DNA of 55,449 nucleotides from a virus, in IMG/VR virus record IMGVR_UViG_3300028417_000005, positions 1 to 55,449 of that record, one strand, 5' to 3'. This document shows positions 1 through 55,449 of the stretch, piece by piece. Every line of letters begins with the position of its first letter. Position 1 is the stretch's first letter. Below the pieces are notes generated by a model, which did no database searches, was not told where the DNA came from, and worked only from the letters and a program-made list of their open reading frames with translations. A program made the translations under genes and the position numbers.

Positions 1-144
1 GGATGCTCTATACCTTCGATAGATAATATAGCATCTTCATCTAATTGCTTAGATAGGCTATTGTATATCATAAAGTACTGTTTCGTGTTGTTCTTTGGTA
101 CTAAAATATTAGTTTTAAGTACATCATTACCAGCCATATAGTCA
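1..144. repeat. Terminal direct repeat, left copy
   Basis: Bases 1-144 match 55306-55449 at 143 of 144 positions. The only difference is base 18 (g) against 55323 (t). The repeat lies inside one open reading frame that continues correctly across the join, so this is best read as the overlap of a circular assembly, or of a circularly permuted or terminally redundant phage genome. Confidence 0.93.
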
Positions 145-386
145 ATTACAGCATAAATCTCTTTTTCTGTTATTTTTGTGTTGTTTTTTAGGCTATCTAG
201 AGTGTAAATCATAATAGCCTGTATAGTAGTTGGTTTTAGTAAAATAATCGTTTTAACAGCTATAGATATAGCTATTTCTTTCGCTGTTTTCTTATCTGTT
301 TTCAATAGATCGGATATAGCATCTACATCCTTACCCATCAACATATCTTCTAACATCTTTTTAATATTATTTTTTACCGTTTTCAT
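1..386 (-). CDS. RNA polymerase 2 (T7/N4 family), N-terminal part, continues at the window's right end
   Basis: This is the 5' part of a single-subunit RNA polymerase gene. It starts with ATG at 386, preceded by a weak AAGGGAAAAT site, and reads leftward without a stop through base 1. The circular map carries it on at 55305 and it ends at 53904, giving about 595 residues. The first 83 residues exist only here; the rest is repeated at the right end. They are helical, lysine-rich and unlike anything I recognise. The 92-base gap after the stop of the 425-residue gene upstream suggests co-transcription, as for the RNAP1-RNAP2 pair of N4-like phages. The catalytic motifs are in the other part. A start at the Met at 137 is possible, but this one keeps the longer conserved frame. 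Confidence 0.88.
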   Translation of the reverse strand, partial: MKTVKNNIKKMLEDMLMGKDVDAISDLLKTDKKTAKEIAISIAVKTIILLKPTTIQAIMIYTLDSLKNNTKITEKEIYAVIDYMAGNDVLKTNILVPKNNTKQYFMIYNSLSKQLDEDAILSIEGIEH

Positions 387-478
387 AATTTTCCCTTATG
401 ATTTATGCACTATATTAATAGTGCTATTTTTATGTGTTTTCACATAACTAATTAACTACTAACCTACCACAGATAAAA

Positions 479-1756
479 CTATTTTATATCATAAATATAC
501 TTATCTATATCTATGATATTTTTATAGCTCATTGTAGCTTTATCACATATGATAAAACTCTTTGGTTCTGTCATAGTTGGTATTACTACATAGTTTATTT
601 TATTGCTATATAGTAATACTTTCATAACAGTATTTATGCTGATACATTTTTTAAGATATACAATCTTTTTTCTATCTATTTTTAGTCTTAAAATGTATCT
701 AGCATTTTCCATTTCTCTATTGTTGCCTGAGAAGTGGAAAAGCTCTAAATATGAGATTATCTTTTTATAGTCATTTGACCATATGAAATAATTATTTCTC
801 TTATTTAATCTATCATCTGAGCCAACAATTTCTCGTTTGCTCAATATCGCATATTGTTTATCAGATCCAAGTTTAACTACATAGTCAATCTTTGGTTCTT
901 TATCTAAGATATATGATACATCGTCTATAAATAGGGGTGTATTTGATATATCTAGTACTCTATTTTCTATCTTTATGTTTCTTAGTATAGGTAACATAGT
1001 TTTAGATAGAGGTATGTGGTTTATCTCATTTGTTATTCTTTTGATAACATCTTTTACTAGCCCATCTAGTGTATTATCAAGTACACATATAAAACCATCT
1101 TTGTGAATAAATGGTTTATGTAGATGAACAAAACATCTAAGGTTTTTATTTAGGTTTAGCTTTTGGTTAAACCTAAAACTTGATGAATTGTATGGAGCCA
1201 CATTAATGCTTGTGGTTCTATCTTCAACATCATCTATTATGATGTATTTAAGAGATGGTTTCTCTTTTTGATTTAGATACTTATTCCATTTAGGATAGTA
1301 TTTAGATAAGTATATAAAACCATCTTGATTTGGTTCTAAATCTTTTAATGTTTTATACACTAAGAGTTCTTTTTCTCTTAGTATTTGTGATAGTATTTCT
1401 ATCTGTGCTAATAGATAGCTTTCTTGTCTGTCACCAACAAGAAAATCTACTATTATTTTTACTATTTTATGTACATAGTTTCTGTTATGTTTTAACAGGT
1501 TAGATGAAGTAAATAAATACTTGTTAAAGATGGTACTCTTAAGTCTATCTATTTTGATAGATAAGCCAAAATATCCCATCTCTTTGATGGAGTACTTTTT
1601 GTTGTTAATAACTATAGCATTTCTGCTTATTAGTATGTCTGTTTTATTGATATTTTGTACATCTTTTTTATGTACAAAATGTGTAGTGTTTGAGCTCTTG
1701 AGAGCCACTGCTAAGTTTACTAGGTTTTTCGGTGTGAAATTGTTTATGTATATCAT
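479..1756 (-). CDS. Unknown 425-residue early protein; candidate RNAP1 partner of RNAP2
   Basis: A 425-residue lysine/isoleucine-rich soluble protein with no signal peptide or membrane segment. The start at 1756 is preceded on the coding strand by AAAGGAAATATT. I do not recognise a domain. It lies directly upstream of the RNAP2 gene in the same direction, which is where N4-like phages place RNAP1, the separate N-terminal subunit of the heterodimeric middle RNA polymerase. The RNAP2 here is short at its N-terminus compared with T7 RNA polymerase, so a partner is expected. It is much longer than N4 RNAP1 (about 270 residues), so the assignment rests only on position. It could instead be an unrelated early regulator. 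Confidence 0.85.
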   Translation of the reverse strand: MIYINNFTPKNLVNLAVALKSSNTTHFVHKKDVQNINKTDILISRNAIVINNKKYSIKEMGYFGLSIKIDRLKSTIFNKYLFTSSNLLKHNRNYVHKIVKIIVDFLVGDRQESYLLAQIEILSQILREKELLVYKTLKDLEPNQDGFIYLSKYYPKWNKYLNQKEKPSLKYIIIDDVEDRTTSINVAPYNSSSFRFNQKLNLNKNLRCFVHLHKPFIHKDGFICVLDNTLDGLVKDVIKRITNEINHIPLSKTMLPILRNIKIENRVLDISNTPLFIDDVSYILDKEPKIDYVVKLGSDKQYAILSKREIVGSDDRLNKRNNYFIWSNDYKKIISYLELFHFSGNNREMENARYILRLKIDRKKIVYLKKCISINTVMKVLLYSNKINYVVIPTMTEPKSFIICDKATMSYKNIIDIDKYIYDIK

Positions 1757-1834
1757 AATATTTCCTTTGTGTAATTACATAAATTTAGTAGTTATGTAAT
1801 GGATTTAAATGTAACTAATGTTACAACGAAGTTT

Positions 1835-1886
1835 AAAAAAAAACAATACCAACTACAAAGGCTAGAGCCCGTGTAGAAGGTAGTTA
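1835..1886 (-). terminator. Rho-independent terminator after the 61-residue gene
   Basis: On the minus strand a stem (1880-1885 with 1851-1856, plus an inner GGCT/AGCC stem at 1860-1869) is followed by nine T residues (complement of 1835-1843). It begins right at the stop codon of the small upstream gene, so it should cut or attenuate transcription before the 425-residue gene and RNAP2. Confidence 0.6.
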
Positions 1887-1888
1887 CA

Positions 1889-2074
1889 CTAGTCTAAAGA
1901 GATCTTGCGATCTTCTTTAGATTTTATTGTTGCACGAAGCTTCTTGCTCTTTAAGAAAGATACAAGATCTTCCATATCAACACCTTTAGCAGGGTTAACA
2001 AAACAGATGAGATCACCTGCTTTGTTCTCTACTGTTATGTAGTTTGTGTTTTCTGTTGAAGTTGTGTATGCCAT
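1889..2074 (-). CDS. Small unknown protein, 61 residues
   Basis: An ORF of 61 residues with ATG at 2074 behind AAGGAAAC, followed directly by a terminator-like hairpin. The gene has its own terminator and a 327-base leader region, so it behaves like a separately expressed early gene. The protein looks like a small alpha/beta domain (strand-rich first half, a helix at about 34-46, charged end). It resembles a ubiquitin-sized fold in length but lacks a Gly-Gly tail. No family recognised. Confidence 0.7.
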   Translation of the reverse strand: MAYTTSTENTNYITVENKAGDLICFVNPAKGVDMEDLVSFLKSKKLRATIKSKEDRKISLD

Positions 2075-2401
2075 AATGTTTCCTTATATATTGAAAGTGA
2101 AGATTTAAATAAGATATAGTTATCTCAACTTGAATTTTAGCTCACTTGAGCAACTGAATTTGAACACCAATTTACAACAAAAACAGTAGCTCACTAGCTA
2201 AACTAATTACCACAGCTAAACACCTACTACAGGGCTCATAGCTACCTTGTATAGATGTTTTTGTTGCTCACTAGCTTTAGTATTACTTGTAGCCAGAAGT
2301 GCTCTTATAAGCAAGGTTATGAACACTAGACTGTCTGGCACTAAAAAAAACAAATAAAGAACCAGATAAGACATTTGTCTTATCTTTTGGTTCTAAATCT
2401 A
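2075..2401. other. Intergenic region of 327 bp: leader plus terminator
   Basis: No convincing gene. It holds the terminator of the MYG1-type gene at its right edge (2342-2394). Three copies of GCTCACT lie at about 2149, 2189 and 2270, two of them extending to GCTCACTAGCT. Short self-complementary stretches (AGCT-cact-AGCT) suggest a structured leader for the small gene at 1889-2074. A promoter is likely, but I cannot place one. Confidence 0.5.
2342..2394 (-). terminator. Strong rho-independent terminator of the MYG1-type gene
   Basis: On the minus strand the arms AGAACCA/TGGTTCT (2388-2394 with 2358-2364) enclose an 8-bp perfect stem (77-84 with 65-72 of the 23xx bases). An interrupted T tract follows (complement of 2343-2357, including eight consecutive T). 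It starts 8 bases after the stop of the upstream gene. Confidence 0.85.
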
Positions 2402-4432
2402 TTAAACTAACATCTCAAACTTGTATCCTAGATGATCATTAGAGATCAATCTAGCTTTTTGGTTCTCTAGCTTGAACTTTAGAACCAAACTTAATGGCAC
2501 ATATGCCAAAGAACCAATATAGACTACCGTGGTTCTCTCTTCTATAATATCTTTATAGATAGGCATAGAAGCTAATGCTTCTGATATGGCTATCATATCA
2601 CCTCTCTCTTCCATATCAGATTTATAGTTAACTTTTATCTCGTACTCTGGTATAGAGTTAACACCATCTCTAACAGAGATGAACTCACCATCCATTACGA
2701 TGAGTTTGAACCCACTTTCCTTGGTTATTATCTTATGTATGTCTTTAACATACATATCAACTACTATGTAGTCTTTTCCTTTGTATGCCTCCTTTAAATT
2801 ACCTACATAGTCATTTAGCACGAAGTCACTATCTGCTTTCTTCATAGACGCAATATCTATGAAATAGTACTTACCACCAATCTTGTATCCAACTCTCTCT
2901 CTGAATACAATTGGATTATCTAAATCCACTATCATTGACAATATGTCAATTTTGAATTCTATATACTTTTTTGTCAACGAAGTGTCATACTCCCACTCAT
3001 AATTATATTTGCAACCATCAAAGACATACTTTTGTATGCCATTAGGAGTTTTAACTAAAGCAATCTCCTCTCCAAATGTGATTGCTTTTACTTCCCAGTT
3101 CTCCTCAATAACCTTAGTCAATATATCTTCTGTAATTTCGTGATTTGCATCCCAAAAGCTACAGAACCCAAACTCATTGGTTCTTTCTAAGACAATCTCT
3201 GTTACTCTCTTGTGGTTCTCATCTATTAGTTTATTTATAGATGATACATCATTCTCTAGTAGTCGCAGATACGCTCTTATAGCGTGTATTTTCTTATACT
3301 CTTTACTATTGTTTATGGCAATGATTGCATCCTTAGAACCAGATGCAAACTTGTTATATTTAACAGCATCTTGCCATTGATGTGTAGCTCCTTTGTCCCA
3401 ACTATCTATAACCCTTAGGTTATTATCTATGACATATTGAACATAATGTTCAACCCTGTCATCATTGGAACCAATCAGATTAATGGTCTGCTCTTTTTCA
3501 GCAAACTCTTCTGCAAAGAAGTCTTCTACCTCGTCGCAGAAGATCCCTTCTAGGCTAGTAACTCTAGCCGTAAAGCCAGAGTTGTGTATGAACACTATAT
3601 GTTCATCGTCTATTAAACCTTTAAGCTCATTTAAATTGAGACTAGGATCCCACTTCTGTGGATCTCCCTTCTTTGCTACTACATTAATACAGTAGTTGTT
3701 TTGGATCTCATCGAACCAAACAGCATAATATATGTCTGGCGTATCTGTTGTGTTAATAGCCTCCCTCCAATTCCTCTTGAAAGATTTAAAGCATACCATT
3801 TCTGTTATGCCTCTATCTTTGTTATCAGAGATACACTCTCTGATAATATCTATATCTTTATACCTCTCACTTCTGTTGTGAGCCACAATAGGCTCTAATA
3901 GTGTTTCTATGTACCGTATGCTACCTAGTACACTTCTGTCCCTTAGCACTTCAATGACATCTTTTAAGACATCATCGAAATACCTCCCAGCAGTTTGTGA
4001 CTCTTGCACAAACTTAATCAACAGCTCTGACAGCTCTACTATCTTGGCTGTCATTTTCTCCTTTAACGCCTCTTTGTCCCCACCAACATCGTGGGTTCCT
4101 ACATAGCGAGCTATGTCGAATAGCTCATAGTGTAATGGTATCCCTTCCAAAGAGAAGACATACTCTGCTACTAGGTGGCAAGCACCTAGCAACTCCTTGT
4201 CTTGATGATGATCAAACATCATCCTACTTGGATCATAGACGCCTCCTACATCTACTATTATATCAACCCCAAATATGATCCCCTCATCTCTGGTTCTTAC
4301 TATCGTGTAGTCTTTAACTACACCTCCCATATCTAGAAGTGCTATTGCTAGCACCTCATCACAATGGTATCCACCACTGTGTGTTGCTACTGTTGTTTTT
4401 GTACTACTTGAGTTTAAATTTACTACTGACAT
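2402..4432 (-). CDS. MYG1-like (UPF0160, DHH-superfamily) protein with a long C-terminal extension
   Basis: About 676 residues from the ATG at 4432, chosen because AGGAGA lies 5 bases upstream; the longer frame to 4531 has no such site. Residues 14-80 carry the MYG1 signature: THSGGYHCDE, then VRTRDE, DVGGVYDP and the metal-binding DHHQ. A later 'FIHNSGFTA' block (about residues 300) also fits MYG1. Members are putative metal-dependent phosphoesterases or 3'-5' RNA exonucleases. Residues from about 340 to 676 form an extension I do not recognise. MYG1 proteins are usually about 300-380 residues, so this is a fusion or a phage-specific enlargement. It is first among the large leftward early genes and may act on host RNA or nucleotide pools. 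The family call is firm, the substrate unknown. Confidence 0.88.
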   Translation of the reverse strand: MSVVNLNSSSTKTTVATHSGGYHCDEVLAIALLDMGGVVKDYTIVRTRDEGIIFGVDIIVDVGGVYDPSRMMFDHHQDKELLGACHLVAEYVFSLEGIPLHYELFDIARYVGTHDVGGDKEALKEKMTAKIVELSELLIKFVQESQTAGRYFDDVLKDVIEVLRDRSVLGSIRYIETLLEPIVAHNRSERYKDIDIIRECISDNKDRGITEMVCFKSFKRNWREAINTTDTPDIYYAVWFDEIQNNYCINVVAKKGDPQKWDPSLNLNELKGLIDDEHIVFIHNSGFTARVTSLEGIFCDEVEDFFAEEFAEKEQTINLIGSNDDRVEHYVQYVIDNNLRVIDSWDKGATHQWQDAVKYNKFASGSKDAIIAINNSKEYKKIHAIRAYLRLLENDVSSINKLIDENHKRVTEIVLERTNEFGFCSFWDANHEITEDILTKVIEENWEVKAITFGEEIALVKTPNGIQKYVFDGCKYNYEWEYDTSLTKKYIEFKIDILSMIVDLDNPIVFRERVGYKIGGKYYFIDIASMKKADSDFVLNDYVGNLKEAYKGKDYIVVDMYVKDIHKIITKESGFKLIVMDGEFISVRDGVNSIPEYEIKVNYKSDMEERGDMIAISEALASMPIYKDIIEERTTVVYIGSLAYVPLSLVLKFKLENQKARLISNDHLGYKFEMLV

Positions 4433-4508
4433 AATTTCTCCTATGTCGTAAGATAAGTAATCATACTCATCTGGTTCTATATCCTGTCTATGCATATCAG
4501 GCGCAGCA

Positions 4509-4658
4509 TTACATACAAGGAGAACCACCATTGGTTCTAATAGTTATGTAGTTTAGTGTATATCCCTCTATATGCCTATCATATAGAGCTATACATATAT
4601 AAACACTACTAGTAATGCTTGTATATGTATAGGATGGAGCAAGTGTGGCACTAGCCAC
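4509..4658 (-). CDS. Possible 49-residue ORF with GTG start
   Basis: A near-ideal ribosome-binding site (AAAGGAGG) sits inside the last codons of the upstream 132-residue gene. The first start codon after it is GTG at 4658, overlapping the upstream stop by 8 bases and opening a 49-codon frame rich in Thr, Ser and Tyr. The placement suggests translational coupling. No ATG and no recognisable product, so it may only be a leader peptide or a chance frame. Confidence 0.35.
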   Translation of the reverse strand: MASATLAPSYTYTSITSSVYICIALYDRHIEGYTLNYITIRTNGGSPCM

Positions 4659-5049
4659 TACACCTCCTTTCAATATTATTCAGTTCTATATCATATGATG
4701 AAAACTCTTTAGTTATTTTGTTATAAGCCATTAGCTCATAAGCAATTAATAGATCCCAGCCTATTAATTGCTTGTCAAGTATTGCCCAATACTTGACATC
4801 TCTTGTTATATTTAATGTATAACCAAACGCTTCCGCGTGGTCTACTTCCATTCCAGACCAAGTGCATCTGTATATTATTATATCATCTGATATAGATGAT
4901 ATCGTATTGTTTAATACAATACGATCCTTTGGAAGACCGTGATGGTCTTCCTTCCATAATTCTATTATATTGTTGAAAATATCTCCAACAATATAGCCTT
5001 CATAAACTTTAAGTATTTTGTTTATTGTTTCTAAGTTAATTTGTTTCAT
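4651..5049 (-). CDS. Unknown early protein, 132 residues
   Basis: Start chosen at the ATG at 5049, which has GGAGAT 5 bases upstream. An ATG 12 bases earlier overlaps that site and is less likely. The protein is a mixed helix/strand domain with several tryptophans and an acidic middle, without signal peptide or membrane segment. I recognise no family. It follows two micropeptide genes and a series of hairpins in the leftward leader, so it is probably among the first full-size proteins made. Confidence 0.78.
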   Translation of the reverse strand: MKQINLETINKILKVYEGYIVGDIFNNIIELWKEDHHGLPKDRIVLNNTISSISDDIIIYRCTWSGMEVDHAEAFGYTLNITRDVKYWAILDKQLIGWDLLIAYELMAYNKITKEFSSYDIELNNIERRCSG

Positions 5050-5068
5050 AATTATCTCCATTATGATT

Positions 5069-5096
5069 AACTAAGAACTAATGTTGGTTCTTAGTT
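5069..5096 (-). promoter_or_regulatory. Perfect 10-bp hairpin in the early leader
   Basis: AACTAAGAAC (5069-5078) pairs perfectly with GTTCTTAGTT (5087-5096) around an 8-base loop, just upstream of the ribosome-binding site of the 132-residue gene. There is no T-run, so it is more likely an RNA-processing or translation-control hairpin than a terminator. Confidence 0.6.
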
Positions 5097-5194
5097 GGTA
5101 CTGATAGCTATTAGCATAGCCAACTTGAGTTGTTAAGTTGCATTACAGCAACCACATATATATACCTACCAATGTAGATATGTATATATGGTTA

Positions 5195-5229
5195 ATAGGG
5201 ACCAAAGATATATAACCTTTGGTCCCTAT
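5195..5229 (-). promoter_or_regulatory. Perfect 13-bp hairpin after the 16-residue gene
   Basis: ATAGGGACCAAAG (5195-5207) and CTTTGGTCCCTAT (5217-5229) form a 13-bp perfect stem with a 9-base AT loop, 8 bases beyond the stop of the micropeptide gene on the coding strand. No T-run follows. It probably stabilises the transcript or is a processing site. Confidence 0.6.
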
Positions 5230-5236
5230 GTAATCA

Positions 5237-5287
5237 CTATAAGCTAATCATAGCTATAGTGATTACAATAAATATCATACTACTCAT
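5237..5287 (-). CDS. Hydrophobic micropeptide, 16 residues
   Basis: ATG at 5287 with AAAGGAG 7 bases upstream, then 16 codons and TAG. After the first three residues the peptide is almost wholly Ile, Val, Met, Ala, Thr and Phe, so it could insert in a membrane. The excellent ribosome-binding site and the flanking hairpins argue for real translation, as product or leader peptide. Too short for any homology call. Confidence 0.5.
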   Translation of the reverse strand: MSSMIFIVITIAMISL

Positions 5288-5309
5288 AGTCAACTCCTTT
5301 GTTTTAATT

Positions 5310-5344
5310 TAAGAACCAAAGATCACCACAACCTTTGGCTCTTA
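5310..5344 (-). promoter_or_regulatory. Hairpin between the two micropeptide genes
   Basis: TAAGA-a-CCAAAG (5310-5321) pairs with CTTTGG-c-TCTTA (5333-5344): 11 pairs with one mismatch. It lies between the stop of the 23-residue gene and the ribosome-binding site of the 16-residue gene on the minus strand. It shares the CCAAAG arm with the hairpin at 5195-5229. Confidence 0.5.
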
Positions 5345-5365
5345 TCTTGTCTAGCTCACTAGGAC

Positions 5366-5437
5366 CTAAAGCCCTAGTTGCGCCAACAACTTGATGATCT
5401 CGTCTGTGAGATCATCTTCTATGATAATCGTGCTCAT
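5366..5437 (-). CDS. Acidic micropeptide, 23 residues; first gene of the leftward block
   Basis: ATG at 5437 with GGAAGGAGAT at good spacing, 23 codons, stop TAG. The peptide starts with a short Ile run, then an acidic amphipathic helix with Asp/Glu/Ile/Leu. It is the most upstream credible gene of the leftward transcript, about 160 bases beyond the promoter-like hairpin at 5600-5618. Function unknown; a leader peptide cannot be excluded. Confidence 0.5.
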   Translation of the reverse strand: MSTIIIEDDLTDEIIKLLAQLGL

Positions 5438-5509
5438 AGTCTATCTCCTTCCTAAGTCTCTCCTCAGTCCAGCCTGTGTGGTAGGTACAGGTGACCTGCG
5501 AACCGATAC

Positions 5510-6058
5510 AAGCAAGCGCGAAAGCATCCGCGAAAGCAACAAAGGCGAAGCCAAGCAAAGGAAGCCCCAAGAGCCCAGCAACAAAGCATTGAAGAAACAA
5601 ACGAGGCTACGCCTCGTTAATTTCCTTCAACGCATCCGAGACCTCCGAGCGCACAGAGCGCACGAATCGAACCGAGCCGACAACCCCGCCAACGACCGAA
5701 GCCGTGGCAGACGAATCCGAAGGACCAGCGAACAAGCCGCCGAACCAAACAACAAGATACCAGACAGCCGAGCAGACAAGCGCCAAAGGCACAACGAACA
5801 ACAATAAAAGAGCAACAAAGAAATCCTTCACAGGAGACCTCCCAAAAGAAACAAGGCGAAACAACAGCCAAGCGCGAAGACCCAAGCCAAGCCGAAGCAA
5901 GGCGACAACGAACACCAAAGGAGCGAAGGAACCAACGGGAAGAAGGAACCAACACACCAAGCACAGTAGCGGAAAATGCGAAGCAATTTCCGCAACGAGA
6001 AAAAACACAAGACAAGGGGAGGGGGAACCAAAAGACGGGGACAAAAAGACAGGCTAAT
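5510..6058. other. T-depleted, GC-rich non-coding segment
   Basis: From 5521 to 6060 I count 30 T in 540 bases (5.6%), against roughly a third elsewhere; 5841-5966 has none at all. GC rises to about 50-58%. Open frames on both strands here are side effects of missing T (no stop codons) and read as polar low-complexity or hydrophobic nonsense without ribosome-binding sites. The edges are sharp: an AT-rich iteron tract begins at 6061. It includes the direct repeat GCGAAAGCA near 5518 and 5530, and many AAGCC, GAAGC and GGAACCAAC words. Probably a replication, transcription-start or RNA element. Confidence 0.7.
5600..5618 (-). promoter_or_regulatory. Hairpin with 3-base loop; candidate virion-RNA-polymerase early promoter
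   Basis: AACGAGGC (5600-5607), loop TAC, GCCTCGTT (5611-5618): a perfect 8-bp stem with a trinucleotide loop. N4 virion RNA polymerase promoters are template-strand hairpins with 5-7-bp stems and a 3-base loop with a central purine near -11. Taking the plus strand as template, the central A is 5609 and +1 falls on a C at 5598, so RNA would start with G and run into the leftward early genes. Other reading: a bidirectional terminator, since T-rich bases follow on both sides. Confidence 0.45.
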
Positions 6059-6061
6059 ACC

Positions 6062-6135
6062 TTCATACAAAATTATTATTATTATTTTCATACAAAATTA
6101 TTATTATTACCTTCATACAAAAACTTCATACAAAA
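6062..6135. repeat. Four iteron-like repeats in an AT-rich tract; candidate replication origin
   Basis: TTCATACAAAA occurs at 6062-6072, 6087-6097, 6112-6122 and 6125-6135 (start spacings 25, 25 and 13). Runs of TTATTATTATTA between the first three are easily melted. Tandem iterons beside an AT-rich stretch, at the divergence of the two transcription directions and at a sharp composition change, look like an origin. They could also be binding sites for a phage regulator or RNA polymerase. Confidence 0.5.
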
Positions 6136-6261
6136 TTACACTCACACAACCCACACTATTGCTTATTTAGAACCACACATAGCTATGTTGATCTAGTTGT
6201 TTTGATTTGTTAATTGATTGTTTTGTTGATTATTTTGTTAAGAAGGTAGTAGTTTAAGATT

Positions 6262-7145
6262 CTTTTAATCACCATACTGGTACAATTCTAACTTGTACCA
6301 GCAACACAAACTGGTGATAGTGGCTTCAAGGTAAGTGTTTAATCTTATCTTGAAGCCTCTTGAATACTTAAACTTCTAGCGATATTATATCGTTTTTAGT
6401 TTAATTATTCAAGGGCAAGTAGATTTTATCTACTATTCACTATCAATGAATTGTGCACACGATTGTAGTAGCTGATTATACGAGTTCTAAACTGCTAACA
6501 CTTAGGTGTTATTATGAAGCTTACTATGAGTAAAGTGGAGTCCTTAAGTAGGTAGAAATACCGAAAGAGAGGTGGTTAATAGCCACTGGGTAGGCGATAC
6601 GATGTAAGCAGATATGTTTACATTAGTTACCGTCGTGTTGGTTGATTATAACTCGCTAGTTTGTGCTAGAAAAGCAGAACCAACGAAGGAATGAGAGTGC
6701 CATACATCAATCATAATATTTGATCTGTATAGGCTATGTGTCTCCGTACGACCGCATATAGTAATAGTTTAACTTAGTACTCTTGATCAGATATGATCCA
6801 ATCTTCTCCTATACTTTTTAAACCTACACTCTAATAAGGGTGAAGGTCTATCTGCTCTTTAGTAGTAAATAGATTAGAACCACAACCAACAGATATCAAG
6901 TAGATATATCTTTCATCTCTCCCTCGTAACCTACTCAGCTCCGTCAGGGGCTGAGTGCAACTTAAGCTAACACTAGTTAACCCCATACCACCCACCCACT
7001 CCGTGGGGGGTATGTTGTATCACTAGCTTTTACTTATTTTTACTTTTATCTAGTTTGTTTGGTTCAAGGGAGGAACCAAACAAAGGTGTTGTGTTCACTA
7101 GTGTGAGCTTAGGTGCAATTAGGGGTTGACACCCCTAATTGGGGT
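6262..7145 (+). ncRNA. Candidate large, highly structured non-coding RNA (about 880 nt)
   Basis: No gene fits this stretch but strong hairpins fill it. Examples: 7-bp stem 6268-6274/6312-6318 enclosing a 9-bp stem 6277-6285/6293-6301; 14-bp stem 6322-6335/6344-6357; 15 of 16 pairs 6359-6374/6398-6413 enclosing CGATA-TTA-TATCG; 6-bp stem 6419-6424/6428-6433; a GGTA-GAAA-TACC tetraloop near 6551; GTTGGTT/AACCAAC around 6637-6685; 10-bp stem 6933-6942/6947-6956; CATACC/GGTATG at 6984-7014; 12-bp perfect stem 7054-7065/7073-7084; 11-bp perfect stem 7116-7126/7131-7141. This density resembles the large ornate phage RNAs (GOLLD, ROOL), but I cannot match a consensus. The GNRA loop favours the plus strand. 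It ends about 50 bases before the late operon. Confidence 0.6.
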
Positions 7146-7195
7146 TCTTATTAAGTTTGTTTATGCTAAACTAATATATATCAAAAGGAGATATA

Positions 7196-8194
7196 TTGAA
7201 AAGATCTGAACAAAAAAGGATTGCTAATGCTATACCATTAGTTAATGCTTTAAGGTATTATTTATTACAAGATCCAAGTGATCCAAATAGAGATAGTTTA
7301 TCTCATATATATAAGATGTTTGGATGTACTCGTAGATCATTAGAGGAGTTATCTGCTTTTTGTAGTAGGTGTACAGATAACTTAGATAGTTTACTTGACT
7401 CACTTAGTAAGTATGAAGATATATATTTAGATGAAACTTTACATAAGAATCAAAGTAGTATGATTAAGTACCTGTTAAATAGATCTGAAGCTAATGGTGA
7501 TTGTGGTTCTTTTAAAATATTTATTAAAACAGATAGTGACCCAAGTGGTAAGTATTATGAATTTAGTGATAAAAGACAAAATTGTCATCTTGTTGTTAAG
7601 AGATTGAACCAAGATAATTTCCCACTTGAGATTATATCTGATACGCACTTTGATGATCCAGATCATATACCTAGGATTGATAAGAATACAAATAAGTTAA
7701 TTAGACTAGCTAAGTTCAAATGCCCAAGGTGCAATGTTATTAAAGAGTTGAGGTTATATAAATCACAACATCCTAAGTTTAGCACCTGTAATAAGTGTCA
7801 CTATGCTATTAGTGATAATGAAATAGAGAGATATAACCTAAATGATATATATGTTAAATATGCTAAGACTAGGGATATTAGATTAGGTATTGTTGGTTCA
7901 TCTATTACTAGTGATCCAGCATATAACAATTGTCATACTCTCTGTTGGTTCTCATATGTTTATGATCTATCTAAATATAATTTACACCCAGATGATAAAT
8001 GTAGAGAGGAGTTTGATAACAATATAGTTAATCTTTACACATCTGATAAGATAGATGACATTAGTAAGCTTAGTTGCTATATACTTGATGGGATATCAGA
8101 TGATGTGTGTAGAGCCAATGTTAACATAACCAAGTATGCATTTGATCTTCTTGTTAGTAGGAATGTATTACCTAGTAGATTAAATGTGGTATAA
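7196..8194 (+). CDS. Zinc-ribbon protein of unknown role, first late gene
   Basis: 332 residues, TTG start at 7196 with AAGGAG 5 bases upstream; no ATG nearby has such a site. A CPRC...CNKC pair (about residues 177-203, 22 bases of linker codons between the pairs) forms a likely zinc ribbon, preceded by an early CSRC-like pair. The N-terminal 60 residues are helical and basic. It leads the rightward operon immediately before the small terminase (7-base gap), which suggests a role in DNA packaging, late regulation or DNA binding. I recognise no family. Confidence 0.85.
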   Translation: MKRSEQKRIANAIPLVNALRYYLLQDPSDPNRDSLSHIYKMFGCTRRSLEELSAFCSRCTDNLDSLLDSLSKYEDIYLDETLHKNQSSMIKYLLNRSEANGDCGSFKIFIKTDSDPSGKYYEFSDKRQNCHLVVKRLNQDNFPLEIISDTHFDDPDHIPRIDKNTNKLIRLAKFKCPRCNVIKELRLYKSQHPKFSTCNKCHYAISDNEIERYNLNDIYVKYAKTRDIRLGIVGSSITSDPAYNNCHTLCWFSYVYDLSKYNLHPDDKCREEFDNNIVNLYTSDKIDDISKLSCYILDGISDDVCRANVNITKYAFDLLVSRNVLPSRLNVV

Positions 8195-8201
8195 TAACTA
8201 A

Positions 8202-8948
8202 ATGAAAAATATAGGTAATATGATAATTAATGATACATCTAATAGAGAAGATCTAACAGAAGATGATGTTAAGCGACTATTAGATGATAAGAAAGCTATA
8301 GTAACAAAAGATACACTTAAGCATATAAACAGTACAAACCAAGATCCACTCTTCTCAGACATATCATTTAGGAATGTGTTAATTGATTTCTCTGGCATTA
8401 GGAAAAAGAAGTCATCTAGTGTTATAGAGTATGTTAATGCCGTGAAGTATGTGGCTCTTATAGAGAGTAGGGTTAGTAAGTTTAATGCATACACCAGAGT
8501 GTTTGACTATAGGGAAATAGTTAAATATGGACTTCGTGATGGAAAAGGTAGTGATAACTGGGATAAGCTAGTTAAGTCATCTAATAGGTACGCTAACAAC
8601 CCACTAGTTGTAGAGATAATGAAAGCCAGTGACACTCCTCTTAGTATACTATACCAAGGTACAAGACATACTGCTGTAGAGGTGCTAGAAGATGAGATGC
8701 TTAATGCCAGCTCGTCTAGAGATAGAATTGAAGCTGCGAAAACTATACTTAAAGAGATACCAGCTCATATACAAGAGAAGGTTGAAGATAGTAGTGCATC
8801 TAATCAGGTTATAAATAATATACAGTTTATAAATCAACAACTATATCATAATGCAGAGAATCAACTCAAGATGCTTGAGAAAGGGTTTAATATTGAAGAG
8901 ATACAGAAATTGAATATAACCACTGAGAATAAGGCAATTGATGAGTAG
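8202..8948 (+). CDS. Probable terminase small subunit
   Basis: 248 residues. The block SSSRDRIEAAKTILKEI (about residues 170-186) is typical of small-terminase-like proteins that sit before the large subunit in podoviruses. The protein is mainly helical, acidic at the N-terminus, with a likely coiled region at 200-235. It recognises phage DNA and loads the large subunit in related systems. Its end overlaps the start of the large-subunit gene by 8 bases, indicating coupled translation. The order small-large terminase then adaptor supports the call; no ATPase motif is present. Confidence 0.75.
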   Translation: MKNIGNMIINDTSNREDLTEDDVKRLLDDKKAIVTKDTLKHINSTNQDPLFSDISFRNVLIDFSGIRKKKSSSVIEYVNAVKYVALIESRVSKFNAYTRVFDYREIVKYGLRDGKGSDNWDKLVKSSNRYANNPLVVEIMKASDTPLSILYQGTRHTAVEVLEDEMLNASSSRDRIEAAKTILKEIPAHIQEKVEDSSASNQVINNIQFINQQLYHNAENQLKMLEKGFNIEEIQKLNITTENKAIDE

Positions 8949-10692
8949 TAATATAGTACCTATTGATGATGAAGTAGTTGAAGTAGATAACTTTACAATG
9001 GATGATCTACTTGATAATGTAGACTACTCATTTAAGAACTATACTCCATCAGTAGATGCTATTAACTTCTTCAACTTTATGCGTCTGGTTCTCGGAGAAG
9101 AACCAGAGAATAGTAATCCAACTGCACACTACTTCTTGATTGATACTATCTTTCAAAATGTTAATCCATTTGAATACTATGATATAAATACAACAATAGC
9201 TGATAAGAATTTTGTTGCTGTATGCGCAACTAGGGAGTTTAGTAAGTCTGTGCTTATAGGTACTATGTTACCTCTGTATATGGCATACTATGGAGAACTA
9301 CCAAACATAGGCAAAGTATCGTTTGGGTTCTATGTAGGTGCTAGCCTTAAAGGTGGTGTTAAACAGAGGATGAGAACTATAGCATCTGTATATGAAGATA
9401 GTATCTTCTTACAAGATAAATTTGAACGAGTTAAGTTTACAGATGAAGATGTTATGTTTATAAGACATCCTAAGCTCAATAAGGATGGTTCAATATCTAG
9501 CAAAGATAGTAAAGTTAGGAATAGAAAGTTTCATATGGTTGGGTTCGGTGTTAAGGGTGGTCCAAGGGGATCTGGTTCTGGATTAGATAGACCACAGTTT
9601 GGGATACTTGATGACTTGATAAAAACTGAAGTAGATAGTAGATCTAGTACTATATTATCTAACATATCGTCTATACTTGATAGTGATATTATGTATTCAC
9701 TACACGGATCAAAATCATTTTGTATTTTTATAGGTACTCCATTTAATCAAAAAGATCCACTATTAAAAGCTATCACTTCTGGTTCTTGGATGCCTGTAGT
9801 TTTTCCTATATGTGAAAAGATATCTATAGATATAACGAAAGATGATTTCTCTGGTGTATGGGAAGATAGACATAGCTATGAGAGGGTGTTGCTTAAGTAT
9901 AAGAAGAGTATACGAAATGGTAGTAAAAGATCTTTCCTACAAGAGCAGATGCTTAGAATAGCTGATGAGAGTAGTAGGATTATACCTGACAATTTAATTG
10001 CATACTTTTCAAGAAAAGATGTAATAAACAATGGTGAAAGTTATAATTGGGTTATAACAACTGACTTAACAACATCAGCAGGTGAGTATTCAGATCTAAG
10101 TGCTATAGGTCTATGGGCTGTGTCATCTAATAGTGATCTTATGCTAGTTGATCTCTTTTTACAGAAGGCTGAGATACTTGAGCAATATGATTTCATATTT
10201 GATATAGTTAGTAAGTATAAGAAATTCAGAGGCAATATATTATGTGGCATTGAGGTTGATGGTTCTCAAAGATCTCATATCTTCTCAATAAAAGAGATGA
10301 TGATTAAAAGAAAGCTACACTTTACAATAGCTATGCAAAAAGGATCAAGTAGAGAAGGTATCTTAAGACATAGTGTTAAAGGTGATAAGTTTGACTACTT
10401 CTTAAATGTGGTTCCATTGTTTCAAGCTGGTAAGATTATGTTTGCCGAGGAGCTTAAAAATACTAAAGCATTCAATGAATTATATGCAGAACTATCATAC
10501 ATAACTAATGAAGGTATTGGTTCTAAGAGAGATGATGGAATTGATATGATATCTCAGTTATCACAAATAAATATAATACCTCCATACTCTGATGATAGCG
10601 CAATACAAACGGTGTATAATAGCAGAGATGATATATGGGAAGAAAGGGATATGTCACACTATATGTTAGAAAACTCATCATATGTAGTGTAA
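8941..10692 (+). CDS. terL: Terminase large subunit (ATPase and nuclease)
   Basis: 583 residues from ATG 8941; the TTG three bases earlier is less likely because AAGG lies 6 bases before the ATG. N-terminal ATPase: Walker-A-like ATREFSKS near residue 96-103, Walker B FGILDDL near 220-226, and FIGTPFN after it (motif III/coupling). C-terminal RNase-H-like nuclease acids: TTDLTTSAGEYSD near 374, GIEVDG, and RDDGIDM near the end. It packages DNA into the prohead through the portal. The arrangement is that of N4/T7-type podoviral terminases. Confidence 0.95.
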   Translation: MSSNIVPIDDEVVEVDNFTMDDLLDNVDYSFKNYTPSVDAINFFNFMRLVLGEEPENSNPTAHYFLIDTIFQNVNPFEYYDINTTIADKNFVAVCATREFSKSVLIGTMLPLYMAYYGELPNIGKVSFGFYVGASLKGGVKQRMRTIASVYEDSIFLQDKFERVKFTDEDVMFIRHPKLNKDGSISSKDSKVRNRKFHMVGFGVKGGPRGSGSGLDRPQFGILDDLIKTEVDSRSSTILSNISSILDSDIMYSLHGSKSFCIFIGTPFNQKDPLLKAITSGSWMPVVFPICEKISIDITKDDFSGVWEDRHSYERVLLKYKKSIRNGSKRSFLQEQMLRIADESSRIIPDNLIAYFSRKDVINNGESYNWVITTDLTTSAGEYSDLSAIGLWAVSSNSDLMLVDLFLQKAEILEQYDFIFDIVSKYKKFRGNILCGIEVDGSQRSHIFSIKEMMIKRKLHFTIAMQKGSSREGILRHSVKGDKFDYFLNVVPLFQAGKIMFAEELKNTKAFNELYAELSYITNEGIGSKRDDGIDMISQLSQINIIPPYSDDSAIQTVYNSRDDIWEERDMSHYMLENSSYVV

Positions 10693-10727
10693 TAAAATTT
10701 ATTAATAAAAATCAACTAAGGTAGTAT

Positions 10728-11315
10728 ATGTTTACTGTTAAAGATGTCATAATACTAGCTAAGAATAGTGACCTTAGAAAGGTTGCCGTAAGAGATGACG
10801 ATAGTGTAATATTGCAATATATAAACCTAGCAGTTATAGAGCTGTATAGAAGATTTAATATTAAGACAAAGCAGTATGATATTGATATACTGCCAACTCA
10901 AATAAAATATACTATACCAGATGATGTTGCATATATAGTTAAGGCATATGATGTAAATGATAAGCCTATTAGTATCAACAACGAAGATGATAAATTTGGC
11001 ATAATGACTGATACATATAATAGTATTCAATATGTAAATCATAATGATAATACTAAGCTTAAGCTGTTATGTAGTGTTACTCCAGATAGATTAGTTAATA
11101 TCAATGACAAGGTACCACTACCAGACACATATATAGAGGCTGTGCTTAATTATATTGGGTATAAGGCTCTAGGGTCTATTAATGGTAATGTTGATGCTGA
11201 GAACAACACACACTACACTAGATTCATTATGTCTTGTAAGAATCTGAGAACATCAGGTGCTACTCATACTAACTACAGAGAAGTAAATAATTTTGAGAAT
11301 AGAGGGTTTGTATGA
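10728..11315 (+). CDS. Probable head-tail adaptor protein
   Basis: 195 residues, helix at the N-terminus (about 20-45, with AVIELYRRF), a beta-rich middle and a helical C-terminus. This size and layout, next to the terminase, fits the podoviral adaptor that sits below the portal. The family resemblance is by pattern only. Its stop overlaps the next start by 4 bases (ATGA), so it is coupled to the following tail protein. Confidence 0.65.
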   Translation: MFTVKDVIILAKNSDLRKVAVRDDDSVILQYINLAVIELYRRFNIKTKQYDIDILPTQIKYTIPDDVAYIVKAYDVNDKPISINNEDDKFGIMTDTYNSIQYVNHNDNTKLKLLCSVTPDRLVNINDKVPLPDTYIEAVLNYIGYKALGSINGNVDAENNTHYTRFIMSCKNLRTSGATHTNYREVNNFENRGFV

Positions 11316-12637
11316 GAAGGATCTTATCTATACAAGATAATCAACAAGAGTATAAAGAGATAAAAGATATAGAGACGACAAATGCAAACGCAGAACCAAC
11401 AATAGTTGACATTGTCAACAATGCAACAGTATATTCATCTGATGGTTCATCAAGTAAAATCAGAGATCATTTAAATGTTGATGCATTTGTAATAATAGAT
11501 CAGTATATAGAACATAATTCACAACAACACTTTATAATGTTAGAGCCAATGATCATTGATGAGAATGGAGATGAGTTCAGAGGTGGTTCTTATAATATAA
11601 TATCAAACTCATTTAAACTGTTCCAAAACAAGTTCATAGTTAAATCTGGTGTTATATTAACTGCTGGTTCAGAAGATATAACAATAAATTACCATACAAT
11701 TGGTGGTCAACAGATAAGCAAAGTATTTACCGTAGCAATTATCGACTCAGCATCATCTACAATTGCTACATCAAATAAGATAGATAAAACTAAATTAGCT
11801 TGGTCAAATTATGGTGAGCCATTATTTACTATAGATCAAGCTAGTAGTAATTACGCTGTCATCTTCTCACATAGAAGAGGTGCTGATTCAAATGGAGCAC
11901 AACACTTAGGTGGCTTAAGTGTATTTAAAAATGATTTATGGAGCTACAGTAAAGAGTGGATACTTAATAGAGGATCTGATAAATATGATTTCTTGGTTCA
12001 AATAATAGGCGTTAGCAAAGACGCACTAGATAACACCGTATATGAATCTGCTAGTATGTTATGGGAAGATGTAACCAATTGCCCAGCAACCACTACTCCA
12101 CCTCCATCTAGTGGTGGTAGTTTTAGGTACCTAGATGGTGAAGTGTATATGTGCCAATATAAAGATGGTAGTGGTTTGGTTCCAGAAAACTCTGAAGGTA
12201 ATAGATGGGATTGGTTTGTTGCTATGGGATGGGATGGAGCAACCAATAGCGATAAGACTGGATACTTATTCCAGACATCTCCTCCAGTAGAGTTGTATAA
12301 ATTAGTTGTAACATATAATGCCACATCTGGTGGATATGATTATCAAGTTATAGAAGAGATGACTGCATATGCAACTCAAGCAGTAGTTGATGCAGGAGTT
12401 GGTGAAACAACTGTGTACGCTCCTAAAGGGTCTGTATTTAGAGCATATGATCCAATAACTAATGATTGGGCTGATGTTCCTCCAACCGCAACAGATAATA
12501 TATATTACGATAAATATATATATCAAAGTGAATATGTAAGTACTGTAGATGGAGATGGTGATATGGTCCAAATAGCATACCCATCAAATCCAGCTAGTTT
12601 TATAGAGATGCCAATAGCTGTAAATATCAAAGCGTAA
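11312..12637 (+). CDS. Probable tail structural protein, 441 residues
   Basis: A beta-rich, Thr/Ser/Gly-rich protein with a linker (PATTTPPPSSGGS) near residue 255-270 that divides it into two parts. The second half has many Tyr/Trp/Asp and repeated short strands, as in tail or receptor-binding proteins. No signal peptide. It lies between the adaptor and the tailspike, overlapping the adaptor by 4 bases. Exact role (tail tube, nozzle or accessory fibre) cannot be read from the sequence. Confidence 0.75.
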   Translation: MRRILSIQDNQQEYKEIKDIETTNANAEPTIVDIVNNATVYSSDGSSSKIRDHLNVDAFVIIDQYIEHNSQQHFIMLEPMIIDENGDEFRGGSYNIISNSFKLFQNKFIVKSGVILTAGSEDITINYHTIGGQQISKVFTVAIIDSASSTIATSNKIDKTKLAWSNYGEPLFTIDQASSNYAVIFSHRRGADSNGAQHLGGLSVFKNDLWSYSKEWILNRGSDKYDFLVQIIGVSKDALDNTVYESASMLWEDVTNCPATTTPPPSSGGSFRYLDGEVYMCQYKDGSGLVPENSEGNRWDWFVAMGWDGATNSDKTGYLFQTSPPVELYKLVVTYNATSGGYDYQVIEEMTAYATQAVVDAGVGETTVYAPKGSVFRAYDPITNDWADVPPTATDNIYYDKYIYQSEYVSTVDGDGDMVQIAYPSNPASFIEMPIAVNIKA

Positions 12638-12662
12638 CTTAAACAATAAGGGAAAAGTATAT

Positions 12663-12923
12663 ATGAAAACAGTAACAGCTAGCAAAGAGGTTGATGTAAC
12701 ATTCAATAGGTCAATTGATGGCAACAGGCTTGAAGTGTTAAACTTTAAAAATGGAATAAATAAAAGTGGGTATGAGGTTAGGTTCTCACTAAATAACTTT
12801 GCTTCATCATCTGGTCAACTTTGGGAGAATGATCAATTCCTAACCTTCCCAGCAAACACAACTGTATATGTAGACTTCAATGGTTTTAATAATGGTAAAG
12901 TACTAGTAAGGGATGGATCGTGA
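12663..12923 (+). CDS. Small virion or tail-accessory protein, 86 residues
   Basis: An all-beta small protein with ATG at 12663 after AAGGGAAAAG. It contains alternating hydrophobic strands and Asn/Gly turns, as in small decoration or fibre-associated domains. Its TGA overlaps the GTG start of the tailspike gene by 3 bases within GTGA, implying coupled translation. No family recognised. Confidence 0.7.
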   Translation: MKTVTASKEVDVTFNRSIDGNRLEVLNFKNGINKSGYEVRFSLNNFASSSGQLWENDQFLTFPANTTVYVDFNGFNNGKVLVRDGS

Positions 12924-14887
12924 GTGATACAATAGATTTTGGTTCTGGTTCATCTGGTGGCGGTGGAGGTGGATTACCAACTCCTTTGCCAGTTGGTATA
13001 ATGGTTGACAAGGGAAATCACGATATAACTACTGGACTTCCAACAAATGTTGAAGCTGGGTTTTTTTATACAGTTGGCGGTACTGCTACAATTGGAGGAG
13101 TTGAGCTAAACAGCGGTGATAATCTTATCGCTATAACAGATAGTGCAACTCCAGCGATAACAGGCTTTAGAGTTATTGACAATACAGAAGCAGGTGACAT
13201 ACTAAGAGATAGTGATGTAACAGGTATACCGACTGGCTTTACTGATAGCAATAAGCTACCAAAAAAGATAACTGTATCGGCTATGTTGGCGATTGCTATA
13301 AGTGAGCACGAAAACTTTAAACATAGCGACTACATAAGAAAGTTTGAAAGTTTTGGAGCTGATAATACAGGAGTGCAAGACTGTACTCTGGCAGTTAATA
13401 GTATGTTGAACAAACTTAATACGGATGGATTCTTAGTTTTAGATCTAGGTAAAAAGTCTAATATCTTTAAGATACAGCAAGAGATAGAAGTCAATGTAGG
13501 GGACTGTTTGATTATAGTAGGGTACGGTACTCTCAAAGCTAGTGATACTATGAGCGGAGCAGGTTTACATAGTAATGTTATACATGTAAATATACCAAAC
13601 TTCTACTGCAAAGATATCACGATAGACGGCAACAGAACAGCGAGAGGTACAACCGTTGGTTCTGCTAGCCATTGTTTGACATACAGAGAGAGATGCGTTA
13701 AGTCTATTGTAGATAATGTAACTATTTATGATGCTCCATTGGACTGTATAGCTATGTCTGCATATAGCGGAGATCCAGCTAGCAGGAACATAACTATACA
13801 AAATTGCGCACTTAGTAATTGGAAGAGATCTGCTATATCTATACTATGGGGATATGATATCAATATCGTAAATAACAAGATGGATAACTCTGGCGTAACT
13901 GATAATATGGGATATGCTATAAATCTTGAACCAAACTCTTCCCCACTTGATATGAGTGTTGCCAACACAATAATCACACAAAATAAGATTAAACATAGCT
14001 CTGGTTGGTTAATGCACGGCAAGAAAACAACAGGTAGTTATTTGACTGGAGATCTTGACAAAGATGTCAAAAATGTATTGATATATGACAATATAGTTGA
14101 TTGTGATGGATATATCTTTGATGGAACTGAATATATGTTCAATTTCAACAACTGCACAAATGTTAAGATGCACAATAATGTTGTGACAAATTTCACAAAC
14201 AGCTCAAGAATGTTTAACTTCAACAATGCCTACGGTATAGATATTGAAGATAATACTATTCTTGGTGATGGTGATGGTGTTATGTTCTACGGCTTAGCTG
14301 AAGGCATCAAAATCAAAGGTAATAGGTTGAAGGGTGGTTTTGTTGGAGTCACGCTATTGTCAACATCTACTGAAAACACATTTGATGATAACTACTTCTA
14401 TGAGTTAAAATCACACGATGATAACAGTATAGATATTGATTTTAAAAACAACAAGCACATTAATAAGATTGAGCCATTAGTCCAAACTAGGTTTGATGGA
14501 ACTGGTGCAATGATTGATAATAATAGGTACAATGGACTGTGCTCAACTGGATGGAACCCCGTTATCTACGCCAACGGTATAGACTCTACCGTTACAAACA
14601 ATAGAGGCAAGCTAACTTGTTTAACTGCTACAAGCAAGAGAGTGTTCAGAACTAGAATGCCAGCCAAGAGAATTAGCGGTAATGATATCGAAATACTAAA
14701 TAACAACGGTAATCCAGATAGTAGGTTTGAAGTTGTTGTGCCAAGCGCTGATCCTGTAACTGGTGTTGTAACATATTCAACAATAAACGCAACTACAATC
14801 TTCTCAAACGCTGAATGTGATGACACAATCATAAATGATAATAGGATTAAGATAAATGCTGTTATTAAAAACATAAAGAGAGTATAA
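12920..14887 (+). CDS. Tailspike with right-handed beta-helix
   Basis: 655 residues, GTG start overlapping the previous stop. A Gly/Ser-rich N-terminus (six glycines near residue 13-18) gives a flexible link to the virion. 'FGADNTGVQDCT' near residue 147 is the typical entry motif of pectate-lyase-like tailspikes. From about 225 to 500 there are regular turns (ITIDGN, VTIYDA, ITIQNC, INIVNN, VLIYDN, VKMHNN, IDIEDN, IKIKGN), the ladder of a parallel beta-helix. The role is host surface binding and probably polysaccharide cleavage. Catalytic residues cannot be assigned. Confidence 0.88.
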   Translation: MSDTIDFGSGSSGGGGGGLPTPLPVGIMVDKGNHDITTGLPTNVEAGFFYTVGGTATIGGVELNSGDNLIAITDSATPAITGFRVIDNTEAGDILRDSDVTGIPTGFTDSNKLPKKITVSAMLAIAISEHENFKHSDYIRKFESFGADNTGVQDCTLAVNSMLNKLNTDGFLVLDLGKKSNIFKIQQEIEVNVGDCLIIVGYGTLKASDTMSGAGLHSNVIHVNIPNFYCKDITIDGNRTARGTTVGSASHCLTYRERCVKSIVDNVTIYDAPLDCIAMSAYSGDPASRNITIQNCALSNWKRSAISILWGYDINIVNNKMDNSGVTDNMGYAINLEPNSSPLDMSVANTIITQNKIKHSSGWLMHGKKTTGSYLTGDLDKDVKNVLIYDNIVDCDGYIFDGTEYMFNFNNCTNVKMHNNVVTNFTNSSRMFNFNNAYGIDIEDNTILGDGDGVMFYGLAEGIKIKGNRLKGGFVGVTLLSTSTENTFDDNYFYELKSHDDNSIDIDFKNNKHINKIEPLVQTRFDGTGAMIDNNRYNGLCSTGWNPVIYANGIDSTVTNNRGKLTCLTATSKRVFRTRMPAKRISGNDIEILNNNGNPDSRFEVVVPSADPVTGVVTYSTINATTIFSNAECDDTIINDNRIKINAVIKNIKRV

Positions 14888-15018
14888 TGGATATTGGTGA
14901 AAAGCTAGAGGATATGGGTTTTGATGGTTCTAAGATATCATCATATGTAGTGTATGCCTTTTGTGGCATAGCATTATTAACCGCAATTGCTATAACAATA
15001 ATAGGAGCTAGACTATGA
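14887..15018 (+). CDS. Small single-span membrane protein, 43 residues
   Basis: ATG at 14887 overlaps the tailspike stop by one base and the frame ends inside the next start (ATGA). Residues 1-18 are charged; residues 20-41 form one hydrophobic segment (Val, Ala, Leu, Ile rich). A protein of this size at the head of the lysis cassette could be a pinholin, antiholin or membrane anchor. No family call possible. Confidence 0.65.
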   Translation: MDIGEKLEDMGFDGSKISSYVVYAFCGIALLTAIAITIIGARL

Positions 15019-15212
15019 GAAAATTCGTAGGTAAGAATGAACTAGATGAAGGTGAGAAGCCAATCAGCTTATTGACACTAAAAGATTATGAGTTAATGGA
15101 TATAATCAATGACTTAACTAGAGATGGGTATGAGCTATCTGCTGGTGATAGAGATCATATGTTTGATCAGCTATCAGATATCTATGACTATTATGTAGAA
15201 GTAGAAGTATGA
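15015..15212 (+). CDS. Small acidic protein, 65 residues
   Basis: ATG 15015 overlaps the upstream stop by 4 bases, and its own stop overlaps the lipoprotein start by 4. Strongly acidic and helical in the second half, no membrane segment. Function unknown; tight coupling places it in the lysis/tail-accessory operon. Confidence 0.7.
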   Translation: MRKFVGKNELDEGEKPISLLTLKDYELMDIINDLTRDGYELSAGDRDHMFDQLSDIYDYYVEVEV

Positions 15213-15733
15213 GATATTTAATATATATAGCAATATCATTGTTCTTAGTTGGTTGTGGAATATTAAATAACACAACTGTTGTTCAAGATAATAGGACTAC
15301 TGATGTCAACAACTCTATTGATGTTAATACTACTGTGGATATAAACAACACTACAGTGGTCATAATCAATAACAATAAGACATATAGAGTTATTGACGGC
15401 GATGGTTCATTTGATGATCCTTATGAACTTAAACAAGCACGATACGGCAGACTGAATGGTAAGCAATGGTTTATAACTCCGTACATAGCTTATATGAACT
15501 GTAGTATCAACCTATATGCTGAGAGTGGTATGTATGAACTAACACCTCTGAACGATAGCTTTATCCCCCTTGAATATAGCTGTATCAACTATAGAAGAAG
15601 TTGTGCTATTGATGCCAATAACACACAATGGATAATGGTTAGGATTGGGGTTCTTGATGTCAACGGATCAATAGCTGTTACAGGTGAGTGCTTGAATAAG
15701 CCTATTTTTAATGCTAAAAGGTTTTGGGAATGA
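15209..15733 (+). CDS. Predicted lipoprotein, 174 residues
   Basis: Signal peptide of 15 residues with lipobox L-V-G-C (13-16), so it should be lipidated and held in a membrane. A Thr/Asn/Val-rich strand repeat (NNTT, DVNN, INNTT) follows to residue 55, then a Cys-containing globular part. Phage lipoproteins of this kind often block superinfection or act in lysis; nothing chooses between these. Coupled to both neighbours by 4-base overlaps. Confidence 0.72.
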   Translation: MRYLIYIAISLFLVGCGILNNTTVVQDNRTTDVNNSIDVNTTVDINNTTVVIINNNKTYRVIDGDGSFDDPYELKQARYGRLNGKQWFITPYIAYMNCSINLYAESGMYELTPLNDSFIPLEYSCINYRRSCAIDANNTQWIMVRIGVLDVNGSIAVTGECLNKPIFNAKRFWE

Positions 15734-16140
15734 ATGAAGCTATAATTGCTAAAGCTGTAGCCTCTGGGGGCATAGCTATGTTATTAACTGGGTTCTTATC
15801 TGATCCAGAAGTTATAATGCTAATACTATCGGCAACACTAGCAAGTTTGTTGAGTAGCTTCTATGACTATGCTCACAGCGATGATGATATAGATATTAGA
15901 TTATTAGCTGATATCATAAAATCATTAGCATATGCCATAGTTGTTATCTTCGTTGTATTTTATGGCTTAAGTATATATCTTCACGCTAAAGTAGAGATGC
16001 CTACTGTTGTATGGGTCGCTATATCGGCACTAGTAGCAAGCAATGCTGTAGATACTGTAGAATGGATGACTGGTGTCATAAAAGATAAGTTGCCTAAACT
16101 TATAGACAGGCTCATATCTCTTGTAGGAGGGAAAAGGTAA
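15730..16140 (+). CDS. Membrane protein, candidate holin (136 residues)
   Basis: Start taken as ATG 15730 (AAAGG eight bases upstream) rather than the TTG at 15724. At least three hydrophobic segments (about 8-24, 27-40, 60-85, 92-105) and a basic C-terminus (PKLIDRLISLVGGKR) are the usual signs of a holin. It lies in the lysis cluster upstream of the spanins and amidase. The next gene, also multi-span, is an alternative holin. Confidence 0.68.
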   Translation: MNEAIIAKAVASGGIAMLLTGFLSDPEVIMLILSATLASLLSSFYDYAHSDDDIDIRLLADIIKSLAYAIVVIFVVFYGLSIYLHAKVEMPTVVWVAISALVASNAVDTVEWMTGVIKDKLPKLIDRLISLVGGKR

Positions 16141-16439
16141 TGTTAGAATATCTAGATAGCAATAGCTATAACATCTTTATGTTTAAGATGATACTGCTCA
16201 CTTATTTAAGTGTATTAGTATTTAAATTTAAACTATGGAAGAGAAGCATAAGCACAACAATTATATTAATATCATTTGCTGTCAGTACTGTGTTTGAATA
16301 CTATGGATTATTATATATGTCAGATATTATCATACTATCCGCAATTACGCTATTGGTAGTAAGAGGCACTACTAAACACGATAACGATGTATTGTTTAAG
16401 ATGCCAAAAAAGTTTAACAGAAGGAGCACAGATGCTTAG
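16140..16439 (+). CDS. Multi-span membrane protein, 99 residues (second holin-like protein)
   Basis: ATG overlaps the upstream stop by one base. Three hydrophobic segments (about 13-30, 38-56, 60-75) are followed by a basic, polar tail (KMPKKFNRRST). It is holin-sized, so with the upstream protein it may form a holin/antiholin pair. The last 8 bases overlap the i-spanin start, whose ribosome-binding site lies within this gene. Confidence 0.68.
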   Translation: MLEYLDSNSYNIFMFKMILLTYLSVLVFKFKLWKRSISTTIILISFAVSTVFEYYGLLYMSDIIILSAITLLVVRGTTKHDNDVLFKMPKKFNRRSTDA

Positions 16440-16710
16440 TATGATAATGGGAAATGTAGAGCTCATTGTTGGTTCTATTATAGCTTTAGTTATAGCATTT
16501 TTTGCAAGTGCATATAAGTACAAATCTTGGAAGGTTGATAGTCAAGCATCTGAGATAGATGATTTAGAGCAAAACAGAGATGTAGTAAGTGAATATATAG
16601 AAGCTAAAAATAGAGCACTACATACAGAGAGAGAGGCTAATGATATATTGAAGTCAAAGCCTCCAGATAGTATCTATAAATTGGAGCCAAACAAAAGGCA
16701 TAAGATATAA
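16432..16710 (+). CDS. i-spanin (Rz-like)
   Basis: 92 residues. Start at ATG 16432 because AAGGAG lies 5 bases before it. One N-terminal transmembrane segment (about 9-28), then a charged coiled-coil region (about 32-75), the inner-membrane spanin plan. It would reach through the periplasm to the o-spanin encoded directly after it and fuse inner and outer membranes in the last step of lysis. The pair implies a Gram-negative host. Confidence 0.78.
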   Translation: MLSMIMGNVELIVGSIIALVIAFFASAYKYKSWKVDSQASEIDDLEQNRDVVSEYIEAKNRALHTEREANDILKSKPPDSIYKLEPNKRHKI

Positions 16711-17000
16711 TGCCATATATTTTAATAGTAGCACTACTCCTGTTATCAGGATGTACATTTAAACAATCAACAGAATTTATCAAATCACCAGCCCCTAAGT
16801 TGAATAAGCCTCCAGTAGTAGATATAATAGAGTTTGGTGTTGGAGACGATGGCTCTCTAAGTGATATAGACGCACTTAAAATCATTAATGGTGCAAGAAT
16901 GCTTAGATGGTCTGATGATAGTTGTAGGGCTACCATAGACGCGTACAATAAGTGGGCTGATAAACAAAACACAAAAGATGAAAAGGGGCTATTGTGGTAA
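16710..17000 (+). CDS. o-spanin (Rz1-like outer-membrane lipoprotein)
   Basis: 96 residues, ATG overlapping the i-spanin stop by one base. Signal peptide with lipobox L-S-G-C (12-15) and a proline-containing mature start (SPAPKLNKPP), as in many Rz1 proteins. It is longer than classical Rz1; the C-terminal half is a helical domain ending in a Trp. Works with the i-spanin in outer-membrane disruption. Confidence 0.75.
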   Translation: MPYILIVALLLLSGCTFKQSTEFIKSPAPKLNKPPVVDIIEFGVGDDGSLSDIDALKIINGARMLRWSDDSCRATIDAYNKWADKQNTKDEKGLLW

Positions 17001-17185
17001 TTGCTATATTCAAAAGAGATGATAGTATAACTTTAAACAAGGACTTTGGTTCTGATTGGGTAAAGGTAAAGAAGGATGGTTCATTAGTTGCCAATGCAAT
17101 AGATAGATTCTCAGCATATCAGGTGATATTTTTTGCTAATAAATATAATGAAAAGATAACGGATAAGGATTTTGAATGGGTTTAA
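16994..17185 (+). CDS. Unknown small protein, 63 residues
   Basis: GTG start at 16994 with AAAAGGGG upstream, overlapping the o-spanin stop by 7 bases. Mixed strand/helix, no membrane segment or signal. It lies between spanin and amidase, so a link to lysis is possible. Not recognised. Confidence 0.6.
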   Translation: MVIAIFKRDDSITLNKDFGSDWVKVKKDGSLVANAIDRFSAYQVIFFANKYNEKITDKDFEWV

Positions 17186-17190
17186 TAAAT

Positions 17191-17262
17191 ATGATGTCGC
17201 CCTTAGAAAAAGGAGCAAACCAAGAACGACTAAAAACATTATACCACAGGTTTTATATATGA
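17191..17262 (+). CDS. Possible 23-residue coupling peptide before the amidase
   Basis: ATG 17191, 23 codons, ending in TGA within the ATGA that starts the amidase. No good ribosome-binding site of its own. It may exist only to deliver ribosomes to the amidase start, which itself has a weak site. Basic, helical; no homology call. Confidence 0.35.
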   Translation: MMSPLEKGANQERLKTLYHRFYI

Positions 17263-17786
17263 GCAACATAGCATTGATAATTGGTCACGATATGAATTCT
17301 GGAGGAGCTGTAACCGTAAATGGCGTTAATGAATATAGCACTTGGTTCACATATCTAAATACTATCCTCACATTTCTCCCACAAGGGAACCAATATAAAG
17401 TGTTCGAGAGAAGAAATGGATTAGAAAAATTGGTTAGAGATGTCAATGATTATAGAGCTGACATAGCTATATCATTTCACTTCAACTCTTCATCAAATAG
17501 CAAGGCAAATGGCTTCGAGGTATTGTCATCTGGTTATCCATCATCTATGATGCTATCTAGAGCATTCTTAGATGGGTACAAGACATCAATTAGGAATAGA
17601 GGCATAAAGGTCAGGAAGCTTGGTGAAGATGGTGGATACTTCTTAAATAAGACTAATATGCCAGCTATATTATTAGAGCCATTCTTTGGTTCCAACAGAA
17701 AAGATTGTCATCTATTTTTTAGAGATATTAATTTATTTACAAATGCAGTTATAGATGTAATAAATAAAGCTAAGGACTTACCATAA
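17259..17786 (+). CDS. Endolysin: N-acetylmuramoyl-L-alanine amidase (Amidase_3 type)
   Basis: 175 residues from ATG 17259. Zinc amidase motifs in order: IIGHD (His10), Glu25 in NGVNEYS, His74 in ISFHFN followed by N-S-x-GFEV, and catalytic Glu140 in AILLEPFFGSN. This is the AmiC/CwlM-like fold that cuts the lactam bond between muramic acid and the stem peptide. No signal peptide, so release by a holin is expected. A longer frame from TTG 17172 would add a basic tail, but the domain begins right at Met 17259. Portal starts directly after its stop. Confidence 0.9.
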   Translation: MSNIALIIGHDMNSGGAVTVNGVNEYSTWFTYLNTILTFLPQGNQYKVFERRNGLEKLVRDVNDYRADIAISFHFNSSSNSKANGFEVLSSGYPSSMMLSRAFLDGYKTSIRNRGIKVRKLGEDGGYFLNKTNMPAILLEPFFGSNRKDCHLFFRDINLFTNAVIDVINKAKDLP

Positions 17787-20015
17787 ATGGAAGAAGATAA
17801 CAACATATTTAATGACATAGAGTCTGACAAAATAAAACATCCAATGACCGTAGAAGATATAAAGAAAGACTTTGAAGCTAGTATGACATTTAATGAATGT
17901 GAAATTGCATCAATAGATGAAAACTTATCATATATGAACGGTGAGATAAATTTCAAAGCTAGAGAAGGCTATAGTAGATATGTGCCTAAGTCAATAAAGA
18001 AGCAAGCTGAATGGATGTACGCTGAGCTTGAAGAGCCTTTCCTTGGTTCTGATAAGCTCTTTGAACTACAACAAGTTAGTGGCATTGATAGCGACACTCT
18101 AAAGCGTGATGAGATGATATTGGATAAACAATTCTCATCAGATATATGTAGAGTATCATTGATCAACAATATGTCTAGAGCTGTAGTTGATGAAGGAACA
18201 GCTATTTTAAAAGTTGGATGGGAGTACATAAGCAAAGATATGTATGTAAATGAAACAATACATACATACCCAACAGAAGAAGAAGCTGGATTTATGTTAA
18301 ATAGTATGCCAGAAGCTAAAGGTCTCCCTGACACAGAAGTTATGGCTATGCTTGATCAAATAATAAATACACCAATCTCTAGCGAAGTTGTAAGAATCAA
18401 AAAAACTATACTAGTTAGAAATAGACCAACTATAAATGTTAAAGATTATAATAATATATATTTTGACCCAAGTTGTAATGGCGATATCAAAAAAGCCAAG
18501 TTCGTCATTGAAAAGTTCAAGACATCATTGTCTGAGCTAAGACAAGTTCCTAAGTATAAAAATCTAGATAAAATAAGATCATCATCTTCTACAATATATA
18601 CAGATGATCACAATGATTTTGACTTTGAAGATGATCCAAGAAAAATACTAAATGCATATGAATATATCGGTGAATGGGATATTGATGGTTCTGGAATAAC
18701 TACAAGTATAACTGCTACTGTAGTTGAAGATACATTGGTTCACTTTGGCAAAAACCCTTTTCCGTATAGTTTCAATCCATACTCTGTAGCTACATTTTCA
18801 CCAGTCAAAAATAGAGTTAGAGGTAATCCTTTAGGTCATTTAATAAAAGATGATCAAGATATAATAGGTGCTCTTAGTAGAGGTCTCATAGATGTTGTTG
18901 GTAGATCAGCAAATGGGCAAGAGGGCATAAGAGAGAATAGTTTATCGCCACTGAACCAACTTAAATTTGAAAGAGGTGAGAAGTATTCATTTGGCGAGCA
19001 CATAGATCCATCTACTCTTGTGTACACTCATAAGTATCCAGAGATACCACAATCAGCTATTTTTATGATTAACTCACATCAAGCAAATATAGACAGTATG
19101 ACTGGAACTAAATCCTTCTCACAAAACATATCAGGTGACTCTCTTGGCAAAACAGCTACTGGGGCAAGAGGGGTTCTAGACAGTATGTCAAAAAGAAAGT
19201 TATCTGTTATAAGACGGATGGCTAATGCACTGGAGGATGCTGGTAGAAAGATAGTTCAGATGAACCACTTTTGGCTAGAAGATGAAGATGTTGCAAAATA
19301 CACAGGAGAAGATAATCCACCTCCTATGGTTAAGATTGAGAACTTTAATATAAGTGTCGGCATATCTACTGATGAGATAGATAATAGAGAGATACAAACA
19401 TTATCATTTCTGCTACAAACAATTGGTAACACTATGCCAGAAGAGATTAAGAAAGAGATATTTGCTGATATAGCATACCTTAGTAAGAGGTTTAAATTAT
19501 CAAAGAGTATACTTGAATATACACCAGAACCAAATCAGACTCAAATTGAACTAGATAGGCTTGAAATAGAGTTGCTAAAAGCCAAGATAGAAACAGAAAA
19601 ATCCAAGAGTAGAGAGAACGAATCAGATAGTGTTCTAAATATGGCACGATCTAAGTTCGAGCTAAGTAGAGCAAAAGATTATGATTCAGCTGGTGATTTA
19701 AAAGATCTTGATTTTATCGAAAAAGAAATGGGAATAGATCACGATAGAAAAAAAGAACTTAAAAGTATGGATGTTGATAGTAAGGAAAAGATAGAAGATA
19801 TAAAAATGAGATCTAAACTAAATGTTATAGATGCTGAAGATAATGGTCTTGCATCTCTCACACCAGATGAGTTGTCGTTGGTCCAAGATGATACACAAGA
19901 AGATGAGTATGTTGAACCAGAGCCTAATATAGAAGATGAGATAGGTATGCCTATGGACCAGTTCATTAAACAGCAAGAAGATATAGTATCTGGTGCTAAT
20001 AGTGAGTATAATTGA
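17787..20015 (+). CDS. Portal protein
   Basis: 742 residues, acidic, with the long helical layout of podoviral portals: wing/stem core to about 520, then a coiled-coil barrel (about 560-660, repeated ELDRLEIELL-type heptads) and a flexible acidic tail. 'NRPTINVKDYNNIYFDPS' and 'DKIRG/ATGARG'-like blocks are those of N4/P22-type portals. It forms the DNA gate, and precedes scaffold and capsid as expected. No protease or other domain seen. Confidence 0.88.
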   Translation: MEEDNNIFNDIESDKIKHPMTVEDIKKDFEASMTFNECEIASIDENLSYMNGEINFKAREGYSRYVPKSIKKQAEWMYAELEEPFLGSDKLFELQQVSGIDSDTLKRDEMILDKQFSSDICRVSLINNMSRAVVDEGTAILKVGWEYISKDMYVNETIHTYPTEEEAGFMLNSMPEAKGLPDTEVMAMLDQIINTPISSEVVRIKKTILVRNRPTINVKDYNNIYFDPSCNGDIKKAKFVIEKFKTSLSELRQVPKYKNLDKIRSSSSTIYTDDHNDFDFEDDPRKILNAYEYIGEWDIDGSGITTSITATVVEDTLVHFGKNPFPYSFNPYSVATFSPVKNRVRGNPLGHLIKDDQDIIGALSRGLIDVVGRSANGQEGIRENSLSPLNQLKFERGEKYSFGEHIDPSTLVYTHKYPEIPQSAIFMINSHQANIDSMTGTKSFSQNISGDSLGKTATGARGVLDSMSKRKLSVIRRMANALEDAGRKIVQMNHFWLEDEDVAKYTGEDNPPPMVKIENFNISVGISTDEIDNREIQTLSFLLQTIGNTMPEEIKKEIFADIAYLSKRFKLSKSILEYTPEPNQTQIELDRLEIELLKAKIETEKSKSRENESDSVLNMARSKFELSRAKDYDSAGDLKDLDFIEKEMGIDHDRKKELKSMDVDSKEKIEDIKMRSKLNVIDAEDNGLASLTPDELSLVQDDTQEDEYVEPEPNIEDEIGMPMDQFIKQQEDIVSGANSEYN

Positions 20016-20076
20016 CATTTATCACAAATTTAAGGTACACTTCTAAATATATAACATTATAATAAAAGGATATACA

Positions 20077-20418
20077 TTGATAGAGAAACAAATACTAGAC
20101 AATATGAACGAGGCAATAGCTCTTGGTGAGGCACTTAGTGATCTTAGAAAAAATAGAAAGTTCAAGCTTGTGTTTGAAGATGGATATTTTAAAAAAGAAG
20201 CTATGCGTCTGGTTCTTGCTAGAGGCAGCTACCCTTCTGGTGTTGACAATATACAGCAAAAAGAGATCTTCCAGTCTGAGATAGACTCTGCCATATCTGC
20301 AATAGGTGAACTAAATCAATATCTACATACAATTGAGATGATGGCTAATAGAGCTAAAAAAGCAATCAATGAAGACAGAGACATAGATGCCTCTAATTTA
20401 GACAATATGGCTGGATAA
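20077..20418 (+). CDS. Small head-region protein, 113 residues
   Basis: TTG start at 20077 with AAAAGGA six bases upstream. Helical throughout, with a likely coiled coil at 65-100. It lies between portal and scaffold, so an assembly chaperone or minor head protein is plausible. Not recognised. Confidence 0.72.
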   Translation: MIEKQILDNMNEAIALGEALSDLRKNRKFKLVFEDGYFKKEAMRLVLARGSYPSGVDNIQQKEIFQSEIDSAISAIGELNQYLHTIEMMANRAKKAINEDRDIDASNLDNMAG

Positions 20419-20422
20419 CAGT

Positions 20423-21457
20423 ATGTCAGATATGGTAGACTACTCTAATCAAGCTATAGTTGATAACCCAGATGCTCCTAGTGAGCAGGAGTCTCAACAG
20501 TCAACTGAGTCTGGTTCTGATCAAATAGATGATGCTAACACTCAGGAGCTTAAAGATGCTCCTATAGGTACAGATGAAGAAATTAATAACGATCCTAACA
20601 CATCTAAAGATACTGTAGAAGGCGAAGAACCAGAAGTACTTGAAGATAGTGATGATGCCGAAGATGTGAAATACAAAAGCTTAGTTGATGAAGCTTTGTC
20701 CCCAATCAAGGCTAATGGTCAAATGGTTACACCGTCATCTATAGAGGACCTAAGAACTCTTGCATCTAAAGGGTTAGGTTTTGAGCATAAGGCTAAAATC
20801 ATAAAGCCAGCTATGAAGAAACTTAAAATACTTCACAAAAACAATATTGATGATGATAGATTGAATCTATTAATAGATGTGTCAAATGGCAACAAAGATG
20901 CTATAGCTAAACTATTGAAAGATAACAGCATAGATCCAATTGATGTAGATGTTGATACAGAGGATAAATATGAGGCAACCAATCACGACATAGATGATGT
21001 TGAACTCGAACTATCTGATAAAATAGATAGTATAAAAGATAGTGAACACTTTGCAAGCGTATCAAATATAGTATCTTCTGTTTGGGATGACTCTAGTAGA
21101 GAGATTATAAAAAATGATCCAACTCTAATAGTAAAGTTAAATGAAGAGTTTGAGATAGGTAGATTTGATAAGATCCAACAGATAGTTCAAAACGAGAGAG
21201 CATTTAATAGATTAGGTAATATGTCAGATATTGAAGCTTATGTAGCAGTACTAAACCAAGTGATGAAACAAGATAAGCTTAAGAATAAGACCACTAAGAA
21301 GCCAAAGACAACAAATGACAAATCTGGTAGAGATAGTGTTGCAGAGGCTAGAAGTCTTGTTGGTTCTAGTAAAAAATCAACAAAACAAAAAGATAGAAAC
21401 GAAATGTCAGATGATGAATTTCTAGCTGAGCTAAGAAATATGCGCAAGAAAAAATAA
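20423..21457 (+). CDS. Scaffolding protein
   Basis: 344 residues. A long acidic, Ser/Glu/Asp-rich, probably disordered N-terminus (1-75), a helical middle, and a basic Lys-rich C-terminus (about 275-344, ending RNMRKKK). This charge layout directly before the major capsid gene is the classical scaffold pattern: the basic end binds the capsid shell and the protein leaves at maturation. No protease domain is attached. Confidence 0.82.
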   Translation: MSDMVDYSNQAIVDNPDAPSEQESQQSTESGSDQIDDANTQELKDAPIGTDEEINNDPNTSKDTVEGEEPEVLEDSDDAEDVKYKSLVDEALSPIKANGQMVTPSSIEDLRTLASKGLGFEHKAKIIKPAMKKLKILHKNNIDDDRLNLLIDVSNGNKDAIAKLLKDNSIDPIDVDVDTEDKYEATNHDIDDVELELSDKIDSIKDSEHFASVSNIVSSVWDDSSREIIKNDPTLIVKLNEEFEIGRFDKIQQIVQNERAFNRLGNMSDIEAYVAVLNQVMKQDKLKNKTTKKPKTTNDKSGRDSVAEARSLVGSSKKSTKQKDRNEMSDDEFLAELRNMRKKK

Positions 21458-21466
21458 GGCAACAAT

Positions 21467-22642
21467 ATGGCACACGAATATAAATCAGGTACCGACTCTA
21501 CAGTAGGTGAAAATATCATAACATTTGATATGAAGCGAGAAGCTTTAATTGACCTAGAAGATGAGCAGTACCTATTAAAGCTTAGTGATAGTATATATCA
21601 ACCTAAGCATTTTGGTAAAACAATTAAGAGACACCACTACTTACCTTTGCTAGATGATAGAAACATCAATGACCAAGGTCTTGATGCTAATGGTGCTGTT
21701 ATAGCAGATGGTAATCTATGGGGTTCATCTAAAGATATTGGTAAGATAACATCTTCATTACCTCTTGGTAGTGAACTTGGCTCTGCTAGAAACAGAGTTG
21801 GGTACAAGCGTATCACAGTTGAAGGTACTCTTAAAAGATTTGACTTCTTCGATGAGTATACAAAAGAGAGTGTTGACTTCGATGATGATTCTGAACTTAG
21901 AACACACATCACACGAGAGGCTCTAAGAGGCGCATTAGCTGTATCTGAGAGTGTACTACAAATAGATCTTCTTAATAGCGCTGGTGTTATTAGATATGGC
22001 GGTTCTGCCACTACTAGAGCTACTGTAAGCGGCGACACAGCTGGTGTTCCATCTATCCTAAGCTATGAAGGTCTTATGAAGGCATCTATACAGCTAGATG
22101 ATAATAAGTGTCCTAAACATACTAAGATCTTCAAAGGTAGTAAAAACACAGATACAATGACACTACAGGCAACTCGTATGTTGTTTATTGGTTCTGAGCT
22201 TAAGCCTACTATTAAGAGAATGAAAGATCTTCACAACAACCAAGCGTTTATACCTTCTAGCAAATATGCTGATGGTAGTACGCTTATGAATGGTGAGATT
22301 GGTGTTGTAGACGAGTTTAAAATCATAGTTCACCCTAATATGCTACATTGGTCTGGTGCTGGTGCTCCAGAGGGAACCAATGGTGGGTATAGAGCTACTG
22401 GTGGTAACTATGATGTTTATCCAGCGTTATGTGTTGGCTCTGATAGTTTTACAACTCTTGGGTTCCAAGTTAGAGATGGCAATAGCAAGTTTGACATTAC
22501 CAATAAGCCACCGTCAAAAGATAATGCTAATAGACTAGACCCACACGGTGATATGGGCTTCTATGCTATTAAATGGTATTATGATACACTTATCTGGAGA
22601 CCTGAGTGGATCTTTAGATATGAAGTTGTAGCAGAGCTATAG
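21467..22642 (+). CDS. Major capsid protein (N4 gp56-like)
   Basis: 391 residues, ATG 21467 after AAGGCAAC. The N-terminal 'SIYQPKHFGKTIKRHHYLPLLDDRNINDQG' region (quoted here only by its key words QPKHFGKTIKRHHYLPLL) and the beta-rich A-domain fit the N4-gp56 capsid family with HK97 fold. Codon use is the cleanest in the window, as expected of a highly expressed gene, and a strong hairpin follows its stop. No N-terminal delta domain for cleavage is obvious. Confidence 0.9.
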   Translation: MAHEYKSGTDSTVGENIITFDMKREALIDLEDEQYLLKLSDSIYQPKHFGKTIKRHHYLPLLDDRNINDQGLDANGAVIADGNLWGSSKDIGKITSSLPLGSELGSARNRVGYKRITVEGTLKRFDFFDEYTKESVDFDDDSELRTHITREALRGALAVSESVLQIDLLNSAGVIRYGGSATTRATVSGDTAGVPSILSYEGLMKASIQLDDNKCPKHTKIFKGSKNTDTMTLQATRMLFIGSELKPTIKRMKDLHNNQAFIPSSKYADGSTLMNGEIGVVDEFKIIVHPNMLHWSGAGAPEGTNGGYRATGGNYDVYPALCVGSDSFTTLGFQVRDGNSKFDITNKPPSKDNANRLDPHGDMGFYAIKWYYDTLIWRPEWIFRYEVVAEL

Positions 22643-22651
22643 ATAGTATTT

Positions 22652-22673
22652 ACTAGATGGGTTTCCATCTGGT
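22652..22673 (+). terminator. Hairpin after the capsid gene (attenuator or processing site)
   Basis: ACTAGATGG (22652-22660) and CCATCTGGT (22665-22673) form 9 pairs (one G-U) around a GTTT loop, 10 bases after the capsid stop. Only an A-rich sequence follows, so it is probably a leaky terminator or an mRNA-stabilising hairpin that raises capsid mRNA. Confidence 0.6.
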
Positions 22674-22696
22674 AATAAAATAATTAAGGCGTATAA

Positions 22697-23209
22697 ATGA
22701 GCATAAAAGATGAAAAAGCTAAACTAATAAAAAGAGCTAAAAGATTAGGCGTTGATAATGCTGAATCATTAGGAATCAAAGATCTTAGAGCTGTTGTTAA
22801 TAGTTTTCAAAGTGAACCAGAATCCCCCCCAAGTGATACTAATAGAAAACTAAATGCTCTGAAAGAAGCTACTAAGCTTAGAAGAATTATTGCTACCTGT
22901 ATGAACTCTAGAAAGAAATCTGGAAATACACATTATTTTGAAGTGTCAAACGATGAAATAGGAACCATTAAAAGATATGTTCCAATGAACACTCCTAAGG
23001 GAACACATGTAGAAGATGTAATATACCAAAATATGCTAGCTAGAGAGTGCGTAGTATTTGTAGATGATGTAAATACTAGTAACGGTAGGGTAAAGGTCAA
23101 AAGTGAAACAATTAAAGAGTATAGTATTACATTGTTGCCACCTCTCACAGAGGATGAGTTAAAAGAGCTTGGAAGAGAACAATCAGCTCATCACTCAATA
23201 GATAAATAA
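22697..23209 (+). CDS. Virion or head-associated protein with HeH/SAP-like N-terminus
   Basis: 170 residues. Residues 5-37 (KLIKRAKRLGVDNAESLGIKD in part) fit a small helix-extended-helix fold used for nucleic-acid binding. A proline-rich linker follows, then a beta-containing domain. It lies just behind the capsid gene, where N4-like phages keep small head or neck proteins. DNA binding inside the head or head completion are possible; neither is shown. Confidence 0.7.
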   Translation: MSIKDEKAKLIKRAKRLGVDNAESLGIKDLRAVVNSFQSEPESPPSDTNRKLNALKEATKLRRIIATCMNSRKKSGNTHYFEVSNDEIGTIKRYVPMNTPKGTHVEDVIYQNMLARECVVFVDDVNTSNGRVKVKSETIKEYSITLLPPLTEDELKELGREQSAHHSIDK

Positions 23210-23210
23210 T

Positions 23211-23849
23211 ATGGCTATAGCAATAGGAGATGTTACCTCAAATGTAGCCGTATCTACATCTGGTTCTGTATATGAAGTATCTGGAGATGGTGCATTTGAC
23301 AAAATGATGTCTACTGTAGCCAAGCATTTAAAAGCACAGTATGATGATGATAAGATAGTTGGAGAAGCTTATGCTACAGTATATGCCAATTCAATTATAG
23401 CAGTACTTGCAGAGTCTAATAAATTTGTCTTAACAGTTGATGAAATAAATGCTAAAGCATTGCTTATGGATAAGCAACTACTTGAGCTTGATAAGAAGAT
23501 AGAGCTTATAAATGCACAGATTGCTAAAATGATATCTGACAACTTATTGGTTGGTGCTCAGATAAGTAAAATGAATGCAGAAGAAGGATTAATTAATGCC
23601 AACAGAGATGGTGTATTAGCTAAGACATCTAGAGATAATGCTGAAGCTGCTAAAAAACTAGCATCTCTTGATCAAACATTAATTAATTTAGAAAAGCAAG
23701 CTGTTGTACTTACTGAGCAAGCAAAGGCTTATTCTGGTGACTATTGGGCATCTATATATAGAGCTGAAACATCATTTGAAGCATCGTTATATGATACTAG
23801 TGGCGGTACTGTACCACCTACTGTCAACTACCCACCAGCTCCATTTTAA
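23211..23849 (+). CDS. Coiled-coil structural protein, 212 residues
   Basis: Begins one base after the previous stop. A beta-like N-terminus, then long helices from about 80 to 180 with heptad-like Leu/Ile/Ala spacing (LLELDKKIELI, KMNAEEGL), and a proline-rich end. An elongated trimeric or dimeric virion part is likely, such as a tail or neck protein. No family recognised. Confidence 0.72.
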   Translation: MAIAIGDVTSNVAVSTSGSVYEVSGDGAFDKMMSTVAKHLKAQYDDDKIVGEAYATVYANSIIAVLAESNKFVLTVDEINAKALLMDKQLLELDKKIELINAQIAKMISDNLLVGAQISKMNAEEGLINANRDGVLAKTSRDNAEAAKKLASLDQTLINLEKQAVVLTEQAKAYSGDYWASIYRAETSFEASLYDTSGGTVPPTVNYPPAPF

Positions 23850-23852
23850 TCA

Positions 23853-26336
23853 ATGGGAGCTTTTGATAGATCTGTAGAGATAATATCTCTAACATTTACA
23901 AATATACTAATAGATGGCAGAGCTATAAAGCAACTTAAAAAGAAATCAAGAATTTTATCTGAGAGTGATGGTTTTGTGTATATGGATCTATATATGCAAG
24001 GCAAAAAAAGCTATCGTAAATCGTTTAGTAAATCGCAACTTGAGAAGTATGGATATGATTTAACAAACAACATAAATAAGTTAGATGTAAATGAGCCAAA
24101 TCTATTGGTTCAATTACAAACTGATTATGACCCATCAATAGATACGATTATCATTAATGGATTTAGGTTTCCAACTGCTGATGATATAGCAATCCAATAC
24201 TTAGTGTCTACGCAAGGCTACAGCTTACAAACTAATACTATGATACATAATACTGAGTATCACACATACTCTTCGTCATACGCAACATATGAGCCTATAG
24301 ATGGTACTAACCCAGTTGTATATTCAAATACAATATTATCATTAACTGTATATATAACTATAGTCCCACAAAGCTATATAACTAATCAACTACTATCTTC
24401 ATCATATTGGTTCTCTGCTACTCAGGTAACTAATGTAAAACATAAAACAATAAATGTTAATTGGACGACACTAACTGGATTTACTCCAGATAATATCAAT
24501 GCTGGTTCTTTTGAGCCAATACGAATATTTGACTCATTAGGCATTGAAGTTCAAAAGCATAACTTTAATATATCAGATACAACAGGCGATGTTGTATTTA
24601 ATGTTTTTGGAGCCAATGGTTCATATACTTACACTATAAGATCATATCTAACTAGTAACGGTAATGTGATGTCATCTGATCCAATATCATTTGATATAGA
24701 TGATACAAGTATGTTTGATCTATCGCTTCCATATTCAGAAGTAGATTACAACGGATACTACGGTATAGATATTATTAAACTAGATGCTCTTGGGAATCAA
24801 ACAACACAAATAGATAAAATCTTTTTTGTAAAGCCACCAACTGTGGCATTTGTGGTTCCCCAACAGTTCATAACTGATATATCCAACTTCTCTATGGTTG
24901 GTAGATGTAGTAACCCATCTGGCAATATAATACAATATATATATGACATAGATTTAGTTACATCTCTATATTCTAGAGTTGAACTAGAAGTAACTCCTAT
25001 AATACCTCTAAAAGAGTTTGATATAATATTAGATCAAACAATAAATCTTAGAAGGATGCTTAAGAGGATAGGTCTTAATTATAACAGTTTAACAGATACT
25101 CTTGAAAATACAAATCTAGACAATATATATATAATGAACGGTATACCTGTAAACTACAATACTAGAACACTACAAGATGATCAAGATGCAGAAGATTCAT
25201 TGGCTCTTGAGAATGGCAGAAGTCCAAGAACCATAACTCAAGAGTTTCACCATAAAAAGAAACAAGCTATATTAAAATGTGTATATAAAACATTTGAATA
25301 TTACCAAAGTAGTATGGCTGGTTCTGTGCTTAAGATAGAGTCTATAAACTATAATGTATCTTGGGATTATAACAAGACATTAGTAAGCGGTACTGCATTA
25401 GATTACAACTTAGATCCAATACAAATAGGAGAGTATGGTGGTTCTTCTCCTATCTTAGAGCTTGTATATTGGAAGGAGACAACTGTTGATACTGAAATAG
25501 TAACAACATACTATACAAAGGCTCAGTATGATGCTATGACTGCACTTGAACAGGCTACTATACAAACTAGATCAGATAAATCAAATATGTCAATAATGTA
25601 TCAAATAGATGCTACATCTTATTTTAGGATAGATATAACAAACTTCAAAGGGTTTATCAAGGTAAGTAAACAGTTCAATGTATATTTAACATCTTATATT
25701 AACAAATTTAGACTTCCTATACCAATGAGTGTCTTAAACGGACTACCATTTAAAGAGTGGGAGATAGTACACGAAAACTCTCTGTGTTTTGTAATATATA
25801 CATATCAAAGTGTTAATATAGAATGGTGGCAAACAGAAGGGTTCATAACTATACTACAAATAGTATCTATAGTCATCTCTGCTTATACTGGTGGGGTATC
25901 TGGTGTTATGACATCTGTTTTAATATCTAGTATAGCCCCAAAAATAGTTGGCATACTAATTGATGCAGTAGGTCTAGAAGATGATGAAGCCTTGTTGCTT
26001 GTAACTATAATTAATATAGTAACATCTGCATATAATGGCAACTATGCTAATATATTACTTACGCTATTTAACGCATATGTTGAGCTTGAGAGAATCAAGC
26101 TTACAAATGAAATGGAAATAGAAGACGAGCTAATAGATAGACTTAAGAAGAAATTAGAAGATTATATGACTGAGAAGTATGCTTACACTGATGTAAACTA
26201 CACAGATGTTTTCAGAGAGATGGCAGTAGTTGATTATGGTTATTATAAGAACCCAACTAAGAGATTAAAACAAAATAGTTTTTATAAGGCAGATATAAAT
26301 GTTAAGCCTAATTTAGAACCACCTAAACCTAAATAG
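23853..26336 (+). CDS. Large virion protein with membrane-active C-terminal region, 827 residues
   Basis: The first 600 residues are beta-rich (many Tyr, Thr, Ser; short strands), as in tail tube or sheath-like proteins of N4 relatives. A hydrophobic stretch at about 660-720 (Ile/Val/Ala/Gly, with ISAYTGGVSG and a second segment at 705-735) could enter a membrane. The end is charged and helical. The N4 counterpart by position would be the large tail/ejection protein encoded beside the virion polymerase. This is inference from layout and composition. Confidence 0.75.
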   Translation: MGAFDRSVEIISLTFTNILIDGRAIKQLKKKSRILSESDGFVYMDLYMQGKKSYRKSFSKSQLEKYGYDLTNNINKLDVNEPNLLVQLQTDYDPSIDTIIINGFRFPTADDIAIQYLVSTQGYSLQTNTMIHNTEYHTYSSSYATYEPIDGTNPVVYSNTILSLTVYITIVPQSYITNQLLSSSYWFSATQVTNVKHKTINVNWTTLTGFTPDNINAGSFEPIRIFDSLGIEVQKHNFNISDTTGDVVFNVFGANGSYTYTIRSYLTSNGNVMSSDPISFDIDDTSMFDLSLPYSEVDYNGYYGIDIIKLDALGNQTTQIDKIFFVKPPTVAFVVPQQFITDISNFSMVGRCSNPSGNIIQYIYDIDLVTSLYSRVELEVTPIIPLKEFDIILDQTINLRRMLKRIGLNYNSLTDTLENTNLDNIYIMNGIPVNYNTRTLQDDQDAEDSLALENGRSPRTITQEFHHKKKQAILKCVYKTFEYYQSSMAGSVLKIESINYNVSWDYNKTLVSGTALDYNLDPIQIGEYGGSSPILELVYWKETTVDTEIVTTYYTKAQYDAMTALEQATIQTRSDKSNMSIMYQIDATSYFRIDITNFKGFIKVSKQFNVYLTSYINKFRLPIPMSVLNGLPFKEWEIVHENSLCFVIYTYQSVNIEWWQTEGFITILQIVSIVISAYTGGVSGVMTSVLISSIAPKIVGILIDAVGLEDDEALLLVTIINIVTSAYNGNYANILLTLFNAYVELERIKLTNEMEIEDELIDRLKKKLEDYMTEKYAYTDVNYTDVFREMAVVDYGYYKNPTKRLKQNSFYKADINVKPNLEPPKPK

Positions 26337-26406
26337 TTATAAGCAAAATTATAACAATGATTTAACCTATAATTATTTTAACTTAGATTTAAATATGGAG
26401 ATTACT

Positions 26407-26802
26407 ATGACAGGATTACTTGGAGCAGATGGAAAACCAATAGATTTTGGTAGTTATTTTAATCCAAAACAAGATGAAGAGTTTAATATTGGTTATCCAA
26501 CCACAAACAATGCCAATAAAATAAATGCATTCAATAACGACGAAGATATGTTTGGTGTTAATGCAGATACATTATCTAACATAGGTACTGGGGCAGTTGG
26601 GTTAGCAAATGCATTCTTAGCCTACAAGCAATATGAGCTTGCAAATGATGCTTTTAAAGAGAATAAAAAAATGAACAGAAAGTCATATAATATGAGTGTT
26701 GGTAACTATAACCAAGATAGAAAAAGAGCAAACTCATATGATAGAGCACAAGGTGCTAACACTAGTGTTGGCTCTGGGTTCTTAAAACCGATAGGAGGCT
26801 AA
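26407..26802 (+). CDS. Small internal virion protein, 131 residues
   Basis: Start at ATG 26407, which has GGAG 7 bases upstream; the ATG at 26395 overlaps that site. The middle has a Gly/Ala-rich hydrophobic helix (about 60-82) followed by a basic, Asn-rich part. Short proteins like this sit next to ejection proteins in podoviruses. Role inferred from neighbours. Confidence 0.7.
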   Translation: MTGLLGADGKPIDFGSYFNPKQDEEFNIGYPTTNNANKINAFNNDEDMFGVNADTLSNIGTGAVGLANAFLAYKQYELANDAFKENKKMNRKSYNMSVGNYNQDRKRANSYDRAQGANTSVGSGFLKPIGG

Positions 26803-26806
26803 CTAG

Positions 26807-27865
26807 ATGGCATCATTTAGAAGCACAAATATAAGCGCACCTACATTTCAAACATCTTTATCTGCTATAAATAATATTGATGAAATCAATAACAAATACA
26901 AGATGAGAAAAAGACAAGAGTTAGAAGATAGTTTGATGAACCAAAGACGGTTAGAAGATAAAGCATTTGAAACTAACAGAGATACAATTGCTAACACTAG
27001 AGATGTTGATCTGCAAAAGATGCAAGACTCATTTAATCTAGATAAAAACAATGCTAACATAGTTGCTAATTATGAATTATCTCAAAGCAAAATGAAGTCT
27101 GACAAAGCCAATACTGAAATGCAAATTAAAGCTAATGCTGATTTAGAAAATCTTAGACATAGGAATAATAAAGATCTTAAATACACATTGACTCCAGCAC
27201 AAATTGACACTAAGAATATGATGAAAAAGGCATTAGAGGTTTCATCTGTTAAAACTACTGGTGAACAGAGTGCTATGAATAATGTAACTAAAACAGTAAA
27301 TGGACTAACTGAGAAGGGAATTAATGTAACACCTGCATTGGCTAAGCAACTAGAGGCATCAATCTCAGCTGGTTCTAAAAACATAAAGAACCAAAGGAAG
27401 ATGATTGATCTTAAAAAGCTATCACAGATGTTTCCTAACGCAGATTCTACTGCTCTTGAGTTTGCACATAAACTAAACCTAGAAACAAAAGATAGAGGAG
27501 TTGCTAGTAAAAAAGGTGCTATTGAATTGGATATTTTAGGTTCTGATTTAAACACTAAAATTACAAAACAAGATAAAGATAGAAGTGCCTTAAAAGGTAA
27601 AAACTTATCTAAGTTAGAAAGTAAGTTTAATCCATTAATGTCAAAACTAGAGGCAAGTGGTGATGAAGATGCATATTCTAAATTTATGAAATTCCTACCG
27701 CTAGTTAGTGATAAATTTCCAAATAAATCACATAACGAAATATACTCAATGTTTATGAAAACATATGCAAATGAGAAAAGTGGAATGTTAGATATATGGG
27801 ATACTGACTTAGAAGATGCTATGGATCTATTTGCTAAAGAAAATAACATAAATGCATCTTTCTAA
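26807..27865 (+). CDS. Internal virion/ejection protein, 352 residues
   Basis: Highly charged, helical: residues 25-130 form a coiled coil (Lys, Glu, Gln, Asn repeats), the rest is helical and Lys-rich. No membrane segment. Position between a small internal protein and the giant virion RNA polymerase suggests it is packaged and injected with it. No enzymatic motif. Confidence 0.74.
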   Translation: MASFRSTNISAPTFQTSLSAINNIDEINNKYKMRKRQELEDSLMNQRRLEDKAFETNRDTIANTRDVDLQKMQDSFNLDKNNANIVANYELSQSKMKSDKANTEMQIKANADLENLRHRNNKDLKYTLTPAQIDTKNMMKKALEVSSVKTTGEQSAMNNVTKTVNGLTEKGINVTPALAKQLEASISAGSKNIKNQRKMIDLKKLSQMFPNADSTALEFAHKLNLETKDRGVASKKGAIELDILGSDLNTKITKQDKDRSALKGKNLSKLESKFNPLMSKLEASGDEDAYSKFMKFLPLVSDKFPNKSHNEIYSMFMKTYANEKSGMLDIWDTDLEDAMDLFAKENNINASF

Positions 27866-27889
27866 ATAAAAAAACAACAAGGTTAATAT

Positions 27890-30800
27890 ATGTACTCTGA
27901 AAAAGGTTTATACACAGATGAGGAGTTATCATATATTGAAACTCCTCAGACTAAATCATTAAACAAACTATCATCAATAGGCAAAAACAAAGCTAGTAAA
28001 CTTGGCTTTGCTGGACTAGATATAGAAGATAGTATTAAATTCATATCATCTATAGAAGATGGTGATAGTATTAAATCAGTAGATGGTAAAAACTATAAGC
28101 TTAATAATAAAGATGCATATGAAACATATAGACCACCATCTGAAGACAAAGAGTTTGATGATGCACAAAAGAGAAGAGTAGATAAGCAAAGATTTAGACT
28201 AGCTAAATCTCTTGGTGTTAAACCAGAAGACATATCAGCTGGAGATGTTTATCAAAGAGGTGCTTATGATAAGCTACAAACATACGCAAGCTTAACTAAC
28301 GCAGATTTTGAACCAGACATCAGAGATCTAGAGTATTACAGAAATAATGCTTTGCCTAAGTTAACTCAAGATGAACCAATACCAGTATATGGTAAATTCC
28401 AAGACACAACTGATGTTGAGAATTATGGAAGAGGTCTGTTTGAGACAGATCTACTGAGCAACAACAACATTGGTTCTTTTGATAATAATGTTGAAGAGAA
28501 TGCTTTTGCTGATCAAGAGATTGCTAGGAGAGGCGCAGATGGTCAAGACGGTTATTTTGGCGACCTAGTAGATAGGAGTCAGGCATCTTTTCATAGTCTC
28601 TTTGATAATGCTGTAGAAGGTATTGCTGATGGTACTGCATCCGCTGTAGGTGCAACTACTAACTTAGCTAAGAGTGTGTTTAAGAACTTTGACAAAGACT
28701 ATCACTCACTTGATGTTGGAAGTGATGAATGGAATAAGTCTAGAGATGAGTTTAGTAAAAACAAAAAAGATACATTCAATGATATTAAAAGCTTTGGAGA
28801 TAAAGCATCCAAGTTTGTAACAGGTACAGATAATCTATTATCTAAAGACTATAAGAAGCTACACGGTGTAAGCAAAAAAAGTATAGATGATATGGAGAGA
28901 GATAGCAAGCTTGCTGAGAAGGCTATGGATGATGGTAGATATGATCAAGCCTTCTTACACGGTATAGAGTATGCGCTACCATACTTAGCCGATTCATCTG
29001 CTGATATAGCATCATTTGTGAACCCATACACTTTTGCACTAGGTGTAACTGCTAGAGTTAATAGGAAGGCAAATGAGTTCTCAAAAAATAATGATGGTAA
29101 GAAGTGGAATGCTGGTCAGACAGCTAAAGCATTAGGTATAGAGTATGCATTAGCAAAGGCTGAACTTGGTCTAATTAAGAAGGTTGCTAAAGGTACTGGC
29201 TTAGGTCAAGGTTTATCTAAATTAGCAGATGATACCTTGTCTGGTGGTAATAAAGCAATATCTAAAACACAATCTATGAAAAAGAGAGCTGGCAATGTAT
29301 TGCTTGGCGGAGCTGGAGAGTTTTTACAAGAGTATGCTGATGCATCTACAACTGATCTAATAACACAAAAAGAAGGTAGTAAAACATTATCTGATACATT
29401 GTTAAATAAAAATAATCTATTCCAAGCTCTTGTTGGTTCTGGTACTGGTGCATCTATGTCATTGGCTGGTAATACTGCTGGTGCAGGTCTAGATAAATAT
29501 AACGATTCATATGAAAACAAGATATTGAAAAAACAATCTACTGCTCATAGTAATAATGAAATGGTTAGATTAAAAAGATCAGAAGAGGAGAAGATAGACT
29601 CTATATTAAATGAAGGTCAAGATGAAACTGGATACTTCACAGGTCTTGATAGATATGATGATATGTCTGGTTCTGTATTTAGTGAGATTAAGTTCAGACT
29701 TAAAGGTATTAAAGAAGATGTTGATAAGGCTGTTGCTAACGGTAAGACATCTAAAGATATACAAGATGAGATAGATAAGCAACTAAAAGATAAAAATGCT
29801 AGCTATCCAATAAACAAGAAAAACTATGATAAGCTCGTCCTAAAAGAGATTAAGAGGCGTGAAGATGCTAGTAAGAAAGATATATCAGATAGCAACATAG
29901 ATGACAGCATAAATGATGATGTTAATAGTGCGTTCAAAGAAGAACCAATATCAGCAGATGTAGTAGTTGATAATACAGATAAAATAATTGATCTTGAAGG
30001 TAAGATATTATCTGCAACTAATACTTTTGATAATATGAAAAAAGATAAAAATGTAGATATAAATATTATAAACGAACAAGAGAGAATAGTAAATAAATAC
30101 AAAGATGATCTATCTAAGCTTCAGAGTCCATCAGCCAATAATGTATCTGGTTCTAGGCTTACTATATACAAAGACGACTTTAGAGATCTATTAAATAATA
30201 GTGACATAAGTTTATCAGACAAAGCTATCATAGCAACTCCTATGAATAGTAGAGCAACTAATATACTAGCTTTTGGTGAAGACAAGTTATCTAAATCAAT
30301 TAAGAACTTAGTAGATATTCCAATAAATGAATCTGGTTCTAATACATTTATACTATTGCCAAAAAAAGATAATGTATCTGCTGGTGGTAATTCAGAACAT
30401 AGTGTTGCTATACAGAAAACTATAGCATCTATTAAAGCCAAGGAGAACCAAAGCGTAGATGCGTATACAATACCTTCTGATGCAATTAGGACATATAGCA
30501 AGGGTAGTAGAGATATTGACTACAGTAGGGTTATAGATGCCCTAGAAGCTAATGGATACACAGAGGCTATGATAGATGGAGATATAGGATCTGGCGTATT
30601 TACAAAAGGTGGTTCTGCTATAGATGGAGTTAACACTAAGACAATAGGTGACAAAACACTTAGTAGAATAAATAGTGCTAGATCTAAAGATATAAAAACA
30701 AATAAAACAAATAATGCAAATAATATATTTGTTGTTGAAAGAGATAGTAACAAAGCTACAATAACGAAGGACAATATCAAAGCAGAGGCAAATCTAGATA

Positions 30801-33800
30801 AAAGAATCGAAATTCAAGATACCGTAAAATATATTTATGATAAGAAAGGTGTATATAATAAAGCCTTTACTAATAATGTTGTACAAAGAGTACAAGCAAC
30901 AATAGATAAGTTCCCAATAGATAGCAAGTCTTTACAGAATTTAACCAAGAGGAATTTACTTGCTGTCCTCGTAGATAGTGATGGCAAGCTACTTGATGGT
31001 ATATTAGAGAATGCTATGATACAAGTTCCATTAACATTCAGAATGATGGATAATGTTAGTGATGACTTTGAAAACAAAAAAGATTTTGGTGAGAATGTAC
31101 AGCTACAAGTTTACTACAATACACTCGGTAGAAATATTATTGATGCATCTGGCATAAGGGTTAACTTTGAAGTTGATAGTGAATCACAAAGATCTATACT
31201 TGAATCATCTCTAGGCGAAGCTATAACATCTGCCTTAATTGAAGCTGGTGTGTTTGAAGTTAAAACATTGAGAGAAGATGGTAAGACTACATCATACCTA
31301 AGAGATACTATCAAAGATGATAGCTCCTCAATAAGGAAAAAAATTGAAACATTTTTTGGTGCAGAAGGAGATGTAAAAAGTTTAGAAAAACATAATAAAG
31401 TTAATATTTTGGAGATTGGTTCTAATCTCTTAAAGATGAGCTACAATGTCACAAATGTAGAACAGCTTATGCCTACACAAGAACCAACCGTTAATAAAAT
31501 TAAGACAAAAAACAACAGCAAGATATCTGAGAAGATGCAAGGCAATATCAATACTATGAATAATGTGCCAAACACATTTAAAGATATAGCTACTACTATT
31601 TTTAATATGCCAAAACACCAAGTACTTTCGCTTATGGGATATGTTGATTTAGAAAGGGTAGATTTAGATGGTATAGATAGCAAGACTGCTTTAAATGAAT
31701 CATTATCTAAAGCATATAATGATGCTATGAAGGTGTATAGTAGAAATAAAGAAGGTAAACCCTTCTACTTTTCATATTTTTTCTCACGAGTTGGTAGATT
31801 GTTTATAAATGAAAATGTTATGAACCCAATCAATGATAAACAATTAGCTAGGAACATAATTAACTTTGGTGGTAAAAAACAAATAGTAACAGATGAAAAT
31901 ATGAATACTTTTTTCAGAGCCATTGGTTCTCAACTTGGAATAAAGATAGAACATCTAAATGACGATAGAGTTTCTGACGAAATCTATAGAATTGTAAATG
32001 AAAATATGAATCTTAATGATTGGGAGTTAACTCAGAAATATAAAGGTAAAGATGGATTAGCTAAGTTTATAGCATATAAAGAGCTTGCTAGATATATATC
32101 TAGAAACAAAGAAGATGTATTTGAAACAGATGTGCAGATGTCTGTAGATGGTTCTGCAAATGGTTTATTCTTTACATTTATGAACTTCATTGGAGATGTT
32201 GAACTGTTTAAGAAATATGCTAATGCATTGGGTATATTCATCCCATCATCTGATAATAAAAATGCATTTGAATATTATGAAAACAATGGTCTTGATGTAT
32301 ATAATATATTTGGTTCTAAATTAGGTGAAACTAAATATGATATGCTTGAGAGTTTTAAATCATATGAAGATGGTGGCAACCTACTGTCATCCGTTCTAAA
32401 TAACACAATTGATACCATTCTTGGTAGCAAAACAACAGAACCACTAATTGGTATTAGAAAGATGTCTAAGCTACCTGTTATGATATTTAGCTATATGGCT
32501 GGCAAGAATGTTATTAAAAAAGATGTTGCAGATGCTATATATGATGATCTAGTAGATCTGATCAATTTTGGTAGCGAGAGAGAAAGCAAGACCGCTTTTA
32601 AAACATTGGTTGAGATAGCAAAGCCAAATCATAACATTTCAAAAAAAGAACTCCTAGATCAATATAATAAATTCGTACATTTTGGAATGAGTATAAAAAG
32701 CCCACAAGAAGGAGAGATCTTCTATATAGCTAAGAATGTAAACACTAAAGATGTGATAATTAGTAGATTATCTAATACATATGGTCAAATGATGTTCTTG
32801 ATGCTAGAAAAGGAGTTGTCACCACTAAAGACTAAGTTGACTATTGTATCAGATGCTCTATCTATAGCTGGTAATTCACTTGCTGATTTTAAGAACCAAC
32901 ATATGATAAAAAAGAACTTTATCAAAAATAGACCAGAAGGAACCAAACCAGAAGATATAGTATATTTCTTTGATAATATAGATACTTTTTTCAACACACC
33001 TGATGGTTCTCTATTGCCATTGTCATCATCTGATTTTATAGTTAGTAGAAATGATAATGGAACATTTAAAGGGTTGACTAATAATGATATAGCTATTGGT
33101 GCTAGGTCTTCACATATAACTTATGCTGGTTCTGCTGTTAGGATAAATCAATCATCAGATGCATCTACAATGGGCAGCATACACGATAAAGCAGTTGATG
33201 GTATGTTGCCTATGTTTGATGGTATATACACTAATATTAATGATGCTAAGACATTGCAAGATGAATACAATAAATCTGCAAAGTATGAAAATTATAATCA
33301 TATAGGAACCACAATTGAATCACTTGAGAGATCACTAGAAACATATAAATCAATATCACAATACATAACTAATTATCTAAAGAAGGCAGATGACGGTGAG
33401 ATTAAGATAACAAAATCTGCAAGAGAGAAGTTGGTTAATGAGCTTGATAGAATGAAAGTAGATTTTGAGATTGGCAAAAGCAAAACTAAAAATAGTCCAG
33501 AAGTATTAAGCATAGTATCTTTTATATCAGAGTTAAAAAGTATGCTTGATAATGTAAATAGGATGAAAGAAGAACTAGGCTTTTCAGAGGCATCTATACA
33601 ACAGATCTCTGGAGCTTATGATATGGGTGATACATCTCCTAACTTTGGCTACTCAGATATAGATGTCAATGTTAAAAATGAAGTTCCAATAGATGTTAAA
33701 TCTAAGAAGCCTGTTAGAAAAAATAAAACATTTAACGAAAAAGCCAATGAGGAGAAGGTCAATAAAGGTAATAATGCTAAGAATAAAAAGATAAAAGATA

Positions 33801-36800
33801 CATTGTCATCACTAAAAGGTCAATATGATAGTAAAGATAAAGATGGTTTTGTATTCTTAGAAGCTATAGCTAATGAGCTAGATGCTCTATTTGGCAAAGG
33901 CAAGATAAAGATAAACATAGGTAGAGATACTAGAGACTCAGATAATACATTTAATGAAAAAAATCTAACTATAAACTTATCTGGTAAAGATAACTCTTAC
34001 ATATCCGATAGTAAAAATAAGAATGCAATACACGAGATATTGCACGCTATGACATCTCTTGGTTTAAACACAGAGAGAGAAGCACTTACTAAGTACACTA
34101 ATCTACTTAGGAGAATACATAAGAAAGAGTTTTCATCTATATCCTTTGAAGATGCTATTGGCAACAACTCATTATCTAAACAAGATCTAGCATTAATATA
34201 CATAGCAACTAGAAAGAACAATATAATCGCACAAAAAGAGCTTGTTGCAATCTTTGGTTCTGATTCTGACTTTAGATCATACTTAAGCAAAGCGGTTGAT
34301 TCATCTGTTGAAATGAATATAGCATTAAAAGCATTCAAAGCTATTATATCTATAATAAATCAAACTATAGATAAACTGATTAAGAAATCAGAATACTTCA
34401 GGAGAGTATCTGATAGCGAAGGGTTAACTACTACTGGTAAAAAAGCTAGAAGTGATAAAGCTAAGAAGATGTATAAAGATATTTTCCACGAGATAGATAA
34501 AGCTAAAGATATTAGTAAAGAATATATTGATGCTATGAACACTAAAGATAAGAATGATGAAGATCTTAATAGTCCATCTTATTCGATCAAAGATAGCGAT
34601 ATATACAATAGTTTAACAATACTCAACAAAGGTACAGTAGCTACTGATGCTGTTGCTTCTAAGTACCTTAGAAGGTTATATAACAGCAATCTAACTAAAG
34701 CATCTATAGTAGCCATATCAGATGGATACAAAAAGCTATATGAAGAACACCCAAGTGTTAGGCACATAGCTAAGTTTATGAGAGATAATATCATTGAATC
34801 TGATTTCATAAAGAGAGTATTAGTTGATAATAACTTAGATGGAAGTGTTGATAGAAATACAATAGATAAGTTATTGACTCTTGACCAGAAGAACCAAGAG
34901 AGAGCTAACAACGCATCTAAAGAAGAGCACGATGATACGATGAATACATTTGGAGATCTATCAAAAGAGGATCAACAGCTATTAACTAAATCTTTTTTGT
35001 CTAGTGATATCAAAGTATTGTTTGATGGTTCTGTATTGCAAGATGTTTTTTATGAGTTTATCAATATGGATAAAGATGAACAAGCAGATTACTTAGCTCA
35101 ACGAGTAGCGCACATAAGTAAAACTAGTGGCAAAATAGATAAGAAATTGCTTACTAAGATAATTAAAAACTCTGGTCAATTTGCTATAAACAAAAACGCA
35201 GATGTAAATGGGTATGTCTTCCACAATGCGATATCAATTGGTCGTCAATTTAAAATAGATGATCAAGATGTAGTAAGTGACATAGATATACTAATAAGCC
35301 TATCTGCATTGTACGAGTCTGGTGGTTCTGCTCTTCTTAAAAAGATCGATAAGAAGAAGCTTGAAAAGCTATCAGATAAACATAAAGCAATAGAAGCCTA
35401 TCAGTTTGATTACTTTGGTTCTGATAGATATAAAATTAGAAAAGGGTGGTTCGTAAATAATCATCATAGAAATTACCAAATAATCTTTATGGATAAAAAA
35501 GAGTACAGAAGAACCAAAAAAGATAGTGGATACAAAGTAATTGGGGAGAGAGATGGTCTACTACTTGTTAAAAGAGTTGATTTATCTGGAGCATATGTAT
35601 CAGGTGCATTATCATTAAATAGTGCCACTCCTACTGGATATCAAATACCAAATAGTGATAAGGTCAAGAGTGTTGAGAAGGGCATAAAGATGTTTGGTAA
35701 GAATGCTGTGCCTAGAAGAGGATATGTTGTCAGAGAGAAGGATGGTATGCCTGTAGAGACATATGAAATTACAGGTTGGAACTATGAAGTAAATAATGAA
35801 GATAAGAACCAACACTCTGAAATGGATAACAACATAGTAGATGTGATATCTAAAACATACAACTCTGTTATGGTTAAGTCATCTTCATCAATGTTAAATA
35901 ATGAGATAATGAAAAAATATTCATTGAACTTTATAAGCGATTCACAAATACAAGAGGGTGATGATGTTGAAGTAGAGCAATATACTAAAGAAAGTAAAGA
36001 GCAACTAAAAAAAGAGCTTGATGAAAAGAATCCATTAATATTTACATTAGAGGGGTTTGATGATGACTTCGGAGTTGGTGATAATGTAGAAGGATATGTT
36101 AGAGTTGATCCAAAGGAGTTCTCAATAAGCAAGAACTTATCTTTTGCTGGCATAAATGATACATCTGTTTTATATGTAAAAAAAGGAACCAACGATATCC
36201 TACTAGGGTATAAAGAGAACTTTATATTTGACAATAGAAATGTTAGATATTATGAGACATTATATAAAGGTATAGTATCTCAAATGAAACAAAATGTTAC
36301 AATTAAGAGCCCAGCTGTACAAAAAGTTAATCTTCTTAGTAATATGTTTATACTTAGTGTAATTGGTGTCCCAGTATATGATATTATCAAATACGGAAAA
36401 GAATTTAATGATAATAAAACTAAGTATGATAAACTTAGTATGAAAATAGATTCATTAGAAAGAAGAAATAAAGCAAAGAAAGATAAAAAAGTACAAGATA
36501 GAATAGATAAGCTTAGAATAAAACTAGAAGAGAATCCACTACATAAGACCTCAAATGCAGGCTTATTTCAGACAATAGATAGTCAGTTAAGAAGAGACAA
36601 TATGATATCTAATGATGCCTTTCTATCAGAAGTATCAAATATCGTAGACAAAATGGGTCTTAATAAACATAATGAATATGTTAAGAAAATTAAGAAACCA
36701 TTAGAAGTCCTTAATAAAAAAGTCAAAATAAAAGATAGTGATACTAGTATAAATGACTTGTCTAAGAATCTTATAGAAAACATAGTGTCAATGGACCCAA

Positions 36801-37243
36801 CAATAGGAAATCTATTATCTGAGCTATATATGTCAAGAAGATCTGCTACTGGCAATACGGTTGGAGTTGGCGTGTCAATGATTGATCAAGCATCTAGGCA
36901 TATGCTACTTAGCTATTTGCTTTCAATAGGACAATCACAACAAGAGGCATCACAGATGGCACTTGATGTATTTGTTGACTACAGAAGGAACCTACCAAGA
37001 GAGCTTAATGTATTTTCATCATATGCTTGGTTCCCATTTATAACTTGGTATATGAGGATACAAAGAGTATTGATATATCTACTAATTAACAAACCAGTAT
37101 CATCTATAATTGGTCAGGTGTTAGTATCTGGTGATGTAGATACATTTAGATCTAATATAGTTGAAGCTGGATTTGATGGGCTTAAAGGTGGTCTTGGAGC
37201 TGAAGAGCTAGGTACATCTCTTGTACCAGCCTTCTATAGATAG
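27890..37243 (+). CDS. Giant virion RNA polymerase (N4-type vRNAP) with metalloprotease-like segment, 3,117 residues
   Basis: All four T7-family RNA polymerase motifs lie in the middle: SRVGR (Arg1303, the xxGR motif), motif A SVDGSANG (Asp1420), motif B R1523-KMS-K1527 with Tyr1535 exactly 8 residues after the Lys, and motif C SIHDKAVDG (His1765-Asp1766). Spacing follows the N4 mini-vRNAP. Residues 1-1000 hold helices and a hydrophobic stretch near 350-480; after the polymerase comes a low-complexity linker, then HEILHAMTSLG (2048 onward), a zinc-protease HExxH motif, and a long C-terminal part ending in an amphipathic region that may anchor packaging. The protein is injected with the DNA and transcribes early genes from hairpin promoters. 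N4's is about 3,500 residues. Confidence 0.9.
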   Translation: MYSEKGLYTDEELSYIETPQTKSLNKLSSIGKNKASKLGFAGLDIEDSIKFISSIEDGDSIKSVDGKNYKLNNKDAYETYRPPSEDKEFDDAQKRRVDKQRFRLAKSLGVKPEDISAGDVYQRGAYDKLQTYASLTNADFEPDIRDLEYYRNNALPKLTQDEPIPVYGKFQDTTDVENYGRGLFETDLLSNNNIGSFDNNVEENAFADQEIARRGADGQDGYFGDLVDRSQASFHSLFDNAVEGIADGTASAVGATTNLAKSVFKNFDKDYHSLDVGSDEWNKSRDEFSKNKKDTFNDIKSFGDKASKFVTGTDNLLSKDYKKLHGVSKKSIDDMERDSKLAEKAMDDGRYDQAFLHGIEYALPYLADSSADIASFVNPYTFALGVTARVNRKANEFSKNNDGKKWNAGQTAKALGIEYALAKAELGLIKKVAKGTGLGQGLSKLADDTLSGGNKAISKTQSMKKRAGNVLLGGAGEFLQEYADASTTDLITQKEGSKTLSDTLLNKNNLFQALVGSGTGASMSLAGNTAGAGLDKYNDSYENKILKKQSTAHSNNEMVRLKRSEEEKIDSILNEGQDETGYFTGLDRYDDMSGSVFSEIKFRLKGIKEDVDKAVANGKTSKDIQDEIDKQLKDKNASYPINKKNYDKLVLKEIKRREDASKKDISDSNIDDSINDDVNSAFKEEPISADVVVDNTDKIIDLEGKILSATNTFDNMKKDKNVDINIINEQERIVNKYKDDLSKLQSPSANNVSGSRLTIYKDDFRDLLNNSDISLSDKAIIATPMNSRATNILAFGEDKLSKSIKNLVDIPINESGSNTFILLPKKDNVSAGGNSEHSVAIQKTIASIKAKENQSVDAYTIPSDAIRTYSKGSRDIDYSRVIDALEANGYTEAMIDGDIGSGVFTKGGSAIDGVNTKTIGDKTLSRINSARSKDIKTNKTNNANNIFVVERDSNKATITKDNIKAEANLDKRIEIQDTVKYIYDKKGVYNKAFTNNVVQRVQATIDKFPIDSKSLQNLTKRNLLAVLVDSDGKLLDGILENAMIQVPLTFRMMDNVSDDFENKKDFGENVQLQVYYNTLGRNIIDASGIRVNFEVDSESQRSILESSLGEAITSALIEAGVFEVKTLREDGKTTSYLRDTIKDDSSSIRKKIETFFGAEGDVKSLEKHNKVNILEIGSNLLKMSYNVTNVEQLMPTQEPTVNKIKTKNNSKISEKMQGNINTMNNVPNTFKDIATTIFNMPKHQVLSLMGYVDLERVDLDGIDSKTALNESLSKAYNDAMKVYSRNKEGKPFYFSYFFSRVGRLFINENVMNPINDKQLARNIINFGGKKQIVTDENMNTFFRAIGSQLGIKIEHLNDDRVSDEIYRIVNENMNLNDWELTQKYKGKDGLAKFIAYKELARYISRNKEDVFETDVQMSVDGSANGLFFTFMNFIGDVELFKKYANALGIFIPSSDNKNAFEYYENNGLDVYNIFGSKLGETKYDMLESFKSYEDGGNLLSSVLNNTIDTILGSKTTEPLIGIRKMSKLPVMIFSYMAGKNVIKKDVADAIYDDLVDLINFGSERESKTAFKTLVEIAKPNHNISKKELLDQYNKFVHFGMSIKSPQEGEIFYIAKNVNTKDVIISRLSNTYGQMMFLMLEKELSPLKTKLTIVSDALSIAGNSLADFKNQHMIKKNFIKNRPEGTKPEDIVYFFDNIDTFFNTPDGSLLPLSSSDFIVSRNDNGTFKGLTNNDIAIGARSSHITYAGSAVRINQSSDASTMGSIHDKAVDGMLPMFDGIYTNINDAKTLQDEYNKSAKYENYNHIGTTIESLERSLETYKSISQYITNYLKKADDGEIKITKSAREKLVNELDRMKVDFEIGKSKTKNSPEVLSIVSFISELKSMLDNVNRMKEELGFSEASIQQISGAYDMGDTSPNFGYSDIDVNVKNEVPIDVKSKKPVRKNKTFNEKANEEKVNKGNNAKNKKIKDTLSSLKGQYDSKDKDGFVFLEAIANELDALFGKGKIKINIGRDTRDSDNTFNEKNLTINLSGKDNSYISDSKNKNAIHEILHAMTSLGLNTEREALTKYTNLLRRIHKKEFSSISFEDAIGNNSLSKQDLALIYIATRKNNIIAQKELVAIFGSDSDFRSYLSKAVDSSVEMNIALKAFKAIISIINQTIDKLIKKSEYFRRVSDSEGLTTTGKKARSDKAKKMYKDIFHEIDKAKDISKEYIDAMNTKDKNDEDLNSPSYSIKDSDIYNSLTILNKGTVATDAVASKYLRRLYNSNLTKASIVAISDGYKKLYEEHPSVRHIAKFMRDNIIESDFIKRVLVDNNLDGSVDRNTIDKLLTLDQKNQERANNASKEEHDDTMNTFGDLSKEDQQLLTKSFLSSDIKVLFDGSVLQDVFYEFINMDKDEQADYLAQRVAHISKTSGKIDKKLLTKIIKNSGQFAINKNADVNGYVFHNAISIGRQFKIDDQDVVSDIDILISLSALYESGGSALLKKIDKKKLEKLSDKHKAIEAYQFDYFGSDRYKIRKGWFVNNHHRNYQIIFMDKKEYRRTKKDSGYKVIGERDGLLLVKRVDLSGAYVSGALSLNSATPTGYQIPNSDKVKSVEKGIKMFGKNAVPRRGYVVREKDGMPVETYEITGWNYEVNNEDKNQHSEMDNNIVDVISKTYNSVMVKSSSSMLNNEIMKKYSLNFISDSQIQEGDDVEVEQYTKESKEQLKKELDEKNPLIFTLEGFDDDFGVGDNVEGYVRVDPKEFSISKNLSFAGINDTSVLYVKKGTNDILLGYKENFIFDNRNVRYYETLYKGIVSQMKQNVTIKSPAVQKVNLLSNMFILSVIGVPVYDIIKYGKEFNDNKTKYDKLSMKIDSLERRNKAKKDKKVQDRIDKLRIKLEENPLHKTSNAGLFQTIDSQLRRDNMISNDAFLSEVSNIVDKMGLNKHNEYVKKIKKPLEVLNKKVKIKDSDTSINDLSKNLIENIVSMDPTIGNLLSELYMSRRSATGNTVGVGVSMIDQASRHMLLSYLLSIGQSQQEASQMALDVFVDYRRNLPRELNVFSSYAWFPFITWYMRIQRVLIYLLINKPVSSIIGQVLVSGDVDTFRSNIVEAGFDGLKGGLGAEELGTSLVPAFYR

Positions 37244-37268
37244 AGATTAAGTATCTCCATCTGTTTTT
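37238..37268 (+). terminator. Terminator at the end of the late operon
   Basis: AGAT-a-GAGAT (37238-37247), loop TAAGT, ATCTC-c-ATCT (37253-37262), then G and five T. It overlaps the stop codons of both the virion polymerase and the converging minus-strand gene, and should end rightward transcription. Confidence 0.7.
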
Positions 37269-37615
37269 ATACCAGCATACTTTGTACGCTTCATAATTCT
37301 CAACCCAAGGCTATATCTTTTACATTGAACACCTTTAACAGATCTCCCAAGTAATTTAGATATCTCTAAATCAGAATAGTTACCACTAACCAGCACAGCT
37401 AGTTCACCCTTTTCATCATCAGACCAAGGTGCGTGATAGTTACCAGATCGCTTAGATGAATCTATACTTTTGTTATTTATGATCTGTCTTAGTTCATACA
37501 ATTTATCTTTTTCTACTTCAACCTTTTTTAGTGGTTCTTGTTTTGTATTAACAACATCTAGTCTTGCAACCTTATTTCTAAAACCATATAACCATTTTCT
37601 AAACATACTTAGCAT
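37247..37615 (-). CDS. Myb/SANT-like DNA-binding protein, 122 residues
   Basis: Residues about 60-105 carry a three-helix domain (PWSDDEKGEL...ISKLLGRSVKGVQCKRYSLGL in outline) with the Trp and 'GRS..GV..K...LG' pattern of Myb/SANT-type or phage DNA-binding domains. A basic N-terminus precedes it. The start ATG 37615 has AAGGAG upstream and lies within the end of the previous gene. It is the last gene of the leftward block and may regulate transcription or bind phage DNA. Confidence 0.75.
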   Translation of the reverse strand: MLSMFRKWLYGFRNKVARLDVVNTKQEPLKKVEVEKDKLYELRQIINNKSIDSSKRSGNYHAPWSDDEKGELAVLVSGNYSDLEISKLLGRSVKGVQCKRYSLGLRIMKRTKYAGIKTDGDT

Positions 37616-37928
37616 TGTGTAATCTCCTTCTACTCTGCCATTTATTTATCTTTCTTAATACTTTTATCTTTTTTGATATAGTATTATATTTATCTAATAA
37701 TGATGTAGCTTCATAGTGGTATAGACCACTTTTAAGTATTGCCACATCAAAACTATCTCCGTGAAAAATCTTAAGTAGAAATATAACTGTCATAGTTGTA
37801 TCAACTCTTCTTAAGCATTCATCGCAGAACCTACCTTCTGATATTGGGGTTCTATCCATCATCTCACATCCATATAGATGTGTTTCATAACATCTATATT
37901 GGTTAACCTTCTCCAGATATTCTGACAT
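37599..37928 (-). CDS. Unknown protein with cysteine cluster, 109 residues
   Basis: Cys/His residues C13, H17, C21 and then CDEC (35-38) could bind zinc near the N-terminus; the rest is helical and ends basic (QSRRRLHNAK). Overlaps the next gene by 17 bases and the previous by 26. Not recognised. Confidence 0.7.
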   Translation of the reverse strand: MSEYLEKVNQYRCYETHLYGCEMMDRTPISEGRFCDECLRRVDTTMTVIFLLKIFHGDSFDVAILKSGLYHYEATSLLDKYNTISKKIKVLRKINKWQSRRRLHNAKYV

Positions 37929-38859
37929 ACTCTGAATAATTTTGGATTAACTTAATTACCCTCTGCCTACCGTTGGCAGTTATATGACATTGCCAAGCAC
38001 AGTTCTTTTGTGACCATTTAAAAGATAATGATTTTAGATATCCTTGTGCTTCTGGAGATGGAGTTTCGTTTAAGAATATTTGATATCTCTTTTCTCTGTA
38101 GTTTGTTACAACTTTGAACAGATCATAAACATCTTCTTTATTTTCTAGTCTATCAAGCATCTCCATCTTTTTCAATCTAGCCTTAGCATCTTTAATGACC
38201 TTAGTGTTGTTTTTAGTTATAAACATAGGGCAACGACAATCTATGCTATGCCTTAGATCTTTCATAAATTCATCATCAGCATTGTTGAGTTTACTAATCT
38301 GCTTTAGCTTTTCATCTATTGTGTCTTTACCTCTCATAATCTTATTTGATGCTAGTTGTAGTATATGGTTCCTCTCTAGCATAGCCACCCTCTCTCGTAG
38401 CTTAGGAATTACATCTTTGTCTGTTGACAATATTACCTTCTTATCAGATAGATCTTTTTTGATTTTATCTATCTTGTCATTGTAGTAGCTATGCGCTTCA
38501 TTGCTTCTACTTCTTGCTATGTCATTAGCTTTTTGGTGTTTATCTACATTTATATTGCCACTTCCAGTTATCAACACACTAAAGCATCTTGATAATGATG
38601 TTAATCTACTTAGTGTTTTCATTAAGTATCCGTGATAAAAAAAGTCAAATGACTTTTTAAATATCTCTACTTTTGCATCATTGTCAACCAATGGAGATAA
38701 CTTATCGAATGCATCTAAGATATTTTGAGCAAACAACTCTTGCTCTCCATTCGCCATCTCTTCTGGCTTTGTGCTTATATTCCTATATGCATTCATAGCC
38801 ATACCATAATCAATTGCTATTAAAGCTCTTGCTTCAATCTCTTTTCTATAATCTTTCAC
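37903..38859 (-). CDS. DUF3560-like protein, 318 residues
   Basis: GTG start at 38859 with AAGG six bases upstream. The middle third (about 110-240) has the charged helical pattern of DUF3560-type phage/plasmid proteins: repeated 'K.L...V..LE' blocks, 'SNKIMRG' and the 'ITKNNTKVIKDAKARL' block. The C-terminus (about 265-305) has 'ETPSPEAQGYLKSLSFKWSQKNCAWQ' (key words PSPEAQGYLK, FKWS, CAWQ) that ends many such proteins. Function unknown; often found near DNA-processing genes. Overlaps its neighbours on both sides. Confidence 0.75.
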   Translation of the reverse strand: MKDYRKEIEARALIAIDYGMAMNAYRNISTKPEEMANGEQELFAQNILDAFDKLSPLVDNDAKVEIFKKSFDFFYHGYLMKTLSRLTSLSRCFSVLITGSGNINVDKHQKANDIARSRSNEAHSYYNDKIDKIKKDLSDKKVILSTDKDVIPKLRERVAMLERNHILQLASNKIMRGKDTIDEKLKQISKLNNADDEFMKDLRHSIDCRCPMFITKNNTKVIKDAKARLKKMEMLDRLENKEDVYDLFKVVTNYREKRYQIFLNETPSPEAQGYLKSLSFKWSQKNCAWQCHITANGRQRVIKLIQNYSEYVRISGEG

Positions 38860-39040
38860 TAATAACCTTTTTAACTAGTTCAAATCCATTGTCATAGTTT
38901 GAACCAAAGATAGATATATTTCTTCTATCATCTTCTGTTATGTCGTCTTTTGACACTACTCTTTCCTCTCCGTTGCAAATAATAATGTCACCATCTCTAA
39001 TAGATGTTTTGTGAACATTAACTATTGTTTTTATAAACAT
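38846..39040 (-). CDS. Unknown small protein, 64 residues
   Basis: ATG 39040 after AGAGGATAAG. Beta-rich first half, acidic centre, helical basic end. It overlaps the DUF3560-like gene by 14 bases. Not recognised. Confidence 0.68.
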   Translation of the reverse strand: MFIKTIVNVHKTSIRDGDIIICNGEERVVSKDDITEDDRRNISIFGSNYDNGFELVKKVISERL

Positions 39041-39044
39041 ACAC

Positions 39045-39632
39045 TTATCCTCTGCTATAAAGTAAGTTTGATATATCTTTTGATTTGATATGAACCACTA
39101 TGTCGTCTCTATCTAATCCATCAATATGATCAATTATATCTATGATTGTTTGTATAACCCAATCATCTTTATTAACTATCTCATCTATAGTTAAATCATT
39201 TATCCTTAATGCTACATATTTTATTATGATCTCATAATATTCCAATATGGTTCTATGAAACAATAAGTCAACTACTGGATGCTCAAACGATGAGAAGAGA
39301 TCTGCATTATGCCACTTGATCCACCAAGACCATTTGTTTGTCTTTGAGTAGTTTTTAGCAACATATCTACATATATCTTTTATATCTATTCCAATAGCAT
39401 CTTCATCATTTAATAAGAAAAAAGCTTGTTGTGAGAAGAGCATCTTTGATATAAAATCTTGTTTAATCTTCTCAACCATATCTGGATACACATATGTAAT
39501 ATGACCTTTTTTCACAAATGAGTGCCATACTACATAGTTTATGTTACCTCGTCTAATTGAAGCATTAATCTTAACTGCATCGATATAGTGATCCTTTGAC
39601 CACATATCAACTGTCTGTCTATATTTTGCCAT
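39045..39632 (-). CDS. Unknown protein, 195 residues
   Basis: ATG at 39632 with AGGAAAG just upstream. Rich in Trp, Tyr, Ile and Asp; alternating helices, no signal or membrane segment. Likely a soluble early protein encoded with recombination genes. No family recognised. Confidence 0.75.
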   Translation of the reverse strand: MAKYRQTVDMWSKDHYIDAVKINASIRRGNINYVVWHSFVKKGHITYVYPDMVEKIKQDFISKMLFSQQAFFLLNDEDAIGIDIKDICRYVAKNYSKTNKWSWWIKWHNADLFSSFEHPVVDLLFHRTILEYYEIIIKYVALRINDLTIDEIVNKDDWVIQTIIDIIDHIDGLDRDDIVVHIKSKDISNLLYSRG

Positions 39633-39738
39633 CTTTCCTATCTTTTAAATATAATCTAAACCAGATTAACTGTATCAAAAAGGTATTAACAAAACTAGAT
39701 ATAGATGTTATCACAACAGCAATCTCTATTGGTTCCAT
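39619..39738 (-). CDS. Small membrane protein, 39 residues
   Basis: ATG at 39738 directly after the stop of the upstream gene, stop overlapping the next start by 14 bases. Residues 5-28 are hydrophobic (Ile/Val/Phe/Leu), then a basic tail (RLYLKDRKDGK). Single-span topology with a positive end facing the cytoplasm. The lack of a clear ribosome-binding site suggests coupling. Function unknown. Confidence 0.55.
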   Translation of the reverse strand: MEPIEIAVVITSISSFVNTFLIQLIWFRLYLKDRKDGKI

Positions 39739-39936
39739 CTATATAAATGTGTCATAGTCTTTCAAGGCTTTATCTATATCGTTAAAATTAAAGCCATACT
39801 CAATCATAATTTTGATTATGTCTACAGAGTAGCCTTCATCAAAACCACCTACATCTTCTATCCTCTTTAGCATTTCATAATAAGCTTCATCTTTTGAGAT
39901 GCTTAATGAATCTAAATATACATCTTCATCTATCAA
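39739..39936 (-). CDS. Unknown acidic small protein, 65 residues
   Basis: TTG start at 39936 overlapping the upstream stop by 4 bases (TTGA), preceded by GAGAGAGG. Strongly acidic and helical, with a GFDEGY loop. No domain recognised. It is part of a chain of overlapping small genes. Confidence 0.65.
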   Translation of the reverse strand: MIDEDVYLDSLSISKDEAYYEMLKRIEDVGGFDEGYSVDIIKIMIEYGFNFNDIDKALKDYDTFI

Positions 39937-40109
39937 TCTTTTACCTCTCTCTCTTCATTTTCAACTTTTATAATTGTATGTATTATAAAAGCTACTATAA
40001 AAACAAAAGCACATATCATCATTGGCACTATTAAATATGACAGAATCATAATAGCTATAGAACCAGCAATTAACAAAGGTATTATTAATATGATCTTTAT
40101 CATATCCAT
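39933..40109 (-). CDS. Small membrane protein, 58 residues
   Basis: ATG 40109 inside the end of the RusA-like gene, with AAGGA seven bases upstream. Two hydrophobic segments (about 5-25 and 28-48) and a charged C-terminal tail (KVENEEREVKD). A small two-span membrane protein of unknown role. Confidence 0.62.
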   Translation of the reverse strand: MDMIKIILIIPLLIAGSIAIMILSYLIVPMMICAFVFIVAFIIHTIIKVENEEREVKD

Positions 40110-40516
40110 TTTAAATCCTTAACAAGTTTTATATTTATCATAGTCTCCACATTATCTGTAGTATGTACTACAGGTGGTTTATATATGAATGTAAGTATAT
40201 CATCATCTTTAATATACTTCTGTATAACTATAAGATCTGCTATCCATTTGCCAATCATAGCACAACTATCAGCATCTATCTTCCTATTGTTATGTCTAAC
40301 TATTTCAAACACAATTGCCACATTGTTGGTTCCTATCTCTTCTTTAGCCAATGGTATTGACCAGCCTAAGAGTTCAGATACTAACTTTGTTTTTATTCTA
40401 GTCTTAGACCATCTATACCAGTATGGCAGGTTGTTAATAGTACACAACCTGTTTTGCTGTTTAGATGTTCCACCTATCTTAGGGTATGGTATTGTAAAGT
40501 CTAAAATAACTTCCAC
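40100..40516 (-). CDS. RusA-like Holliday-junction resolvase
   Basis: 138 residues, the normal RusA length. The acidic active-site pattern is present: RKIDADS (Asp81, Asp83) and the later IKDDDI (Asp104-106), with a basic YRWSKTRIK stretch at 34-43. RusA enzymes cut branched DNA as dimers, here before packaging of recombined phage DNA. Next to a Sak4-like recombinase, which fits a recombination module. Confidence 0.8.
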   Translation of the reverse strand: MEVILDFTIPYPKIGGTSKQQNRLCTINNLPYWYRWSKTRIKTKLVSELLGWSIPLAKEEIGTNNVAIVFEIVRHNNRKIDADSCAMIGKWIADLIVIQKYIKDDDILTFIYKPPVVHTTDNVETMINIKLVKDLKWI

Positions 40517-40522
40517 TACATC

Positions 40523-41065
40523 CTACCAGACATTACTTTCTTTTTTAGTTGCTTTGCTAGTCGCAAGTCTTTTGATGCTTTTTTTTGATAACTTTTCTTT
40601 TGCCTCTTCAACATCTTTATCTGATGCATCAGCTGGAAGAACCAGAATGATATCATTTTTAACTTTAACAGAACCAGAGTAGTCATCTTCAAACTCTGTT
40701 ACACCAACATATACTTCTTTGCCTATCATATTTTCAACCCACATAGCATCTACTGAATCATCAAAGTGTTTAATCTTTTTGATTTCAAACTCTGGTTCTA
40801 TATTTAAAGCTTCTGTAAACATTTTAAGAATACGAACTCCAATAGACGGTGTACCATTCTTCTTGATCATATTTGTCTTAAAAAAGAGATTACCATCTCC
40901 TTCACAATTAATATGAAGGCTCTTTGCTTGTTCATTGCCCTTTAATATAAACAACTCACCAATAGTTAATTTATGTAGACCAGTTACTAGCGCACCTCCA
41001 GTACTCGTTGATGTGTTATCTAGCTCATCTTTTGTAATCCCTAATTCATCCCATACATTTTTCAT
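40523..41065 (-). CDS. Candidate ssDNA-binding or recombination-partner protein, 180 residues
   Basis: Beta-rich core with an acidic linker and a basic Lys/Ser-rich end (KKSIKRLATSKATKK). It starts 4 bases inside the Sak4-like gene. Phage Sak4 genes are typically followed by a DUF669/SSB-like protein; size and placement agree, but I cannot see a definite OB-fold motif. Confidence 0.6.
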   Translation of the reverse strand: MKNVWDELGITKDELDNTSTSTGGALVTGLHKLTIGELFILKGNEQAKSLHINCEGDGNLFFKTNMIKKNGTPSIGVRILKMFTEALNIEPEFEIKKIKHFDDSVDAMWVENMIGKEVYVGVTEFEDDYSGSVKVKNDIILVLPADASDKDVEEAKEKLSKKSIKRLATSKATKKESNVW

Positions 41066-41742
41066 TTATTGCCTTTTATTTTTTCTAATATATCTGAGAT
41101 TCCTACATCTTCAGTATATGGTATTTCTGGTTCTAATGAACCACCTCTGTTTTTAGCTGATATATTTGATGTTGGATCACATCTAAACACTCTGCTTCCA
41201 TCGTCTTTCACCTCTATATTTATAACTGTGTCATAAAAAGAGATGAACCTGTCTTTTGCTTTCTTACCAACTATTAGAGGAGATAGGTACTCAACAACAC
41301 CTTTAGTATCACTACTATCTAATGCTATTATTATTACATTTGTATTGCCTATGTCTCTAAATAGTCTTCCCATTTTGGCAAGTAGCTTACCATAATCAGT
41401 CCAGAACTTACCAGCATTCTTACCTTCATATTCACCACTGCTCTCAAGCTCATCTTGTATCATTGATGATATCTCAGATATACTATCAACAGCTAATGTG
41501 TCATATTTATGTATTATGCTCTTTGCAAGCTCATAGGCTTCTTTGGTTTCTGCTATAGTTGACACTCTTATAGTATCAACATTCTTAACATCATTTAATG
41601 ACATCTCACCTTTTTCAGGTGATATCATTAATACTTTACCAGCAGTTTTGAGTGTAGATGTTTTACCAGAGCCACTAGCTCCGTATATAATAATCTTAGC
41701 TCCACTTTCTTTTGCTAATTTATATGTACTCTGTACTTCCAT
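41062..41742 (-). CDS. Sak4-like RecA-fold ATPase (phage recombinase)
   Basis: 226 residues, the usual size of this compact family. Walker A is GASGSGKTST (21-30); Walker B is LAVDSISE (Asp86); 'ALDSSDTKG' near 147 is the sensor region. There is no RecA N- or C-terminal domain. Sak4 proteins anneal single strands with an SSB partner during phage recombination. The candidate partner gene overlaps its stop and the RusA-like gene follows. Confidence 0.83.
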   Translation of the reverse strand: MEVQSTYKLAKESGAKIIIYGASGSGKTSTLKTAGKVLMISPEKGEMSLNDVKNVDTIRVSTIAETKEAYELAKSIIHKYDTLAVDSISEISSMIQDELESSGEYEGKNAGKFWTDYGKLLAKMGRLFRDIGNTNVIIIALDSSDTKGVVEYLSPLIVGKKAKDRFISFYDTVINIEVKDDGSRVFRCDPTSNISAKNRGGSLEPEIPYTEDVGISDILEKIKGNK

Positions 41743-41795
41743 TTGGTGTTCCTTTTTGTGTTTATAATCATATAAAGTTTAAATCTATTCTACCA

Positions 41796-43916
41796 TTAAG
41801 CCCTCCTAAGTAATGTATTTATTTCTGTTTCTTCTAATGGTTCACTCAGCATTGAGTTTACATATATTACATTTCTTTCTATATCACTATATTCTACATT
41901 TATATCTTTCATAAACTCAATGAATTTATATATCTCTTGGTTCCTATTGCCAACTGTAACATTTGATATTATATATTTAATGAAGCCATTAACTCGTATA
42001 TCATTTGTTGCTACATTTTCATTATCAACTCTAACGCTTATCTCTTTAATGCTTTTGAATTTCTCATTTTCATTAATGAACATAGTTGCATCAATCATAA
42101 TGCCTTTACGATTAACATATACCTCAGCATCTTTATTTACATACCATATCCTACTAACATTCCTAGTAGCTTTATCATAACAAGATAAGCCTAGAAATGA
42201 TGCTATTTCATCATACATATACTTATGCTCTTCATATGTACAATAAAACATAGTTGATGTAGGCATCACAATTCTATACCTATCGCAGATAGAACCATTC
42301 TTTTCAACCTGATGTGACTTTGTTGTATATATTATATACACATACCCATCTAATAGCTTCTTAGCTATGTTTAAATCTAGACCATCATCAACATCAAACG
42401 CTATGCAGTTTTGACCACTAATAAAGTTATCTTGTCTTCTGTGACCGTTTGGTGCTTGTTTGCTTGGTTCAAAATGAGCCAAACAAAATGAATCTACATT
42501 AGGTGAAACTATTAGATCTTCAATCGTATTGGTTCCATTATCATTCTTAAAAAAAGATACTTCATATGGTGTAAAGTTAATAGCCTTCTCTTTTTTACCA
42601 GTCTCAGATGGAACAGATACCACTATCTTATCTAGCTCATTAGATGATATATCCTCTATTGATAATTTCTGCAAACTACTTCCAGCTATAGTTAATAGTT
42701 TATTGTGTCTAAGGGCATACTCTTTAAGAAGATCTATGTTTTGCTCATAGCTCCTATTGCTAAGGTTAAGCTTCTTCATAATATCAACTTTGTATATTGG
42801 TTCTGGACTATTAAGTAGTAGTTTATATATTAGCTCAAATTCCATTACATTGTTAAATATAGCTTTTACTGTATCCCTAGTCTTATTAAATAGTTCTATA
42901 GCATATTTGGTATGCTCAGCCTCTATCTTGTCTTGTAGGTCAAGTATGGCTATTATACTAGCAATCTTTTTAACCATAACATATGAGTGCTCATCTAAAG
43001 GTATTAGATCATCATATATGTTTTCATTTCTTTTATCTAATAATGAGTCTTCAAACTCAGATAACAACAACAGCGACTTAGATGTAAACTCAATTATATT
43101 GAATGCATTTTTTATACTTAAGTCATCTTTAGATATTAATGATTTACCAATTGGCATAATTGAATATGCTTCTATCAAATCATCAATGTTAATATTTTCA
43201 ACATCTTTTTTATATGACTTAGCTACATCTTCGTGGTATATGATGCTTCGTCTATACATACCAGATTGTATTATGTTTTTAAAGATATCCATTTTATCTT
43301 TAGTATCGTTAATCCCTACACTGGTTCCATACGCTAACATATTTGTTGGTATGCCATATATAGATTTCCTACTTTCTGTACCAGCATCTCCTTGTATCAA
43401 CCGAGCCATAATCTTCCCATCGTATGCTTCTTTTAACATATTCAAAGCATTCTGTTTTCCAATATGATCACCTAGCTCATCTATCTCTATGTTTAATGAA
43501 CCAATCTGTGCTTCACTTATAAACAGAGATGCTATATATATTCCTATGTCAGATGACTGTATACCAACAAAGTAATCCTTTGGTGCTTTCTTTTCATATT
43601 CAACAGGTATATTAAACCCTTCTGTTGATATCTTTTTAATTACATTTGGCATAGATGATATTATTTTGTCAAATGGTTTTTGCATAACATCTCTAACAAA
43701 GTTCTTACCACCAGCTGATGGAATAAGAACCAATGAGTAGAAATTTACATTCTCTAATTCATCTTTATCTATGTTGTATGTTTTATAGTTACAGGCATTT
43801 GCTAGTATCGCACCAAAGTATAGAGCTGTTATTTCAACTCTCTCTCTAGCTATATGCCTATTATGCTTACCAACACCATAGTCTATAAGCTTATTGTAGT
43901 TATCCATTATTGCCAT
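41796..43916 (-). CDS. Two-domain replication protein: DUF3987-like ATPase plus AEP-type primase
   Basis: 706 residues from ATG 43916 (AAGGA 6 bases upstream, start overlapping the previous stop as TGATG). N-terminal P-loop-like LIPSAGGKN (about 65-73), with acid pairs at 144-150 (NIEIDELGDH), as in the DUF3987 helicase-like family. C-terminal archaeo-eukaryotic primase-like motifs: CIAFDVDDG (Asp about 508-511), TTKSH and DRYRIVMP. It probably primes and perhaps unwinds DNA at the phage origin. The altered P-loop (Ala-Gly-Gly-Lys-Asn) may weaken ATPase activity. No polymerase domain is fused to it. Confidence 0.78.
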   Translation of the reverse strand: MAIMDNYNKLIDYGVGKHNRHIARERVEITALYFGAILANACNYKTYNIDKDELENVNFYSLVLIPSAGGKNFVRDVMQKPFDKIISSMPNVIKKISTEGFNIPVEYEKKAPKDYFVGIQSSDIGIYIASLFISEAQIGSLNIEIDELGDHIGKQNALNMLKEAYDGKIMARLIQGDAGTESRKSIYGIPTNMLAYGTSVGINDTKDKMDIFKNIIQSGMYRRSIIYHEDVAKSYKKDVENINIDDLIEAYSIMPIGKSLISKDDLSIKNAFNIIEFTSKSLLLLSEFEDSLLDKRNENIYDDLIPLDEHSYVMVKKIASIIAILDLQDKIEAEHTKYAIELFNKTRDTVKAIFNNVMEFELIYKLLLNSPEPIYKVDIMKKLNLSNRSYEQNIDLLKEYALRHNKLLTIAGSSLQKLSIEDISSNELDKIVVSVPSETGKKEKAINFTPYEVSFFKNDNGTNTIEDLIVSPNVDSFCLAHFEPSKQAPNGHRRQDNFISGQNCIAFDVDDGLDLNIAKKLLDGYVYIIYTTKSHQVEKNGSICDRYRIVMPTSTMFYCTYEEHKYMYDEIASFLGLSCYDKATRNVSRIWYVNKDAEVYVNRKGIMIDATMFINENEKFKSIKEISVRVDNENVATNDIRVNGFIKYIISNVTVGNRNQEIYKFIEFMKDINVEYSDIERNVIYVNSMLSEPLEETEINTLLRRA

Positions 43917-44686
43917 CAAAAGTCCTTTATAGATTGGACCATTGATTTCTTATTGTAATATCTACATAAGTAGTTAACGCTACAATATGTTTCACACTTT
44001 GTAGGAACACTTGTTCTATTTATCTTTCTGAACCACTTCTGTTCACATTCTGGTGGTTCCTTATCTTGTTCAAGATATAGATCCAGCAGAGATAACTTAT
44101 CTACAAGCTTGTCATATATAAATTCATTATCTAAAACATCTAGAGCTATTCTCTCTTGTACTGGTTCATCTAGTGCAGAGTTCGCATCTTTATAAAACAT
44201 ATTCAATGCTAAATCAAATGAATAACCTTTATACTCTTCTATATTGGATAAGATAAACTTTTGAACCTGTAGTTGCCAAAAGTAACCACTAGCTTCATAA
44301 TCTTTTTTAACCATAATACCAGAGAATTTTTTAGTTAATTTGTGGTCAGATAAATAGATAATCTTTTTGTCATTATCTATCCCAAAATAATCTATTGTTG
44401 CTGTTACATCCCAGTCGTTATACACATTGATTAATCTTACCTTCTTCTCAACTTCAACATTTTCAATGCCACTAAAGATTACCTCTAATCCTCTATGAAA
44501 GACAGAACCAAGAGTTGACTGATCTGTTTTACTTGATCTATTTGATACAATATCTTTCTTGTGTTTGATAATTAAGAAATTCTGTATATCATCATTACCA
44601 AACATACTAGCTGTGAAGATCTTATCTTTTGTTAGATCATACTTATATAAAGAACTATCTAATATGTGCTCTTCTATATTTATCAT
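43916..44686 (-). CDS. PD-(D/E)XK nuclease with Fe-S-type cysteines (Cas4/RecB-like)
   Basis: 256 residues. GSVFHRGLE (His64) is the RecB-family entry helix, ATIDYFG (Asp99) and SDHKLTK (Asp114-x-Lys116) the metal-binding core, and YFWQLQVQKF the QxxxY-like helix. Four C-terminal cysteines (Cys214, 231, 235, 241) are spaced like the 4Fe-4S cluster of Cas4 and AddB. It would process DNA ends for the Sak4/RusA recombination module. Overlaps the primase gene. Confidence 0.85.
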   Translation of the reverse strand: MINIEEHILDSSLYKYDLTKDKIFTASMFGNDDIQNFLIIKHKKDIVSNRSSKTDQSTLGSVFHRGLEVIFSGIENVEVEKKVRLINVYNDWDVTATIDYFGIDNDKKIIYLSDHKLTKKFSGIMVKKDYEASGYFWQLQVQKFILSNIEEYKGYSFDLALNMFYKDANSALDEPVQERIALDVLDNEFIYDKLVDKLSLLDLYLEQDKEPPECEQKWFRKINRTSVPTKCETYCSVNYLCRYYNKKSMVQSIKDF

Positions 44687-44701
44687 TCTTATCCTTTTAA
44701 T

Positions 44702-46360
44702 TTAAAATGGTATATCATCATAATCAATATCTATGTCTATCGTCTCTTGTTTATATTCTATCTTATCAGATATTATATAAGGCGACATAGATCTAAGCCA
44801 AGAATCTTCTTGAGCTACATAATACAATGAATATAACTTTTTATTGTTAATAACACACTTCTTGGCAAGTGTCTTAAATGTTTTTATTATCCTACTCTCG
44901 TAGATAGGAAAATCATTTATGAATTCAATCCAAGCATCTACTATTTTAGTAATTTGACTCTTATTATATCTCACTTGGTTCTGTCTTTTGTTTATTTCAA
45001 ATACAACCTCCATAACAATATATAAATCTTTTGATGTTTCAAAATGATACTTCAGATCGTCCACAGATAGCTCTGGTATCATTTTGATGTTCTTCTCAAC
45101 CTCAGCTATTGCCTTAGAGACTTTGTCTCTTGTGATCTCGTGTAGACCACTTTCACTAGTTATCTTCTTAACTATACTAAGAGCTACTCTCTCCTTCTCT
45201 TTGGATAGCTTCTCCTTGTAGTCTTTTGAATATCTCTTAACTGGCATATATGGTTCATTATGATAACCGTGTGTCTCAAGAATCTTTGATACATCTAGTA
45301 CTTCAAAGTACTTTTTGCCTTTATGTGGTCTAGCACCACGACCTATAATCTGCATTATTAAAGACCTTACAGGTGATGGTCTTATTGGAACCACAAGCTC
45401 TATGTCTGACACATCAAAGCCTATTGATAGTTTATTCATACTAACTAAGCAATTACAAGATATTTCATCATCTGACAACAGAGATGTTTTAATACTGCTT
45501 CCATCTTTAAATAGCTTAAGCATCTCTTTACTTTTTTTACTATCTGATTTAGAGTGGTAGCTATATGCTTTATATCCATCCATAACTAATGCCTCAGCCA
45601 TCGCATCGCAATGCTCAATACTACTGCAGAACACAATTGTTTTTTTGCATTTGGCATTTAGTTCATTCATAGATGATATAGTTAGTGATATAATATTGTC
45701 TGTATTATATATTGATGATATGTCAACAGATGAATAGTCATTGTTATTTAATACTTTTAATTGTGTCAAATCTATATCATTAACAAAACTAGGAACATAA
45801 TATCTAGCCTTAACTAAAGCTCCTATCTCTTCTAAATATTTAATCTCTGAAGCTATAATGTAATCATCTACATCTGGGAATAGATATCCTTCTGAATCAT
45901 ATGGCGTAGCTGTAAACCTAATAATTGGCTTAGAACCAACAACACTCATTATAGAAGATATGGTACTGGTGTTGTAAAACTTATGACCTTCATCAATTAT
46001 AATGTAATCAACATCTCTCAATATACCTACAATATCTTTCTTATCTAGTCTTGCAAATATAGTTTGTATCATACCTATGGTGGTTCTTGCATCTATGTTA
46101 AATAGATCATCCATACCAGATTTAACTACAGATACATCAACTCCTAATGATATTGCTCTATCATATAGCTGTTCTATTAGATCAGATATACCAACCATAA
46201 CAATATGCTTTGATGTTTGTAATGTATTAACTAGTTTCATTATCATAAATGATTTACCACTAGATGTTGGTGATGATATCATTATGTTTTTATTGCCACT
46301 ATCTAATGAATAGTCTATTGATGATACTGTTGTATCTTGAAATGAATATATATTATCCAT
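44702..46360 (-). CDS. SF2 DNA/RNA helicase
   Basis: 552 residues from ATG 46360, chosen because GGGGA lies upstream and the start overlaps the last array unit by 8 bases. A longer frame to 46438 only reads into that unit. Motifs: SSPTSSGKS (29-37), DEGH (123-126), FTATP (149-153), later IVFCSS (motif IV), and QIIGRGARP (motif VI). The C-terminal 150 residues are helical. Probably unwinds DNA or branched intermediates in replication/recombination. Confidence 0.92.
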   Translation of the reverse strand: MDNIYSFQDTTVSSIDYSLDSGNKNIMISSPTSSGKSFMIMKLVNTLQTSKHIVMVGISDLIEQLYDRAISLGVDVSVVKSGMDDLFNIDARTTIGMIQTIFARLDKKDIVGILRDVDYIIIDEGHKFYNTSTISSIMSVVGSKPIIRFTATPYDSEGYLFPDVDDYIIASEIKYLEEIGALVKARYYVPSFVNDIDLTQLKVLNNNDYSSVDISSIYNTDNIISLTISSMNELNAKCKKTIVFCSSIEHCDAMAEALVMDGYKAYSYHSKSDSKKSKEMLKLFKDGSSIKTSLLSDDEISCNCLVSMNKLSIGFDVSDIELVVPIRPSPVRSLIMQIIGRGARPHKGKKYFEVLDVSKILETHGYHNEPYMPVKRYSKDYKEKLSKEKERVALSIVKKITSESGLHEITRDKVSKAIAEVEKNIKMIPELSVDDLKYHFETSKDLYIVMEVVFEINKRQNQVRYNKSQITKIVDAWIEFINDFPIYESRIIKTFKTLAKKCVINNKKLYSLYYVAQEDSWLRSMSPYIISDKIEYKQETIDIDIDYDDIPF

Positions 46361-46502
46361 TATTTTTTCCCCAAAAAGATTTTTCTGATAAGCCTTCAAG
46401 CATTGCAAATACAGTACTAGTAGTTGATTTGTGCTCATATATATGATTTATAAATACATCTTGCGAGCTAACAAGACAAATCTTACCTACATATTTAAAC
46501 AT
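46353..46502 (-). CDS. Array B unit 21 (49 residues), last unit before the helicase
   Basis: Starts ATGTTTAAA at 46502; ends KSFWGKNNG. Contains FINHIYEH. Its ATGGATAA end is the helicase start. The C-terminus has drifted from FW-x-x-Y-V to a Gly end, showing that the ribosome-binding role of this DNA outweighs the protein sequence here. Confidence 0.72.
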   Translation of the reverse strand: MFKYVGKICLVSSQDVFINHIYEHKSTTSTVFAMLEGLSEKSFWGKNNG

Positions 46503-46662
46503 CATATTCCTTCCAATATTTTATTTTATATAGATTACCACCAACAAGAGATAATCTAGATATACTGCCTAGCATAAAATAATCATATGATAATTTATTA
46601 GCAAATAAATGTTTTAATTCTTTTCTTTTATCAGGTATAAATTTTTCAATACTTTTAAACAT
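46495..46662 (-). CDS. Array B unit 20 (55 residues)
   Basis: First half nearly identical to unit 16 (IEKFIPDKRKELKHLF against IEKLIPDKRKELKHLF), second half different; ends YWKEYDV with Tyr-Trp replacing Phe-Trp. Overlaps unit 21 by 8 bases. A recent partial copy or exchange. Confidence 0.72.
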   Translation of the reverse strand: MFKSIEKFIPDKRKELKHLFANKLSYDYFMLGSISRLSLVGGNLYKIKYWKEYDV

Positions 46663-46801
46663 TATATTGGTTCCAAAAAGTTTTTTTTGATAAACACCCA
46701 TTTACTGGGCTAGTGTAAATAAATAGCTTGTAATCATATATATGATCTATTAGTGTACTATGCTTCCTAGAAACACAAATATAACTTACCATTTTAAACA
46801 T
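46655..46801 (-). CDS. Array B unit 19 (48 residues)
   Basis: MFKMV start, LIDHIYDY in the middle, TFWNQYNV end. The junction with unit 20 contains GGAACCAA, so the genome-wide word is part of its ribosome-binding region. Close to units 17, 18 and 21 in length and layout. Confidence 0.72.
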   Translation of the reverse strand: MFKMVSYICVSRKHSTLIDHIYDYKLFIYTSPVNGCLSKKTFWNQYNV

Positions 46802-46943
46802 TATATTTGCTCCAAAAAGTTCTTAATGATAAGCCTTCAGTCATTATGAATCTAGCATTAACAGTTTGTTGATGATCATATATATGATTGATTAGTCCGC
46901 TATGTTCTCTAAAAATACATATACAACCTAATAGTCTAAACAT
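46794..46943 (-). CDS. Array B unit 18 (49 residues)
   Basis: Start MFRLLG, LINHIYDH, ARFIM, end TFWSKYNV. Shares the INHxY-x-H pattern with units 17 and 21. Flanked by 8-base overlaps on both sides. Confidence 0.74.
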   Translation of the reverse strand: MFRLLGCICIFREHSGLINHIYDHQQTVNARFIMTEGLSLRTFWSKYNV

Positions 46944-47085
46944 TATATTTGTTCCAAAAAGATTTTAATGACGAGTTTCCACTTATTGTAAATCTAATAT
47001 TATTATGGAATACATGACTATACATATGATTTATAAATGTACTTCGTGTTTCAAGAAGATAAAGATTACCCATATATTTTAGCAT
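46936..47085 (-). CDS. Array B unit 17 (49 residues)
   Basis: Start MLKYMG, FINHMYSH, IRFTIS, end SFWNKYNV; a textbook family member. The start lies 20 bases inside the end of unit 16, whose C-terminus is therefore extended beyond the FW motif. Confidence 0.74.
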   Translation of the reverse strand: MLKYMGNLYLLETRSTFINHMYSHVFHNNIRFTISGNSSLKSFWNKYNV

Positions 47086-47245
47086 TATATTCTCCCCAAA
47101 AAGTTTTTTCATATAAGTTATCATCAAGAATAATTATTCTAGATATAGTATGTAACTTAGAATATTTATGTGATAAATTATTATTAAATAAATGTTTTAA
47201 TTCTTTTCTTTTATCAGGTATAAGTTTTTCAATATTTTTAAGCAT
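47066..47245 (-). CDS. Array B unit 16 (59 residues)
   Basis: Twin of unit 20 in its first half (IPDKRKELKHLF). Its FWGEY motif is not terminal: the frame lacks the usual stop and runs on through AKIYG, giving a 20-base overlap with unit 17. Confidence 0.72.
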   Translation of the reverse strand: MLKNIEKLIPDKRKELKHLFNNNLSHKYSKLHTISRIIILDDNLYEKTFWGEYNAKIYG

Positions 47246-47402
47246 TATCTTGACTCCAGAAAATTTTTTCATATAAATTACTATCTATTAAACCTAATCT
47301 ACTAATTGATGTATTGTATTTTGATCGAGTAGGAAGATAAGACATATAGTTATGTCGTATTAGATTATTTCTAGGTGAATATGTTTCTATTTCTTTAATC
47401 AT
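47238..47402 (-). CDS. Array B unit 15 (54 residues)
   Basis: Start ATGATTAAAG with only a weak upstream site. Middle LIRHNYMSY, then ISRLGLI, end IFWSQDNA. Its DSNLYEKIFW block matches the DDNLYEKTFW of unit 16, so the second halves of these neighbours are related. Confidence 0.7.
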   Translation of the reverse strand: MIKEIETYSPRNNLIRHNYMSYLPTRSKYNTSISRLGLIDSNLYEKIFWSQDNA

Positions 47403-47412
47403 AATATTAACT

Positions 47413-47601
47413 TTAAAAAGGATTTTCTGTATATGTAAACCCATCACTAAACCATTGGTTCCAAAATGTCTTTACATTTGTATTATTTAAAATCGTCAAC
47501 TTGTCAGTAGAGAAGATCTTAGGCATATTATTTTCAATTGCATATTTATGTGGTATCATAGATAAATTTTTATCTGAATTATATTTAGATACATTAAACA
47601 T
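47413..47601 (-). CDS. Array B unit 14 (62 residues)
   Basis: Start MFNVSKY as in unit 10; MIPHKYA, KLTIL, TFWNQW. The frame passes the normal stop and adds a dozen residues (ending TENPF), leaving a 10-base gap before unit 15. Looks like a unit with a mutated ending. Confidence 0.68.
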   Translation of the reverse strand: MFNVSKYNSDKNLSMIPHKYAIENNMPKIFSTDKLTILNNTNVKTFWNQWFSDGFTYTENPF

Positions 47602-47761
47602 ATCTCTTCCAAAAAGATTGATATAATAAATATTCATTCAAATTTAATCTTCCAGTTGATTTATCATTATTTGTCATAGTACCAAGACCCAACATATAAA
47701 TATGTTGGGTTAAGCCGTCATTATCTGTCCTCCAAAAATATGTTTTTATATATTTAATCAT
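47594..47761 (-). CDS. Array B unit 13 (55 residues)
   Basis: Start MIKYIKTYFWR, where an extra FW near the start suggests fusion with a former unit end. LTQHIYML, GRLNLN, end SFWKRYV. 8-base overlaps on both sides. Confidence 0.72.
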   Translation of the reverse strand: MIKYIKTYFWRTDNDGLTQHIYMLGLGTMTNNDKSTGRLNLNEYLLYQSFWKRYV

Positions 47762-47855
47762 AACATCTCCAAAAAATTTTTCTATATAATATATTATATC
47801 TAGAGTCATATTTATTGATACTTTTCATTTGATTTGAATTAACTTTTTTAAACAT
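47754..47855 (-). CDS. Array B unit 12 (33 residues, shortened)
   Basis: Begins MFKKV like unit 7 and ends KIFWRCYD. It lacks the His-Ile-Tyr part, so an internal deletion is likely. Junction overlaps are intact, which would keep ribosomes moving through the array. Confidence 0.62.
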   Translation of the reverse strand: MFKKVNSNQMKSINKYDSRYNILYRKIFWRCYD

Positions 47856-48042
47856 TATATTTATTCCATTTATCCATGCTTTGTTGTATTGATTTGCTAT
47901 TGCTCCAAAAACTATAATATGATAATTTATTTAACATATTAAATCTAAATACAACATAGCCATCAGAATTAAATCCTTTATATTTATGCTTTATAAACAA
48001 AGTAGAACCATTATGTGATATCTTATCTATATTTTTAATCAT
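47848..48042 (-). CDS. Array B unit 11 (64 residues)
   Basis: Has FIKHKY, VFRFNM and two ends in tandem: SFWSNS and then DKWNKYNV. This looks like loss of one stop between two units. Starts ATGATTAAAA, 5 bases after the stop of unit 10. Confidence 0.7.
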   Translation of the reverse strand: MIKNIDKISHNGSTLFIKHKYKGFNSDGYVVFRFNMLNKLSYYSFWSNSKSIQQSMDKWNKYNV

Positions 48043-48047
48043 TACAT

Positions 48048-48176
48048 TTACCTCATATATTGGTTCCAGAAAGCTTTTTTATTTGTATCATTTATAATTG
48101 TTAGTTTATTACCACTATGTTTATGAGATATCATATAAAAGCTTGTTGCTGCCGTATATTTAAATACATTAAACAT
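48048..48176 (-). CDS. Array B unit 10 (42 residues)
   Basis: Start MFNVFKY, ISHKHSG, KLTII, end AFWNQYMR. The usual Val-stop is replaced by Met-Arg-stop; the following ATG is 5 bases on. Confidence 0.68.
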   Translation of the reverse strand: MFNVFKYTAATSFYMISHKHSGNKLTIINDTNKKAFWNQYMR

Positions 48177-48303
48177 ATTCATTCCAAAACATTGCTCTAT
48201 AAAAATTGTCTTCAACATTAATTTTAAGATTTATAGAAACATATTCCCTAGATGCTTTAAATATACTTTTAAACATTATATTTATTCCTATATATTTTAG
48301 CAT
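48169..48303 (-). CDS. Array B unit 9 (44 residues, or 35 from ATG 48276)
   Basis: The first 9 codons (MLKYIGINI) look like a unit start joined straight to a unit end. The second ATG at 48276 has the regular GGAATAAATATA leader and begins MFKS. Ends MFWNEYV. A collapsed unit fused in front of a short one. Confidence 0.62.
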   Translation of the reverse strand: MLKYIGINIMFKSIFKASREYVSINLKINVEDNFYRAMFWNEYV

Positions 48304-48467
48304 TATCTGCCCCAGAAAGTTTTTATATATGAACATTTATTCGATAAGGCTAACCTATTATATGATTTATCACAATTTATAATAGTTGTATAAATCATAT
48401 AAGTATGTTGTATTAAATTACTATTTCTTGTATCTTGAATTGAGTATCTATTTATATTTTTAATCAT
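48303..48467 (-). CDS. Array B unit 8 (54 residues)
   Basis: Start MIKNINRYS, LIQHTYMI, NRLALS, end TFWGR followed at once by TAA. The next ATG shares one base with this stop (TAATG) instead of the 8-base overlap. Confidence 0.7.
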   Translation of the reverse strand: MIKNINRYSIQDTRNSNLIQHTYMIYTTIINCDKSYNRLALSNKCSYIKTFWGR

Positions 48468-48600
48468 ATTCACTCCAAAAAGATCTTTTATGTAATTTAT
48501 TATACATATATTCACATCTGTAAAAAACTAAAAAAATATTTTCTCCATAAATAGTTTTCATTCGATATCGAAAAGTATCTGAGCTAACTTTTTTAAACAT
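48460..48600 (-). CDS. Array B unit 7 (46 residues)
   Basis: Start MFKKVSS, YRMKTIYG, end SFWSEYD. The His-Ile-Tyr region is poorly kept. Overlaps units 6 and 8 by 8 bases each. Confidence 0.66.
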   Translation of the reverse strand: MFKKVSSDTFRYRMKTIYGENIFLVFYRCEYMYNKLHKRSFWSEYD

Positions 48601-48730
48601 CTCTATTCCAAAAAATTTTTCTGTGTAGTATATGTAATGATCTATCTTTAATATTACACTTCATTTTCTTTAATGATTTTTTATATCTATAATAAGAGAA
48701 CCCAACTCGCTTCTTAATCGCTTTATGCAT
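48593..48730 (-). CDS. Array B unit 6 (45 residues)
   Basis: Very basic (Lys/Arg about one third) and divergent, with LHILHRK and end IFWNRDV. It has its own strong GGAGGAG site 18 bases after the stop of unit 5. Possibly a nucleic-acid-binding variant or a foreign insert using array ends. Confidence 0.64.
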   Translation of the reverse strand: MHKAIKKRVGFSYYRYKKSLKKMKCNIKDRSLHILHRKIFWNRDV

Positions 48731-48748
48731 AACTCCTCCAATATATTT

Positions 48749-48892
48749 TTAAATATATCTATATTGGTTCCAAAATAATTTTTTAGGTCCATAGGCATTA
48801 AAAAACCTATAGTCATATGTTACATTTGCATATTTAAATCCATTATTATAATAATCATACAACTTGTTATAACCTTTATAAACGATAAACAT
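48749..48892 (-). CDS. Array B unit 5 (47 residues)
   Basis: Tyr/Asn-rich, YDYRFFN in the middle, LFWNQYRYI end. The start lies 17 bases inside unit 4. No clear His-Ile-Tyr. Confidence 0.64.
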   Translation of the reverse strand: MFIVYKGYNKLYDYYNNGFKYANVTYDYRFFNAYGPKKLFWNQYRYI

Positions 48893-49031
48893 ATTTATTC
48901 CAATATAATTTATCTATTAAAATAATCCTATTAAAGTTATTTGTAAAATCCAATCTAGAGCCATTATAGGTATATGAATATTTAAATGTTAATTTATTAG
49001 ATATTTTATTATTAATAAGTCTTTTATACAT
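48876..49031 (-). CDS. Array B unit 4 (51 residues)
   Basis: The first 22 residues equal those of unit 3 apart from position 2, from a 56-base perfect DNA repeat (48970-49025 and 49109-49164). The second half (SRLDFT, LYWNKYVYRL) differs. Tyr-Trp replaces Phe-Trp. Confidence 0.68.
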   Translation of the reverse strand: MYKRLINNKISNKLTFKYSYTYNGSRLDFTNNFNRIILIDKLYWNKYVYRL

Positions 49032-49170
49032 AACTATTCCAGCGATTCCAACTAAGATGATATCTATTAGATAAATAATATGAAATATTTAATCTACTAT
49101 CATTATAAGTATATGAATATTTAAATGTTAATTTATTAGATATTTTATTATTAATAAGTCTTTTGAACAT
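49024..49170 (-). CDS. Array B unit 3 (48 residues), a mosaic of units 2 and 4
   Basis: N-terminal half identical to unit 4, C-terminal half like unit 2 (SRLNISYYL...WNRWNSYV against YRLNISYHL...WDRWSKYV). Shows shuffling of halves between neighbours. 8-base overlap with unit 4. Confidence 0.7.
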   Translation of the reverse strand: MFKRLINNKISNKLTFKYSYTYNDSRLNISYYLSNRYHLSWNRWNSYV

Positions 49171-49273
49171 ATTTACTCCAACGATCCCAACGAAGATGAC
49201 CTCTATTGAATAAATGATATGAAATATTTAATCTATAAACACCATATTTATAATTATTAATTTTTTTATACAT
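49151..49273 (-). CDS. Array B unit 2 (40 residues)
   Basis: Start MYKKINN, YRLNIS, then RWDRWSKYV with Arg-Trp in place of Phe-Trp, running on four residues past the motif. Short N-terminal part without His-Ile-Tyr. Confidence 0.62.
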   Translation of the reverse strand: MYKKINNYKYGVYRLNISYHLFNRGHLRWDRWSKYVQKTY

Positions 49274-49275
49274 AT

Positions 49276-49338
49276 CTATCCAAATCTATTATTTCTACGA
49301 TAAAGGCTAGAAGAGTATAATTTTATATTTTTAAGCAT
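49276..49338 (-). CDS. Array B unit 1 (20 residues, truncated)
   Basis: Begins MLKNIK and stops at TAG after RFG. In another frame the end reads DLDRYV, so a one-base change has broken the normal ending. It follows the E2-like gene within a few bases. Probably a decayed unit. Confidence 0.42.
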   Translation of the reverse strand: MLKNIKLYSSSLYRRNNRFG

Positions 49339-49343
49339 AGCAT

Positions 49344-50288
49344 TTATTTAATGCTAGCTAATAATAATTTATGATATATGTTAACATACCCTCTAGCTAT
49401 CGATAGAGACATTTTACTATCCCAGATAGTAGAGTTCATAGGACTATTTAAATTGCCGTATGATAGCTCTGAGATACCTATAATAGAGTTTTTAATATGA
49501 GAACCAGTACAAACACTACTTCCACTACTAGATACATTTGGATGCATTACATTTGATAGCAACGGCAACACATTGCCATCTTTTTTTGAGAACCACCCGT
49601 ATGTAGGTATGATTATACTACTATCTATCATACTTAGTTCAATTGACCAATTGTTTATTGTAGTTAGGCTACTACCATCTTGCATCTTGCAATTAAACAA
49701 CATCTCTTCAGCAATAGTAATTAGTTTGACATTATCGTCAACTTTGATATGGTATTCATCAATGTGATCTACAATTTCTCTCATCTCTTCTGGAGCCATT
49801 AGATACAACTCTGGGTCCTTGCTTTCATCAACTGATAATGATATATTTTTGACTTCCAAGGTCATAATAGCTTCTTCAGCTGTCTTTGTATGTTTCTTTA
49901 TTGGCTTAGTTGTGCTCAGATAAACAGCAACCTTTATGTTTGTTAGAGTTTTGAATTTGTTCAGTTTAGAAATGACATCATAAGATAATAAATTGTGAGG
50001 CTTATTATCATTGTCTATGAATATTAATCCATAGAATAGATCATTTTCCATACTTAATCTTAGTAGCTCTATCATACCATCGAAGTTTTTAGCCTTAAAC
50101 ATAGATATGTTAAAGTTAGGCATTTCACCTTTTGCATTTAATGACATATCTTTATTATCTATTGTTGTTTCATATATTCCGTAATCATACGAAATATTAT
50201 TTGACTTCACTATACCCTTGTTTTCAACGACATAGTTTTTAAATTCAGATATTTCGTCTGACAACATTTTATTTAACACTAGACTCAT
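49344..50288 (-). CDS. E2-like (ubiquitin-conjugating fold) protein
   Basis: 314 residues; the second ATG (50288) is preferred, with GGAG 5 bases upstream. The C-terminal part has the E2 signature: His249-Pro250-Asn251, a SSSGS loop, and Cys260 as the catalytic position (HPNVSSSGSSVC). 'STIIIPTYGWF'-like strands precede it. The N-terminal 200 residues are extra and not recognised. This matches E2-like proteins of bacterial PRTRC-type systems (protein B). It would accept a ubiquitin-like modifier from the E1-like enzyme encoded two genes upstream. Confidence 0.78.
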   Translation of the reverse strand: MSLVLNKMLSDEISEFKNYVVENKGIVKSNNISYDYGIYETTIDNKDMSLNAKGEMPNFNISMFKAKNFDGMIELLRLSMENDLFYGLIFIDNDNKPHNLLSYDVISKLNKFKTLTNIKVAVYLSTTKPIKKHTKTAEEAIMTLEVKNISLSVDESKDPELYLMAPEEMREIVDHIDEYHIKVDDNVKLITIAEEMLFNCKMQDGSSLTTINNWSIELSMIDSSIIIPTYGWFSKKDGNVLPLLSNVMHPNVSSSGSSVCTGSHIKNSIIGISELSYGNLNSPMNSTIWDSKMSLSIARGYVNIYHKLLLASIK

Positions 50289-50310
50289 CATGTCTCCTTT
50301 TAATTTTGGT

Positions 50311-50337
50311 CTAGCATAGGGACGAACCCTATACTAG
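50311..50337 (-). promoter_or_regulatory. Hairpin between the 183-residue and E2-like genes
   Basis: CTAGcATAGGG (50311-50321) and CCCTATaCTAG (50327-50337) pair with one mismatch around ACGAA. The stop codon of the upstream gene is inside it. No T-run, so translation control or RNA processing is likelier than termination. Confidence 0.55.
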
Positions 50338-50880
50338 CTTTTCTTTGTTGGCATAAGCAACACTTAGTAGCTTGTAGTCTGTAGCTACAAGTTTAACCTT
50401 CTCTATCTCTAGATTAAAGATGTCATTCCCTACATTTATGTCTTTTAAAGCGTGTAGTTTCTTGCTGATAGCTTTTACACTATTGCTTACAATCTCTAAC
50501 TTATCTTCTACAGTTAGGAAGTCTGTATCAACTGTTGTATCCATTTCTGGTTCTATAGTTGAATACATCTCTCTGATGCTTCTAATAGCATCTACTGCCT
50601 CTTGTAGCTTGTCTCCATCAGATACTGTTTGATCTGTTAAAATCTCAGTTAAACTTCTGTTAGAAGCTTTTTCTTGATCTTCTGCTCCAGAACCGCCACC
50701 TGATGATTTAATCTCTTCTTTACTTGAGATCACTACATTCACAGTTTGTGTGAATAAGTCGTTTGTTGATTTTACTTCAACACCGTTCTTAGTAGGCGTA
50801 ACCTCAACCTCTGGTATAATACTATCTAATGTAGCATTGTCGATTCTGTTCTGAGCCTCAATGGCTTGTGCAATGTTCAT
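50329..50880 (-). CDS. Unknown protein of the ubiquitin-like module, 183 residues
   Basis: ATG 50880 after AAAAGGG. N-terminal beta-containing part (about 25-55), a glycine linker (SSGGGSGAE, about 59-67), and an acidic helical C-terminus (70-183). Lying between E1 and E2 genes, it may be the modifier, a precursor cut at the glycine linker by the JAB protease, or a scaffold (PRTRC protein C- or E-like). No Gly-Gly terminus. Nothing in the sequence decides. Confidence 0.75.
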   Translation of the reverse strand: MNIAQAIEAQNRIDNATLDSIIPEVEVTPTKNGVEVKSTNDLFTQTVNVVISSKEEIKSSGGGSGAEDQEKASNRSLTEILTDQTVSDGDKLQEAVDAIRSIREMYSTIEPEMDTTVDTDFLTVEDKLEIVSNSVKAISKKLHALKDINVGNDIFNLEIEKVKLVATDYKLLSVAYANKEKLV

Positions 50881-50892
50881 ACTATCCCTTTT

Positions 50893-50960
50893 AAAAAAAA
50901 TGTAAGCACTATGGCTTCATAAATAAAACTATTAAAGTTCTCTTTATGAAAGCATAGTGC
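50893..50960 (-). terminator. Terminator/attenuator between E1-like and 183-residue genes
   Basis: Arms 50906-50923 and 50943-50960 pair at 16 of 18 positions (GCACTATG and TTCATAAA blocks, two mismatches) around a 19-base loop, followed on the minus strand by eight T (complement of 50893-50900). It would lower expression of downstream genes relative to JAB and E1. Confidence 0.78.
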
Positions 50961-50981
50961 AATTGAAATACTAGGAAAGAC

Positions 50982-52073
50982 CTAATATTTCTTTAGCCAC
51001 TTGGCGACATCTGCCTTTTTGATCTTAAGAAGTTCTCTATTTTGCATTCTCTCGAATCCAATTATTGGATCTTCAATCCCCTCTATATTTACCTCTCCTT
51101 CATACTTTACTATATCAGCTACCTTTCGTCTGCCATCCTCAGATAGCAATGTTCTATATAGATTGCAGTATGTAAATATCCTTATCTCATCATAATCTGA
51201 TGATCTCATACTAGAACCCTTGCGTTCTTCCCAATGCTCCCATTCGGTCTTTAGCTTGTACATAGCATCAGAATAAGCACTATCTGTGCTGTCTAGCACT
51301 AAGTTAAACACTTTATGGAAGTCTCTTTTCCATTTATCTATCTCATTATACACTTTCCTAGCTTCGCTTTCACTATTAGGATCTAGGAAATCCATTAGCC
51401 ATTGACTAGCCATATGCGTAGCTGGAAGCATAAAGTTTAGATCTATCTTGCCATATGATTCATTGACTATTGATGTTTCTGCGACAGGTTTCTCACATAG
51501 CTTAATGATGAGCTCATCATCTTTGTGAGTTATCGTTATAAAAGGTATTGCACCACTATGCAAAACCTTTCTTGTTCTTATATCCATAGCTCCTATTGGC
51601 AGAGCCATAGTCTGCTTGTTGTGACATCCTTCTAAGAACAATGGTTCAATAAAGTCTGTTTCTAGCTTATGGTTGGTTCCCCATTGTCTAAGGGAATCTT
51701 GCTTTAGTGTTGATTTGAGATCACCAACCGATATTGGAATTCTTGGCATATTGCTAAGCTCCCACTTATCGTGTTCGAAGAAGTTGATATTATCTTTATC
51801 TTCTCCAAATGTATAATTTCTTAACATATAGAGCAAATTAGAACCAACACCACCAACACCAACTATCTCTGGAATTGTTGATGTATCTCCATTTTCTGTT
51901 TTATTGCTAATATGCAATTGTTTCATTTTTGGCTCTAAGAACTTAGCATATTTTTTATTGTATGCTGGATTTAAAATAGTATCAGAAGATCTATTTATAA
52001 CCATATCTAAACATTCGTTCGGATTTGTATATTTTTCTTCTAGCTTTATTTTTAGAAAATCTTTTATATCCAT
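50982..52073 (-). CDS. E1-like (ThiF/MoeB family) adenylyltransferase
   Basis: 363 residues. The nucleotide-binding loop GVGGVGSN (72-79) and the second motif FEHDKWELSNMPRI (Glu100, Asp102, Glu105, Asn108, Arg111) are the ThiF/E1 hallmarks. The remaining 200 residues are helical with no C-terminal ubiquitin-fold domain. Cysteines at 149, 192 and others could be the thioester site; I cannot choose. It would activate the C-terminus of a ubiquitin-like protein. Start ATG 52073 with AAGGA upstream lies 83 bases inside the JAB gene. Confidence 0.87.
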   Translation of the reverse strand: MDIKDFLKIKLEEKYTNPNECLDMVINRSSDTILNPAYNKKYAKFLEPKMKQLHISNKTENGDTSTIPEIVGVGGVGSNLLYMLRNYTFGEDKDNINFFEHDKWELSNMPRIPISVGDLKSTLKQDSLRQWGTNHKLETDFIEPLFLEGCHNKQTMALPIGAMDIRTRKVLHSGAIPFITITHKDDELIIKLCEKPVAETSIVNESYGKIDLNFMLPATHMASQWLMDFLDPNSESEARKVYNEIDKWKRDFHKVFNLVLDSTDSAYSDAMYKLKTEWEHWEERKGSSMRSSDYDEIRIFTYCNLYRTLLSEDGRRKVADIVKYEGEVNIEGIEDPIIGFERMQNRELLKIKKADVAKWLKKY

Positions 52074-52602
52074 AGTGTGTTTCCTTGTTTTTTGTTTTTA
52101 TGTCATCTTGTGTGACATTTATGATTGGCTTAAATGCACTTAGCTTAACAGGGGTAGCTATATCATATGTATACTTACCAGATACAACCTTTCTCCTTTT
52201 CGCATTATAGAATTCTCCATTGAACCCAAATAACATATTCGAACCAATGCCATCTCCATAATCTGGTTTCAGCAATCCATCTTCATCTGTATGTGAGAAC
52301 CCCATAACACCAATTGGATGTGTATGAAGATTATCACATAAACTCATAGATAAAACATTAAAGCCCATAGACTTTAGTTCATCTATCTTTTGTGATATAA
52401 GATTTCTATCAAGACCTTCTATCACAGACTTGACCATAGTAGTCATTACAGAACCAGATGCAGACTTCTGATTGTGCATATAATACAATATAGGTATTAT
52501 ATGCTTGCATTCTGTTTCAACTGAAACATACTCAATTCTAAGCTCACGATCTTGTATGAAAAGATCTATTATATCTTTTGGCGGTATCACTATTTTATAC
52601 AC
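51991..52602 (-). CDS. JAB/JAMM-domain isopeptidase
   Basis: 203 residues, GTG start at 52602 inside the last array A unit. The JAMM zinc motif is complete: His93-Thr-His95-Pro, seven residues, Ser103-x-x-Asp106. JAB proteases remove or mature ubiquitin-like proteins. The basic C-terminal tail (from about 165, KNKARRKIYK) is encoded in the part overlapping the E1-like gene. In PRTRC-type systems a JAB protein (protein A) sits with ThiF and E2 proteins, as here. Confidence 0.85.
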   Translation of the reverse strand: MYKIVIPPKDIIDLFIQDRELRIEYVSVETECKHIIPILYYMHNQKSASGSVMTTMVKSVIEGLDRNLISQKIDELKSMGFNVLSMSLCDNLHTHPIGVMGFSHTDEDGLLKPDYGDGIGSNMLFGFNGEFYNAKRRKVVSGKYTYDIATPVKLSAFKPIINVTQDDIKTKNKETHYGYKRFSKNKARRKIYKSERMFRYGYK

Positions 52603-52799
52603 ATTCGTATCCTTTTTTTTAGTTTAATATATTTGTCTTTTTGCACCTCAGTATATTTACTCCAGAACAATATATCATTAAGATTATTATCAATACTTAA
52701 TCTAATATCATCATTTGAATCATAATAAATATGAAATATATATAAACCACCACTATAATCATATTTAGAGTCATGTGTTTCTAAGTCATATCTAAACAT
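52590..52799 (-). CDS. Array A unit 9 (69 residues), with extended basic tail
   Basis: MFRYDLETHD start, FHIYYD, DIRLSIDNN, ILFWSKYT and then a Lys/Arg-rich tail of about 19 residues in place of Val-stop. The tail carries the AAAAAAAGG site of the JAB gene, so the end was reshaped to start a different gene. Its first residues repeat unit 7 (MFRYDL). Confidence 0.75.
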   Translation of the reverse strand: MFRYDLETHDSKYDYSGGLYIFHIYYDSNDDIRLSIDNNLNDILFWSKYTEVQKDKYIKLKKRIRMCIK

Positions 52800-52935
52800 A
52801 TTCTCTCCAAAATTGTATATTAGTAATACGCCAGCTCATTGCTAACCTATAGCAAATAAATTTATCACAATAAATATGATTTAAACAATTATAATCATAT
52901 TTATATCCATGTGTTTCTAATTCATAATTAAACAT
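52792..52935 (-). CDS. Array A unit 8 (47 residues)
   Basis: MFNYELETHG start (compare unit 9), CLNHIYCD, YRLAMS, QFWREYV end. 8-base overlaps at both ends. Confidence 0.75.
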   Translation of the reverse strand: MFNYELETHGYKYDYNCLNHIYCDKFICYRLAMSWRITNIQFWREYV

Positions 52936-53077
52936 ATTCATTCCAGAACCATATTTTATCGAGTGGATTTTTTATATTAAGTATATATTCAGTAGATGAA
53001 GTATTATATATATGACATAAATAGTGACACAAGTTAGTGCTGTTGGATCTCTGTCCATGTAAGTCATATCTAAACAT
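52928..53077 (-). CDS. Array A unit 7 (49 residues)
   Basis: MFRYDLHGQR start, LCHIYN, YILNI with Arg lost, LDKIWFWNEYV end. Extra Cys/His pairs (CHYLCH) in the middle could bind a metal. Confidence 0.74.
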   Translation of the reverse strand: MFRYDLHGQRSNSTNLCHYLCHIYNTSSTEYILNIKNPLDKIWFWNEYV

Positions 53078-53201
53078 ATCTACTCCAAAACAATAGATCA
53101 TCAAGGTCATTATCTATGCTTAACCTAATGTCATTAATTGGATTAAAATAAATATGAGATACATAAAGACTTACAAACGAAAAGATATCCATTTTAAACA
53201 T
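53070..53201 (-). CDS. Array A unit 6 (43 residues)
   Basis: MFKMDIFSF start, VSHIYFN, DIRLSIDNDLDD, LFWSRYV end. The DIRLSIDN block is shared with unit 9, so these are close relatives with different N-termini. Confidence 0.75.
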   Translation of the reverse strand: MFKMDIFSFVSLYVSHIYFNPINDIRLSIDNDLDDLLFWSRYV

Positions 53202-53313
53202 ATGCACTCCAGAAATTTTCAAAGCATAAAAAATTTAAACGCTCATTACATTTGAAATTATATTTATAATAAAGTTCATTACTTCTAGCTAAATATATAT
53301 ATGATTTAAACAT
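53194..53313 (-). CDS. Array A unit 5 (39 residues)
   Basis: Short unit, MFKSYIYL start, KYNFKCNERLNF, NFWSAYV end. His-Ile-Tyr is missing; Arg-Leu and the FW ending remain. Confidence 0.7.
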   Translation of the reverse strand: MFKSYIYLARSNELYYKYNFKCNERLNFLCFENFWSAYV

Positions 53314-53446
53314 ATTCGTTCCAAAAATCAAATTTATCTAAATATTTGCTAAGAGTAAATCTATTTTTTCTTGGGAAAAAAATAGTATGTTTATGTTTAA
53401 TGTTAGTGATACTGTCCAACCTACCATATATACTAATTTTAAACAT
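53306..53446 (-). CDS. Array A unit 4 (46 residues)
   Basis: MFKISIYGR start, IKHKHTIFF, NRFTLS, FDFWNEYV end. Lys replaces Ile in the His motif, as in several array B units. Confidence 0.73.
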   Translation of the reverse strand: MFKISIYGRLDSITNIKHKHTIFFPRKNRFTLSKYLDKFDFWNEYV

Positions 53447-53588
53447 ATGTCCTCCAAAATAATACCTTATCTAGCTTTCTGCCCATATTAAATTTAGATT
53501 CAATATCTAAACTACAATAAATATGATTTATGTAACCAGATTCTCTAATATTATTATATTTTTGTGCATATACATCATTTTTAAACAT
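53439..53588 (-). CDS. Array A unit 3 (49 residues)
   Basis: MFKNDVYAQ start, YINHIYCS, SKFNMG, LDKVLFWRTYV end. The junction GGAGGACATATG gives the next unit the strongest ribosome-binding site of this array. Confidence 0.75.
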   Translation of the reverse strand: MFKNDVYAQKYNNIRESGYINHIYCSLDIESKFNMGRKLDKVLFWRTYV

Positions 53589-53718
53589 ATTTATTCCAGA
53601 ATTGTATATTATCAAGTAAATTACTTATCCCAAATCTATATTCAGAAGTTGAAATATAATAAATATGATGTATAGAATTATTATTGGATTCATGTTTATT
53701 TAAACTATTTTTAAACAT
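53581..53718 (-). CDS. Array A unit 2 (45 residues)
   Basis: MFKNSLNK start, IHHIYYIS, YRFGIS, LLDNIQFWNKYV end. Its ending closely resembles the LFDNILFWSKYV remnant behind RNAP2. Confidence 0.75.
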   Translation of the reverse strand: MFKNSLNKHESNNNSIHHIYYISTSEYRFGISNLLDNIQFWNKYV

Positions 53719-53872
53719 ATTCACTCCAAAATATACAAGAATCTATTCCTGTTGTACTTATATTATTAAAATTTACACGCAATTTTCTGTCAATATTTAT
53801 ATTTAAATAAATATGATCTACCAAGTCATCAATATGAATTGATGTATATGAATTTAAATATTTTTTAAACAT
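53711..53872 (-). CDS. Array A unit 1 (53 residues)
   Basis: First unit after RNAP2. MFKKYLN start at 53872 behind TGGAG, VDHIYLN, RKLRVNF, CIFWSEYV end. Nearly all family features are present. Confidence 0.76.
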   Translation of the reverse strand: MFKKYLNSYTSIHIDDLVDHIYLNINIDRKLRVNFNNISTTGIDSCIFWSEYV

Positions 53873-53903
53873 ATTTACTCCAGAATAATATGTTATCAAA
53901 TAA
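53865..53903 (-). pseudogene. Orphan array-unit ending directly behind the RNAP2 stop
   Basis: Right after the RNAP2 TAA, in the same frame, follow 12 codons LFDNILFWSKYV and a stop. This is the C-terminus of an array unit without its front. It supplies the TGGAG site and ATG of unit 1. Read-through of one stop codon would add an FW tail to RNAP2. Confidence 0.7.
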
Positions 53904-55449
53904 TTAGTTCACCATATGTAATGATTTTCTAATCTCTTCATTTCTTAATGTATTTTCTTTTAATACATCAATTCTTTTACCTGATATCATAGATAAAACA
54001 TCTGATAGTAAATTGCTATCATTTATTTTACAAGCTACATCTTTTACATTAGATATTAACTTGTCACAATTATTTGGATGAACTCCATAATCATCGTGAT
54101 TTGTTGATAAATCAAACTGACTCATCATACAGACCTCTGAGAGCCAATAAGCCTCTACTGAGTGTATTACGCTTGATGCTAGTCCAGTTGATCGTCTAGT
54201 GGCTCCTACGACCTCTCTATAGTGCGTTAGGGAACCAAACGCTTCTGTGTCTATAGTAACTTCTTCTGTTATCTTACTTGGTCTTATACACTTCACTCCG
54301 TTCGGCAGCGCCCAAGTGTGATATCTCTTTTTGTCAGAGTATAATGATCTTATATCATTCATACCCTCTCCTACAGATTTGGATAAGTTCAGTACTGTAT
54401 CAAATGCGTATTCAGCTATCTCATCTGAATAGTCATTTTTTAATTCATCCATTAATATATTTTGTATTAGCTTAATGCCAGCACAATATGATATTGGTGA
54501 GAAGATAGATTTAACTACATCTCTTGTGAATGTATCAATATTAAACTTACTATTGATATTGTCACTAATAATCTGTTGTATATTTTCTATCTTATTCCCA
54601 CTAGCTAAATTAACTAGTTTTGCTGTTTCTTTACAACTATATAGTAGTGCATATATTTGAAATGCACTAGCACTATGATCTAAGTGCATAATCACACCTG
54701 TAGGCTTACCATCCATATGATCTCTTAGAGCCAATAGATAGTACTCCATAAATAATGGATCCTTAGCTTTGGATATCCATCTCTTGTGGTTCTTAATCAA
54801 CGAATGTTTGTTTCTTGAGAACCACATTGATCTCTGTTGGAAGGTCTTCTTATCTAAGCCATATACTCCAGCTATAGCTACTCCTAGCCAATGTAGTCCT
54901 CTCTCTGTTAACATCTGCTCATTAGCAAACTTGATTAGGACTTTATCTGATGTTGAACCTTGTGGGTTTAATTGGTATGCTGTTCTATACATCCTACCAT
55001 TTCTATCCCTCTTAATTTGAAAGTAAAACTTGTTTCCTTGTTTTAGCATTTCATCTGCACATCTCAATGTGCTCTTTAGCTTACAGTACCCAGTTGATTT
55101 ATCTGTTGGATATGATACTTTATCTAGCATCCTATCCTCTAGCTGATAAGCTACCTTCTGCAACTTATTTACAGATGCATAGTATTCAAGATCTATGCCT
55201 TCATTTAGTCTTTGGTTCCCACTTATGTGAGATTGGTTCATATAAGATTTGAACCCACCAAAGTTAGTGTGTTTCCATTCAGTAGCTTCTACAGCTTCTG
55301 GATATGGATGCTCTATACCTTCTATAGATAATATAGCATCTTCATCTAATTGCTTAGATAGGCTATTGTATATCATAAAGTACTGTTTCGTGTTGTTCTT
55401 TGGTACTAAAATATTAGTTTTAAGTACATCATTACCAGCCATATAGTCA
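53904..55449 (-). CDS. RNA polymerase 2 (T7/N4 single-subunit family), main part
   Basis: Continues from the part at 386-1; whole protein about 595 residues. Numbered from that start: xxGR motif DRNGR (229-233), motif A HLDHSASA (Asp338), motif B R390-DVV-K394 with Tyr402 eight residues on, motif C NHDDYG (His532-Asp533). Every catalytic residue of the family is present. The stretch between motifs A and B is shorter than in T7 RNA polymerase and the N-terminal promoter-recognition domain is small, as in N4 RNAP2, which works with RNAP1. It should transcribe middle genes. Array A follows 31 bases after its stop. Confidence 0.92.
   Translation of the reverse strand, partial: DYMAGNDVLKTNILVPKNNTKQYFMIYNSLSKQLDEDAILSIEGIEHPYPEAVEATEWKHTNFGGFKSYMNQSHISGNQRLNEGIDLEYYASVNKLQKVAYQLEDRMLDKVSYPTDKSTGYCKLKSTLRCADEMLKQGNKFYFQIKRDRNGRMYRTAYQLNPQGSTSDKVLIKFANEQMLTERGLHWLGVAIAGVYGLDKKTFQQRSMWFSRNKHSLIKNHKRWISKAKDPLFMEYYLLALRDHMDGKPTGVIMHLDHSASAFQIYALLYSCKETAKLVNLASGNKIENIQQIISDNINSKFNIDTFTRDVVKSIFSPISYCAGIKLIQNILMDELKNDYSDEIAEYAFDTVLNLSKSVGEGMNDIRSLYSDKKRYHTWALPNGVKCIRPSKITEEVTIDTEAFGSLTHYREVVGATRRSTGLASSVIHSVEAYWLSEVCMMSQFDLSTNHDDYGVHPNNCDKLISNVKDVACKINDSNLLSDVLSMISGKRIDVLKENTLRNEEIRKSLHMVN
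55306..55449. repeat. Terminal direct repeat, right copy
   Basis: Same 144 bases as 1-144. The last 126 bases (55324-55449) are identical. The single mismatch at 55323 changes the third base of Ile123 of RNAP2 (ATA here, ATC in the left copy), so it is silent. Confidence 0.93.

Follow-up and report, generated by a model that had tools for sequence, protein, structure and literature searches.

Between the RNA polymerase and DNA helicase genes of a phage lie two runs of very small genes, and the locus raises the question of what these genes are, how they became so numerous, and why the end of one so often contains the start of the next. The window analyzed is the whole virus record IMGVR_UViG_3300028417_000005 (55,449 bases). 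Both arrays lie on its minus strand, flanked by genes for a T7/N4-type RNA polymerase and a DNA helicase, with four more genes separating one array from the other. The features discussed below are listed from high to low coordinates.

53904..55442, minus strand: T7/N4-type RNA polymerase gene, upstream of array A and reaching the contig end.
53865..53900, minus strand: bare unit tail reading FDNILFWSKYV and stop, between the RNA polymerase stop and unit A1; gives the A1 ribosome site and ATG.
52590..53872, minus strand: array A, nine intact small genes of 39-69 aa, with an 8-nt overlap at 8 of 8 junctions.
53711..53731, minus strand: typical junction TTTTGGAGTGAATATGTTTAA, in which FW-x-x-Y-V-stop of one unit is also the Shine-Dalgarno element and ATG of the next.
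52590..52799, minus strand: unit A9, a mosaic with a C-terminal extension up to the JAB-like gene.
49344..52602, minus strand: four genes between the arrays, namely JAB-like, ThiF/E1-like, unknown and possible E2-like (weak assignments, motifs read by eye).
49276..49338, minus strand: truncated first unit of array B, 20 codons reading MLKNIKLYSSSLYRRNNRFG and stop, with the usual tail DLDRYV and stop surviving in another frame.
46353..49273, minus strand: array B, 20 intact small genes of 33-64 aa, with an 8-nt overlap at 12 of 19 junctions.
49024..49170, minus strand: unit B2, with an N-terminal half nearly identical to B3 and a C-terminal half like B1.
46353..46662, minus strand: units B19-B20, a two-unit block 73% identical over 300 nt to units B15-B16 (47245-46936).
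44702..46360, minus strand: DNA helicase gene, likely ATG at 46360, with the same 8-nt overlap with the last unit of array B (ATGGATAA).

By its proteins, the uncultured phage is a divergent member of the Schitoviridae (N4-like phages). A 3117-aa protein corresponds to the giant virion RNA polymerase of this family (phrog_2206, E = 3e-56). The portal is of the N4 type (phrog_1216, E = 8e-143; 36-39% identity to the portals of N4-like phages), as is the major head protein (phrog_1357, E = 6e-103), and the primase and RNA polymerase also match N4-like or related phage families. Because the best 80 N4-like loci in an alignment of IMG/VR portals all share at most 40% identity with the portal of this phage, it appears to form an isolated branch without a close relative. 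Complete Schitoviridae genomes measure about 60-80 kb and carry terminal repeats. Since the record has only 55,449 bases and the RNA polymerase gene runs to the contig end, the record is probably incomplete. Three regions outside the arrays were also recorded. At 5480-6060, the plus strand of a stretch of about 580 bases is markedly T-poor, with a G+C content above that of the rest of the record and no convincing gene. The interval 6200-7180, directly before the late gene block, is about 1 kb of sequence that appears to be non-coding and may be a structured RNA, with no Rfam match at gathering thresholds. At 2402-4531, a 709-aa protein resembles MYG1 exonuclease over 66 residues only (PF03690, E = 1e-25), which is unexpected in a phage.

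The genes at 49344-52602, between the arrays, may constitute a prokaryotic ubiquitin-type module, every assignment being weak. One of them carries a JAB-like motif (LHTHP...SHTDEDG), a second encodes a ThiF/E1-like protein (Pfam ThiF at 1.3e-3, below the cut-off, with weak UBA5 and PADLOC E1-E2 matches), and a further protein contains an E2-like stretch (HPNV...VCTGS) that was read by eye.

Every unit and junction of the arrays was read directly. The first-pass annotation had placed 30 units in two arrays at 46353-53872; their places hold, but the count becomes 29 intact units, nine in array A and 20 in array B, the thirtieth being the 20-codon truncated unit at 49338-49276. For unit B8, the likely start at 48303 was taken in place of the internal ATG at 48276. 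The paralogues are about 20-45% identical, several are truncated or extended, and their pI values range from 4.4 to 10.7.

The junctions between these units are strikingly regular. Exactly 8 nt are shared at 20 of the 27 junctions between intact units, which preserves the 20 overlaps initially counted and corrects their denominator from 28. Three other junctions overlap by 20, 20 and 17 nt in the same phase as the 8-nt ones, as expected if the usual stop had been lost, and of the remaining four, one is a 1-nt overlap and three are gaps of 18, 5 and 10 nt (with the B8 start at 48303). The helicase ATG at 46360 adds one further 8-nt overlap, with the last unit of array B. At the 8-nt overlaps (20 of 27), GGA or GGAG precedes the ATG, a layout typical of operon coupling. 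Allowing up to three mismatches, the junction motif occurs 15 times in the 55,449-base window, always within or at the edge of the arrays, versus 0.03 occurrences expected. None of the other listed gene pairs overlaps by 8 nt, their overlaps being 4, 10, 11, 17, 26 or 83 nt by ORF coordinates. In agreement with the earlier reading of the junction DNA, the same bases thus serve as a protein end and as the start signal of the next gene. Scans for sigma-70 promoters and terminators gave chance-level results only.

The units are very probably proteins, as the first-pass annotation had held. Internal stops are absent from all 29, for which log10 P is about -20 in array A and about -46 in array B under a base-composition model that ignores the kinship of the units. 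When eight close unit pairs were pooled, after exclusion of junction codons and with a correction for composition, dN/dS was 0.34 in the true frame (2dlnL 22.6 versus a value of 1), with no stops in 299 codon pairs. This estimate is biased downward, since protein similarity guided both the choice and the alignment of the pairs, and since their divergence approaches saturation. In contrast, the same alignments read in the two shifted frames contain 37 and 81 stop-containing codon pairs and give dN/dS above 1. By this codon-level measure, the unit core is under purifying selection. The proposed homology across the two arrays is borne out by reciprocal profile detection: the array A profile finds array B units (best 2e-5), the array B profile finds array A units (best 5e-7), and these cross-array matches rank ahead of every unrelated frame in the window.

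The shared protein plan requires correction. It had been described as an MFK start, HIY, R-L and an FWxxYV end; the internal HIY and R-L are indeed conserved, but the ends do not stand as independent evidence. A single DNA element comprising the ribosome site, start and stop largely accounts for both the N-terminal MFK and the C-terminal FWxxYV, each being one reading of it. With ATGNNTAA, residue 3 can only be Lys or Asn, and the Shine-Dalgarno element with its AT-rich spacer translates as FWxxY, so that the junction DNA largely dictates the shared ends. A chance profile match to a genome from the Sulfurovum phylum makes the same point: the matching sequence is an ordinary leader containing TTTTGGAGGAATTACAATG, which reads FWRNYN and has stop codons upstream, and the ends alone would therefore not suffice to establish a family. 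Protein evidence that does not depend on the junction comes instead from the internal core, the choice of Phe codon, the retained F-W and the dN/dS below 1. The core common to the paralogues is I-x-H-I-Y, R-L, L and F-W, with enriched internal columns for H (19/28), Y (26/28), R (18/29) and L (19/29), the binomial figures for which ignore kinship. Before Trp, Phe is encoded by TTT 18 times and by TTC seven times, and TTA or TTG never occurs there, while A makes up one third of third codon positions. Furthermore, F-W is kept in units that do not lend it to a following start (A9, B4, B7, B9, B10 and B13).

As read from similarities among units, the picture is one of arrays that grew by unequal recombination in register, not by cut-and-paste at junctions. 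Over the first 20 codons, B2 and B3 share 93-100% identity; beyond these they diverge, and the second half of B2 resembles B1. Unit B2 is the trace of a 139-nt tandem duplication with breakpoints in mid-unit. Unit A9 is a mosaic whose N-terminal part is like A8 and whose remainder is like A6 (best breakpoint, Fisher P of 0.009 and 9e-6, uncorrected for breakpoint choice), and B15 and B19 share a near-identical N-terminal part. Within array B, similarity is somewhat higher between neighbors than between distant units; a block-like order of similar neighbors across that array is not significant in an overall test (P = 0.10). Together, the 29 homologous tandem units and the signs of unequal recombination fit a gene accordion. 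The first-pass annotation had described a cassette that can be added, lost or shuffled. Duplication and recombination of units agree with that description, but all clear breakpoints fall inside units and none at junctions.

Relatives of the arrays were sought at several levels. A DNA search of the array region in phages gave no relative, and neither the portal nor the RNA polymerase, used as single-protein probes, led to a close one. The junction motif alone matched 68 IMG/VR contigs, once each, none of them profile-supported, and double-junction patterns in IMG/VR and in genomes gave only chance matches, again without profile support; one such match, in Sulfurovum, proved to be a WD40-type repeat protein and was rejected. 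Alignments of unit sub-groups against IMG/VR found no homologue, and tblastn of one unit in phages gave nothing credible. The search of phage genomes with a unit profile that the first-pass annotation had proposed was run on 47 N4-like records and returned no homologue. A scan independent of the unit sequences, which recovers both arrays in this phage, was applied to regions that make up most of 11 related N4-like records and detected no small paralogues grouped in tandem. Absence from the N4-like records and IMG/VR is not proof, because some records are fragments and short degenerate patterns miss distant relatives. About 725 sampled genomes from three bacterial groups, which may not include the host's, contained no homologue, an empty result that shows little without a positive control; a single unit-profile match there was discarded as chance, being a leader region with internal stops. 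No credible match was found for any of the 29 units in Pfam or PHROGs, for the unit profile in the PDB or for three units in PADLOC, and in these resources the units match no known anti-defense or defense family. The arrays have no Rfam match. AlphaFold2 prediction of two single units, an approach also proposed at first pass, yielded no confident fold (pLDDT of about 56). Literature searches turned up no description of such an array, and the original statement that no described phage family is known to have this design is upheld across families, IMG/VR, N4-like records and publications. The array is real, unusual and apparently undescribed, and the family is best read from these comparisons as lineage-specific.

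Taken together, these results suggest, with a probability of roughly one half, that the arrays form a family of very small, translationally coupled early or middle phage effectors, which is specific to this lineage and was expanded by recombination. Each unit would be a separate cistron whose last codons (TTYTGGAnnnnATATG or TTYTGGAnnnnATATAATG) hold the Shine-Dalgarno element and start codon of the next. With the stop lying 8 bases into the next gene, a ribosome ending one unit would find the next ATG within 8 bases and a ribosome site in the codons it had just read, and could reinitiate; termination and reinitiation would thus proceed down the operon, and in array B the chain would finally reach the helicase gene. 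We infer this coupling from the layout, and the time of expression is likewise a deduction. Because every unit carries a start and a stop of its own, whose relative phase does not change, unequal in-register recombination would keep the chain translatable. Such a layout may have let the family grow and recombine while the paralogues diverged and the internal core was kept. By analogy with viral families that have expanded elsewhere, diversified host-directed effectors, acting in takeover or counter-defense, would be the most likely role. The anti-defense, host-takeover or modifier roles named at first pass would each be possible. A bolder proposal, held only tentatively, is that the arrays are a gene-diversification device of a new kind: a modular array in which the C-terminal codons of one member are the start signal of the next, and in which members are added, removed and re-mixed by in-register recombination while translation persists, so that a large, fast-evolving repertoire of host-directed mini-proteins results. 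There is a fair chance that this self-propagating junction design merits a class of its own.

The best-surviving alternative, though an improbable one, is that the units build one functional assembly (a hetero-oligomer, a filament, or subunits for one target) and that their diversity reflects subunit specialization and not an arms race. A shared core with variable loops would suit such an assembly, and a strict operon of overlapping cistrons would favor balanced amounts; the truncated and extended units, the wide pI range and the lack of a predicted structural fold argue against it. Less probable again is a main role as translational relays, in which short leader cistrons with weakly constrained peptides would set or delay the expression of two genes, the JAB-like one for array A and the helicase for array B. 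The last junction of array B does start the helicase through the same 8-nt overlap, and the terminal motifs are largely dictated by junction DNA, but residues far from the junctions are conserved with dN/dS below 1, 29 units far exceed the need of a relay, and array A ends in an extended unit without an 8-nt junction. Non-coding repeats in DNA or RNA, serving as recombination sites, promoters or structured RNA and with incidental open frames, would fit with conservation being highest in the 21-nt junction, whose length is about that of a phage promoter, but this reading is very hard to reconcile with 29 stop-free units, frame-specific dN/dS, protein-level conservation of the Phe codon, the lack of an Rfam match and the absence of the junction motif from the rest of the genome. 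Equally improbable is programmed +1 frameshifting at GTT-TAA-A into a polyprotein, for although all 8-, 17- and 20-nt overlaps share the +1 phase and the stop codon follows a Shine-Dalgarno-like element, the Shine-Dalgarno spacing fits initiation, an ATG is present at each junction, gapped junctions break the chain, and a Val tRNA in the P site would be a poor match for UUU once it had slipped.

The reading as coupled effectors also sets the arrays beside known systems. Translationally coupled phage operons usually have 1- or 4-nt stop/start overlaps between unrelated genes. As in those operons, the stop here overlaps the next start and the ribosome site lies inside the upstream gene; unlike them, one 8-nt junction recurs 20 times between paralogues, inside the C-terminal motif of the family itself. 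Viral multigene families include the gene accordions of poxviruses and the MGFs of African swine fever virus. The position of the arrays in an N4-like genome, next to the genes for RNA polymerase and helicase, recalls the small early and middle gene regions of Schitoviridae, whereas the Schitoviridae records tested have no unit homologue (47 records) and no tandem array of small paralogues (11 records). Amplification of counter-defense genes by recombination has been described in phages for T4 tifA against ToxIN (PMC9391042), and SegB-driven gene amplification for T6 (PMC13096335). Like these amplifications, the poxvirus accordions and the African swine fever virus families, the arrays consist of copies that arose in tandem by recombination within a viral genome, with a plausible use in an arms race. 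In contrast to them, the arrays have very small copies that have diverged strongly, and the 8-nt overlap joining one copy to the next contains the start signal of the latter.

The role of many tiny phage genes is unknown, and the origin of such sets is hard to see because their members diverge beyond recognition. Here, 29 members have been caught in one genome, in a layout that would keep each new copy translatable. The arrays are also a natural example of one DNA element that is at once a protein end, a ribosome site, a start and a stop, and the ordinary Shine-Dalgarno leader that reads FWRNYN is a warning for families defined by such a C-terminal motif. For the question of whether phages maintain expandable effector arrays, this phage provides a clear test case.
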